From positions 1 to 45,359 of the forward strand of contig NZ_JAGGKQ010000022.1 of the NCBI RefSeq assembly GCF_017873815.1: a DNA stretch of 45,359 nt, written 5' to 3'. Within the stretch, counting starts at the first letter, position 1; the number at the start of each line of letters is the position of its first letter. Below are positions 1 to 45,359 of the stretch, piece after piece. Both the position numbers and the translations under genes were made by a program. The stretch comes from Halorubrum alkaliphilum (GTDB lineage Archaea > Halobacteriota > Halobacteria > Halobacteriales > Haloferacaceae). The notes beneath the pieces were generated by a model that was not told the origin of the DNA, searched no databases, and saw only the letters and a program-made list of their open reading frames with translations.

Positions 1-55
1 ATAATTCACCGTCGATGGTTATATCTTCTATAACCCCCCACCTCTCTTTTTTTTT

Positions 56-125
56 GGGGGGGGGGGGGGGGGGGGGGCCCGCCCCCCCCCCCCCCCCCCC
101 GCGGGGGGGGGGGGGCCCCCCCCCC
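56..125. repeat. Homopolymeric G/C tract
   Basis: After nine T come 22 G, CCC, G, 19 C, GCG-type steps, about 13 G and 10 C, so the block could fold into two pure G:C hairpins. It begins exactly where repeat copy 1 (130-201) should continue into its second hairpin. Such tracts are rare in haloarchaeal chromosomes. Either a G:C stem-forming variant of the repeat or an assembly/sequencing artefact is possible, and the sequence alone cannot decide. Confidence 0.8.
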
Positions 126-129
126 GCGA

Positions 130-201
130 CTCCCTCGCACCGTCGGTGAGCGCCGCAGCGCGGCGCTCACCGGGGCGCGCCGGCCGCATCGTTCTTTATA
201 A
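130..201 (-). repeat. Structured dispersed repeat, copy 1 (5' part)
   Basis: Read on the minus strand: a TATA-like TTATAAAG (194-201), a GGCGCGCC box (174-181), a 12-bp perfect hairpin (160-171 paired with 145-156, loop of three), and a GCGAGGGAG box (130-138). The same order and spacing occur in the copies at 11509 and 28320, but the stem sequence differs. Beyond 130 the element runs into the G/C tract. Two further TATATAAAC motifs lie at about 288-296 and 325-333 on the plus strand. The rest of the gap up to the end of nreA at 350 holds no gene I can support. Confidence 0.7.
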
Positions 202-349
202 GTAATCGTCCCAGCCGCTCGCAGTTGTATTAAATGCGATCTCGTCGCCGGCGATCTGATATACCCACTCCCGAGATCGCTCACGCGAGAGTATATAAAC
301 GAACGTTTCGCCCCTCAAGCAACGTATATAAACAATACAGTGGTCCCGC

Positions 350-1636
350 TTACGAGAACTCGGCGAGGTTCGCCTGTAGACCGGCCGCCATCGTCGACTT
401 CCGCCGGAGGCGACCGAGCGATATCGGGAGGTGATCGGCGACGCCCCGTACCGCCTCGCCGAATGTCTCGGCGGTGCCGTGCTCGTCTGAAAAGGCGTTT
501 CGGACGGCCTCGCGTACCTGCCAGACGCCGACGGGCCCCCAGTAGTCGTCGGAGACGTGTCGGCAGACGAGCGCCTTCGCCTGTCGCCCGCGGTCATCGA
601 GGTGTTCCAGCACGCCCAGCCGCGCGGCGTAGTACGCGCCCGCCGTCTCTTCGACGTAGCCGGTGCGCCCCTCCCGCCCCTCGCTCGCAGCCGCGAGGTA
701 GGTGCCGGCTTCGGGATCCGGGTTCCAGATCGAGCCCGGCGCTTTCAGCTCCACCAGCTCGTACTCCCAGTTTCCGGGGACGAGGACGACCCAGAAGGCG
801 TTGCCGAGGTACTCGTTACGATGGACTTCGATGGCGTCTATCGTCGGGTTCGACCGGATCGACCCCCGGAGGAACTGTCCGACCGTGTCGTCGACGGCGG
901 TAATCGACCACCGCGTGGGAACGAGTCGGCGGTTCGCCCCGCGTCCGAGCGCGCCCGCGGAGAGGATCGTGTTGATCTCGTACACGTCGAACCCGCGCCG
1001 GTAGAGGTAGGTCATCGCCCCCTCCGCGCGCCAGTCGTCGTCCTCCAGCGTCTTCTTCACCGGCCGCGGCACGTGCGGGTTCTCACCAAGCGCTGCGGTC
1101 CGAGCCGATGCCCGAGGGCCAGTGGGCGTCTTTACGTCCTCGACGCCGACCTCGAAGTCGAGGTCCGGCCGCCCGTCTAAGCCGATCTCGACATCGACCG
1201 GGCGGTCCGCAATTGCGACCTCGCGTTGGACGCCGAGCCACCCGTCCCACGCGTCGTGGACCCCGGCTCCGCCCCGCGCGCCGACGTCGTTCACGTCGAT
1301 TCCGCGGTTCGCGTTCAGCAGGCTCGTTCGGCGTTCAAACACGTCGCCGATGGAGACGCCCTCGTCGTACCACGCAGCCGATGTTCGGAAGGCAGCAGCA
1401 CGGTCCTCGCGCCCGACCGGGGAGAGCAACCCGGTCGAGACGCTCGGGTAGTTCGAGCGACCGACAAAGATCGACGGCGAGACGCTGCCGACGACCGCGT
1501 CGTCGGACACCTCCGCCTCGAAGCGCTGCTCGAAGGAGTCGAGGTGGTCGAGGATCCCGTAGTCCTTCTCGCGGGCGAGTCGCCGTCGCTCGGCGCGCTC
1601 GTTCGCCTCGAACGCCAGGTACTCGTCGAGCCGCAT
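350..1636 (-). CDS. nreA: DNA repair protein NreA
   Basis: Archaeal Nre family protein, 428 aa, close to the usual family length. In Haloferax NreA acts with UvrABC in repair of mitomycin-C-type damage and depends on PCNA; that role is transferred here by family. The last residues are QANLAEFS: Q421, L424 and F427 form a PCNA-interacting (PIP) motif at the extreme C-terminus, as known for this family. No N-terminal zinc-finger cysteines are present, as in the haloarchaeal NreA subtype. ATG start at 1636. It lies 92 bp downstream of tfb on the same strand, with an oligo-T tract between, so it may have its own promoter. Downstream lies repeat copy 1. Confidence 0.9.
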   Translation of the reverse strand: MRLDEYLAFEANERAERRRLAREKDYGILDHLDSFEQRFEAEVSDDAVVGSVSPSIFVGRSNYPSVSTGLLSPVGREDRAAAFRTSAAWYDEGVSIGDVFERRTSLLNANRGIDVNDVGARGGAGVHDAWDGWLGVQREVAIADRPVDVEIGLDGRPDLDFEVGVEDVKTPTGPRASARTAALGENPHVPRPVKKTLEDDDWRAEGAMTYLYRRGFDVYEINTILSAGALGRGANRRLVPTRWSITAVDDTVGQFLRGSIRSNPTIDAIEVHRNEYLGNAFWVVLVPGNWEYELVELKAPGSIWNPDPEAGTYLAAASEGREGRTGYVEETAGAYYAARLGVLEHLDDRGRQAKALVCRHVSDDYWGPVGVWQVREAVRNAFSDEHGTAETFGEAVRGVADHLPISLGRLRRKSTMAAGLQANLAEFS

Positions 1637-1692
1637 TCGATCGGTCGTTGGCGGCGGCGCGGCTTGAACGTTGCTCGTGGGGTCGGAGTGAG

Positions 1693-1698
1693 AAAAAA
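1693..1698 (-). terminator. Oligo-T tract after tfb
   Basis: Six T on the minus strand about 31 nt after the tfb stop codon. Archaeal termination commonly uses such U-runs without a hairpin. The call rests on position and composition only. Confidence 0.35.
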
Positions 1699-1728
1699 CG
1701 AGGAGGCCGGAACGGCGCGCGGGCCGAG

Positions 1729-2745
1729 CTACGCGTGAATGCCCATCGCCTCGATCTGTTCCTGATACCGGTTGCGGATGGTGACTTCGGTCACCTGCGC
1801 GACATCGGCGACCTCGCGTTGGGTCTTCTTCTCGTTACAGAGCAGGGAGGCGGCGTAGATCGCGGCCGCCGCGTAGCCGGTCGGGGACTTTCCCGAGAGC
1901 AGCCCCTTCTCGGCAGTGGTCTCGATGATCTCGTTGGCTTTCCCCTGTACCTCCTCGCTCAGGTCGAGTTCCGAGGAGAACCGGGGGACGTACTTCTTCG
2001 GGTCCACCGGTCGCATCTCCAGGCCGAGCTCCTGTGAGATGTAGCGGTACGTGCGGCCGATCTCCTTGCGTTCGACCCGCGAGACGTCGGATATCTCCTC
2101 TAAAGACCGGGGGATCCCTTCTTTGCGACAGGCGGCGTACAGGGCGGCGGTGGAGACGCCCTCGATCGAGCGTCCCCGGATCAGGTCTTCAGAGAGTGCG
2201 CGTCGATAAATGACGGAGGCGACCTCCCGCACTGATCGGGGGACGCCCAGCGCGCTCGCCATGCGGTCAATCTCCGAGAGCGCGAACTGGAGGTTCCGCT
2301 CGCCCGCGTCTTTCGTCCGGATCCGCTCCTGCCATTTCCGCAATCGATGCATCTGCGAGCGCTTCTTCGACGATATCGAGCGCCCGTAGGCGTCCTTGTC
2401 CTTCCAGTCGATCGTCGTCGTCAGCCCCTTGTCGTGCATCGTCTTCGTCGTCGGCGCGCCGACGCGGGACTTCGACTGCCGCTCGGAGTGGTTGAACGCG
2501 CGCCACTCCGGACCGGGATCGATCTGTTCCTCCTCGATGATGAGCCCGGTCTCCTCGTGTATCAGTTCGCCGTCGGCCGTCCGGGTGAGCTCCGCCGGAT
2601 CGAGGTCCTCGGCGTCCAGCTCCTCGGCGTCCAGATCGTCGATATCCAACTCCGCTAGCTCGTCACCCCCGGATCCGGTCCCGTCCTCGTCCTCGTCCCG
2701 CGTGCGCTGCCGGTCGTGATCCCGTTGCCGGGTTGGCCGTGTCAT
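1729..2745 (-). CDS. tfb: Transcription initiation factor IIB paralogue lacking zinc-ribbon cysteines
   Basis: TFB recruits RNA polymerase to TBP-bound promoters; haloarchaea encode several paralogues. The B-reader/linker region (from GPEWRAF, about residue 77) and the two cyclin folds (roughly 130-220 and 230-325) look intact. The N-terminal zinc ribbon is degenerate. Where paralogues read GELVC..CGLV, this one reads GELIH (59-63) then EETGLI (64-69), and the first CxxC is absent. In its place are four DxxxL pentads (residues 34-53), encoded by a 15-bp tandem repeat at 2587-2646. The only cysteines are in the cyclin folds. The basic start MTRPTRQR matches TFB family starts, so the ATG at 2745 is preferred. 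It may be a promoter-specific factor or a TFB that binds DNA and TBP but recruits polymerase poorly; both are inference. Confidence 0.93.
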
Positions 2746-3114
2746 CGCATTTATATACTAAGCCGACCGACTGACTTAAAAGTTCGTGAGGTTCGGGGAT
2801 CGAGCCGAGTTAGTGAGGGAAGCGCTCGACGACGGAGTGCGTATGAGCAAAACCGAACGCCTCGTCCGGTAATTTCACCTGACCAGCAACACCACTCCAT
2901 CAGTTATAAGCAACCAACACAATACGGTAGGAGACCTACTCCCGGAGTCGCGCAAAGAGGAGTTCTCATCTGGTTCGTTCACGACGGGATTCACGTCGCT
3001 CGACGAAACCACGCCACCGATCCGTCCGTCATCCGATCGATCGTTCGTGATCGTATCGTGCGCTCACGGGCGTTTCAGGGCTATTAAACCGCTGGTCGAC
3101 GTAGGTGGAGAACG
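2746..3114. other. Intergenic region between divergent tfb and acd
   Basis: No supported gene. It holds the tfb promoter elements, a plus-strand TTATAAG at 2904-2910, a small hairpin (GTAGG/CCTAC near 2937-2950), and a TATTAAAC-like box near 3082-3089 that is about 29 nt from the acd start. GGTGGAG at 3104-3110 is a plausible Shine-Dalgarno for acd. Open frames through the gap have no recognisable content. Confidence 0.5.
2749..2757 (-). promoter_or_regulatory. TATA-like box next to the tfb start codon
   Basis: TATATAAAT on the minus strand ends only about four nt before the tfb ATG. That is too close to place a transcription start upstream of this ATG, which needs about 25 nt. A second T/A-rich box, TTTTAA near 2775-2780, is better placed (about 33 nt upstream). 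Confidence 0.4.
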
Positions 3115-5226
3115 ATGGGTACGCTCAACGAGCTGTTCGACCCGGATCGGGTCGCGGTCGTCGGCGCAACGACTCGCGAGGGCGCGGTCGGCCGTGCCGT
3201 CACGTCGAACCTCCTCGAGGACTTCGACGGCGACACGGTGCCCGTCAACCCGAACTACGACGAGGTGCTCGGTCTCCCGTGTGTCGATGGGATCGACGAC
3301 GCAGACGCCGACGTCGCCGTGATCGTCGTCCCCCCCTCGATCGTGTTGGACGCGATCGAGGCGTGCGGGGAGGCGGGCGTCCGCAACGTCGTCGTGATCA
3401 CCGCGGGGTTCGGCGAGACGGGCGAGGACGGCGCGACCCGCGAGCATCGCCTTGCGGAGATAGCCGACGAGTACGAGCTGAACCTCGTCGGCCCCAACAG
3501 CCTCGGGATCATGTCGACGCCGTCCGGCATGAACGCCACCTTCGGCCCCGAGAACGCGCTCCCCGGCGGACTCTCCTTTATGAGTCAGTCGGGGGCGTTC
3601 GTCACGGCGGTGCTCGACTGGGCCAACGACAACGGCGTCGGGTTCAAAGACGTCGTGTCGCTCGGTAACAAGGCGGTCCTCGACGAGACCGACTTCGTCG
3701 ACCACTGGGGCGACGACGAGGAGACCGACGTGATCATCGGCTACCTCGAAGGGATCGAGGACGGCCGTGAGTTCATCGAGACCGCCCGCGAAACCGCGCA
3801 GGACACCCCGATCGTGGCCGTGAAGTCCGGGCGCACGAGCGCGGGCGCACAGGCCGCCTCTTCACACACCGGCACGCTCGCCGGCTCCGAGAAGGCGTAC
3901 GAGGCGGGGCTCGATCAGGCCGGCGTCATCCGCGCGGAGTCCGTCGACGAACTGTTCGACGCCGCCGGCATCCTCGGCAGCCAGCCGCTACCCGACACCG
4001 ACAGCGTCGCCATCGTCACGAACGCCGGCGGCCCGGGCGTGATGGCGACCGACGCGGTCGGCGACACGGGTCTCGACATGGCGTCGTTCGACGACGACAC
4101 GACGGCGGCGCTCCGCGAGTCGATGCCCGACGAGGCGAACATCCACAATCCCGTCGACGTGATCGGCGACGCCGATGTCGAACGGTTCCGCGAGGCGTTG
4201 GAGATCACCGTCGAGGACGACGGGGTCGGAGCCGCGCTCGTCCTTGCCGCGCCGACCGCGACGATCGACTTCGACGAACTCGCCGACGCGATCCTCGACG
4301 TGAGCGAGGAGATGGACGCTCCCGTCGCCGCCTGTCTGATGGGCGGCGACAGGACTCGGGAGCCGAAACAGCGGCTGCAGGCGAGAGGGATCCCCTGTTA
4401 CTTCGACCCCGCACGCGGGATCGAGAGCCTCGCGACGCTCGCGGAGTATCGCGACATCAAGGCGCGCGAGTACGCCGAACCGATGTCGTTCGACATCGAC
4501 CGCGAGCGCGCCCACGAGATCCTCTCGTCGGTCCGCGACCGCGACGACAATCGCCTCGGCGTCGAGGCGATGGAGCTACTCGACGCGTACGGCATCCCGA
4601 CGCCTGCCGGCGAGATTGTCGATTCCCCGGCACGTGCGGCCGAGGTCGCAGCCGGCATCGACGGTGGCGTCGTGATGAAGATCGTCTCGCCGGACATCCT
4701 ACATAAATCCGACATCGGTGGCGTCGCCGTCGACATCGACGATTCGGACGTCGCCGACACCTACGAGGATCTCATCACGCGCGCACGCAACTACCAGCCG
4801 GACGCGACGATCCTCGGCGTACAGGTGCAGGAGATGGTCGATCTCGACGCCGGCGTCGAGACGATCGTCGGCATGAATCGCGACCCGCAGTTCGGGCCGC
4901 TCCTGATGTTCGGGCTCGGCGGGATCTTCGTGGAGGTGATGGAGGACACCACCTTCCGCGTCGCTCCCGTCTCCGAGCCCGAGGCCCGTGAGATGACCGA
5001 GGAGATCCAGTCGGCACCGCTGTTACGGGGCGCCCGTGGACGTGATCCGGTCGATATCGACGCGGTCATCGGCACGATCGGCCGGCTCTCACAGCTCGTC
5101 ACCGACTTCCCCGCGATCATGGAACTCGACATCAACCCGCTCGTCGCACTGCCCGACGCCGACGGGGCGAACGCCGCCGCCGTCGACGTCCGACTCACCG
5201 TCGACCCAGAGGAACTCGACCAATGA
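3115..5226 (+). CDS. acd: Acetate-CoA ligase (ADP-forming), fused alpha-beta
   Basis: Converts acetyl-CoA (or other acyl-CoA), ADP and phosphate to acid, CoA and ATP; it is the main ATP-forming acetate-producing enzyme of haloarchaea and is cytoplasmic. The 703-residue chain has the fused architecture: CoA-binding Rossmann domain (about 1-130), succinyl-CoA-ligase-like domains with the phospho-histidine motif SSHTGTLAG (H251), then an ATP-grasp half (about 470-700) with the second conserved histidine in LHKSDIGG. Start ATG at 3115 has GGTGGAG at 3104-3110 and a TATA-like box about 29 nt upstream. It overlaps the next gene by four bases (ATGA), so the two are probably translationally coupled. 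Acyl specificity cannot be read from sequence. Confidence 0.94.
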   Translation: MGTLNELFDPDRVAVVGATTREGAVGRAVTSNLLEDFDGDTVPVNPNYDEVLGLPCVDGIDDADADVAVIVVPPSIVLDAIEACGEAGVRNVVVITAGFGETGEDGATREHRLAEIADEYELNLVGPNSLGIMSTPSGMNATFGPENALPGGLSFMSQSGAFVTAVLDWANDNGVGFKDVVSLGNKAVLDETDFVDHWGDDEETDVIIGYLEGIEDGREFIETARETAQDTPIVAVKSGRTSAGAQAASSHTGTLAGSEKAYEAGLDQAGVIRAESVDELFDAAGILGSQPLPDTDSVAIVTNAGGPGVMATDAVGDTGLDMASFDDDTTAALRESMPDEANIHNPVDVIGDADVERFREALEITVEDDGVGAALVLAAPTATIDFDELADAILDVSEEMDAPVAACLMGGDRTREPKQRLQARGIPCYFDPARGIESLATLAEYRDIKAREYAEPMSFDIDRERAHEILSSVRDRDDNRLGVEAMELLDAYGIPTPAGEIVDSPARAAEVAAGIDGGVVMKIVSPDILHKSDIGGVAVDIDDSDVADTYEDLITRARNYQPDATILGVQVQEMVDLDAGVETIVGMNRDPQFGPLLMFGLGGIFVEVMEDTTFRVAPVSEPEAREMTEEIQSAPLLRGARGRDPVDIDAVIGTIGRLSQLVTDFPAIMELDINPLVALPDADGANAAAVDVRLTVDPEELDQ

Positions 5227-6281
5227 CAGACACCACCACACTCGTCACCGCGACCGGAGAAGGGGCCGGAAAGACAGCGATCACCATCGCGCTCGCGCGG
5301 CTCGCCGCCGACCGCGGCGGGAGCGTCGGCTACATGAAACCCAAGGGCACCCGGCTCCAGTCGAACGTCGGCAAGACGCTCGACCAGGACCCGATGCTCG
5401 CCCGCGAGACGCTCGGGCTCGACGCCGAGATACACCAGATGGAGCCCGTCGTCTACTCACCGACGTTCATCGAGGGCGCGATCCGCGGCACCGAGGACGT
5501 CGAGACGCTCCACGACCGGGTGCGCGAGGAGTTCGACGCGCTCGCCGCCGACCGCGACCACATGTTCGTTGAAGGGGGCGGAGACTGGACCACCGGCGGG
5601 GTCGTCGATCTGACCGACGTGGATGTGGCCGAACTGCTCGACGCTCGCGTCGTCCTCGTGGCCGACTACGAGACGGCGGGCGACCTCGACGACGTGCTCG
5701 CGGCCGCCGATGCGTTCGGCGACCGTCTCGCCGGCGTCGTGTTCAACAAAGTGTCGGACGCCGCGTTCGACTCGCTGGATCAGGACGGGATCCCGTTCCT
5801 CGAATCGTCCGGGATCCCCGTGTTCGGGGCGCTCCCACACGAGAAGGAGCTCGCCGGCGTCACAGTCGGCGATCTGGCCGACGAACTCGGTGCGGACCTG
5901 CTGACGGACGCGCCGACCGACGCGTTCGTCGAGCGCTTCCTCGTCGGCGCGATGGGCGGCGACGAGGCGCTCCGTCACTTCCGTCGCGCCCGCGACGCCG
6001 TCGTCATTACTGGCGGAGACCGTGCCGACGTCCAGACGGCCGCGCTCGAGGCCTCCGGCGTGAAGTGTCTCGTCCTGACGGGCGGACACCGACCGTCGGG
6101 CGCGGTGCTCGGCAAGGCCGCCGAGGCCGGGAAGGCCGTTATCGCGGTGAACACGGACACGGTCACCGCGCTCGACCGCGTCGAGGGGATCATAAGCGGC
6201 GGCCGAACCCGAGATCGGCGGACGGTCGACCACATGGCTGACCTGCTCACCGCCCACGCCGACGTCGACGCGCTGATCTGA
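5223..6281 (+). CDS. Pta N-terminal-like protein (P-loop plus DRTGG domain)
   Basis: 352 aa. The N-terminal half is a BioD/CobB-like P-loop fold with Walker A GEGAGKT (residues 12-18); the C-terminal third resembles the DRTGG domain. Together these match the regulatory N-terminal part of long bacterial phosphotransacetylases, but the catalytic PTA_PTB domain is absent, so it should not make acetyl phosphate by itself. It overlaps acd by four bases, which links it to acetyl-CoA/acetate metabolism, perhaps as a sensor or regulator of the ligase (inference). A dethiobiotin synthetase reading is less likely because of the C-terminal domain and the neighbour. Confidence 0.8.
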   Translation: MTDTTTLVTATGEGAGKTAITIALARLAADRGGSVGYMKPKGTRLQSNVGKTLDQDPMLARETLGLDAEIHQMEPVVYSPTFIEGAIRGTEDVETLHDRVREEFDALAADRDHMFVEGGGDWTTGGVVDLTDVDVAELLDARVVLVADYETAGDLDDVLAAADAFGDRLAGVVFNKVSDAAFDSLDQDGIPFLESSGIPVFGALPHEKELAGVTVGDLADELGADLLTDAPTDAFVERFLVGAMGGDEALRHFRRARDAVVITGGDRADVQTAALEASGVKCLVLTGGHRPSGAVLGKAAEAGKAVIAVNTDTVTALDRVEGIISGGRTRDRRTVDHMADLLTAHADVDALI

Positions 6282-6384
6282 AACGAACGGGTCGCGATCG
6301 GCGGTCGTGAACGAGACCCGATCACCCCCGTCGCGCGCGAACGTCTGACGTACTGTTTTCAGGGAGGGACACGAAGGAGACGAC

Positions 6385-7416
6385 ATGACTAGTCTCTCGG
6401 AGACGTACGGGGGGACGGGACGCTCCGAGGTCGACCCACGCCGGCTGTCGATCGGTGCGGGGCTGTTCGTCGGCGGGGCGCTGTTTCTCGTCGCGGGGAT
6501 CCTCGCTGCCGCGGAGGTACTCGTTCCGAGCGGCTACAGCTCCGGTGCCGCGCGTCGACTCGGCGGGATCCTCGGCGGTCTCGGCGTCCCGCTGTTGTTG
6601 CTCGGCGTGATGACCGTCCTGCCGGTCGACCGCCGAACGCGCGCAGCGGCGATCGTCGGCGCGGCGATCATGGCACTCGGCGTGGCGGTGTTCTCACAGG
6701 CGTATCCACACCACTGGGTGAACGGTCCGAGCCCGGAGCTCGTGGACCTCACGCTCCCGACGGCCGGGATCTACTTTCTGGGGGCCGCGACGACGATGTG
6801 GTGCGTGTTCGTCGGCGTCGCCAACTTCAAGACGCGCAACGACCCCGGTGGCACGGTGACGATGGAGGTGACTCACAAGGGCGAGACGAAGATCATCGAG
6901 GTCGAGCGCGATCAGATCGGGAGCCGCGGCGGCGTCGGTCTCCTCGGCAGTACCCCGAACGGGGATGTCGAGACGCAGACGAACCGTTCGGGCGAGGACG
7001 CGCCGTCGCCGACCGCCAACGGGGCCAGCGTGAGCGGGCCGTCCGCGACCGGACGGAACACGGACGGACGGAACACAGGAAGCCGCGTCGGGACCGGTCC
7101 GCCCGGCGTCAGCGACGGCGGCGACACGGCGACGGCGGAGATCACCTCCCCGATCGACGAGCGCGGGTCCGATGAGCCCTCGGGGCCCGACACGATCCCC
7201 TCCGGGCCGTCCCGGTCTGGACCGGCCGGATCGGGTCCGTCCACGCCGGGCACGGACGAGACCGCGGCCGCCCGCGACGGTCCCGGCGACACCTACTGCG
7301 GGAACTGCGCGGAGTTCGATTACGTCCGGACCGATGACGGAATGCGCCCGTACTGTGGCCACTACGACGAGTTGATGGACGACATGGACGCCTGCGACGA
7401 GTGGACGCCGCGATAG
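6385..7416 (+). CDS. Haloarchaeal membrane protein with C-terminal cysteine cluster (DUF7139-like)
   Basis: 343 aa. Four hydrophobic segments lie in roughly residues 22-150, followed by a soluble stretch with MEVTHKGETK-like sequence. A long low-complexity Ser/Gly/Pro/Thr linker (about 190-300) follows, and then a compact tail with C305, C308, C324 and C337 that could bind a metal such as zinc. The pattern fits a haloarchaeal DUF family; its function is unknown. It starts 103 bp after the Pta-like gene on the same strand, and the next gene is convergent. The tail is probably cytoplasmic given the reducing cysteines, which is inference. Confidence 0.8.
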   Translation: MTSLSETYGGTGRSEVDPRRLSIGAGLFVGGALFLVAGILAAAEVLVPSGYSSGAARRLGGILGGLGVPLLLLGVMTVLPVDRRTRAAAIVGAAIMALGVAVFSQAYPHHWVNGPSPELVDLTLPTAGIYFLGAATTMWCVFVGVANFKTRNDPGGTVTMEVTHKGETKIIEVERDQIGSRGGVGLLGSTPNGDVETQTNRSGEDAPSPTANGASVSGPSATGRNTDGRNTGSRVGTGPPGVSDGGDTATAEITSPIDERGSDEPSGPDTIPSGPSRSGPAGSGPSTPGTDETAAARDGPGDTYCGNCAEFDYVRTDDGMRPYCGHYDELMDDMDACDEWTPR

Positions 7417-7510
7417 ACTGAAACCACACGCTCGACTCGATCCCTCTTCTGTCGGGTCCGTCTCACGCCGAGCCCGTCGCATGTCCGACCGCTCTCACGC
7501 CGCGTCCGTC

Positions 7511-8620
7511 TCACGCCGGATCCGCCGACGGGATCTGGGACTCAGCGATCGCGAAGGCGAGCGTGCTCAACACGCCGATGAGCGTTCCGGCCGCCAGCGC
7601 CAGCGCCAGATCCCCGAGTTCCAGCGGCGTGACGCCCGGTGCTGCCGGGAGGAAGAACCCGGACACCGCGTACAACACGATCGCGATGGCGACGACGTAA
7701 AACGGCGCGTTGAGGTACCGCCACCGGAACCGCCCGGCGAGGTACTCGTCCGTGATCTGACCGAGACTGGAGGTGACCCCGGCGACCGCGAGCCACTGGA
7801 CGAACCCGTGGACGAACGCGGCCAGCGTCGCTCCGGTCGGCAGCGCCCCGTCATGGACGCCGCGGACCGCGTCGATGGTGTCGGTACCCTGAACCACGCC
7901 GACGACGAGGAGCGCGAGCGCGACGACGTAGGTGATGAGCGTCACTCGTCCGGCGTAGAGGACGTTTCGGACGCTTTCGGCGGCTCCATCGACCGTCTCC
8001 TCTAGTCCGAGCCCGCGGAACAGCGAGTAGAGGCCGACCGCCCCGGAGATGATCCCGAGGACGGCCGCGCCGGCGACGTCGAAGAGGTTCGCGACGACGA
8101 CGAGGGGATAGATGAGAAGCAGGATCCCCAGCGGAACGAGTATCGTTCCGCGGGTCTCGGGATCCGCGAGCACCTGCTTGATCGTGTAGTACATCGATTC
8201 GAGGTCCTGTGCCTGCCTGACGACGACGCGACGCACGCCGTCGATCGGCATCCGCGAGCGGATCACGGGGAGAACGGACTCGTCCTGTGCGCCGTCGGTG
8301 ATCACGATGGCGGATATCTCCTCGCCGGTGGAGAGCTCGGCGAGGACGCGGTCGATCTCCGCACCGACCGCGCGGTTCGCCTTGATATCCGATCCCTCGA
8401 CGCCGGTCACGGCGGCGACCTCGACCGCCTCGCCCGCCGCGGCCAACTCGTCGTGAACCGTCACGCCCTGAAACAGCACGTTGACGTCGGAGTCCTCCGG
8501 GTCAGCGGTCGCGAGCGCGACCGCGGCCTCGGTGACATCGTCGGCCCCGATCACGGGGGTCGGGATCCCCGTCTTGCGGCCGAGGTCGTCGTCGAGGTCG
8601 ACACAGAGGACGAGCAGCAT
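7511..8620 (-). CDS. DUF373 family membrane protein
   Basis: 369 aa archaeal DUF373 protein. The first about 155 residues form an alternating beta/alpha soluble domain starting LLVLCVDLDDDLGRKTG, with conserved acidic residues and an AIVITDGAQDE motif. The rest is hydrophobic with about seven predicted membrane segments. Function is unknown. The ATG at 8620 is the first in frame and begins directly with the conserved domain. It converges with the gene ending at 7416. The short gap between them carries three copies of TCTCACGCCG-like sequence (7461, 7493, 7509). The upstream lipoprotein gene is on the same strand, 80 bp away. Confidence 0.88.
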   Translation of the reverse strand: MLLVLCVDLDDDLGRKTGIPTPVIGADDVTEAAVALATADPEDSDVNVLFQGVTVHDELAAAGEAVEVAAVTGVEGSDIKANRAVGAEIDRVLAELSTGEEISAIVITDGAQDESVLPVIRSRMPIDGVRRVVVRQAQDLESMYYTIKQVLADPETRGTILVPLGILLLIYPLVVVANLFDVAGAAVLGIISGAVGLYSLFRGLGLEETVDGAAESVRNVLYAGRVTLITYVVALALLVVGVVQGTDTIDAVRGVHDGALPTGATLAAFVHGFVQWLAVAGVTSSLGQITDEYLAGRFRWRYLNAPFYVVAIAIVLYAVSGFFLPAAPGVTPLELGDLALALAAGTLIGVLSTLAFAIAESQIPSADPA

Positions 8621-8700
8621 CGATCGGACGTATGCGAGGGGCCGGCATATGTTTTCGGCTCCCCGTCGGGGTCGACCGGCGAGGGACGTTCGCCGGAGGA

Positions 8701-9438
8701 CTACTCTTCGGTGTACTCGATCCCGTTTATCATCGTTCTGACGGTCTCCCCGTCGCCGAACTCCTCCGGGTAGGCCGCCAGCGGGACGACGAAGTCGTCG
8801 CCCACTTCCACCGGCTCGCCGACGTGTAACTCGATGTCGACGTCGAGGCTCGTTCCCGCGATCTCCCCCTCCGCGGTGTAGACGACCACGTCAACTTCGG
8901 CGTCGAGCATCGAGGTGGTGTACTCGGAACCGCGTTCGAGGTCGTCGACCTCGTCATAACGGGTCAAGACCAGCTCCGCGCGCTCCTCGTTGTCGAGGTC
9001 CGCGATGGGGTTGAACGCCTGCCCCAACACCTCGACCCGCGGGGTCGCGAGCGCGGCGAACACCGCCGCTTGGTAGCGCTCGCCGAACAGCTCGACCGCG
9101 CGGTCGTACTCGGCCACGCGGTTCGTCACGCGGACTTCCTGGGTCGATCCGGCGACCTCAAACTCCTCGGAGACCGTCTCGCTCGTGACCTCGTTGAGCT
9201 CGTACCCCGTCTCCGAGAGCGTCTCGTCCGAGACGGTCGCCGTACCCGCAACGAACTCCGTCGGCTCGTCACCGGTGAACACGTCGAGGGCGGTACAGCC
9301 AGCCAGGGTGGCAGCACCAACTCCGCCGCCGACTGCGAGCGCTCGACGGCGAGTAATCGCGTCGCTGCTCGTGTCGTTGGTCGACGGATCGGCCGTCGTC
9401 GTATCGAGGTTCGTGTTGGCGTTCGATCGTCGGGTCAT
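8701..9438 (-). CDS. Tat-exported lipoprotein (DUF6517-like)
   Basis: 245 aa from the ATG at 9438. The N-terminus has a twin-arginine signal (RRR at 30-32) followed by a hydrophobic stretch and lipobox TLAGC (C48), so it should be exported folded and lipid-anchored on the outer face of the membrane. The mature part is acidic, with alternating beta-like segments and no catalytic motif I recognise; it resembles haloarchaeal DUF6517. The frame stays open another 163 codons upstream, but that part runs antisense to the radical SAM gene and lacks protein-like content, so the signal-peptide start was chosen. It is divergent from the radical SAM gene with a 111-bp shared promoter region. Confidence 0.85.
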   Translation of the reverse strand: MTRRSNANTNLDTTTADPSTNDTSSDAITRRRALAVGGGVGAATLAGCTALDVFTGDEPTEFVAGTATVSDETLSETGYELNEVTSETVSEEFEVAGSTQEVRVTNRVAEYDRAVELFGERYQAAVFAALATPRVEVLGQAFNPIADLDNEERAELVLTRYDEVDDLERGSEYTTSMLDAEVDVVVYTAEGEIAGTSLDVDIELHVGEPVEVGDDFVVPLAAYPEEFGDGETVRTMINGIEYTEE

Positions 9439-9549
9439 ACCGGCGGTCGCGTCGCGAGCGCTACATACTTTGTGCTCGGTGTGATAACCTGTATCCCGGA
9501 GGACGAGAGTTCGGACGCTTTTTGAGGCCGGACGCCGAACGTACCGTAG

Positions 9550-10548
9550 ATGATCTCCAAGGGCTGTGAACAGTGCGCCAAGGGCGGCAAGATGGTGCTG
9601 TTCGTCTACGGCTACTGTGACCAGCGGGACTGCTTCTACTGCCCTCTCGGGGAGAACCGGAAGAACGTCACCGACGTGTACGCCAACGAGCGGAAAGTGG
9701 AGTCCGACGAGGACGTGATCGCGGAGGCCAAGCGAATGAGCGCGCTCGGTACCTCGATCACCGGCGGCGAGCCACAGGAGGCGATGGCGAAGACGTGCCG
9801 ATACCTCGAACTGCTCAAAGACGAGTTCGGGGAGGACCACCACACGCACCTGTACACCGGGATCCCCGGCGGCCGCGAGAACATGCGCCGGCTCTCGGAG
9901 GCCGGCCTCGACGAGATACGCTTCCACCCGCCGCTGGAGCTATGGGGAGACATGCACGGGACCGAGTGGGAGGAGATACTGTACATCGCCCGCGAGGAAG
10001 GGCTCACTCCCGCCTTCGAGATCCCCGGCATCCGCGCGGAGACGGAGTTCCTCGAGTTCCTCGACGAGGGGGCCGCCGAGTTCTGTAACGTCAACGAGTT
10101 CGAGATGAGCGACGGTAACTACCGCCGCATGCAGGAGGAGGGCTTCGAGCTTCAGGAGGGCCACATGTCCGCCGTCGAGGGGTCGAAGGACGCCGCCATC
10201 GTCGAGGAGATGGCTTCCCACGAGAAGGTGTACTTCTGTACGTCGGTGTTTAAGGACGCCGCCCAACACCGCAACCGCCTGAAGCGGATGGCGAAGAACA
10301 TCCGCCGGGAGTTCGACGAGGTGACCGATGACGGCACCCTCGTTTACGGCAAGGCGTTCGCGCCGCCGGAACGGTTCGAGGCGCTCGGCGTTCCCGAGGA
10401 ATTCTACACCGTGAAATCGGACCACGTCGAGGTCGCGTGGTGGCTCCTAGAGGAGATGGTGGAGGACGGCGACCTCGATGACGGTGAGATCGTCGAACAG
10501 TACCCGACCGTGAACGGGACCGTCGTCGAGCGGACCCCGGTCGCCTGA
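9550..10548 (+). CDS. Radical SAM protein with CX4CX2C cluster motif
   Basis: 332 aa, related to archaeal proteins described as pyruvate-formate-lyase-activase-like (COG2108 type). The cluster-binding motif reads C23-DQRD-C28-FY-C31, i.e. CX4CX2C rather than the canonical CX3CX2C; the codons at about 9616-9642 confirm the spacing. ITGGEP (about 75-80) is the SAM-binding GGE motif. An extra CxxC (C6, C9) lies at the very N-terminus. The substrate is unknown. No obvious pathway partner is adjacent: the divergent neighbour is a lipoprotein and the downstream gene is pheA. ATG at 9550 is the first possible start. Confidence 0.87.
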   Translation: MISKGCEQCAKGGKMVLFVYGYCDQRDCFYCPLGENRKNVTDVYANERKVESDEDVIAEAKRMSALGTSITGGEPQEAMAKTCRYLELLKDEFGEDHHTHLYTGIPGGRENMRRLSEAGLDEIRFHPPLELWGDMHGTEWEEILYIAREEGLTPAFEIPGIRAETEFLEFLDEGAAEFCNVNEFEMSDGNYRRMQEEGFELQEGHMSAVEGSKDAAIVEEMASHEKVYFCTSVFKDAAQHRNRLKRMAKNIRREFDEVTDDGTLVYGKAFAPPERFEALGVPEEFYTVKSDHVEVAWWLLEEMVEDGDLDDGEIVEQYPTVNGTVVERTPVA

Positions 10549-10560
10549 AACGGTCACGAG

Positions 10561-10620
10561 AGCCACGCCACCCTTACAAGAACCACGCCACCCTTACAAA
10601 AGCCCCGCCACCCTTTTCGC
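10561..10620 (+). repeat. Three 20-bp tandem repeats
   Basis: Units at 10561-10580, 10581-10600 and 10601-10620 share MRCCCCGCCACCCTTWYAAR-like sequence around a CGCCACCCTT core. The array starts 12 bp after the radical SAM stop codon and ends just before pheA, so it occupies the whole pheA promoter region. The exact 20-bp period is shared with arrays at 28359 and 42985. Confidence 0.85.
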
Positions 10621-10643
10621 GTCCCCCCGTGTACGCCGAGTCG

Positions 10644-11450
10644 ATGAACGCCGTCACCCTCGGTCCCGCCGGCACGTACTCACACCGTGCGGCGCGGGCC
10701 GTCGCCGCCGAGGTGTCGTTCCGCGAGTCGGTCACCGCCATCGTCGACGCCGTCGAGGCCGGCGAGTTCGAGCGCGGGGTCGTCCCCATCGAGAACAGCA
10801 TCGAGGGCTCCGTCACGGAGAGTCTCGACGCGCTCGCTGACCACGACGTCGCCGTGACGCGAGAGGTCGTCACCCCGATCCGTCACGCGCTGCTCGCGCA
10901 GGGACCGGAGTTCGAGGTCGTCGCCAGCCACTCGCAGGCGCTCGCGCAGTGTCGAAACTGGCTGGAGGCCAACTATCCGTCCGCGGGACTCGAAGCCGTC
11001 GCGTCCACGGCTCGGGGCGTCGAGCGCGCCCGCGAGGACGCCCGTATCGCCGGGATCGGCCACCCCGACAACGCCGGCGACGACCTGACGATCCTCGCCG
11101 AGGACATCCAAGACCGGACCTCGAACGCGACGCGCTTTCTCGTCGTCGCGCCCGCGTCCGCGCGCTCGGATGCCGGCGGCAAAACGACGCTGATCGTCTA
11201 CCCGAACGCGAACTACCCCGGACTCCTCTTGGAGCTGCTGGAGGCCTTCGCCGACCGCAACCTCAACCTCTCGCGGATCGAGTCCCGGCCGAGCGGCGAG
11301 CGCCTCGGCGACTACCTCTTCCACTTCGACGTCGACGCCGGGCTCTACGAGGAGCACATGGCGAAAGCCGTCGGGGATATCGAGGCGATCGCCGACAAGG
11401 GGTGGGTGAAGGTGCTCGGGTCGTACGACACGGAGCACGTGTTGGAGTAG
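10644..11450 (+). CDS. pheA: Prephenate dehydratase
   Basis: Converts prephenate to phenylpyruvate in phenylalanine synthesis; 268 aa, the monofunctional length (no chorismate mutase domain). The catalytic PDT domain spans about 1-180 and contains the TRF motif (T163-F165) in SNATRFLVV. A C-terminal ACT domain has ESRP (213-216), the conserved Phe-binding segment for feedback inhibition. The ATG at 10644 starts MNAVTLGPAGTYSH, as in relatives; a GTG five codons upstream (10629) is possible but adds nothing conserved. It is a stand-alone gene preceded by the 20-bp repeat array and followed by a repeat-rich gap. Confidence 0.95.
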   Translation: MNAVTLGPAGTYSHRAARAVAAEVSFRESVTAIVDAVEAGEFERGVVPIENSIEGSVTESLDALADHDVAVTREVVTPIRHALLAQGPEFEVVASHSQALAQCRNWLEANYPSAGLEAVASTARGVERAREDARIAGIGHPDNAGDDLTILAEDIQDRTSNATRFLVVAPASARSDAGGKTTLIVYPNANYPGLLLELLEAFADRNLNLSRIESRPSGERLGDYLFHFDVDAGLYEEHMAKAVGDIEAIADKGWVKVLGSYDTEHVLE

Positions 11451-11508
11451 GGTTGGACAGGCCGCCAACGGCGACGTGGTATAAAACTCGCCGGCCGGAG
11501 AAGATTTC

Positions 11509-11850
11509 TTTATAAATAAATTTGCGGTGGCGCGCCTCCGAGCGGCCGCCTCGGGCGGCCGCTCGGAGCCCGCGAGGGAGTCGATCGCCCGGAGCAACGC
11601 GGAGGGCGACCGACGAGGCTGGGGAGGCGTGAGGTGCTGTGCGGTTGCTGTGCGGGGTGGGACTCAAAGGGGCAGTCGCGAGGACGAAGACGGGCGACGC
11701 AAGGACCGCAGGAGCGAACAGCGAGGGACCGAAGGTCCCTCTGGCAGCCGGCGGCGGAGCCGCCGGCGACGGAGTGAGAGACGAGGACCGCAGCGAGCCC
11801 ATCGAGTCCTCGCGACTGGGGCTTTGGGAGTGTTCACCGCTGATTCGGTG
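11509..11850 (+). repeat. Structured dispersed repeat, copy 2 (long form)
   Basis: In order: TTTATAAAT (11509-11517); GGCGCGCC (11529-11536); a perfect 15-bp hairpin (11536-11550 / 11554-11568, loop TCG); GCGAGGGAG (11572-11580); a second hairpin (11581-11590 / 11604-11613, one mismatch, loop GGAGCAACGCGGA); and a G-rich box GAGGCTGGGGAGGCGTGAGG (11615-11634), then GCGGTTGCTGTGCGGGG. A 13-bp perfect outer stem (11673-11685 / 11806-11818) encloses two further hairpins at 11723-11741 and 11747-11767. It ends in GTGTTCACCGC and a CACCG/CGGTG hairpin. It lies in the convergent gap between pheA and cysS. Reading frames in it are not conserved with copy 3. Confidence 0.8.
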
Positions 11851-11884
11851 ACAACCGTTTATAACCGAGCGACTGGGGCTTTGG
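11812..11884 (+). repeat. 16-bp direct repeat at the end of copy 2
   Basis: GCGACTGGGGCTTTGG occurs at 11812-11827 and again at 11869-11884, with a TTTATAA motif between them. After the second copy come a GACTGG/CCAGTC stem and a TCGCT-GATA-AGCGA hairpin (11912-11925). It may mark an overlapping partial second copy of the element. The remaining bases to the cysS end at 11994 show nothing else. Confidence 0.7.
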
Positions 11885-11993
11885 CGGTGGTCTCTGCCAG
11901 TCAATCGTGATTCGCTGATAAGCGAGCGACCAGAACTTCGACGATCGACACCGCGACAACAACGACCACGTCACCGAAACGCGAATGGCCTTA

Positions 11994-13484
11994 TTACTCG
12001 AATCGGTACGTCGCGCCGTCTGGACCATCTTCGATCTCAACGCCTACGTCACGAAGCGCGTCCCGGAGCTCGTCGGCGCGCTCGTAGTTGCCCGCCTCGC
12101 GCTCGGCTTCGCGCACGTCCAAGACGAGCTCGACCAGCTCGCCGGCCAGGTCAACGTCGCCGTCGCTCGGCGACTCGAACTGGAGGCCGAGCACGTCGCC
12201 GCCGAGTCTCTCGAACGCCTCGACTGCCTCGCGAAGGCCGCGGTAGTCGTGCGCCTCCAGCGATCCGTCTTCGACCGCGTCAACGTGCCAGTTCACCGCG
12301 TCGGTCAGATCGAGGAGCGCCGCGGTTGCCTCCCGGAGATTGAGATCGTTGTTCATCGCGGCCGCGAACTCGTCGCGAGCGGTTTCGACGGCCCCACGCA
12401 ACTGGCCGTCCTCCGCCTTCGCGCGGGCTCCGGTGGAGTCGAGCGCGTCGACGGCGCGGTCATACGTGCGCGAGAGCCGCTCCCAGCGCTCCTCCGCCTC
12501 CGCGATCGTTTCCTCGGTGAGCGCCTGCTCGGAGCGGTAGGCCGCGCCGGCGTAAAAGGTCCGAACCACGTTGACGCCGAGTTCGTCTAAGGCGTCCGGC
12601 ACGGTCCAGAAGTTGCCGATCGAGGAGGACATCTTCTCGCCGTCCATCGCAAGCAGGCCGACGTGAAGCCAGTGGCGCGCGAACGTCCCCCCGGTCGCGG
12701 CCTCGGACTGTGCGATCTCGTTTTCGTGGTGCGGGAAGACGAGGTCGCGCCCGCCCATGTGGATGTCGAGGGTGTCGCCGAGATGCGTCGTCGACATCGC
12801 CGAACACTCGACGTGCCAGCCCGGACGGCCCTCGCTCCACGGGGAGTCCCACGTCTCGCCCGACGGAGTCGACTCGCCGTGATCGTGTTTCGCGTGTTCG
12901 CGCGCGGCGGTTTCGCTCACGCCGTCGGCCTTCCAGAGCGCGAAGTCCGACGGGTTGCGCTTCTCCGACCGCTCGTCCGGCTCGCCCTGTGCCTCGAGTT
13001 CGTCGACGTCCTGGTTCGAGAGCTTCCCGTACTCCTCGAACTCGGTCACGTCGAAGTAGACGGAGCCGTTCGACTCGTAGGCGTACCCCCCCTCGATCAG
13101 CGTCTCGACGAGATCAATGATTTCCGGGACGTGTTCGGTGACGCGGGGGTACACCTCCGCGCGCAGCAGGTTCAGGCCACGCATCGCGTCGAAGGTGCTC
13201 GCGGTGAACGTCTCGGCCACGTCGCGCTCGCCGGTCCAGTCCTCGCGCTCCCCGACGCGGGCCGTGATCTTCTCGTTGACGTCGGTGACGTTCTCGACGT
13301 GGCGCACGTCGTAGCCGAGGTACGCGAGCCACCGGTGAAGCACGTCGGCGTGGAACCAGAGGCGGGCGTGTCCGAGGTGGGGGTCGTCCGACACCGTCAG
13401 TCCACAGACGTACAGCGTGACGTCGCCGTCGGCCGTGAACTCGACGCGCTCGTCTCCTAACGTGTCGGTAACGACGAGACTCAT
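11994..13484 (-). CDS. cysS: Cysteinyl-tRNA synthetase
   Basis: Class I aminoacyl-tRNA synthetase charging tRNA-Cys; 496 aa. HIGH-type motif HLGH (36-39), KMSSS (284-288), and the zinc ligand set C27, C227 (HVEC) and H252 in FPHHENE are all present. A helical C-terminal domain (DALR-like, about 340-496) follows. A shorter tail than some bacterial enzymes is normal for haloarchaea. ATG at 13484; a TTTAAAA box about 26 nt upstream suggests a leaderless mRNA. It stands alone between the repeat-rich gap and a divergent membrane-protein gene. Confidence 0.96.
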
Positions 13485-13648
13485 TACGAGGTGGTTGCCG
13501 GGGTGAGCGTTTTAAATCGTCGGATCCTGTCGATGTTCCGGTGAGGATCGGATCGATATCGTCGTTCGACTATTTGTCGGCCGAATAATACGACGGGAAC
13601 TACTGTCACGGGAAGAGGCATCCTGTACGCGAGAGTTACTCGGACGAA

Positions 13649-13657
13649 TATATAAAT
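13649..13657 (+). promoter_or_regulatory. TATA box of the orphan membrane protein
   Basis: ATATAAAT-type box centred about 29 nt before the GTG at 13682, the spacing expected when transcription starts at the start codon. It supports that start and a leaderless mRNA. Confidence 0.6.
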
Positions 13658-13681
13658 CGGAGACCGAAGCATGTTCTGGAC

Positions 13682-14287
13682 GTGACTAGTGACTCGGCTG
13701 AAAGCGATGTTCGCCCTGAATGGCCTTCACAGAGAGAGCAAATCGTTTATCGAGAAGGGGTTCGGGTCTTAAAAGCACAGAAAGAGGACATCGACGATCT
13801 CGACGACAAAGCGCTACGAACGGTGCGTATCACCGCAATACTCCTCGTTGCGGGCGTTACGGCGATCGAGATAGGCGAGATAGATCCCAACTCGAACGTG
13901 CTATTTATAAGTATTCTCCCATTTCTGTTCTCGTCTGTATTCGGGATCATCGTATACAATGAGTCGGACGAACTGATCGGTCCGAAAGCATCCTATCTAA
14001 CGAAGATCGCGAATGATGACATCGAGCACGGCTGGCGAAGCGATTTTCTCCACCAGCTACCCGGATGGATATCGAAGAACCAACGCGTCGTCGAACTAAA
14101 CGGATATCTCCTCGGTATCTGTCAGGTGTTCTTTGCGATCGGCGTCGGCACGGGGATCCTAGCACTCGCTGGATTGAACACCGGGCATATAATCGGGTTG
14201 TTATCACTTATTAGTGTATTCACCGTAGTCATTCTGTTCTTTTTCGGTACCGCCGTTGCTGACGAGAGTAAACCCAACGTTGATTAG
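13682..14287 (+). CDS. Orphan four-helix membrane protein
   Basis: 201 aa, family not recognised. Charged N-terminal region (1-45), then hydrophobic segments at about 47-63 and 72-91, a hydrophilic middle (92-141), and two more at about 142-165 and 169-191: a 2+2 helix layout with both ends and the middle probably on one side. The codon use is visibly AT-richer than the neighbours (many ATA, TTA, CTA and GAT codons), suggesting recent acquisition. GTG start chosen from the TATA spacing. No partner gene is adjacent; cysS is divergent and ilvA convergent. The layout recalls two-TM effector families (SLATT-like) used in conflict systems, but that is speculation. Confidence 0.75.
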   Translation: MTSDSAESDVRPEWPSQREQIVYREGVRVLKAQKEDIDDLDDKALRTVRITAILLVAGVTAIEIGEIDPNSNVLFISILPFLFSSVFGIIVYNESDELIGPKASYLTKIANDDIEHGWRSDFLHQLPGWISKNQRVVELNGYLLGICQVFFAIGVGTGILALAGLNTGHIIGLLSLISVFTVVILFFFGTAVADESKPNVD

Positions 14288-14408
14288 CTATCAAGTGATT
14301 AGAACGCATATGGAGCGTCAGAAGAGCGACGATGAAGGTACGCTATACACAGACCCCGAGGAGTCGGGTTTGCGTAGCGGCAAAGGAAACGGACTCATTC
14401 GTCGCCTC

Positions 14409-14414
14409 TTTTTT
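14409..14414 (+). terminator. Oligo-T tract after the orphan membrane gene
   Basis: Six T on the plus strand about 120 nt after the stop codon at 14287, in a convergent gap. It could serve as an archaeal U-run terminator; there is no convincing hairpin. The 195-bp gap holds nothing else I can name. Confidence 0.35.
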
Positions 14415-14482
14415 GATTGATCACGTGCCGTTTTGACCCCCGACACAAAACGGTAGTGTCGAGATCAACGTGGACCATCGTA

Positions 14483-15724
14483 CTACATTTCGGTCGTCCA
14501 CTCCACCGCGTAGCCCGCCTCGCGTACCGCACTCAGGACACGGTCGACGTGGGCCGGGCCGTTCGTCTCCACCTCGAACACGAGGTCGGCGTCACCTACT
14601 GGCAGGTCCGGGTGGCTCCGCTCGTGACGAACGGTGCGGATGTTCGCGCGCTCCGCGCCGATCAGCGTCGCGATCTCGCCCATCGTTCCGGGCGTGTCGT
14701 CGATCCTGACGGACAGTTCGATCAGCTGTTGGCGATCGACGAGCGCGTGTGTCACGACCTCTTTTAATGTCGTGACGTCGATGTTGCCGCCACAGAGCAG
14801 CGGGACGACGGTTTCTTCCGCCAGATCGAGGTCGTCGACGATCGCGTCGTTGAGGAGCGCGGCTGCGGCGGTCGCGCCCGCTCCTTCGACCATCTGTTTT
14901 GCGCGTTCGAGCAGGAGTAAGATTGCGCTCGCAACGTCGTCGTCGCTGACGACGACCACGTCGTCGAGATGCGCGTCGAGCAGTTCGAAGGTGAGTTCGC
15001 TCATCCCGCCGGTGGCGATCCCGTCGGCGATCGTGTCGGGCTCCTCGCGTGTCACGAGCTCGCCGGCGGCGAGGCTCTCGGAGAGCGTCGAGGCCCCTTC
15101 CGTCTGGACGCCGATCACCCGGACAGCCGGCGAACGCGCCTTGATCGCGGCCGCGACGCCGCCGGCGAGTCCGCCGCCGCCGACCGGGACGAGGACGGTG
15201 TCGACCGCGGGGGCCGAATCGAGCACCTCCAGTCCGATTGTCCCCTGCCCGGCGACCACGTCGGGGTCGTCAAACGCGTGGACAAACCGCGTGTGGGGAT
15301 CGTCAACGAGCGTGCGGGCGTGGGCCATCGCCTCGGCGAAGACGGCTCCGTGGAGGACGACCTCCGCCCCGTACGATCGGGTGGCCTCGATTTTTGCGCC
15401 CGGCGCGGACTCCGGCATCACGATCGTCGCGTCGATCCCGGCGGCGGTCGCCGCGAGCGCGACCCCCTGCGCGTGGTTGCCTGCGCTCGCAGCGACCACG
15501 CGATCGACCGACGGCTCGGCCTCGACGAGCCGCGAAACCGCGTTGTACGCGCCACGAGGTTTGAACGAGCCGGTGCGCTGGAGGTGTTCCATCTTCAACA
15601 CCACCTCCGCGCCGCACTGCTCGGAGAGCGACCGGCTTCGCTGGACGGGCGTCGACTGGACGACATCAGTGTCTGCGAACCGCGCTTGCGCGGCCTCGAT
15701 GTCGTCGATCGTGACGCGGGACAT
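14483..15724 (-). CDS. ilvA: Threonine dehydratase (threonine ammonia-lyase)
   Basis: PLP enzyme converting threonine to 2-oxobutyrate and ammonia, the entry to isoleucine synthesis or a catabolic route. 413 aa from the ATG at 15724 (MSRVTIDD). PLP lysine K55 lies in SFKPRGAYN; the glycine-rich phosphate loop VPVGGGGLAGG is near 180. A C-terminal ACT domain (about 330-413) suggests allosteric control. One ACT domain of this short type is common in archaeal and catabolic-like enzymes, so the biosynthetic role is probable rather than certain. An in-frame GTG at 15805 would add 27 residues and lies about 33 nt from a TATA box; the extension shows no family similarity. Confidence 0.92.
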   Translation of the reverse strand: MSRVTIDDIEAAQARFADTDVVQSTPVQRSRSLSEQCGAEVVLKMEHLQRTGSFKPRGAYNAVSRLVEAEPSVDRVVAASAGNHAQGVALAATAAGIDATIVMPESAPGAKIEATRSYGAEVVLHGAVFAEAMAHARTLVDDPHTRFVHAFDDPDVVAGQGTIGLEVLDSAPAVDTVLVPVGGGGLAGGVAAAIKARSPAVRVIGVQTEGASTLSESLAAGELVTREEPDTIADGIATGGMSELTFELLDAHLDDVVVVSDDDVASAILLLLERAKQMVEGAGATAAAALLNDAIVDDLDLAEETVVPLLCGGNIDVTTLKEVVTHALVDRQQLIELSVRIDDTPGTMGEIATLIGAERANIRTVRHERSHPDLPVGDADLVFEVETNGPAHVDRVLSAVREAGYAVEWTTEM

Positions 15725-15833
15725 GTGGCGGGGATCCGAGCGATCCGCGAAAAAGAACCCGGTTCCGAACTGGGGTTCCCACGTTTGCTTCCCTCCGCTA
15801 TCCACGTCGTGACAGCGGTCTCTGATATCGATA

Positions 15834-15842
15834 TTTTTATAA
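15834..15842 (-). promoter_or_regulatory. TATA box upstream of ilvA
   Basis: TTATAAAAA on the minus strand. Transcription would start near 15812, giving ilvA a leader of about 88 nt if the ATG at 15724 is used, or nearly none if the GTG at 15805 is used. Confidence 0.5.
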
Positions 15843-15940
15843 GTGCTTAGATTGCGAGCGAACGAGATCTGATCGACGTTAAACCCGTCAAAAACAGAGT
15901 TTAACCGTATTGAGGCCCATCAGATCGATGTACGTCCTTT

Positions 15941-17572
15941 ATGAATCGCACGTCCGTCGTTGAGTCGATACGCTCGTTTCGCGAGGAGGTCGATCCGGTC
16001 CCGTTCGTCGTCGGGGCACTCGTCACGTTCGCCTTTCTCGGCTACACGGTCGTCGACACTGAGGGAGTAGCCGCGGCCATCGACACCGCGTTTGTCACCT
16101 TCGGTGAGGGGCTCGCGTGGCTTTACCTTGGGTCGGTGTTCGTGTTGGTGATCGCCGCCGCCTACCTCCTCGTCGGCCGCTACGGACGCGTCCGACTGGG
16201 TGAGGGCAGCCCGGAGTACGGCACGCTCTCGTACGTCGCTATGTTCTTTTCAGCAGGGTTGTCGGCCGGGATCGTGTTTTTCGGGCCGGTCGAGGCGCTG
16301 TTACACTACCAGACCGTACCGCCGCTGTTCGCCGATACGGTCGCGGCCGAGTCGAGCGACGCGGCGGTCCCCGCGGTCGCGTACACCGTGTTCCACTACG
16401 GAATCAGTGCTTGGGCCGGATACTTGGCGATCGGGCTTCCGGTCGCGTACTTCGCGTACCGCCACGACGCCCCGTTTCGCGTGTCGACGGCGCTCTACCC
16501 GGTGTTGGGTCCTGACCGGCTCGACGGAGTAATCGGCAGAACGGTGGACACGCTTGCGGTCATCGCCACACTCGGGGGAATCGCCACGGGACTCGGATTC
16601 ATCGCGTCACAGCTACTCACCGGCGTCACGTACCGGACCGGCGTGACCTTTACCGACGCCGAGACGGTCGCCGTCATCGTCGGCATCACGCTGTTGTTCA
16701 CGCTTTCGCTCGTCGCGGGCGTGCGGCGCGGAATCCGTCGTATATCAGTGTTCAACGTTGGCATCATGGGTGTACTGCTCGGTGTCGCGCTCATTGCCGG
16801 GCCGACCACAACGGTACTGAACACCGCCGTCGCGTCGATCGGAACATATGTCACCTCCTTTTTCGAGATGAGTCTGTTCACTGGCAGCGGTGCCGATGGT
16901 GGGGCCGGCTGGAGCGCGGCATGGACCGTGTTTTACTGGTCGTGGTGGATCGCGTGGGCTCCGTTCGTCGGCCTATTTCTCGCGCGAATCTCGAAGGGGC
17001 GAACGATCCGGTCGGTCGTCGGCACCGCGTTTGGGACGATGACTGTTGTCTCGGCGCTGTGGTTCACCGTGATCGGCGGCACGTCGATCCAGCTTCAGGA
17101 CAGCGGTGCGGTCGACGTTCTCGGTGCCGTCGCAACGTTCGACGATGGCGTCTCAGGGTACGTGCTGTTCGGCTCGTTCCCCGGCGGTGAGCTGTGGCAG
17201 TTGCTGTTTTTGATTCTCGTGACGACGTTTTTCCTCACCTCTGCCGACTCCTCGACGCTCGCGGTGGGGATGCTCACCACCGGCGGAAAACGCGAACCGT
17301 CGAGCGTAAATCGCGTGTTTTGGGGGGTGTTACAGGGCGCGATCGCGTCGGTTCTCGTCGTGATCGGTGGAGCGACCGCGCTGCGGTCGTCAGTGATCGT
17401 TACCGGTGCGCCGTTCGCTGTCGTCTGTCTCGTCGCGATGGGCGGTTTCATCCGCTGGCTCGTGCGAGAATCGACGCCGGCACCGGACGCTGAGCCGGTT
17501 CCCCCGACCGAGCCTGAAACTGGTCCGGCTGCCGATCGGTCCGGCGCAACCGTCACGGCCGAGGACGACTGA
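15941..17572 (+). CDS. BCCT family transporter
   Basis: Betaine/choline/carnitine-type secondary transporter of the cytoplasmic membrane, 543 aa with about 12 predicted helices. The family signature with its Trp cluster (WTVFYWSWWIAWAPF, about 327-341) and the following LARISKGRT loop is intact. In helix 3 the glycine motif that reads GMGIG in BetP-like proteins is GLSAG (AMFFSAGLSAG), so the central glycine is lost. Compatible-solute uptake is the likely role in a halophile, but the substrate is not readable. The C-terminal tail is short and acidic. ATG at 15941. It converges with the gene ending at 17577, four bases away. Confidence 0.93.
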   Translation: MNRTSVVESIRSFREEVDPVPFVVGALVTFAFLGYTVVDTEGVAAAIDTAFVTFGEGLAWLYLGSVFVLVIAAAYLLVGRYGRVRLGEGSPEYGTLSYVAMFFSAGLSAGIVFFGPVEALLHYQTVPPLFADTVAAESSDAAVPAVAYTVFHYGISAWAGYLAIGLPVAYFAYRHDAPFRVSTALYPVLGPDRLDGVIGRTVDTLAVIATLGGIATGLGFIASQLLTGVTYRTGVTFTDAETVAVIVGITLLFTLSLVAGVRRGIRRISVFNVGIMGVLLGVALIAGPTTTVLNTAVASIGTYVTSFFEMSLFTGSGADGGAGWSAAWTVFYWSWWIAWAPFVGLFLARISKGRTIRSVVGTAFGTMTVVSALWFTVIGGTSIQLQDSGAVDVLGAVATFDDGVSGYVLFGSFPGGELWQLLFLILVTTFFLTSADSSTLAVGMLTTGGKREPSSVNRVFWGVLQGAIASVLVVIGGATALRSSVIVTGAPFAVVCLVAMGGFIRWLVRESTPAPDAEPVPPTEPETGPAADRSGATVTAEDD

Positions 17573-17576
17573 AGCG

Positions 17577-17990
17577 TCACGGCAGCCGAAGCGTCCCTTC
17601 ATATCGGTGCGTTCCGTCCACAGTTTCGACGTACGTGTACTCGTCCGGGGGGTCGATCCCCCACTCACCGAGCCGCTCGTCGACGCCGTCGACGTACGTC
17701 GTCAGAAACGACCCGCGCTCACGGAGCGTCCTCGGGGTGCGCGTGTGTTCGGTCTCGAACCGGCAGCGCGCCGTCCGATCGCCGCTGTTCGGTTCGATCC
17801 GCAGTCGCAGGTCCGAACGGAGACGCTCACGAACCGGTGTGGGATCGCCACGAAGGTGCCCCTCACCAAACGCGTCGATCGCCTCCAGTGCTGGGTCGGG
17901 AACGTGGTTCACAGTCGAGACGGACGCGCCGCGCACAGATATTGTTGGCCGGCTCGGTGGCTTCCGTGCCCACCGAATCCGTTCACTCAC
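17577..17990 (-). CDS. Conserved-looking hypothetical protein
   Basis: 137 aa, not recognised. No signal peptide or membrane segment; the middle is basic (RERLRSDLRLRIEP) and the tail aromatic and acidic. The GTG at 17990 lies five bases after the stop of the upstream gene, which argues for a two-gene operon and supports the start. An in-frame later start near the VNHVPDP segment is possible. Codon bias is coding-like, but the GC content makes that weak evidence. Confidence 0.6.
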   Translation of the reverse strand: MSERIRWARKPPSRPTISVRGASVSTVNHVPDPALEAIDAFGEGHLRGDPTPVRERLRSDLRLRIEPNSGDRTARCRFETEHTRTPRTLRERGSFLTTYVDGVDERLGEWGIDPPDEYTYVETVDGTHRYEGTLRLP

Positions 17991-17995
17991 CCGAC

Positions 17996-18508
17996 CTACT
18001 GAGTCTCCGGCGACGCGGTCAGCGCGTTCTCGACGACCCGAACCGCCGTCGCCCCCTCCCGTCTCCCTACGACGACGACGAGCGCGTCCCCTGCGACCCC
18101 CGCAGCGGCGGGGGTGATACCAACGGTCCGAAGCCGATCAAGCGTCTCCGCGAGCGCCGCGGCGTCCACGTCGCCGGTCGCAACGATCGCGGTGTCATCG
18201 CCTTCGGGGACGACTGCCGTGCCGGAGAGTCGTAGTAGTGCGTCCGCTCCGTGTTCCGCTGGCCCTTCGACCACACCCACGCCGCTCCGCATCGACACGC
18301 TCGCCGGGCGTTCGGCGGTCGCGTACGTTGGAAGATCCTCGCGGAACCGGCGCAGGGCGGTTGCGATCGCGTCGAGGTCGCCGCCGAGATCCGCGTCGTC
18401 AACGAGCCATGCGGCGGCGGCGCTGTGGTTCACGACTCCCGCGCGGAGCGCGTCGAAGAGGAACGGGCGCGCTTTGACCGCCTCCCGCGTCTCGGCTGCC
18501 AGCGACAT
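17996..18508 (-). CDS. Haloarchaeal conserved protein (DUF7523-like)
   Basis: 170 aa from the ATG at 18508 (MSLAAETREAVKARPF); the frame continues 20 codons upstream without similarity. The N-terminal helix-rich part (ARPFLFDALRAGVVNHSAAAAWL) looks like a small helix-turn-helix-type region. The C-terminal half alternates beta and alpha elements with a hydrophobic AIVATGDVD core, resembling an ACT-like fold. Family function is unknown. It is divergent from cbiX (100-bp gap) and probably co-transcribed with the downstream 137-aa gene. Confidence 0.75.
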   Translation of the reverse strand: MSLAAETREAVKARPFLFDALRAGVVNHSAAAAWLVDDADLGGDLDAIATALRRFREDLPTYATAERPASVSMRSGVGVVEGPAEHGADALLRLSGTAVVPEGDDTAIVATGDVDAAALAETLDRLRTVGITPAAAGVAGDALVVVVGRREGATAVRVVENALTASPETQ

Positions 18509-18608
18509 ACCCGACCCTGTGTCGCGAGCGGTGATGGCGATTTCGGTCGCGTTCCCGCGGCCCCGCACGCTCCGAAGTCCCTAAGAGCGGCGCGGCCCCA
18601 GATCGGGT

Positions 18609-19478
18609 ATGCAGTCGCTCGTCATCGTCGCGCACGGCTCACACCTCAATCCCGAATCGAGCGCGCCGACCTACGCGCACGCAGACACGATACGCGCGTC
18701 CGGCGCGTTCGACGAGGTACGAACCGGCTTTTGGAAGGAGGAACCACACTTTCGGGAAGTCCTTCGAACCGTCGAAGGCGACGAGATATACGTCGTCCCG
18801 CTGTTCGTCTCGGAGGGCTACTTCACCGAACAGGTGATCCCCCGCGAGCTTCGACTGGAGGGCTGGGACGTCTCCGAGTGGGACTCCGACGGGCTCTCCG
18901 CCGATCAGGCCACGCTCGTCGCCGAGGACATCGACCGTGAGGTCCACTACTGCGGTCCCGTCGGAACCCACTCGGCGATGACCGACGTGATCGAGCGGCG
19001 CGCGGAGTCGGTTACCGGAGACCCCGACGTTGGTGAGGGGTTCGGGCTGGCGGTCGTTGGCCACGGGACCGAGCGCAACGAGAACAGCGCGAAGGCGATC
19101 GAGTACCACGCCGACCGGATCCGCGAGCGCGACCGCTTCGACGAGGTGCGGGCGCTCTACATGGACGAGGATCCGGAGGTCGACGACCTCCCCGACTTTT
19201 TCGAGAGCGACGATGTCGTCCTCGTACCGCTGTTCATCGCCGACGGCTACCACACGCAGGAGGACATCCCGGAAGATGTCGGGCTCTGTGAGGATTACAC
19301 CCACGGATACGACGTGCCGACCGAGGTCGACGGCACCCGGATCTGGTACGCGGGCGCGGTGGGCACGGAGCCGCTGATGGCAGACGTGCTACTGGAGCGC
19401 GCCGCCGACGCGGGCGCGGACCTCGGGACTGCGCTCGACGACGTGCGTGAAACCACTCGCGTCGCAACGGGGGACTAA
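18609..19478 (+). CDS. cbiX: CbiX-type sirohydrochlorin chelatase, tandem-domain
   Basis: 289 aa with two homologous halves of the CbiX/SirB fold. Each has the HG metal-chelatase motif: IVAHGSHLNP (H9) and VVGHGTERNEN (H152). The family inserts cobalt, nickel or iron into sirohydrochlorin in the cytoplasm for cobalamin, F430-like or siroheme synthesis; which metal is used here is open. The DR2241-family gene follows after two bases, the usual arrangement. ATG at 18609; no other cobalamin gene is in the window, so the pathway context is off-window. Confidence 0.9.
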   Translation: MQSLVIVAHGSHLNPESSAPTYAHADTIRASGAFDEVRTGFWKEEPHFREVLRTVEGDEIYVVPLFVSEGYFTEQVIPRELRLEGWDVSEWDSDGLSADQATLVAEDIDREVHYCGPVGTHSAMTDVIERRAESVTGDPDVGEGFGLAVVGHGTERNENSAKAIEYHADRIRERDRFDEVRALYMDEDPEVDDLPDFFESDDVVLVPLFIADGYHTQEDIPEDVGLCEDYTHGYDVPTEVDGTRIWYAGAVGTEPLMADVLLERAADAGADLGTALDDVRETTRVATGD

Positions 19479-19480
19479 CT

Positions 19481-20647
19481 GTGAGCGACACTGCCTCCGT
19501 CGCGGAGGACGACCCCGAGGTCCCCGAGATTGACCTCCCAAGCGACGCCTTCGATGCGGTCCTCGACGCGGTTTCGGATCTCGGTCCGGGTGAACCCCTT
19601 CGATTCGAGGGGTTCAGCGTCGCCCGCGACGCTGACGATCAGTACGTCATCGCGTACGGCGACCGCCAAACTGGATTGAGCGAGCGCGAATTCCACGAGG
19701 CGCTCGACGAGCGGGCTCCCGCGGTGACAGACTGGTACACGTTCGAGCACGTCGTCGGCGAGTTCGGCCCACGCCGGGCGTTTCTCCGGTGGATCGAGGA
19801 CGCAGACGGCCGGACGGTCGCGGACAGATACGCCGCGCTCGCGGCGGGTATCGAGCGGGCATGGGGCCAACTGCGGATCACGGCGACGGTCACCGACCGC
19901 GGCGAGCGCCGGTACGACATTCGTCACGCCGACGACGCGGGCGTTCCGGCGGCGGAGCTGGACGCGTACGAGGACCCGCTCGACGCGCGCGATATCGTGA
20001 AACTCGACGCAAAAGGGCGCTACCGCCCACTTAAAACCGCGCCGACGCTCGACTCTGGGTGGGTGTTCCCTGCCCTGTCCCCACGGGACGCCTACGAGAC
20101 CGTCGAGACGGTGTACCCAGCGACCGTGGTCAACTGGCACCGCGAGCGCCAGGGTGAACTCGACGTAACTCACTGGCGCGAGACGATGGCGCGGCAGTCC
20201 GGCATCTACGGGGTCGTGAGGACATGGGACCGCGGCGAGGGCCACGAGCACGCGAACTGGGTCGCTGAGGCCTGCTGTGACGACTCGCAGTGTCTCAAAC
20301 GGCGCGAGTGGGAGTACGACGACGAGACTGACCTCGATGTCGACGGCGGCGACGGCGTCTTCCCCTGCCGCGAGCCGTGTTCGGTGGTCGTCAGCGGGGC
20401 GCGGAAGTGGACCCGTCTGGAAAGCGAGCAGTCCCGCACCTACGAGTTCGAGTTGACGCCGAGCGAGAAGGAGCAGGTCGAGGCAGTGATCGACGCGGTC
20501 GCCGACGGCCGGGTAGACGAGATTCGCGAGGCCGACACGAAGGACCCGGCGAACCGATACCGGACCCGGTTCCTGCGCGCGAAGCGGTTCGACGACGCGG
20601 GGAACCTGAGCGGAACCCCGACGGAGCCGGACGACGGGTCGCAGTAG
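19481..20647 (+). CDS. DR2241 family protein, putative Fe-S partner of CbiX
   Basis: 388 aa, GTG start two bases after cbiX. The family is found beside or fused to CbiX domains. Cysteines cluster at C265, C266, C271 and then C296 and C300 (PCREPC), a pattern fit for an iron-sulfur cluster or other metal site. The N-terminal about 200 residues are mixed alpha/beta without a motif I know; the C-terminal about 80 are charged and helical. A role in metal handling or electron supply for the chelatase follows from the pairing only (inference). Confidence 0.85.
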   Translation: MSDTASVAEDDPEVPEIDLPSDAFDAVLDAVSDLGPGEPLRFEGFSVARDADDQYVIAYGDRQTGLSEREFHEALDERAPAVTDWYTFEHVVGEFGPRRAFLRWIEDADGRTVADRYAALAAGIERAWGQLRITATVTDRGERRYDIRHADDAGVPAAELDAYEDPLDARDIVKLDAKGRYRPLKTAPTLDSGWVFPALSPRDAYETVETVYPATVVNWHRERQGELDVTHWRETMARQSGIYGVVRTWDRGEGHEHANWVAEACCDDSQCLKRREWEYDDETDLDVDGGDGVFPCREPCSVVVSGARKWTRLESEQSRTYEFELTPSEKEQVEAVIDAVADGRVDEIREADTKDPANRYRTRFLRAKRFDDAGNLSGTPTEPDDGSQ

Positions 20648-20692
20648 TGGTATCGGACGCGATTCCGGCGATCTACCGGTCCGCTTCCGCTC

Positions 20693-22183
20693 TCAGAACG
20701 GGTACTCGCGCGGCTCGTGCTGGATCGAGATCCACTTCGTCTCCGTAACCTCACGCAGGAACGCGTCGCTGTTGTACTCGCCGACGCCCGAGGCACCGAT
20801 CCCGCTGAACGGGACGTGGGCCTCGTCGTTGATCGGCTGGTCGTTGATGTGGACATTTCCAGTCTCCATGCGCCCGGCGATCTCTTTCGCGACCGAGAGG
20901 TCGCCGGCGTGGACCGCCCCGGACAGCCCGTACTCCGTATCGTTTGCGATCTCGACCGCCTCGTCGACATCCGAGAACGGGATCACGGGCGCGATAGGGC
21001 CGAAGTGTTCGTTACACGCCGCCGCCATGTCGTTCGTCACGTCTGAGAGCACCGTCGGCGCAACGACGAGCGAGTCGTCGACACCATCGATCGGGACCGT
21101 GCGACCGCCGGTCTCCAGCGTCGCGCCCGCCTCGACCGTCTCGTCGACGTACGCCAGCATTTCGTCGCGCTGGGAGTCGTCAATGATCGGCCCGACGACC
21201 GTGTCGGGCTCGTGGGCGGTACCGACCGCGAGCGACTCGGCGCGGTCGGCGAGCTTCGCGACGTACTCGTCGTAGATCGACTCGTGAACCACGTGGCGAT
21301 TGATCGAGATACACACCTGCCCCTGATGAACGAAGGAGCCGAACGCCGCCGCGTCAACCGCCCTATCGACATCGGCATCGCCCGTGACGACATGGGCGTT
21401 GTTGCCGCCGAGCTCCATGGCCGCGACCGCGAGGTTCTCGCCCGCGAGCCCCGCGACGTGCTGGCCGACCGCGGTCGAGCCGGTGAAAGAAACCACGTCG
21501 CTCTCTGGATGGCTGGCGACGCGATCGCCGATCTCGGAGCCGCGGCCGGTGACGACGTTGAGGACGCCCTCAGGGAGCTCCGTCTCCTCGAAGAGCCGCG
21601 CGAACAGCAGTCCGCCCGTGATCGGCGAGTTCGTCGAGGGCTTGAGCACGACGCTGTTGCCCGCGGCGATGGCAGGGAGGACCGCCCGCGCGCTCAGGTT
21701 CAGCGGAAAGTTCCACGGCGAGATTACCGTCACCACGCCTTTCGGCCCGCGTTCGACGAGGTTCTCCTTGCCGGGGATGTTTGACTCGGCGTGCTCGCCC
21801 TTCATCCGCCGTGGCAGCGTCGCCGCCTCGCTCGCGTGGTCGGACGCGATATGGATCGAGGTCTCTCCCATGATCGCCGACCCGCCGACCTCGTGAGCCA
21901 GCAGGTCGACCACGCCTTCCTCGTGTTCGTGAAGTGCTTGGAGGAACTCTTGGACCACCGCCGAGCGCTGCGCCGGCGGTGCCTCCGCCCACTCCTCCTG
22001 TGCGGCGGCCGCTGCCTCGTAGGCGGCGTCGACGTCACCCTCGGTTGCGGCGGGCACCTCCGCGACGGCCTCGCGCGTCGAGGGGTCCTCGACGGTGATG
22101 GTCTCGCCGTCGCCGCCGGCGACCCAGTCGCCGTCGATGTACTGTGCGCCCCAGTCGGCGTCGATGGATACGTTCTCCGGCAT
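20693..22183 (-). CDS. NAD(P)-dependent aldehyde dehydrogenase
   Basis: ALDH superfamily, 496 aa from the ATG at 22183 (MPENVSIDADW); an upstream in-frame extension of 22 residues is dismissed. Catalytic C291 in GQVCIS, general base E257 in MELGGNNA, and the cofactor motif SFTGSTAVG are all present. The sequence is closest in look to benzaldehyde/lactaldehyde/succinate-semialdehyde-type enzymes; the substrate cannot be assigned. It is convergent with the DR2241 gene and stands alone. Confidence 0.93.
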   Translation of the reverse strand: MPENVSIDADWGAQYIDGDWVAGGDGETITVEDPSTREAVAEVPAATEGDVDAAYEAAAAAQEEWAEAPPAQRSAVVQEFLQALHEHEEGVVDLLAHEVGGSAIMGETSIHIASDHASEAATLPRRMKGEHAESNIPGKENLVERGPKGVVTVISPWNFPLNLSARAVLPAIAAGNSVVLKPSTNSPITGGLLFARLFEETELPEGVLNVVTGRGSEIGDRVASHPESDVVSFTGSTAVGQHVAGLAGENLAVAAMELGGNNAHVVTGDADVDRAVDAAAFGSFVHQGQVCISINRHVVHESIYDEYVAKLADRAESLAVGTAHEPDTVVGPIIDDSQRDEMLAYVDETVEAGATLETGGRTVPIDGVDDSLVVAPTVLSDVTNDMAAACNEHFGPIAPVIPFSDVDEAVEIANDTEYGLSGAVHAGDLSVAKEIAGRMETGNVHINDQPINDEAHVPFSGIGASGVGEYNSDAFLREVTETKWISIQHEPREYPF

Positions 22184-22391
22184 GCGTGGTTCATCAAACG
22201 GTAGAAGAACCGAAAAGGCGGCTGATAGGAGTAGAATCGCCCGGATCACAGCTCAGCGACAGGTCGACGACCGGGAGTCGCAAACCCACGACGAGAACGA
22301 GCCGGCTAGGGAGATGCGTCCGGCGAGGCGAGAGCGAGGGCGGCATAGCACTTACCACGGTTGCGACCGTATCTCCGTGCGACGATCTGGC

Positions 22392-22754
22392 ATGCGATCC
22401 GACACGATAGCGCGGTACCGGCCGGAGTTGGTCACGCTTCTGCTCCTCGCCGCCGTCTCAGTCGGCGTGTTGGCGGGGGTCCAGCGTGGAACGTTCACCG
22501 TCGCGGTCCTCGGCGCGCTGGTGGCCGGCATCGCCGTCCTCTCGGCCGGGCTAGTCCGGCTGTTCGCGGTCGCCGAAGGCGTGTTCGTCCTCGAAGCGCT
22601 CGGCGTCGCGGTCGTCTCGCCGCTGCTGTTCGAGCGTTCGGTCCGGTTCGAGCTGTACGGGTTCGGTCTGGCGCTGGCGTTCCTCGCCGGGGCGTTCCTG
22701 AGCCTCGCCGCAGAGCGGTCCTCGACTCGTGGGGAGGGCGACCGAGCCGCGTGA
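22392..22754 (+). CDS. Small integral membrane protein
   Basis: 120 aa from the ATG at 22392 (MRSDTIARYRPE). Four closely packed hydrophobic segments fill about residues 12-108, with a short charged tail. No family recognised. The frame is open further upstream, but that part has no protein-like character. It sits 103 bp before topA on the same strand, so co-transcription is possible. Confidence 0.7.
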   Translation: MRSDTIARYRPELVTLLLLAAVSVGVLAGVQRGTFTVAVLGALVAGIAVLSAGLVRLFAVAEGVFVLEALGVAVVSPLLFERSVRFELYGFGLALAFLAGAFLSLAAERSSTRGEGDRAA

Positions 22755-22857
22755 TCCCGATTCGAGCGACCGATCTCGCCGCGAGCGACCGGTCAATCTC
22801 ACGGTCCGACCCCGCGTCACGAAAGGTTTACGCGCGCCAGCGGCGTAGCCGGCGGCA

Positions 22858-25488
22858 ATGAGTCGCGGCCCCGAAGTCATCGTCACCGAGAAGGACAACG
22901 CCGCGCGGCGGATCGCGGACATCCTCAGCGACGGCACGGCGACGGCCGAGCGGATGAACGACACCAACGTGTACGAGTGGGGCGGCAAGCGGTGTATCGG
23001 GCTCTCGGGTCACGTCGTCGGCGTCGACTTCCCGCCGGAGTACAGCGACTGGCGCGACGTCGAACCGGTTGAGCTGATAGACGCCCCAGTCCGCAAGGCC
23101 CCCACTCAGGAGGGGATCGTGGCCGCGCTCCGACGGCTCGCCCGCGACGCCTCCCGGGTCGTCATCGCGACCGACTACGACCGCGAGGGCGAACTCATCG
23201 GCAAGGAGGCCTACGAGCTCGTCCGCGAGGTCAACGAGGACGCGCCGATCGACCGGGTCCGGTTCTCCTCCATCACCGAGACGGAGGTCAAAACGGCCTT
23301 CGCGGACCCCGACGACCTCGATTTCGATCTGGCCGCGGCCGGCGAAGCCCGGCAGGTGATCGACCTGACGTGGGGGGCCGCGCTGACCCGGTTCCTCTCG
23401 CTTTCGGCCCGCCAGCTCGGCGACGATTTCATCTCCGTCGGCCGGGTCCAAGGACCGACCCTCAAGCTGATCGTCGACCGCGAGCGCGAAATCCGTGCGT
23501 TCGACCCCGAGGCGTACTGGGAGCTGTTCGGCGAGTTGACGAAGTCGGGCGGCGATCCGTTCGAGGCGCAGTACTTCTTCGAGAACGATGTCGGCAACGA
23601 GGCCGAGCGCGTCTGGGACGAGTCGGTCGCGGAGACGCTCACCGAGGCGCTCGCCGCGGTCGACGAGGCGGTCGTCGACGATGTCCGTCGCCGAACGCGG
23701 ACGGACGAGCCGCCCGCGCCGTTCAACACGACACAGTACATTCGCGCGGCCGGTTCGCTCGGCTACTCCGCACAGCGCGCGATGTCAATTGCTGAGGAGC
23801 TGTACACCGCCGGCTACGTCACCTATCCCCGGACGGACAACACGGTGTACCCGGAGGATCTCGACCCGCGGGAGCTGCTCGGGGAGCTGGAAGGGTCCAC
23901 GCGGTTCGGCGAGGACGCGGCCGCGCTGCTCGACCGCGACGAGATCGAGCCGACGGAGGGCGACGAGGAGACCACCGACCACCCGCCGATCCACCCGACC
24001 GGCGACCTCCCGAGCGCCGCCGACCTCTCCGAGGACGAGTGGGAGGTGTACGAGCTGATCGTCCGTCGCTTCCTTGCCACGTGTGCGGCCCCCGCGGAGT
24101 GGGAGCGGCTCCGCGTGGTCGCCTTGGCGAACGGCGAGGCCACGAGCATCGCCGCCGAGGCCGATCCGCTTCCCGCGCTCCGTAATCCAGACGACGCCGA
24201 GGGCACGCCGTCGCTGGTCGCCGACGGCGGCCTCCGTCTGAAGGCGAACGGGAAGCGGCTGCTGGAGGCCGGCTACCACGAGGTGTACCCGTACCGCTCC
24301 AGCGACGAGCGGATCGTGCCGGACGTCGAGGTCGGCGAGACGCTGGCGCTCTCCGGCCGTCGAACGGACGCCAAGGAGACCCAGCCTCCCCGTCGCTACG
24401 GCCAGTCACGGCTCATCGAGGAGATGGAGAAACGGGGGGTCGGCACGAAGGCGACCCGTCACCGGACCCTCGAAAAGCTGTACGACCGCGGCTACGTCGA
24501 GAGCGACCCGCCCCGGCCGACGCGACTCGCCGAGTCGGTCGTCGAGGCGGCGGAGACGTTCGCGGACCACGTCGTCAGCGAGGAGATGACCGCCCAGCTC
24601 GAACGCGACATGCAGGCGATCGCCGCGGGCGAGAAGGAGTACGATGAGGTGACCGAAGCCTCCCGCGAGCTGCTCGAACGCGTCTTCGACGACCTCACGG
24701 AGTCACGTGAGGCGATCGGCGACCAGCTCCAGACGTCGTTGAAGGCGGACAAGACGCTCGGCCCCTGCCCGGAGTGTGGCTCCGACCTGCTCGTTCGACA
24801 GGCTCGCGGCGGATCCTACTTCGTCGGCTGTGACGGCTACCCGAGCTGTGAGTTCACGCTCCCGTTGCCCTCCACGGGCAAGCCGCTGCTGCTCGACGAG
24901 ACCTGCGAGGACCACGAGCTCCACCACGTCAAGATGCTTGCGGGCCGGAAGACGTTCGTCCACGGCTGTCCCCGGTGTAAGGCTGACGAGGCCGACGAGG
25001 CCGATGACGAGGTGATCGGGGCGTGTCCGGAGTGTGGGGAGGGCGCGGCTTCGCCGCGGAACGGAGGCAGTGAAACCGACGGCGGCGGCGAGCTCGCGAT
25101 CAAACAGCTCCGGTCCGGATCGCGGCTGGTCGGCTGTACCCGGTACCCCGACTGTGACTACTCGCTGCCGCTCCCGCGACGCGGTGAGATCGAGGTGACC
25201 GACGAGACCTGCGAGGAGCACGACCTCCCGCATCTCCGGGTTCACTCCGGCGACGAGCCGTGGGAGCTCGGCTGCCCGATCTGTAACTACCGCGAGTTTC
25301 AGGCTCGACAGGAGGGATCGGAGCTGGAGACGGTCGAGGGGATCGGCGAGAAGACCGCCGAGAAGCTTCAGGGAGCGGGTGTCGACGGCGTCGAGGCGCT
25401 CAAGTCGGCGGATCCGGACGAGCTGGCCACGGACGTCGACGGCGTCAGTCCGGATACGGTCCGCGACTGGCAGGCGAAGGCGGACTGA
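22858..25488 (+). CDS. topA: DNA topoisomerase I (type IA)
   Basis: 876 aa, cytoplasmic; relaxes negative supercoils through a single-strand break. Toprim domain at the N-terminus with metal-binding DYDREGE (106-112), topoisomerase core with catalytic Y323 in GYVTYPRTDN, and the conserved VGRVQGPTL segment. The C-terminal part has zinc ribbons beginning CPECGS (C637) and further Cys sets around CPRCK, CPECG and CPIC. It ends in a helix-hairpin-helix repeat (GIGEKTAEKL, about 825-876), a tail typical of archaeal enzymes. ATG at 22858. The histidine kinase follows 50 bp later on the same strand. Confidence 0.96.
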   Translation: MSRGPEVIVTEKDNAARRIADILSDGTATAERMNDTNVYEWGGKRCIGLSGHVVGVDFPPEYSDWRDVEPVELIDAPVRKAPTQEGIVAALRRLARDASRVVIATDYDREGELIGKEAYELVREVNEDAPIDRVRFSSITETEVKTAFADPDDLDFDLAAAGEARQVIDLTWGAALTRFLSLSARQLGDDFISVGRVQGPTLKLIVDREREIRAFDPEAYWELFGELTKSGGDPFEAQYFFENDVGNEAERVWDESVAETLTEALAAVDEAVVDDVRRRTRTDEPPAPFNTTQYIRAAGSLGYSAQRAMSIAEELYTAGYVTYPRTDNTVYPEDLDPRELLGELEGSTRFGEDAAALLDRDEIEPTEGDEETTDHPPIHPTGDLPSAADLSEDEWEVYELIVRRFLATCAAPAEWERLRVVALANGEATSIAAEADPLPALRNPDDAEGTPSLVADGGLRLKANGKRLLEAGYHEVYPYRSSDERIVPDVEVGETLALSGRRTDAKETQPPRRYGQSRLIEEMEKRGVGTKATRHRTLEKLYDRGYVESDPPRPTRLAESVVEAAETFADHVVSEEMTAQLERDMQAIAAGEKEYDEVTEASRELLERVFDDLTESREAIGDQLQTSLKADKTLGPCPECGSDLLVRQARGGSYFVGCDGYPSCEFTLPLPSTGKPLLLDETCEDHELHHVKMLAGRKTFVHGCPRCKADEADEADDEVIGACPECGEGAASPRNGGSETDGGGELAIKQLRSGSRLVGCTRYPDCDYSLPLPRRGEIEVTDETCEEHDLPHLRVHSGDEPWELGCPICNYREFQARQEGSELETVEGIGEKTAEKLQGAGVDGVEALKSADPDELATDVDGVSPDTVRDWQAKAD

Positions 25489-25538
25489 GTCTCGGGCGCA
25501 CGAGATATACGTCTCGGGATAGTTCAATACGACAACTG

Positions 25539-27215
25539 ATGGGCCGAGACGGAAGCGAGGGGGAAAACGAGGATCCGGACGCGACCGGTAGCGACCGGGA
25601 AGCGGTCGGCAGCGATCGGGAGGCGTCCGGGGAGTCCGACCAAGGGTTCACTGAGTCGGACCGTCCGCCGGACATCGCGGACGCGGAGCATCCGACGAGG
25701 GCGGGCGGCGAGGCCACCCCGACGACTGACGACGACAGTCACGCAAGCGACTCCCGGGCCGACGCGTCGAGTCCGAACGGTCGGTCGGTCGACTTCGGCG
25801 GGATGGCCGACGAGGAGTGTGTCGAGGCCGCGTGGTCGTTCGTCGAATCGGTCCCGACGCCGACGCTCGCAGTCGACCCGGACACGACCGCGATCCACGC
25901 GGCAAACGGCCACGCAGCGTCGTTGTTCGGTCGGGACCGATCGACGCTCGCGCTAATGGGACTGACGGACATCGGGGGACCGACGACCGGCGACAACTCC
26001 ATCGAGGAGACGTTCGCGTCGGTCGTCGCGTCCGGGGGCCCGGAGCACTTCGAGTGGGACCTCCGGACCGACGACGGGGAGCGGCGTCGCCTTGCGGTCG
26101 ACGCGCACATGACGACGGTCGCCGATCGGGAATGGCTCGTCGTCACTCTCACGGACGCTACGGCTCGTGTCCGCTCCGAGCAGAGCACGAGCGAGCAGCT
26201 CCGGACGCTGGATGCGATCGCCTCGACCGTCCCGATGGCGCTGTTCCAGTGTGATGCCGCCGGCACGCTGACCCGCTGGAACGACCGGTTGGCGACCGAC
26301 ACCGGGTACGCCGCCGAGGGCCTCTCCGGGCGGGCTCTCCCCGACCTGTTCGACGACCGGAGTCGGTCGACCGTCGCCGACGCGCTCGCAGAGGTGTACG
26401 GGGAGGGCACGCACATCGAGCGCGAGGCGACCCTGCTGACGCGATCCGGCGAGCGAACCCCGTACCGGCTGACGGTCGGTCCCGTAACCGACACGGACGG
26501 ATCGCCCGTCGGGCTCGTCGGTGTCGGCGAGGACCGCACGGAGGCGTCGCTCCGCGAGGAGCGGCTCGCGGTACTGACGCGAGTGCTTCGACACAACTTC
26601 CGGAACGAACTCAACGTGGTCACGGGATTCACACAGCAAGCCAAACGCAAGGTGGACGACCCAGAGACAATCGCCCAGCTCGACCGGGTGATCGATACTG
26701 CCGAACGGCTGTTACACCTCGGCGAGACCTCACGGAAGGTCGAACGCCTCCTCGGCGACCAACCGACGCCCGGTCCGATCCCGTTGGCCTCGGTCGTCAC
26801 CGACGCGCTCGGATCGATCCCGGCGACGCTTCGCGATCGCGCCGACATCGAGACGGACGTCTCCCCGGGGATCACCGTGTCCGCGGTCGATCAGCTGTCG
26901 GACGCCCTCGCCGAGTTGGTCGACAACGCGATCCGCCACAACGACGCGGAGCGTCCGCGGGTCCACGTCGCCGCCGCCGAACTCCCCAGTGAATCGTGGG
27001 TGTCGCTGGTCGTCGCCGACGACGGCCCCGGAATCCCGCCGGCCGAGCGTGCGGTGCTCACCGGCGAGGAGACGCCGCTTGACCACGCCAGCGGGCTCGG
27101 ACTCTGGTACGTCAACTGGGTGGTTACCGCTGCCGGCGGCGAACTCGCCATCACCGAGAGCAAGGGCGGCGGCACCCGTATCGAACTCAGTCTTCGGACG
27201 CCGAACGCCGGCTGA
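25539..27215 (+). CDS. PAS-domain sensor histidine kinase
   Basis: 558 aa with no membrane segment, so a soluble sensor. A disordered acidic N-terminus (1-90) is followed by two PAS-like domains (about 95-205 and 221-335). Next come the dimerisation/phosphoacceptor region with H352 in RVLRHNFRNE and an ATPase domain with LVDNAIRHND (N box), DDGPGIP (G1) and GLGLWYVNWV (G2). These boxes match the haloarchaeal kinase type. No response regulator is adjacent, so the partner is elsewhere. No cofactor-binding residue for haem or flavin is evident. It converges with the DUF192 gene. Confidence 0.92.
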   Translation: MGRDGSEGENEDPDATGSDREAVGSDREASGESDQGFTESDRPPDIADAEHPTRAGGEATPTTDDDSHASDSRADASSPNGRSVDFGGMADEECVEAAWSFVESVPTPTLAVDPDTTAIHAANGHAASLFGRDRSTLALMGLTDIGGPTTGDNSIEETFASVVASGGPEHFEWDLRTDDGERRRLAVDAHMTTVADREWLVVTLTDATARVRSEQSTSEQLRTLDAIASTVPMALFQCDAAGTLTRWNDRLATDTGYAAEGLSGRALPDLFDDRSRSTVADALAEVYGEGTHIEREATLLTRSGERTPYRLTVGPVTDTDGSPVGLVGVGEDRTEASLREERLAVLTRVLRHNFRNELNVVTGFTQQAKRKVDDPETIAQLDRVIDTAERLLHLGETSRKVERLLGDQPTPGPIPLASVVTDALGSIPATLRDRADIETDVSPGITVSAVDQLSDALAELVDNAIRHNDAERPRVHVAAAELPSESWVSLVVADDGPGIPPAERAVLTGEETPLDHASGLGLWYVNWVVTAAGGELAITESKGGGTRIELSLRTPNAG

Positions 27216-27241
27216 ACGCCCTTCGATCGAGCCCGCGCCCG

Positions 27242-27592
27242 TCACTCCCGGAGCAGCATCTCATCGCCGACGGCGACGTCGTCGGCCGCGCCCGCGGGGA
27301 GTTCGACTATCCTGTCGGCGTGTCCGCGGCCCAGTCCGACGAACGGCGCGAGCCGCTTCGTGGCCGTGACCTCGCCGTCGACGAGCCAGACCGCGTCGAT
27401 GGCGAACGGGACGAACAGCATATGGAGCCACTGTGTTTCCGGCTCGTCGAACGGAAAGACGAGCGCGTAGTCGTCCGGGACCGACCGGCGGAACATGAGC
27501 CCGCGCGCCTGTTCGAGCGTGGTTCGGGCGATGTCGACGTCGCTCGCGAGGACGCGAGACTCGCCGTCGTCGGGGCGATGAACGAGTCGCAC
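27242..27592 (-). CDS. DUF192 family protein
   Basis: 116 aa DUF192 domain: ARGLMFRR near residue 29, then a conserved aromatic/acidic core with WLHMLFVPFAIDAVW and a GRGHADRIVELP segment. The family is small, beta-rich and of unknown function; many members are exported, but this one has no signal peptide. The GTG at 27592 lies about 24 nt from a TATTTAT box, so a leaderless message is likely. Just upstream is a run of GAC triplets. The glutaredoxin gene is 61 bp upstream on the same strand. Confidence 0.87.
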   Translation of the reverse strand: MRLVHRPDDGESRVLASDVDIARTTLEQARGLMFRRSVPDDYALVFPFDEPETQWLHMLFVPFAIDAVWLVDGEVTATKRLAPFVGLGRGHADRIVELPAGAADDVAVGDEMLLRE

Positions 27593-27653
27593 GTCCGCGT
27601 CGTCGTCGTCGTCGGATAAATAGCCTCGTGGGTCGCAAGCGGCGTGGGTCGCG

Positions 27654-27908
27654 TTAGCTCGCGTTGCCGTACGTCTTCTCGAGGTACGCGACGATGTCGT
27701 CGCTCTCGGGCATGGCGTCGATCCCGTTCGGCTCGTCGACGAGGACGGGGACCCCGGTCTGACCGCTCAGCTCCTCGACCTCGGTACGCTCGCTGTGTGA
27801 GCGGGGCACCTCGATCGACTCGTACTCCAGATCGAGCTCGGCGAGTTTGTCCTTGACCTTCGCGCAGTACGGACAGCCCGGCAGTTCGTAGAGTGTCAGA
27901 TCCGTCAT
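27654..27908 (-). CDS. Glutaredoxin-like thiol oxidoreductase
   Basis: 84 aa thioredoxin fold with redox motif CPYC (C12, C15) after strand LTLYELPG and the cis-proline turn VPVLVDE (about 53-59). Its length and MPESDDIVAYLEK end also resemble the N-terminal domain of glutathione S-transferases. Haloarchaea use gamma-glutamylcysteine rather than glutathione, so the natural reductant is uncertain. ATG at 27908. Downstream on the same strand is the DUF192 gene. Confidence 0.9.
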   Translation of the reverse strand: MTDLTLYELPGCPYCAKVKDKLAELDLEYESIEVPRSHSERTEVEELSGQTGVPVLVDEPNGIDAMPESDDIVAYLEKTYGNAS

Positions 27909-28151
27909 CGGATAACTGTAGGGCGTAGACGCGTAAAGAAGTACGGCCGTCGGTGTATCCGTCGCGCACTGGCGTCGAGGTCAGGTTTATAAGTGATTCG
28001 TGGTGTCGCCGGTGGAGTTTATATGTCGTTGCCGGCGTGGTGGACGGTTCGGACGCTTCGGCCGAGCGTTTATAAGTAGTCGATGACTGATCGATAGAGG
28101 GCTCCTTCGGAGTCCCGACTGATCGTATATATATGGGTGAGTACGGACCGG
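27909..28151. other. Gap with repeated TATA-like motifs
   Basis: No gene supported. The plus strand has TTTATAAG at 27986-27993 and 28069-28076, TTTATAT at 28018-28024 and TATATATATG at 28126-28135. A 9-bp direct repeat GACTGATCG (28085-28093 and 28117-28125) flanks a small hairpin (GGGCTCC-TTC-GGAGTCCC). It leads into the 3' end of repeat copy 3. Confidence 0.6.
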
Positions 28152-28320
28152 CGGTGAACACCTCCAAAGCCCCACCCGCACAGCAACCGCACCTCACACT
28201 TCCCCACCCTCGTTGCGGCCGCCCGTCGCTTCGCTCCGGGACGGCCGCACCTCCCTCGCGCGCGTTCCTCGGGCTTCGCCCTCGTCTCACGCGCGCCGAC
28301 CGCGATACTGGGTTTATATA
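28152..28320 (-). repeat. Structured dispersed repeat, copy 3 (short form)
   Basis: On the minus strand: TATATAAA (28313-28320); GGCGCGCG (28290-28297); a hairpin with 8-bp outer stem (28289-28296 / 28258-28265) and inner GGGC/GCCC; GCGAGGGAG (28251-28259). Then comes a second hairpin (28242-28248 / 28215-28221 plus CGGG/CCCG, loop GAGCGAAGCGA) and the tail GAGGGTGGGGAAGTGTGAGG onward, ending at GGTGTTCACCG. Compared with copy 2 it lacks the about 150-nt insert inside the tail. A second TATATAAAT lies upstream near 28343-28351. Short frames inside it are not kept in copy 2, so I do not call a protein. Confidence 0.8.
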
Positions 28321-28358
28321 CCCCGCTCGCCGTTCCGGCGGTCATTTATATACTCTAT

Positions 28359-28478
28359 CGGCCGAGTGTCGCGTTTATGATCGAGTGCCGCGTCTTATGA
28401 TCGAGTGCCGCGTCTTATGATCGAGTGCCGCGTCTCACGGTCGAGTGCGGCGTCTCACGGTCGAGTGCCGAGCGCGGG
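28359..28478 (+). repeat. 20-bp tandem repeat array, about 5.5 units
   Basis: Units start at 28359, 28379, 28399, 28419, 28439 and 28459 (last one partial), consensus GRTCGAGTGCCGCGTCTYAY. Two neighbouring units are identical and the outer ones are diverged. The array covers the 3' end and stop codon of the HNH gene and has no spacers, so it is not a CRISPR. Confidence 0.9.
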
Positions 28479-28910
28479 CCGCGTCTCCTCGCGCGGAATC
28501 CGGTCCGCCCGTCGGTCGTGGACGTCCTCGTGACAGTCCGGACACAGCGTGATCAGGTTCGAGAGGTCGTTTGCCCCGCCGTTGGATCGGGGGACAACGT
28601 GGTGGATCTCCAGAACGCGCGCGGCGGTTCCCTGCGTCGACTTTCCGGGCGGGCGGCGTCGCGTCCGGCCGTCGCGGGCGCGCCAGACGCTCGCACCGTC
28701 GACGGTTTCGATCCGCCCGGCGGGACAGAGCGCGCATTTAAATTTGTCTCGGAGCCGAACGCTCGCTTTCCGTTCCCAAGAGGGTTGTGGCGACCGATAC
28801 GACCGGGTGCCGTTCTCCGAGAGCTTCGAGAACAGCTGGGTGATCGTGAGCCGTGGGGGGTCGGGTAGCTCGCGAAGCTTCCACGCGCGAACCGACTCCC
28901 ACTCCTCCAT
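28455..28910 (-). CDS. HNH endonuclease domain protein
   Basis: 151 aa. An N-terminal helical part (1-50) precedes a zinc-linked HNH nuclease: C59 and C62 in FKCALC, EIHHVVPRS (101-109) with the catalytic His pair, N114, and C123/C126 followed by H127 and H131 in LCPDCHEDVH. HNH proteins of this size act on DNA in restriction, phage packaging or mobility; no partner methylase or mobile element is adjacent. ATG at 28910. The stop codon lies inside the 20-bp tandem array, so the C-terminal few residues are encoded by repeat sequence. Confidence 0.87.
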   Translation of the reverse strand: MEEWESVRAWKLRELPDPPRLTITQLFSKLSENGTRSYRSPQPSWERKASVRLRDKFKCALCPAGRIETVDGASVWRARDGRTRRRPPGKSTQGTAARVLEIHHVVPRSNGGANDLSNLITLCPDCHEDVHDRRADRIPREETRPALGTRP

Positions 28911-28959
28911 ACCGACGAGTGACGGGGGACGAACAAAAAGCGCGCGACGATGCGCCGAC

Positions 28960-30390
28960 CTAGAGAATGAACCCGCCCGTCTGGAGCGCGTAGTAGGCGA
29001 CGAGCAGGGCGGCGAGCACCCACTGGCCGGGGTGGACGTCGTCTGTCTCGCCCATGGCGGCTTTGATGATCGGGAACGTGATGATCCCGGCGGCGAGCCC
29101 GTCGGCGATGGAGTACGTCAGCGGCATCACCAGAATAGTGAGCGCGGCGGAGACGGTCCACGCCGGATGGCTCCAGTCGATGTCGGTGACGCCCTGGAAC
29201 ATCATCACGCCGACGACGACGAGCGCGAGGAAGGAGGCGTAGTCGGGTAAAAGTGGCACGAGCGCGACAAACGGGATCGCGAGCAGGAAACAGCCGGCGA
29301 CGACGAGCGCCGTGAGCCCGGTGCGACCGCCTTCCTCGATACCGGTCGAGGACTCGATGTACGTCGTCACCGTCGAGGTGCCGAGCATCGCGCCGACGGT
29401 GGTACCCACCGCGTCGGCCATCAGCGGCTCGTCCATGTCTGGCAGTTCACCCTCCTCGTCGAGGAAGTCGCCGAACTGCGAGACGCCGATGAGGGTTCCG
29501 GCCGTGTCGAAGAAGTCCACGAAGAAGAACGTGAACACGACGAACGTGAACGTCACGGGGTCGACGTCGGCGAGTCCGTCGATGAACGCCCCGGCGATCG
29601 GCGTGAAGTCGAACTGGACCTCGGTCACGAGCGTCGTCAGTCCGCCGACCAGTCCCTGCTCGCCGAACGTCGAGTAGAGGTCGCCGTCGACGACGTTGCC
29701 GGGTGTGGTCAGCCCCGCGATCGCGGCCACCCAGCCGGCGGTTGCCGTCGTCAGGATCCCGATGACGATGGATCCGGTGACGCCGCGCGCCCAGAGGATC
29801 AGGGTGAACAGCACGCCGAGAACGCCCAGCAGCGCGCCGGGCGTCGCGACGACGTCGCCGAGTTCGACGAGCGTTCCCTCGTAGGCGACGATCACCTGCA
29901 TCTCCTGAAGGCCGATGAAAAGCAGGAACGCGCCGATACCGGCACCGACCGCGTACTTCACCGGCTTCGGGAACAGGTTGATGACGTACTCCCGCGCCCC
30001 GACCGCGGTGAGGAGGATGAAGAGGATCCCCTCGACGAACACCGCCGCGAGTGCGGTCTGCCACGGGATGCCGAGGCCGAGAACGACCGTGAACGCGAAG
30101 AAGGCGTTGAGCCCCATTCCCGGTGCGAGCCCGAACGGTCGGTTCGCGTACAGCGCCATCACCACGGTCGCGACGACGGACGCGAGGATCGTCGCGATGG
30201 CGATCATCTGGAACACCTGTATCTGCTCGTACCCCTCGATGACGATCGCTTCCGACAGGATCGCCGGGTTCACCACGATGATGTACGCCATCGCGAGGAA
30301 CGTCGTGACGCCCGCGATCAGCTCCGTCCGCACGTCGGAGCCGTGCTCCGCCACGTCGAACCGCTCGGACAGCGTGTCTGTGATCCCCAT
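28960..30390 (-). CDS. NCS2/AzgA-type nucleobase permease
   Basis: 476 aa integral membrane transporter with about 12-14 helices; the AzgA-like branch takes up adenine, guanine or hypoxanthine with protons. Hallmarks are GVTTFLAMAYIIVVNP near residue 27, GLAPGMGLNAFFAF near 92, VDFFDTAGTL and the GTSTVTTYIESSTGI segment. The ATG at 30390 (MGITDTLSERFDV) is about 33 nt from a TATA box. The upstream gene on the same strand is a phosphoribosyltransferase-type regulator, consistent with purine salvage. The exact base is not readable. Confidence 0.93.
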   Translation of the reverse strand: MGITDTLSERFDVAEHGSDVRTELIAGVTTFLAMAYIIVVNPAILSEAIVIEGYEQIQVFQMIAIATILASVVATVVMALYANRPFGLAPGMGLNAFFAFTVVLGLGIPWQTALAAVFVEGILFILLTAVGAREYVINLFPKPVKYAVGAGIGAFLLFIGLQEMQVIVAYEGTLVELGDVVATPGALLGVLGVLFTLILWARGVTGSIVIGILTTATAGWVAAIAGLTTPGNVVDGDLYSTFGEQGLVGGLTTLVTEVQFDFTPIAGAFIDGLADVDPVTFTFVVFTFFFVDFFDTAGTLIGVSQFGDFLDEEGELPDMDEPLMADAVGTTVGAMLGTSTVTTYIESSTGIEEGGRTGLTALVVAGCFLLAIPFVALVPLLPDYASFLALVVVGVMMFQGVTDIDWSHPAWTVSAALTILVMPLTYSIADGLAAGIITFPIIKAAMGETDDVHPGQWVLAALLVAYYALQTGGFIL

Positions 30391-30419
30391 TGAACGGGTG
30401 TTCGTACTTCGGGAACGGA

Positions 30420-30468
30420 ATATAAACCTTGCTGATGCGTATCAATAGTGATCCGTACATATGGATCA
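30420..30468 (-). promoter_or_regulatory. Promoter and candidate operator of the permease
   Basis: TATA sequence TTTATATT at about 30420-30427. Upstream lies the inverted repeat TGATCC-N8-GGATCA (30449-30468), with the imperfect dyad TGATGCGTATCA (30433-30444) between them. The position suits an activator or repressor such as the neighbouring phosphoribosyltransferase-type protein; that link is inference. Confidence 0.5.
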
Positions 30469-30536
30469 AAACACCCTTCAGATCTATCGGATCGAGAAAG
30501 TGATGCGCATTCGTGTATACTCTTTCGGGGCGGGAG

Positions 30537-31253
30537 CTACTGATCGAAGGTCGTGAGCGCGCCGACCGGGGCATCGGTGATCGCTCGCGCACGATCCATT
30601 CCTTCGTCACCGACGGCGATGAGGGTGAACACGCCGCCGACGTCCGCGTCGGCTTGGAGCGCGATGTCGAGGAGGAGCTCCTGGGTCTCGCCCGACCGGA
30701 TCAGGTCGTCGACGACGAGGACGGTGTCGCCCGCCTCGATGGCGCTCGCCGGCAGGTAGTAGGTGAGTTCGATGCCCGAGGCGAGCCGCTGGCGCGACTC
30801 GATGAACTCCTCGACCGCCGTCTCCTTCGACTTCTTCGCGTACCCGAGTCGAGCGTCGAAGAAGGAGGCCATCGCCGCACCGAGGGAGATCCCGTCGGTT
30901 GCGGCGGTGAGGACGACGTCGGGGGTCGCGAACTCGAACGTCTCGGCGGCCACGGGAGCGACGAGGTTCAGAAACGACTGGTCGAAGACGACGTCGGAGT
31001 TGTCGACGTACCCCTCGTCGTCGAACGTCACCCGGGAGACGAGCTCGTCCGCGAGCGCCTCGTGGCCGACGTCGACGACCACCTCACGGGCGCGCTCGGC
31101 CCCGGGTAACACGTGCCCGTTCACGTAGCGGTTCAGATCGCCGGCGGGCAGCCCGGTGAGCGCCGAGAGCTCGTCGTACGTTCGCGTCTCCTTGAGACTC
31201 CGCAACACGGCCACGGCACGTAGCTGGAGGGTCGCCTTCTCTGCGCGGTTCAT
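30537..31253 (-). CDS. HTH-phosphoribosyltransferase-like regulator
   Basis: 238 aa. An N-terminal helix-turn-helix (about 24-49, TYDELSALTGLPAGDLNRYV) is joined to a type I phosphoribosyltransferase fold with PRPP loop VLVVDDLIRSGET (178-190) and a hood region. The plan parallels bacterial PurR and haloarchaeal GfcR, where the PRTase fold senses PRPP or nucleotides and the N-terminus binds DNA. This N-terminus differs from GfcR. It lies directly upstream of the nucleobase permease on the same strand (146-bp gap), suggesting a purine-responsive regulator. A salvage enzyme with an extra N-terminal domain is the alternative. Confidence 0.85.
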   Translation of the reverse strand: MNRAEKATLQLRAVAVLRSLKETRTYDELSALTGLPAGDLNRYVNGHVLPGAERAREVVVDVGHEALADELVSRVTFDDEGYVDNSDVVFDQSFLNLVAPVAAETFEFATPDVVLTAATDGISLGAAMASFFDARLGYAKKSKETAVEEFIESRQRLASGIELTYYLPASAIEAGDTVLVVDDLIRSGETQELLLDIALQADADVGGVFTLIAVGDEGMDRARAITDAPVGALTTFDQ

Positions 31254-31310
31254 ACGAATGATCGTGATCGCACAAGTATGAATACACCGAAGTGATACGA
31301 GTGTTTAGTA

Positions 31311-31324
31311 TCCGGATATCCGGA
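31311..31324. promoter_or_regulatory. 14-bp perfect palindrome upstream of the PRTase-type regulator
   Basis: TCCGGATATCCGGA, perfectly self-complementary, lies about 58 bp before the start codon at 31253 and after the end of the ABC operon. It could be an operator for autoregulation; there is no direct evidence. Confidence 0.4.
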
Positions 31325-31369
31325 CGTTTCTCGTCGACGATCGAGTGATATGGCCGTGTCTCGCGCCGT

Positions 31370-32638
31370 TCACCGATCCGGGAGGTGACACGCCACCGGA
31401 TGGTCGGTGCCGTCGAGATCGGGATTCGTCCGTTCACAAACGCTCTCGAAGTCGTCACGTAGCGTCGCAGTCTCCCAGTTACCGCGTGCGACCGCCGCGA
31501 ACGCGTCCTCAACGTGTACTCGATACTCCCTCGGCAACGACCGTTCGAGATGTCGTTCGATCGCGGCGTCGACGAACGCATCGACCGCCGCGTCGTCGGG
31601 CTCTTCCGGGGGTGAGTCGTACCCCGCACGCTCCCAGAGCTTCGTGACGCTGAGACTCCGGTTCTCGAGGAGGCCACGGAGGTTCATCACTTCCCGGTAG
31701 GCCTTCTGATCGATATCCAGCCCTTCCGGCGGGATCACCTCGGGACAGCGAGTCCGGAACCGACAGCCGCTCGGTGGGTCCCGCGGGGAGGGTACGTCCC
31801 CGGTCAGAACGTCGATCGTCCGGTCCTGCTCGGCGAGGGAGGCTCGCGGGACGCTCTCCAATAGCGCCTCGGTGTACGGGTGTCCCGGCGACTCGAACAG
31901 CTCGGCGGTGTCGCCGATCTCGACTATCTCGCCGAGATACATCACCGCGACCCGATCACAGATATGGCGGATCACGGAGAGGTCATGTGAGATGAGCAGG
32001 TACGTCAGGTCGAGCTCGTCCTGTAGATCGCTCAATAAGTTGAGGATCTGCGCTTGAACGCTCACGTCCAGCGCGCTCGTGGGCTCGTCGAGGACGACGA
32101 ACTCGGGCTCCAGCGCGAGCGCTCGCGCGATAGCGACCCGCTGGCGCTGCCCCCCGGAGAACTCATGCGGGTACCGATCGTATTGGCTGCCCGATAGTCC
32201 GACGCGATCCAATAGGTCCCGGACCCGATCCTCGCGTTCCGCTTTCGTCCCCACGTCGTGGACGTCGAGCGGCTGCTGGACCGACTTTCCGATCGTTTTC
32301 CGCGGGTCCAGACTGGAGAACGGGTCCTGAAAGACGATCTGTGCTTCCCGGTGGAACTCGTCGAGCGCCTCACCCGAGAGGTCGTAAACGTCACGTCCCT
32401 CGAACTCGACGCGTCCCCCCGTCGGCTCTTGGAGTCCGAGGACAGTCTCGCCGGTCGTGGACTTCCCGCAGCCGGACTCGCCAACCAACCCGAGGGTCTC
32501 TCCGCGTCGGACATCGAAGGTGAGTCCGTCGACGGCCCGGACCGCAACCGGGTCGTTCCCCAACAGGCGATCGACAAGCGAGTTCTGCTCCCAGAAGTAC
32601 TTCTGTAGCCCCTCGACGCTGAGCACCGGATCGCTCAT
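31370..32638 (-). CDS. dppF: Peptide-type ABC transporter ATP-binding protein (DppF/OppF)
   Basis: 422 aa. Walker [10 protein letters not shown] (about 53-61), Q-loop in [11 protein letters not shown], signature SGGQRQR and Walker [13 protein letters not shown] form a complete ATPase. The oligopeptide-type C-terminal extension is split: GCRFRTRCP is followed by roughly 90 extra residues before the final HPVACHLP, where relatives have about 20. It energises import with the DppD partner and the two permeases at the inner face of the membrane. Its start overlaps the stop of dppD by four bases (ATGA), and it is last in the five-gene operon. Confidence 0.93.
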
Positions 32639-33897
32639 CGCGAGTCACCCCCGTCGGGCGAGGCCGACTTGTCGCTCGCGTCGGCACTCTCGTTCGAGCC
32701 ACCGTCGCTCGCGTCGGCACCCTCGGTTTCGAAGTGATCGTCCGGAAGCGGCGGGCTCTCGCCGTACTCCAGATCCGTCAGAACGCATTTGACGACGTGG
32801 TCGCCGTCCGCTTCGACCCGGGTGTCCGGCGGACGCTCCAGACACGCCTCCATGGCCTTCGGACACCGATCCGCGAAGTAACAGCGGTCCTCCATCTCGT
32901 GATCCAAGAGGCTCGGCACGTTCCCGGGAACCGGATCGAGTGACCCGCCGACGCTTTCGAGGTCCGGCACGGATCCCAACAGCCCCTCCGTGTACGGGTG
33001 AACGTTGTCCCGAAAGACGTCCTCCAGTGTCCCACGTTCGACGATCTCGCCGCCGTACATGACGCCGACGCGGTCACACATGCGTGCGATCACGCCGAGG
33101 TTGTGTGTGATGAGCAGGATCGTCATTCCGGTCTCCGCTTGAAGCTCCGAGAGCAGATCGAGCACCTGCGCCTGAATGGTGACGTCGAGCGCGGTCGTCG
33201 GCTCATCGGCGACCAACACGTCCGGCTCGCCCGCCAGCGCCTGCGCGATCATCGCCCGCTGAAGCATACCGCCGGAGTACTCGTGTGGGTACTCGTCGGC
33301 CCGCTCGACCGGGTCAGGAATTCCGACCAGCTCCAACAGCTCAATCGCCCGTTCCCGACTCTCCTCGCTGACGTACCGCCGCGAGGGTAGCGCAAACGAG
33401 AGAACGAGCGACCCCAGCGAGTACTCCTCGCCGTCGGTCCGCGCGCGCGTCGACCGCGGCCGCGAGCTCGCGCGCTGCTGTACCTCGACCGCCTCGGCGA
33501 TCTGCTCGCCGACGGTCAGGCTCGGATTAAAGCTGCTCTCGGGGTCTTGGAAGATCATGCTGAGGCTCGTTCCCCGAAGCGACGTTCGCACCGACTCGGG
33601 AACGCCTCGAAGGTCGACGTACTCGCCGTCAACGACATCGGGGAACTCCTCGCGCACCTCGTCCGCCAGTTCGGCGTCACGGTACCACAACTCTCCGTCC
33701 GTGATCTCTCCCGGCGACCCGACGAGGTCGACGAGCGAGAGGCCGGTGACGCTCTTGCCCGACCCTGACTCCCCAACGATCCCGAACACTTCCCCTTCGC
33801 GGACGTCGAACGAGACGTTTTCGACGGCGTTGACCTGTCCCTCGCCGGTGAAAAACCGGGTCGAGAGTCCCTCAACGCGGAGGACGTCCTCGCGCAT
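32635..33897 (-). CDS. dppD: Peptide-type ABC transporter ATP-binding protein (DppD/OppD)
   Basis: 420 aa from the ATG at 33897 ([10 protein letters not shown]), one base after the dppC stop; a 16-residue upstream extension within dppC is rejected. Walker [16 protein letters not shown] signature and [10 protein letters not shown] Walker B are present. There is an insertion of about 35 residues rich in Arg and Ser after the Q-loop (near 145-180). The C-terminal four-cysteine motif ([15 protein letters not shown] and KC) is intact, followed by a low-complexity Asp/Ser tail containing a short DNA repeat (TCGCTCGCGTCGGCAC twice). It pairs with DppF. Confidence 0.93.
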
Positions 33898-33898
33898 C

Positions 33899-34900
33899 TC
33901 AGGCACCCCGCTGTCCTTCGTCCAGGTTCGGGTCCAACGCGTCACGGAACCAATCGCCGAGCAGGTTCACGGCGATCACCGTCAACACGATACCGATGCC
34001 GGGAAGCGTCGACACCCACGGTCGGGTCCGAAGAATGTCCTGTCCGCGTTCGATCTCGTACCCCCACGAGAGCGTCGTCCCCGAGAACCCAAGATACGCT
34101 AACGACGCCTCCAGAAGAATGATCACTGCCACTTGGATCGTCGCGAGCACGATGATCGGGGTGACGCTGTTGGGGAGGACGTGACCGATCAATACGTCGC
34201 GATCGGTCGTTCCGAAGCTCTTTGCCGCCTTGACGTACTCCTCATTGCGCAGCGACAACGCCTCTCCGCGGGCGACACGGGCGAACCACACCCAGATCAC
34301 GAGCGCGGCGACGATCGTGACGGTCCCCGGTATCGGTATCGATTCGGGCATCCCGTCCGCGAGCCCGAGAGAGACGATCGGATCGGGCACGTACACCGGT
34401 GATTCCCCGAACACCCCGATCAACGCGAGCGCGAGAACGAGCGCCGGGAACGCCAGCATCGTGTCCGCGACCCGCATGAGCGCGTCGTCGACCCGCCCCC
34501 CGTAGTACCCCGCGATCAACCCGATCGGCACTCCGACGAGCATCGCCATCAACGTGGCGGAGAACCCGACCAGTAACGATATCCGCGCGCCATACACGAA
34601 CCTGGAGTACACGTCCTGTCCGACGTTGTTCGTTCCGAGGACGTGTGCGGAGTCCGCGGTCACTTCCACCTCCTGTATCTCGCCGTCGACCGCGATCTGT
34701 GTCGTGTACTCGGTCCCGATCGGCGGGTACGCGTTTCCGCCCTCGTCGTAGTATCCCGTCCGGGTCGGATCGTGTGTCGCCAACAGCGGCGCGAACACTG
34801 CCATCAGCACGATACTTACGAGAAGCACCATCCCGATCTTCGGGAGGAGGCTCTCACGGAACGTCCGTCGGAGATTGGAGGTGATCCTATCGGAGATCAT
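33899..34900 (-). CDS. dppC: ABC transporter permease (DppC type)
   Basis: 333 aa. N-terminal helix, a long extracellular loop (about 45-100, with a YPPIGTEYTTQ segment), then the BPD_transp_1 membrane domain. The coupling EAA loop reads EYVKAAKSFGTTDRDVLIGH (about 216-235). Six helices are predicted overall. The loop between helices 1 and 2 is larger than in enterobacterial DppC, as is common in haloarchaea. The first codon overlaps the dppB stop by four bases. Confidence 0.93.
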   Translation of the reverse strand: MISDRITSNLRRTFRESLLPKIGMVLLVSIVLMAVFAPLLATHDPTRTGYYDEGGNAYPPIGTEYTTQIAVDGEIQEVEVTADSAHVLGTNNVGQDVYSRFVYGARISLLVGFSATLMAMLVGVPIGLIAGYYGGRVDDALMRVADTMLAFPALVLALALIGVFGESPVYVPDPIVSLGLADGMPESIPIPGTVTIVAALVIWVWFARVARGEALSLRNEEYVKAAKSFGTTDRDVLIGHVLPNSVTPIIVLATIQVAVIILLEASLAYLGFSGTTLSWGYEIERGQDILRTRPWVSTLPGIGIVLTVIAVNLLGDWFRDALDPNLDEGQRGA

Positions 34901-35886
34901 TCGTCGTTCACCCGTGGGTCGAGGGAGGAGTACAGCGCGTCAACGAAGACGTTGATCGTCACGAACGCGACGGCGATGAACACGATTATGCCCTGCATCA
35001 GTGGCCAGTCACGCGCGTCAAGCGCGTCGATGAGCCGAAGCCCGAGCCCCGGCCAGTTGAACACGGTTTCCGTGATCACGGCACCACCCATCAGGGTACC
35101 CATCTGGAGTCCCAAGACGGTCAGGATCGGGATCATCGTGTTCCGGAGGACGTGTTTGTACCGGACGAGCACCGCCGGAAGCCCCTTCGCTCTCGTCGCC
35201 GTCACGTACGGTTTACCGAGTTCGTCGACCATCCCGCTGCGAGTCAGCCGCGTGATGAGTGCGGTGAAGTACGTTCCGAGCGTGAGCGCCGGCAGCGTGA
35301 TATGTTGGAGCCACGTGAGGAGATCGCCCGCCGAGCCGAACGCGACGAGCGTCCATATCGCTTCGACGAGTCCGACCGGACGCCGTCCGGTCGGGAAGAT
35401 CCCGAGCCAGACGCCGAAAAGCAGGATCAACATCAATCCGAGCCAGAAGTTCGGCGTACTGATCCCGAGCAGGGAGAACAGCGTCGCCCCGTAATCGGCG
35501 GGTTCGTTCCGGCGAGTCGCCGACACCACGCCGAGCGGGATCGCGATGACAAGCGCGACGACCGTTGCCGCGATGGCGAGCTCGAGGGTGGCAGGGATCC
35601 GCTCTATCACCATCGCCTCCACCTCGCGGTTCGAGCGCCAAGAGTAGCCGAAGTCGCCGATGAGCAGCCCCTGTACGTAATCGAGGTACTGAACGTAGAT
35701 CGGCTCGTCGAGGCCTTCCTGTGCTCGCACCCGAGCGATCGTCTCCGCGGTCGCCCCCTCGCCGAGCATCAACGTTGCCGGGTCCCCGGGCGAGACCGCT
35801 CGAAGCCCGAACATGATCGTCACTACGCCCCAGACGACGAACACCGCCTGAAGCGTCCGCCGTACGAGGAACTTCGCGATCGACAT
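34897..35886 (-). CDS. dppB: ABC transporter permease (DppB type)
   Basis: 329 aa membrane protein with the N-terminal TPR-like DppB start (MSIAKFLVRRTLQAVFVVWG) and the BPD_transp_1 domain. The EAA loop includes YVTATRAKGLPAVLVRYKHV (about 223-242). Six helices predicted. It forms the channel with DppC. 82 bp separate it from the substrate-binding gene upstream, the longest spacing in the operon. Confidence 0.93.
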   Translation of the reverse strand: MSIAKFLVRRTLQAVFVVWGVVTIMFGLRAVSPGDPATLMLGEGATAETIARVRAQEGLDEPIYVQYLDYVQGLLIGDFGYSWRSNREVEAMVIERIPATLELAIAATVVALVIAIPLGVVSATRRNEPADYGATLFSLLGISTPNFWLGLMLILLFGVWLGIFPTGRRPVGLVEAIWTLVAFGSAGDLLTWLQHITLPALTLGTYFTALITRLTRSGMVDELGKPYVTATRAKGLPAVLVRYKHVLRNTMIPILTVLGLQMGTLMGGAVITETVFNWPGLGLRLIDALDARDWPLMQGIIVFIAVAFVTINVFVDALYSSLDPRVNDE

Positions 35887-35968
35887 CTGGATATGTGCTC
35901 GAAACCCGCGCCACGATAATTACCTTTCGACACGATCATCGACGTCGACGAACACGGCAGCCGGGAGG

Positions 35969-37552
35969 TTACTGGTTCATCCCCCAGACGTACACCGTTT
36001 CGTCCTCGCGGGGGTCCCACTGGATGTCCTCGCGAACGCCGTAGATGCTCTCTTGGGTGTGCAAGAAGACGAACGGTGCCTTCTCGTGGGCGATCCGATT
36101 GACCTCTTCGAGTTGCGCGCGACGCTCGTCCGGGTCCTCGATCGACTGGCTCTCCGCGATCGCGTCGCTGAGTTCCTCGTCGTCGAACGACCGCGTCTCG
36201 GCGTCCTGGCTGAAGAAGCCCTGTACGCCGTAGTCGGTGTCGCCCGTGATCGTTCCCCAGCCGATCATGTAGAACGGGATCTCGATCACGTCGGGGTCGA
36301 CACCGGCGGAGTTCGCGTCGGAGACGACGCCGAAGTCGACGATGTTTGCCTCACAGTTGACGTTGTCGAGCTGGTCGATCTGGTCGGCCGCCGTTTCGCC
36401 GACGGCGGCGTCGTTGAGGTACCGACCCTGCGGAACGGTGAGCTCGATCTCGATCCCGCCGTAGCCGCTGTCCTCGACGAGGCTCTCGGCCATTCCGATG
36501 TCCTGTTCGTAGGGTTCGATGTCGGAGTTGAACCCGTTGATGCCGGGCGCGACCGGCTGTCCGCGGGCCTCGCCGAAACCGCTGAGCACCGAGTCGACGA
36601 TCCCTGCGTTGTCGACGGCGTAGTTCATCGCCTGCCGGAACTCCTGGCTGTCGAACGGCTCGACGGTGTTTTTCATCGGCAGGAAGATGTTCCGGAAGCT
36701 CGTCACGCGACGGATCTCGACGTTGTCGGCGTTCTGTACCGTGTTGACGTCCTCGGGGAGGATGTTGATCGTCACGTCCGTCTCGCCGGTTTCGAGCGAA
36801 CTGACCCGGCCGCTGGACTCGCCGTCCGAGTTAAAAACGACGCGCTCGAAGGGTGGCTCCTCGCCCCAGTAGTCGTCGAACCGCTCCAACACGACCTCCT
36901 CGCCGGAGGTGAACTCGACGACCTCGTAGGGGCCGGTTCCGTTGAAGTCCTCGGGGTCCGCACCGGAGATGGACTCACCTTCCTGATCGGCGTCGTGGTT
37001 CTCGATCGACCAGTCGCGGTTCATCGCGCGGGCGTAGTTTCCGAATTCGAACTCGGCGAGCCCGGGCGCGCCGCTATAAGAGATCTCTACCGTCGTGTCG
37101 TCCATCGCCTCGGCACCGGTGATCGAGCCAAGCCCGAACGCGCCGATGTCGCTGGCGACGCCGATGTCGTTGTCGACGGTCCGGTTGATCGTCCACGCGA
37201 CGTCCTCCGCGGTCATGTCGTCGCCGTTGTGGAACACCACGTCGTCCCGAAGTTGGAGTTCGGTCACCCCGCCGCCGAGGATCTCCGTCTCCTCGACTAC
37301 CCGCGGGAAGATACCGTCACCGGGCTCGAAGTCGAACAGCGGCTCGTAAATGTGGTCCAACACGTCGAAGTAGTCCCCGGTGATGTGATCGAGCGGGTCG
37401 ATCGTGTCGGGGAACTGTGACAACGTGATCGTGAGTTCGTCCGGCGCTTCCTCGCCGAGACACCCGGCGAGGCCGGCCATCGAAACGCCGGCGACGCCGG
37501 TAGCTTTCAGCACGTCCCGTCGACGAAGGTCGAATCCTGATCCTTGCGACAT
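35969..37552 (-). CDS. dppA: Tat-exported substrate-binding lipoprotein of the ABC importer
   Basis: 527 aa, SBP_bac_5 family (peptide/nickel/opine type). LRRRDVLK (9-16) is a twin-arginine signal and GLAGC (C31) the lipobox, so the protein is lipid-anchored outside the membrane. The mature part has the family's IDPLDHITGDYFDVLDHIYE beginning and the conserved FHNGDDMTAEDV segment. The ligand is not predictable: dipeptides, oligopeptides, nickel or sugars are all known in this family. First gene of the operon, with its own TATA box 28 nt upstream. Confidence 0.92.
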   Translation of the reverse strand: MSQGSGFDLRRRDVLKATGVAGVSMAGLAGCLGEEAPDELTITLSQFPDTIDPLDHITGDYFDVLDHIYEPLFDFEPGDGIFPRVVEETEILGGGVTELQLRDDVVFHNGDDMTAEDVAWTINRTVDNDIGVASDIGAFGLGSITGAEAMDDTTVEISYSGAPGLAEFEFGNYARAMNRDWSIENHDADQEGESISGADPEDFNGTGPYEVVEFTSGEEVVLERFDDYWGEEPPFERVVFNSDGESSGRVSSLETGETDVTINILPEDVNTVQNADNVEIRRVTSFRNIFLPMKNTVEPFDSQEFRQAMNYAVDNAGIVDSVLSGFGEARGQPVAPGINGFNSDIEPYEQDIGMAESLVEDSGYGGIEIELTVPQGRYLNDAAVGETAADQIDQLDNVNCEANIVDFGVVSDANSAGVDPDVIEIPFYMIGWGTITGDTDYGVQGFFSQDAETRSFDDEELSDAIAESQSIEDPDERRAQLEEVNRIAHEKAPFVFLHTQESIYGVREDIQWDPREDETVYVWGMNQ

Positions 37553-37573
37553 GGTACCATCCTTACCCGTCAG

Positions 37574-37588
37574 TTATATATATTTATT
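37574..37588 (-). promoter_or_regulatory. TATA box of the ABC-importer operon
   Basis: AATAAATATATATAA on the minus strand centred about 28 nt before the ATG at 37552: strong TATA, leaderless spacing. Between it and idsA (37589-37749) two imperfect copies of an ACAAC..GCGACC motif recur 34 bp apart (37678 and 37712). Confidence 0.65.
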
Positions 37589-37749
37589 GGTAGGGGATCG
37601 CCGTACTCCGGCGAGATCGCGGACGTACGCCGATCCGGTCGTCGGAAAAGAGTGACCCCCGGAACGGGATCGATCGTACAACAGAAGCGACCATACGATG
37701 AGACCGACCGCACAACGGGAGCGACCGGTACGGATCCCTGAGTTCTTGG

Positions 37750-38592
37750 CTACCGCTCCCGAACGACAACGAACTCGGCGAGATCCCGGAGGTACTCGAT
37801 CGCCTCCGTCTCCGGCGGGTTCGCATCGTCGAGCGCTTCAAGCGCGAGCTCCGACTGTTCGCGAGCTCTGTCGTTGATTTCTTCGGGCGACAGCGATGTC
37901 ACCTGTACGACCGACGGGCGATCCATCTCGGCGTCTTGGCCCGTCGGCTTCCCGAGGTCGTCGGCGTCGGCGGTGGCATCCAACACGTCGTCACGCATCT
38001 GGAACGCGACGCCGACGCGCTCGGCGTATTCGCCGAACGACTCGACCGCGTTGGGATCGGCGTCGCCGGCGACCGCGCCGAGTTCTGCGGCCGCACGGAA
38101 CAGCGCGCCGGTCTTTCGGCGTGCCAAGTCCATGTACTCGGCCTCTGTTGTCGGGCGGGCGGCGAGCTCGGTCGCCTCGCCCTCGCCCAGTTCGACCATC
38201 GCCTCGGCGACGGTTCGCATCGCCCGATCGTCGGTCGAAAAGAGTGCGAACGCCTCGCCGAGGAGCCCGTCGCTCGTCACGATCGCCGGGCCGTAACCGA
38301 ACTCGGCCCACGCCGAGGCGGTTCCGCGGCGGACCGCCGAGCGGTCGATGATGTCGTCGATCACGAGCGAGGCGTTGTGGACGAACTCGATCCCGGCCGC
38401 GAAGTCGACGGCGTCCTCGGGATCGCCGTCGAACGCCTCACAGGCGAGGATCGTCACCGCCGGCCGGACGCGCTTGCCGCCCGCGAGGACGACGTGGCCG
38501 AGCTCGTCGGACAGCTCCTCCGGCTCGGCCTCGTCGATGACCGTCTCGATCCGGTCCTCGACTAAGGCGACCCGGCGCTCCAGGTACTCCAT
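37750..38592 (-). CDS. idsA: Short-chain isoprenyl diphosphate synthase
   Basis: 280 aa trans-prenyltransferase making farnesyl or geranylgeranyl diphosphate for archaeal lipids and carotenoids. First Asp-rich motif LVIDDIID (79-83 is DDIID), with GGKRVRP upstream (38-44) and second motif RDDVLD near 198-203 followed by DDLGKPTGQD. It is shorter than the 340-350-residue haloarchaeal GGPP synthases and may be a paralogue of different chain length. The residues before DDxxD (SLVI) do not allow a firm chain-length call. ATG at 38592, probably a single-gene unit. Confidence 0.9.
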   Translation of the reverse strand: MEYLERRVALVEDRIETVIDEAEPEELSDELGHVVLAGGKRVRPAVTILACEAFDGDPEDAVDFAAGIEFVHNASLVIDDIIDRSAVRRGTASAWAEFGYGPAIVTSDGLLGEAFALFSTDDRAMRTVAEAMVELGEGEATELAARPTTEAEYMDLARRKTGALFRAAAELGAVAGDADPNAVESFGEYAERVGVAFQMRDDVLDATADADDLGKPTGQDAEMDRPSVVQVTSLSPEEINDRAREQSELALEALDDANPPETEAIEYLRDLAEFVVVRER

Positions 38593-38660
38593 CTACCGCG
38601 GTGAGGAGCCCGCCGCGCAAAGGCCTAACGGAACGCGGGTCGGTTCCGGGTTGAGCCCCC

Positions 38661-39329
38661 TCACGTGAACCGGATCCCGAGGTCGTGAAGCCCGTCGTTG
38701 TTGCTCCCTACGTTGATCAAAAGCGGTGTGACCGCCTCGATTTCGGGTGCGTTGGCGACCCCTCCGGCGTCGAGCGCGCGAAGCCCGTCGATACCCTCCG
38801 CGATATCCGTTACGATCCCCTTGGCGTCCTCGTCGTCGCCGATGACGAGCGTGTCGATCCCTAACTCCGCGTCGAGATTCGCGAGGCGAGCGGCTGCGAG
38901 GTTGTGGAACGCTCCGACGACCGCGACCCCGTCCGGGGCAGCCCCCGCGGCGATCCGCGTGACCGAACCCGCGCCGGGTTTATGATAGTGGAACCCCTCG
39001 TCGTCTCGTTTCATTCCGGTCGCCGGCGAGACGAGCACGTCACCGTCGTCCAAGGCGTCCGCCACCGCCTCGACGGTGTCACCGATGTGGTACGGCGGGA
39101 CCGCGAGCACGACGACGTCGGCCCGTTCCGCGGCCGCGACGTTCTCGAAGCCGGTCACCTCGCGGTCGAGCCCGCGGCTGTCGAGCTCGGTCGTGTACTC
39201 CTCCGCCTTCGTCTCCGCCTTCTCGGCGTCACGCGAGCCGATCAGGATCTCGTGGCGGGTGTCCGCGGCGAGCCGGAGCGCGAGCCCCTCGCCGATGTCT
39301 CCGGTGCCGCCGAGTATCGCGATATCCAT
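38661..39329 (-). CDS. npdG: F420H2:NADP oxidoreductase
   Basis: 222 aa. It transfers hydride between coenzyme F420 and NADP in the cytoplasm. N-terminal dinucleotide fold with GGTGDIGEGLALRL (7-20) and GSRDAEKA (about 32-39) binding the NADP ribose phosphate; VVLAVPPYHI and the VGAFHNLAA segment match the family. The length is standard. ATG at 39329, 68 bp upstream of idsA on the same strand and 95 bp after the PfkB gene. Confidence 0.92.
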   Translation of the reverse strand: MDIAILGGTGDIGEGLALRLAADTRHEILIGSRDAEKAETKAEEYTTELDSRGLDREVTGFENVAAAERADVVVLAVPPYHIGDTVEAVADALDDGDVLVSPATGMKRDDEGFHYHKPGAGSVTRIAAGAAPDGVAVVGAFHNLAAARLANLDAELGIDTLVIGDDEDAKGIVTDIAEGIDGLRALDAGGVANAPEIEAVTPLLINVGSNNDGLHDLGIRFT

Positions 39330-39424
39330 ATCGAACGTGGGTCCGTCACGCTCTTAGGGGTTGCGTGACCGGCCGTGCTCGCCACCGTCGCCGAGTCGGC
39401 GGACGTGGACGCAGGCGACCCGCG

Positions 39425-40444
39425 TTAGCCCCGAACCTCGATCAGGAGGTCCGACTCGGGTGACTCACCCATCATCGATCTGACCCGGTCCCACGAGAGG
39501 TCGGTCCGCGCGGTGACGGTTTCCGCCGCGATCGCGCCGCAGGCGTTCGCCACGAGCAACGGGACCTGATACTCTCGCGGGTCGTGTGGGAATCCGTCCC
39601 CGGTGATCGCCGAGTCCCGGAGCGCCGCGCCGAGGAATCCGGCCGCGAACGCGTCGCCCGCACCGGCAGTATCGACCGCGTCGACCTCGAAGCCGGGATG
39701 CGAGACGTCGCCGTGTGGGGTGTGGACGGTTGCCCCGGATCCGCCGTGTTTCACGGCGATCACGCGGTCGGTCGGTGCTCGCGGGTCGATGTCGGTCCCC
39801 GCGGCGAGCGCGTCGGCCTCCCGATCGTTCACGAACAGGAGATCGGCGGCGTGGAGCGCGGCGTCGTACTCGCGGTCCCTGACGCGTCGGCCGGGGTCGA
39901 AGCTTCGAGTCACGCCGACCTCCGCCGCGCCCGTCGCCAGCGCGGCCGCGGTCGCCGGCTGCTGCCCGGTCAGATGGAGGTGGTCGGCGGCCGCGAGGGT
40001 ATCCCGGTCGAGGTCGGCCGCCGAAAAGGACTCGTTCGCCCCCTCGTTGGCGAGCATCAGCAGCTCGCCGCCGCCGTCGACGATCACATAGGTGACGGAG
40101 GTCGCCTCCCCGGCGTCGACGAGGACGTGTCCCGGGTCAACGCCGGCGTTCGCGAGTTCGCGCAACACCAGCGCGCCCGACTCGTCGCCCCCGACGCTCC
40201 CGAAGACGATCGACCGGCCGCCGAGCCCGCCGAGGCCGACCGCCACGTTCGCCGCGCTGCCGCCACCCGACTGTTCGAGCCGTTCGATCCGGGTCTCCCC
40301 GTCCCGTTCGGGCAGCTCGTCGACGTGGATCGTCACGTCCCAGTTGATATGACCCGCGGCGATCACCTTCGGAGAGCCCCCCTGGTCGTCCGGCCGGAGG
40401 TCGGGATCCGGCGTCGGCCGGGCGGGTCCGTCTTCGTCGCTCAT
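39425..40444 (-). CDS. PfkB family kinase, probable ribose-1-phosphate kinase
   Basis: 339 aa from the ATG at 40444, which overlaps the isomerase stop as ATGA; an ATG four codons earlier (40456) is less likely. Ribokinase fold: GHINWDVTIHVDELP near 31, GGGSAANVAVGLGGLGG (60-76), and the DTAGAGDAFAAGF anion hole with catalytic D264. Because it is coupled to ribose-1,5-bisphosphate isomerase, the substrate is probably ribose 1-phosphate, as in the non-carboxylating pentose bisphosphate pathway described for haloarchaea. Other PfkB substrates (nucleosides, ribose) remain possible. Confidence 0.87.
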   Translation of the reverse strand: MSDEDGPARPTPDPDLRPDDQGGSPKVIAAGHINWDVTIHVDELPERDGETRIERLEQSGGGSAANVAVGLGGLGGRSIVFGSVGGDESGALVLRELANAGVDPGHVLVDAGEATSVTYVIVDGGGELLMLANEGANESFSAADLDRDTLAAADHLHLTGQQPATAAALATGAAEVGVTRSFDPGRRVRDREYDAALHAADLLFVNDREADALAAGTDIDPRAPTDRVIAVKHGGSGATVHTPHGDVSHPGFEVDAVDTAGAGDAFAAGFLGAALRDSAITGDGFPHDPREYQVPLLVANACGAIAAETVTARTDLSWDRVRSMMGESPESDLLIEVRG

Positions 40445-41397
40445 GGCTCCGCCCACGGCTCGGCGGCACCCTCACCGAACAGCTCCCGCATCAGCGTCAC
40501 GATACTCTCGGGCGGGAACTGCCCGTGTTCGGTGACGATCGCGTCCATGTACCGTGGCGGCGTCACGTCGAACGCGGGGTTCTCGACGCTGATGTCGCCG
40601 ATCGCCTCGCGGGCGTCCTCGTCGATCACCTCCGACTCCGAGCGCATCTCGATCTCGACGGTGTGGCCCGTCAGCGTCTCCGGGTGGAGCTTGATCGTCT
40701 GGGCCGCGGTCATGATCGGGACGCCGCGCTCGCGGGCGTTGACGGCGAGCCCCGAGGTACCAACCTTGTTGATCACGCCGCCGTCGGCCGCGATGGAGTC
40801 CGCGCCGACGACGACGTGGTCGACCGTATCGAGGTAGCGCCGCGCCGCGGAGTCGACAATCAGCGTGACGGGAACGCCGGCGTCTCGGAGCTGTTCGGCG
40901 GTAATATGTCCTTGATTGCGCGGGCGCGTTTCTTTGACGACCGCCGATATCGACTTCCCCTGCTCGACGGCAGCCTCGATACACGCGAGCGCGTCCGTCG
41001 AGTGGCAGTGGGTCATCACGGTGTCGCCGTCGGCGAGCCGGTTCGCGCCGACTCGTCCCAGATCCGTCTGTGCACGGTCGAGTTGGTCGACGAACTCCTC
41101 GACCGCGTCGACGACGTTCCGGCGAAGCGTCTCCACGTCTCGGCCATCCATGCGCTGGAGGACGTAGCGGAGGGCGTTCGGCAACGAGACGGCTGTCGGT
41201 CTCGTCTCGTGAAGGGTGCGGGCGGCGGCGCGCAGCGACGCGCAAAACGCCTCCGGTGAATCCGGGTCGATCCCCCGCGCTTGGGCCGCGAGCGCCTCGG
41301 CGGCCGCCCCGGCGATCGTCGCCGCGCCGCGGATCTCCATCGTGGCTATCGCCTCGGCGGTGTCACGTACCGAGGCGGTCGGCTCGTGTGCGGTCAT
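40441..41397 (-). CDS. Ribose-1,5-bisphosphate isomerase
   Basis: 318 aa, eIF2B-alpha-like isomerase family. It converts ribose 1,5-bisphosphate to ribulose 1,5-bisphosphate. Catalytic pair C131 (MTHCHST) and D200 (VVGADSI) aligns with C133/D202 of the Thermococcus enzyme; IRGAATIAG near 22 and the NKVGT segment (about 210-214) bind the sugar phosphates. No Rubisco is in the window; haloarchaea without Rubisco use a phosphatase and aldolase route from ribulose bisphosphate. First gene of a two-gene operon with the PfkB kinase. ATG at 41397 with TATA box 25-33 nt upstream and a palindrome between. Confidence 0.92.
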   Translation of the reverse strand: MTAHEPTASVRDTAEAIATMEIRGAATIAGAAAEALAAQARGIDPDSPEAFCASLRAAARTLHETRPTAVSLPNALRYVLQRMDGRDVETLRRNVVDAVEEFVDQLDRAQTDLGRVGANRLADGDTVMTHCHSTDALACIEAAVEQGKSISAVVKETRPRNQGHITAEQLRDAGVPVTLIVDSAARRYLDTVDHVVVGADSIAADGGVINKVGTSGLAVNARERGVPIMTAAQTIKLHPETLTGHTVEIEMRSESEVIDEDAREAIGDISVENPAFDVTPPRYMDAIVTEHGQFPPESIVTLMRELFGEGAAEPWAEP

Positions 41398-41402
41398 ACC
41401 GC

Positions 41403-41430
41403 TACCGTGGCCGCCACGGTACTTATAAAA
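41403..41430 (-). promoter_or_regulatory. TATA box and operator-like palindrome of the pentose-bisphosphate operon
   Basis: TTTTATAAG at 41422-41430 (minus strand) abuts TACCGTGG-N3-CCACGGTA (41403-41421), which ends six bases before the ATG at 41397. The dyad spans the predicted transcription start, a position suited to a repressor that blocks polymerase. Confidence 0.6.
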
Positions 41431-41639
41431 CCGGCTCCGCCGTCGGCGTCGTGGACGAGAAACCGCGCCGGCGATCGTTCACCGTGATCGCCTTTTGTGA
41501 TCGATGACGGGAGTACGTCCCGCGATACGTTGTCCCGATCGTTTATAAATGGACGAACGGGCTCGGCTGCCGACGGAGGTCGCGGTGGTCGACTGGCGGA
41601 CGGACAACGCTTTGGGTTCCCGCCTCCGATTCCGATCGA

Positions 41640-42236
41640 ATGCCGACGATCGACTGCGATCCGGCGGCCGCACGGTCCCGTCTGGAGGAGGCGAACGTCC
41701 GGATCGAGGCCGGCAACACCGACCACGAGCGGTGGCGCGCCGAGCGGGACGGGGCCGTCGCCGTCGCATACGACGACAAAGTGGTCGTCCAGGGGAGCGA
41801 TCCGACCAGGCTGACGAACCTCCTGAACGAGGGGGGCGGACGGGCCCACGTCTACTTCGACGGGGCGTCCCGCGGGAATCCCGGTCCGGGAGCGGTCGGC
41901 TGGTGTCTCGTCACGTCGGACGGCGTCGTCGCCGAGGGGGGTGAGCGGATCGGCCGCGTTACCAACAATCAGGCGGAGTACGCGGCGCTGATCCGGGCGC
42001 TTGAGGCCGCCGACGAGTACGGGTTCGATGCCGTCGACGTCCGGGGCGACTCCGAACTGATCGTCAAGCAGGTGCGCGGCGAGTGGAACGCCAACGATCC
42101 GGAACTGCGCGAGAAGCGGGTTCGGGTTCGGGAACTTTTAGAGCGGTTCGACCGCTGGTCGCTCGCTCACGTTCCGCGAGAAATAAACGACCGGGCAGAC
42201 GACTTAGCGAACGAGGCACTCGATGACCGAAACTGA
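41640..42236 (+). CDS. rnhA: Ribonuclease HI
   Basis: 198 aa; cleaves RNA in RNA:DNA hybrids. The first about 65 residues are the extra N-terminal domain seen in haloarchaeal enzymes. The catalytic domain has D74 (VYFDGASRGNPGPG), E113 (NNQAEYAAL), D137 (RGDSELIVKQ) and D187 (DRADDLANEA). ATG at 41640. It overlaps the next gene by 14 bases, indicating translational coupling. A plus-strand TTTATAAAT near 41540 is too far away for a leaderless start, so the promoter is uncertain. Confidence 0.95.
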   Translation: MPTIDCDPAAARSRLEEANVRIEAGNTDHERWRAERDGAVAVAYDDKVVVQGSDPTRLTNLLNEGGGRAHVYFDGASRGNPGPGAVGWCLVTSDGVVAEGGERIGRVTNNQAEYAALIRALEAADEYGFDAVDVRGDSELIVKQVRGEWNANDPELREKRVRVRELLERFDRWSLAHVPREINDRADDLANEALDDRN

Positions 42237-42990
42237 CGAACACGAGGGGAGCCGGGTCGCTGCCGACGACGAGAACTCCGACGACGAGAACTCCGACGAC
42301 GAACCGCCCGAGTGGGCGAGGGAACGCGCACGCGAGATCATGGAACCGATCGGAGACAACGCGGAGGCGACCGAAGACGGCGGCGACGGGATAGCGGCCG
42401 GAGCCGACGAAAACGATGGTCTCGACGAGGAGCGTCGCGTCCCCGACGTTCCCGTCGATGTCGTCGACGAGGCGGAGCGGCTCACCCGTCTCGCCCGCGA
42501 GGCGGCGGATCCTGACGCCGCCGCACACTACCGCGAGCGTCGCGACGAACTCGTAACGGACTACGAGTACACGCCACGGCTCCGTAAGGAGGACGACACG
42601 CTGGTGTTGTACCCCGACGAGTGGATGGAGTCAGGGACGGTACGGATGGACCGGATCGAGGAGACGGATCGCGCGGTCGAGGTGTCGCTGTCGGGACCCG
42701 GAGACGCCGACCGCTATCAGGCGGTGGCCGCCTACAACGACGCGGTCGTCGAGGCAGTCGCCGACCGCGCCGCCGACGTCCACGCCGCAACCGCTCGGAC
42801 GTTCGCGGCGTTCATGAGCAACCACTACGTGCGGCCCGTCGACGACGCGACGCCGGCGATGCGTGAGGAGTTTCGCGAGGAGTTTCTCCCCCGAAACGGC
42901 TGGCCGACCGACGAGCAGCTCGCGGTCGTTACGGAGTCGCTCGACAGGATCGAATCGATCGCCGAGACCATCGAGGAGTCGGACGGCTGA
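42223..42990 (+). CDS. rnhA-operon protein (DUF7108-like)
   Basis: 255 aa haloarchaeal protein of unknown function, recurrent downstream of rnhA. Very acidic N-terminus with a short repeat (DDENS twice, about 15-24). The middle (about 80-150) has YEYTPRLRKEDDTLVLYPDEW, and the C-terminal helical half is about 160-255. No membrane segment or catalytic motif seen. The 14-bp overlap with rnhA implies shared translation, hence a possible role with RNase HI (inference). The stop codon lies at the start of a 20-bp tandem duplication. Confidence 0.85.
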   Translation: MTETDEHEGSRVAADDENSDDENSDDEPPEWARERAREIMEPIGDNAEATEDGGDGIAAGADENDGLDEERRVPDVPVDVVDEAERLTRLAREAADPDAAAHYRERRDELVTDYEYTPRLRKEDDTLVLYPDEWMESGTVRMDRIEETDRAVEVSLSGPGDADRYQAVAAYNDAVVEAVADRAADVHAATARTFAAFMSNHYVRPVDDATPAMREEFREEFLPRNGWPTDEQLAVVTESLDRIESIAETIEESDG

Positions 42991-43024
42991 CGCCGGAAAC
43001 GGATGGCTGACGCCGGAAACGTAG
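42985..43024 (+). repeat. 20-bp tandem duplication at a gene end
   Basis: GGCTGACGCCGGAAACG plus three bases occurs twice, at 42985-43004 and 43005-43024. The first copy contains the stop codon of the rnhA-operon gene. Same 20-bp period as arrays at 10561 and 28359. Confidence 0.85.
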
Positions 43025-43111
43025 TGACGGAGAGACGATCCGCGTCGTGTGCCAGCACGCGGATCGCGGCCGAGTGAGACGTGAACGGCAGAACGGACTC
43101 CGAGGCGTGGA

Positions 43112-43462
43112 CTACTCGAAGAGACCGCGGACCTCGTCGGCTCGCGTCTCGTCGGTGACGAACCGGTCGAGAACCCACTCCAGTTGGCCAAGAACGACGT
43201 CATGGCCGTCCTCCGTGAGCTCGTACTGGTTCGTTCGCTTGTCGAGTTCGCTCTTCGCGACGAAGCCCTGCTCGACGAGGTCGTCGAGGTTGGGGTAGAG
43301 TCGACCGTGGTTCACTTCCGAGCCGTAGTACGACTCGAGTTCGCGTTTGACCGCGAGCCCGTACATCGGTTCCTCGGCGAGGATAGTCAGGATGTTCTGC
43401 TGAAACGCGGTCAGGTCGTGTGCGGTCGTCGATGCCTCGGAAACGGATCGTGCCTCTGACAT
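43112..43462 (-). CDS. PadR family transcriptional regulator
   Basis: 116 aa winged-helix protein from the ATG at 43462 (MSEARSVSEAS); 13 further codons upstream are not needed and lie before the expected transcript start. The PadR core reads FQQNILTILAEEPMYGLAVK (about 20-39), recognition helix and wing follow, with HGRLYPNLDDLVEQG and NQYELTEDGHDV. PadR proteins are usually dimeric repressors responding to small molecules; no effector is evident. TATA box about 27 nt upstream. Divergent from the pyrophosphatase gene (221-bp gap). Confidence 0.9.
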   Translation of the reverse strand: MSEARSVSEASTTAHDLTAFQQNILTILAEEPMYGLAVKRELESYYGSEVNHGRLYPNLDDLVEQGFVAKSELDKRTNQYELTEDGHDVVLGQLEWVLDRFVTDETRADEVRGLFE

Positions 43463-43484
43463 GCTTGATGGGATGGTTCCCGTA

Positions 43485-43507
43485 CTTATAATCTTTCTCA
43501 ACGTTCA
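43485..43507 (-). promoter_or_regulatory. padR promoter with adjacent AACGTTCA site
   Basis: ATTATAAG-type TATA box at 43485-43492, 27 nt from the start codon, with AACGTTCA at 43500-43507 directly upstream where a regulator would contact the pre-initiation complex. Confidence 0.55.
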
Positions 43508-43541
43508 CCGGGTTTTATTCCGCAAAGACCGCCACACGGCC

Positions 43542-43553
43542 ATGAACGTTCAT
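43542..43553. promoter_or_regulatory. 12-bp palindrome ATGAACGTTCAT
   Basis: Perfect dyad 45 bp from the AACGTTCA half-like site at 43500, in the shared control region of the PadR regulator and pyrophosphatase. Candidate operator, possibly for PadR itself. Confidence 0.45.
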
Positions 43554-43683
43554 ACAGAGGTCTTCGACCGCGCCGCACGCGGATCCGATGACGCCACGTC
43601 GTGACGGATCCGAACGAGCGAGAACGAGACCAGCCGTGTCGTCCCGAAAGGACTTTGGACGCGTTCGCCGGACTGTGTCACAC

Positions 43684-44220
43684 ATGGTAAACCTCTGGGA
43701 AGACCTCGAAACGGGGCCGGACGCGCCCGAGAAAATATACGCGGTCGTGGAGTGTCTCAAGGGCGAGCGAAACAAGTACGAGTACGACAAGGACATCCCT
43801 GCCGTCGTGCTCGACCGGGTCTTACACTCGAACGTTCACTACCCGTACGATTACGGGTTCATCCCCCAGTCGTACTACGACGACGGCGACCCGTTCGACG
43901 TGATGCTGCTCGTCGAGGACCAGACGTTCCCCGGCTGCGTGGTCGAGGCTCGCCCCGTCGCCCTGATGAAGATGGACGACGACGGCGAGCAGGACGATAA
44001 GGTGATCGCCGTTCCGACCGAGGACCCGCGATTCGATCACGTCGAGGACCTCGATGACATCCCCCAGCAGATCCGCGACGAGATAGACGAGTTCTTCTCG
44101 ACCTACAAGAACCTAGAGGCAGGCAAGGAGGTCGAAACCCTCGGTTGGGAGGACAAAGCGACTGCCACGACGGCCATCGAACACGCCCAAGAACTCTACG
44201 CCGAGGAGTTCGGCGAGTAG
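43684..44220 (+). CDS. ppa: Inorganic pyrophosphatase
   Basis: 178 aa family I enzyme hydrolysing pyrophosphate in the cytoplasm. Metal-binding motif DDGDPFDVMLL (about 66-76), ERNKYEYDKD near 28-37, and the SNVHYPYDYGFIP segment (about 49-61) are conserved. The many acidic surface residues fit a halophile. The ATG at 43684 gives the family start MVNLWEDLE; an upstream 32-codon extension is rejected. Confidence 0.96.
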   Translation: MVNLWEDLETGPDAPEKIYAVVECLKGERNKYEYDKDIPAVVLDRVLHSNVHYPYDYGFIPQSYYDDGDPFDVMLLVEDQTFPGCVVEARPVALMKMDDDGEQDDKVIAVPTEDPRFDHVEDLDDIPQQIRDEIDEFFSTYKNLEAGKEVETLGWEDKATATTAIEHAQELYAEEFGE

Positions 44221-44326
44221 TTCGCCGGATCCCAATATAACCCGGGCGTATCGTTCACGCACCGGGCGATGTGTTATGCGTATGGGTAATCTTTAGGGAG
44301 ACGAAGCCGTGGTATCGGATAGGACC

Positions 44327-44443
44327 ATGAGCGAGCACTCGCCTTCCGTTGGCATCGACCATCCGACCGTCGTGCCGGCGAACTTCGATCCCGACCGTCC
44401 GGACGGCTCGAACGAGACACGACCGTCGGTCGACGACTCCTGA
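44327..44443 (+). CDS. Putative 38-residue mini-protein
   Basis: ATG at 44327 to TGA at 44443, 38 codons, acidic, starting MSEHSPSVGIDHPTVVPANF and ending in a Ser/Asp-rich tail. Third codon positions are mostly G or C, as in the neighbouring genes. A weak TCTTTAGG TATA-like element lies about 33 nt upstream. No cysteines or hydrophobic segment; family not recognised. It stands between ppa and a convergent regulator. It could be chance in GC-rich DNA. Confidence 0.45.
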   Translation: MSEHSPSVGIDHPTVVPANFDPDRPDGSNETRPSVDDS

Positions 44444-44456
44444 AGCGACGGCTCGG

Positions 44457-45254
44457 TCAGTTCTCCTCCATTGCCGCGGATAGCGGCGTCGCGTCCGCGA
44501 CGAGCGCCTCGAACCGCGAATCGACCCACTCGATCACCGACGGGTCGGTCGATTCGAACACGTACCGCGGGTTGTTGGCATTCCCGTACGCGATCACGCA
44601 CGCGACATCGGCGTATCGGAACAGACCGTACTCGATGGCTTCGGGGGCGACGTAGACGGTGGCGTCATCGTCGAAGAGGGCCCGATCGGTCGCCTGACCG
44701 AACTCCTCGATCGACGTCTCGAGGACCGCACCGTCGATCACTAGTTCCACGCTTCCCCCTTCATCAAGCGCCGACGCGGCCGCCTCGTTGTACTGGGTGG
44801 TCACGATGGGTGAGACCGCCCGGATCGTCGCCCCGTTCGCCAGTCGAACGAGTTCCACGACCCGATCGAGCGCCGCGAGCGGGTCTCGATCGGTCGCCGC
44901 GGTGACCTCGCCGCGGTCGAGCGCCGAGGCCGGGAATCCAGCGTCCACACGTTCGAGATCGGCCGCAAACCCGCCGTATCGGTCGGCACGGTCGATCTCG
45001 GTCAACAGTCCCTCGTAGGCGTCGTGGACTCGTTTCCCGGTCGCCGTGACGTGGTACTCACCACTCCGTTTGACCACCCACTCGCGCTCGCGGAACCCGG
45101 CGAGGATCCGCTGGACCGTGGTCCGAGTGGCGTCGACCGCGTCGGTCAGATCCGCCGGGCGACGCGGATCCTCTCGAAGCGTCCTGAGGACGGTGGCCCG
45201 AACCGGCGACCCGGCGAGGTAGCGTGCGTCGTCGTGTCCGCTATCGGACGGCAT
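44457..45254 (-). CDS. Winged-helix transcriptional regulator
   Basis: 265 aa from the ATG at 45254 (MPSDSGHDDARYL); a GTG four codons earlier is possible. N-terminal winged helix (about 10-75, GSPVRATVLRTLREDPRRPA then TTVQRILAGFREREW). A C-terminal alpha/beta domain (about 105-260) has SIEEFGQATDRALF and LFRYADVACVIAYG, similar in plan to the effector domains of haloarchaeal TrmB/ArsR-like proteins. Effector and targets are unknown. The neighbours do not help. Confidence 0.85.
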   Translation of the reverse strand: MPSDSGHDDARYLAGSPVRATVLRTLREDPRRPADLTDAVDATRTTVQRILAGFREREWVVKRSGEYHVTATGKRVHDAYEGLLTEIDRADRYGGFAADLERVDAGFPASALDRGEVTAATDRDPLAALDRVVELVRLANGATIRAVSPIVTTQYNEAAASALDEGGSVELVIDGAVLETSIEEFGQATDRALFDDDATVYVAPEAIEYGLFRYADVACVIAYGNANNPRYVFESTDPSVIEWVDSRFEALVADATPLSAAMEEN

Positions 45255-45329
45255 CGTTCGAGTCACGGTACGTGTTTAGCCCGAACTGATTTCGCTGCTA
45301 TCTCATAGAAGGCGCACAACTTAGCCTGT

Positions 45330-45359
45330 ATGAACTGGCAGCAGAGGTTCGTGATGATT
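45330..45359 (+). CDS. Possible start of a gene cut by the window end
   Basis: ATG at 45330 opens a frame (MNWQQRFVMI) that runs off the window. It is divergent from the winged-helix regulator with a 75-bp gap, a common arrangement, but ten codons are too few to judge. Confidence 0.25.
   Translation, partial: MNWQQRFVMI

What the first reader, a model, noticed from the sequence alone, without database searches (positions are those of the whole stretch)
11509..11850. Dispersed element with swapped but conserved hairpins: a candidate structured RNA family
Three copies (130-201 minus, 11509-11850 plus, 28152-28320 minus) share the order TATA box, GGCGCGCC/G box, hairpin 1, GCGAGGGAG. The two complete copies also share hairpin 2 and a G-rich tail. 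Hairpin 1 stems are unrelated in sequence (GGTGAGCGCCG, CTCCGAGCGGCCGCC, GCGCGCGT arms) yet all pair perfectly. Hairpin 2 stems also differ while the loops keep a GAGC-AA/GAA-GCG core. Compensatory change with constant spacing argues for selection on structure. The TATA box sits 18-21 nt before the GGCGCGCC box in every copy, so a transcript would begin at hairpin 1. I know of no described RNA family matching this.
Basis: partly seen in the sequence, partly recalled or inferred. Interest (0 to 1): 0.8.

Follow-up and report, generated by a model that had tools for sequence, protein, structure and literature searches.

The report
Class-wide haloarchaeal dispersed folded repeat element
Salt-loving archaea carry up to more than a hundred scattered copies of an undescribed element whose hairpins keep pairing while their letters change, so it is probably selected as a folded RNA and spreads as a passenger of small mobile DNA.

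Summary
The window has three copies: one complete (11509-11900), one without the third helix (28150-28321, minus) and one cut by a G/C artefact (130-201, minus). The host genome has about 68 copies; Halorubrum genomes have up to 150 or more. The P3 core occurs in 218 of 292 Halobacteria genomes (60 of 77 genera) and in none of about 100 genomes from other classes of the phylum. It matches no Rfam family and no paper I could search. Covariation is strong (17 of 30 pairs in P1/P2, 9 of 17 in the P3 core, all slid controls far lower). G·U outnumbers A·C (56 to 13) and tandem G·A is kept on one strand, so the plus strand is the folded one. That means RNA or single-stranded DNA; I favour RNA. Some lineages carry it inside MITEs with different terminal repeats. 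IS200/IS605 dependence is unlikely: a genome with 80 copies has neither protein. Transcription and function remain untested.

The parts
11509..11519 (+). TATA-like box (TTTATAAATAA) upstream of copy 2
   Evidence: Sequence; similar boxes in 18 of 31 copies of other species
11526..11573 (+). GGTGG start and helix P1 (hairpin 1): outer helix, bulge, CTCC/GGAG, GA/GA site (here converted to a perfect pair), variable inner helix
   Evidence: R1 match 11528-11675; covariation
11574..11579 (+). conserved GAGGGA linker between P1 and P2
   Evidence: invariant or nearly invariant columns of A1
11580..11614 (+). helix P2 (hairpin 2): GTC...GAC stem with GGA-GC-AAC-GC-GGA tip
11615..11664 (+). conserved G-rich linker (GAGGCTGGGGAGGCGTGAGG...GCGGGGTGGGACT)
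11655..11826 (+). P3 core, the class-wide part: GGGTGGGACTCAAAGGGGCAG - long helix - GACGCAAGGACCGCA ... GAGGACCGCAGCGAG - CTGGGGCTTTG
   Evidence: R2 match, 88.3 bits, E 1.7e-15
11721..11770 (+). nested ~50-nt double-hairpin module inserted in P3
   Evidence: sequence comparison with 42 own-genome copies; such modules occur in both orientations
11827..11900 (+). 3' tail GGGAGTGTTCACCGC...TTTATAAC and start of a second ~57-nt tail unit (CTGGGGCTTTGG at 11873-11884)
28150..28321 (-). copy 3: TATA-like box, P1, P2, G-rich linker, 3' tail; P3 deleted
   Evidence: R1 match 28298-28156 -; sequence; no R2 match there
130..201 (-). copy 1: TATA-like box, P1, GAGGGAG, cut off by a G/C homopolymer tract
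191..274 (-). left end of the own-genome MITE (CGGGAGTGGGTATATCAGATCG terminal repeat) carrying copy 1
   Evidence: own-genome search with the MITE end

Best explanation
A dispersed, non-autonomous element family of the class Halobacteria whose sense strand folds into a conserved multi-helix structure. A universal P3 core is present across the class; in Halorubrum, and in variant form in some other families, it is preceded by P1 and P2. Shown: the structure, its covariation, the strand, the taxonomic range, the copy numbers and carriage inside MITEs in two lineages. Inferred: the selected molecule is an RNA, made by read-through from neighbouring genes or from the TATA-like box. The element spreads by trans-mobilised MITE ends and by recombination between copies, and copies whose transcript folds are the ones kept. 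The G-tract junction around P3 is the likely contact site for a host protein or a protected RNA end.
For: P1/P2 alignment of 28 copies: 17 of 30 pairs change on both sides, covariation 0.308 against 0.116 in shuffles and at most 0.095 in slid controls. P3 core of 33 copies from many genera: 97% paired, 9 of 17 pairs change on both sides, 0.382 against 0.114, slid controls at most 0.042. P3 outer helix in 117 distinct copies: 1298 of 1404 Watson-Crick, G.U 56 against A.C 13 (p 1.7e-7; collapsed by genus and position 36 against 12, p 7e-4). P1 and P2: G.A 126 against C.T 4, G.U 30 against A.C 11. Orthologous copies at pheA-cysS show paired changes: G-C to A-U in P2 (L086 vs L100) and A-U to C-G in P3 (L100 vs L106). 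Range: 218 of 292 Halobacteria, 60 of 77 genera; none outside the class. Complete Halorubrum genomes hold 103, 109 and at least 150 copies. MITEs. In tandem gene contexts the element is sense rather than antisense in 33 against 15.
Against: No transcript was examined. DNA hairpins with G.T and sheared G.A pairs would give a similar strand bias. Nested modules sit in both orientations. Perfect palindromic stems suggest some palindrome correction at the DNA level. Whole stems are swapped between orthologous copies, so part of the covariation may come from exchange between copies. The predicted start from the TATA-like box often falls inside P1. The gene-context bias is weak and rests on a rough gene caller.
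Confidence: 0.55

Rival explanations
1. A REP-like or other single-stranded-DNA mobile element: the sense strand folds as ssDNA and is recognised by an unidentified nuclease or transposase; the structure is selected for mobility, not for transcription.
For: High copy number, head-to-head pairs with 20-27 bp between the 5' ends, intergenic position, modular nested hairpins in both orientations, GCGAAGC-type tips (known from general knowledge as a very stable DNA mini-hairpin).
Against: The known enzyme class for this, Y1 transposase (PF01797), does not track copy number: absent from a genome with 80 copies, 5-10 hits in genomes with none. G.U tolerance is marked. Long conserved single-stranded sequences are not needed for a cleavage hairpin.
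Confidence: 0.28
2. A 3'-end element: copies act as terminators or RNA-stability structures behind genes, and host benefit maintains them.
For: In Halorubrum outside the own genome, many copies begin a few tens of nt after a stop codon, 18 of 27 fully scored contexts being between convergent genes, seven of these from the one pheA-cysS locus; sense orientation in tandem contexts 33 against 15.
Against: In the class-wide sample convergent placement is not above background (21 of 70 against 42 of 178, p 0.33). Presence at a given locus is patchy: the pheA-cysS gap holds a copy in about 10 of 30 species. No long U tract.
Confidence: 0.12
3. No selection on structure: palindromes are made and corrected by template switching in DNA and spread passively inside MITEs.
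For: Perfect palindromic stems in the own genome in which one arm has been converted at the GA/GA site; whole-stem swaps between orthologous copies.
Against: It predicts no G.U versus A.C or G.A versus C.T asymmetry, yet both are strong. It would erase, not conserve, the GA/GA mismatch, and it does not explain the class-wide P3 motifs.
Confidence: 0.05

Closest known systems
PATEs, MITEs and SMRs of Haloquadratum walsbyi (Dyall-Smith et al. 2011, PMC3119063)
   Same: Transposase-free, short, dispersed haloarchaeal repeats with palindromes; small repeats inserted inside the palindromes of others, like the nested modules here; some copies carry terminal inverted repeats, as MITEs do.
   Different: PATE palindromes are those of IS605-type transposons. 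Here there is no link to IS605 proteins, the same P3 core recurs in 60 genera, and it covaries as one folded strand.
Bacterial REP sequences and BIMEs
   Same: High-copy intergenic palindromes, sometimes in inverted pairs at fixed spacing.
   Different: Much larger multi-helix structure with conserved unpaired motifs; no association with Y1 (RAYT-like) transposases.
Omega-RNA / HEARO RNAs of IS200/IS605 and IscB elements
   Same: Structured RNAs encoded by mobile elements, sometimes in many ORF-less copies (general knowledge).
   Different: No Rfam match; TnpB not linked (2 of 30 tnpB loci have a copy within 1.5 kb, no more than density predicts); present at 80 copies in a genome without TnpB.
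Large bacterial and archaeal structured RNAs of unknown function (OLE, GOLLD, ROOL and similar)
   Same: Multi-helix structure recognised by covariation before function (general knowledge).
   Different: Those are usually one or few copies per genome; this is a dispersed repeat in tens to hundreds of copies.

Membership tests
Any Rfam 15 family | covariance-model score at or above the gathering cut-off | tested here: not met
   No match for the window, six loci with copies, or loci with copies from other genera and plasmids; the permissive search gave one unrelated tRNA in flanking DNA and otherwise only scores far below cut-offs
PATE / IS605-derived element | near-terminal palindromes shared with IS605 transposons; TnpA or TnpB linked | tested here: not met
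   TnpB loci not enriched for the element; genome G058 has 80 copies and neither PF01385 nor PF01797
MITE | terminal inverted repeats, no coding capacity, multiple near-identical copies | tested here: inconclusive
   Met for own-genome copies (GTGAGTGATnnCGGGAGTGGGTCTCGCAA repeats) and for genome G270 (~50-bp TIR); not seen in the flanks of most other Halorubrum copies
MITE | target-site duplication and a matching autonomous transposon | not tested
   No systematic search for the parent transposon or for target duplications was made
REP/BIME | dependence on a RAYT-type Y1 transposase | tested here: not met
   No correlation of PF01797 with copy number in 16 genomes
Structured non-coding RNA | covariation beyond controls | tested here: met
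Structured non-coding RNA | a transcript exists and folds in the cell | not testable with these tools
   no RNA-seq data held

The most novel reading that the evidence does not exclude
A previously unrecognised, class-wide family of structured RNAs carried by selfish non-autonomous DNA elements: up to hundreds of copies per genome, each maintained as a folding RNA with a G-tract junction that the multimolar K+ of haloarchaeal cytoplasm could lock, acting in trans with a host protein that nobody has looked for.
Probability: 0.3. Interest if true: 0.85.

Novelty: new variant of a known kind. Interest (0 to 1): 0.66.

Why it matters
Three quarters of the sampled haloarchaeal genomes carry this element, in Halorubrum in 100 copies or more, yet neither Rfam nor the searchable literature describes it. 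If it is an RNA it would be among the most abundant structured RNA families per genome in archaea, and a handle on how mobile DNA comes to carry folded RNA. Even as DNA it explains part of the unannotated, hard-to-assemble intergenic sequence of Halorubrum and gives covariance models that can mask spurious ORFs.

Tried and rejected
IS200/IS605 or REP (Y1 transposase) origin: rejected. Viral origin: the 37 IMG/VR contigs with the short pattern are not matched by the P3 model, and the phage collection has no match. Plasmid-specific function: the P3 core sits beside a conserved plasmid locus in some plasmids, but that locus is found in many more plasmids than the core. Convergent-gene preference as a general rule: not significant class-wide. 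Automated stem counting on long segments was too noisy and was replaced by segment-wise symmetric scoring. Literature search with the conserved sequence gave nothing. Quadruplex formation around P3 was considered but not tested; the G tracts were part of the search pattern, so their conservation in A2 is partly by construction.

Full report
What was checked. A search of the window's own assembly shows a high-copy family. After reading 39 further loci I derived an anatomy: TATA-like box, GGTGGCGCG, helix P1, GAGGGA, helix P2, a G-rich linker, helix P3, then a 3' tail that is sometimes repeated in tandem with a 57-nt period. In the window it spans 11655-11826 and is missing from the 28 kb copy. 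The copy at 130-201 is cut by a run of G and C.

Structure. Scored so that G.U and A.C count alike, P1 resolves into an outer helix, a C bulge, a 4-bp helix, a tandem G.A mismatch and a variable inner helix; P2 has either a GGA-GC-GAA-GC-GGA tip or again a GA/GA site. Across P1 and P2 there are 126 G.A and 4 C.T mismatches, and 30 G.U against 11 A.C. In a 28-sequence alignment, 17 of 30 pairs change on both sides; the covariation score is 0.308 against 0.116 in shuffles and at most 0.095 when partners are slid. The P3 core, aligned from many genera, is 97% paired with 9 of 17 pairs changing on both sides; its outermost pair is G-C in most genera and C-G in Halorubrum. In 117 distinct P3 outer helices 1298 of 1404 positions are Watson-Crick, with 56 G.U and 13 A.C; counted once per genus and position the ratio is 36 to 12. 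A process acting on double-stranded DNA has no reason to prefer G.T on one strand, so the folded molecule is the plus strand as RNA or as single-stranded DNA. Excess C-to-T deamination on an exposed plus strand could add to this, but that also implies that strand is exposed.

Evolution at one locus. The pheA-cysS gap that holds the window copy carries a copy in about 10 of 30 Halorubrum species, remnants in others and nothing in the rest. Between orthologous copies with conserved flanks there are paired substitutions (G-C to A-U in P2 between L086 and L100; A-U to C-G in P3 between L100 and L106) and also complete replacement of the P3 stem (L086 against L100). Covariation therefore reflects both compensation and exchange between copies.

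Range. With model R1 the own genome has 74 matches, about 68 at E<1e-5. A core DNA probe found copies in all 35 Halorubrum genomes sampled. Model R2 finds the P3 core in 218 of 292 Halobacteria genomes and 60 of 77 genera, and in 18 of 20 Halobacteria but none of about 100 genomes of other classes of the phylum. Complete genomes hold 103, 109 and at least 150 copies in Halorubrum, 80 in G058 and 6-31 elsewhere. A named-genome scan places it in Haloarcula, Halorussus, Haladaptatus, Halobaculum, Halobellus, Natronococcus and others. In several genomes cores lie head to head with 20-27 bp between their 5' ends.

Mobility. In the own genome many copies lie inside 400-780-bp elements with terminal inverted repeats GTGAGTGATnnCGGGAGTGGGTCTCGCAA. 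In genome G270 near-identical copies show a ~450-bp element with unrelated ~50-bp terminal repeats carrying a head-to-head pair. Most other Halorubrum copies show no such repeats in the flanks read. The P3 core is thus a passenger of different MITEs. IS200/IS605 enzymes are not required: G058 has 80 copies, no Y1 transposase and no TnpB, and tnpB loci are not enriched for the element.

Context and promoter. A rough gene caller places Halorubrum copies outside the own genome mostly behind a stop codon and between convergent genes, though seven of those contexts are the single pheA-cysS locus. The wider sample shows no convergent preference. In tandem contexts the element is sense 33 times and antisense 15 times over both samples. 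A TATA-like box is found within 32 nt upstream in 18 of 31 copies of other species, in 6 of 31 in the next 32 nt and in 0-1 beyond that. By the usual archaeal spacing (general knowledge, about 26 nt) the predicted start varies from the base of P1 to about 11 nt inside it. Since the 5' arm of P1 covaries, the box cannot always be the promoter of the folded molecule.

What it is. The best reading is a class-wide dispersed element whose sense strand is selected to fold, most likely as RNA, spread by MITE ends and recombination. The ssDNA rival remains open. No sequence match was found in the searchable literature. The nearest described kinds are the MITE, PATE and SMR repeats of Haloquadratum (PMC3119063), from which it differs by its class-wide folded core and lack of IS605 association. 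A metatranscriptome of halite communities reports conserved intergenic Halobacteria sRNAs without function (PMC7002113); whether any is this element could not be checked.

Noticed in passing
L323:2560-3108, L316, L318, L321, L322, L324, L325, L326 (haloarchaeal plasmids): A hairpin-rich ~430-nt noncoding region, matched in 155 haloarchaeal plasmid records (73-100% identity among those listed), lies upstream of a conserved ~290-aa OB-fold 'DNA-binding protein' gene matched in 190 plasmid records; in several plasmids inspected one P3 core sits at its far end. No Rfam match.
   Followed up: partly
window 11721-11770 and inside many own-genome copies: Small ~50-nt double-hairpin modules of at least four sequence types are nested in P1, P2 and P3, three of them seen in both orientations (A 16 forward, 10 reverse; B 5/2; C 6/1; D 8 hits with the one pattern tried).
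   Followed up: partly
window 60-130; L021; L032: Long G/C homopolymer tracts at hairpins, sometimes at contig ends, look like assembly artefacts where hairpins could not be sequenced through.
   Followed up: no
window 28370-28460, minus strand: Short tandem repeat of CGCGGCACTCGATCATAAGA-like units between an HNH-like ORF and copy 3.
   Followed up: no
L241, L226, L237, L214: A second subfamily of P3 core with a different interior (CTGAGCGACCCCTAT...ATATGTCGCTCAGCG) in Halorussus and Halomicroarcula.
   Followed up: no
3' tails, e.g. L012, L020, L093: 57-nt tail units, several with TTATAA ~12 nt before CTGGGGCTTTGG, repeated two to four times; their role is unexplained.
   Followed up: partly
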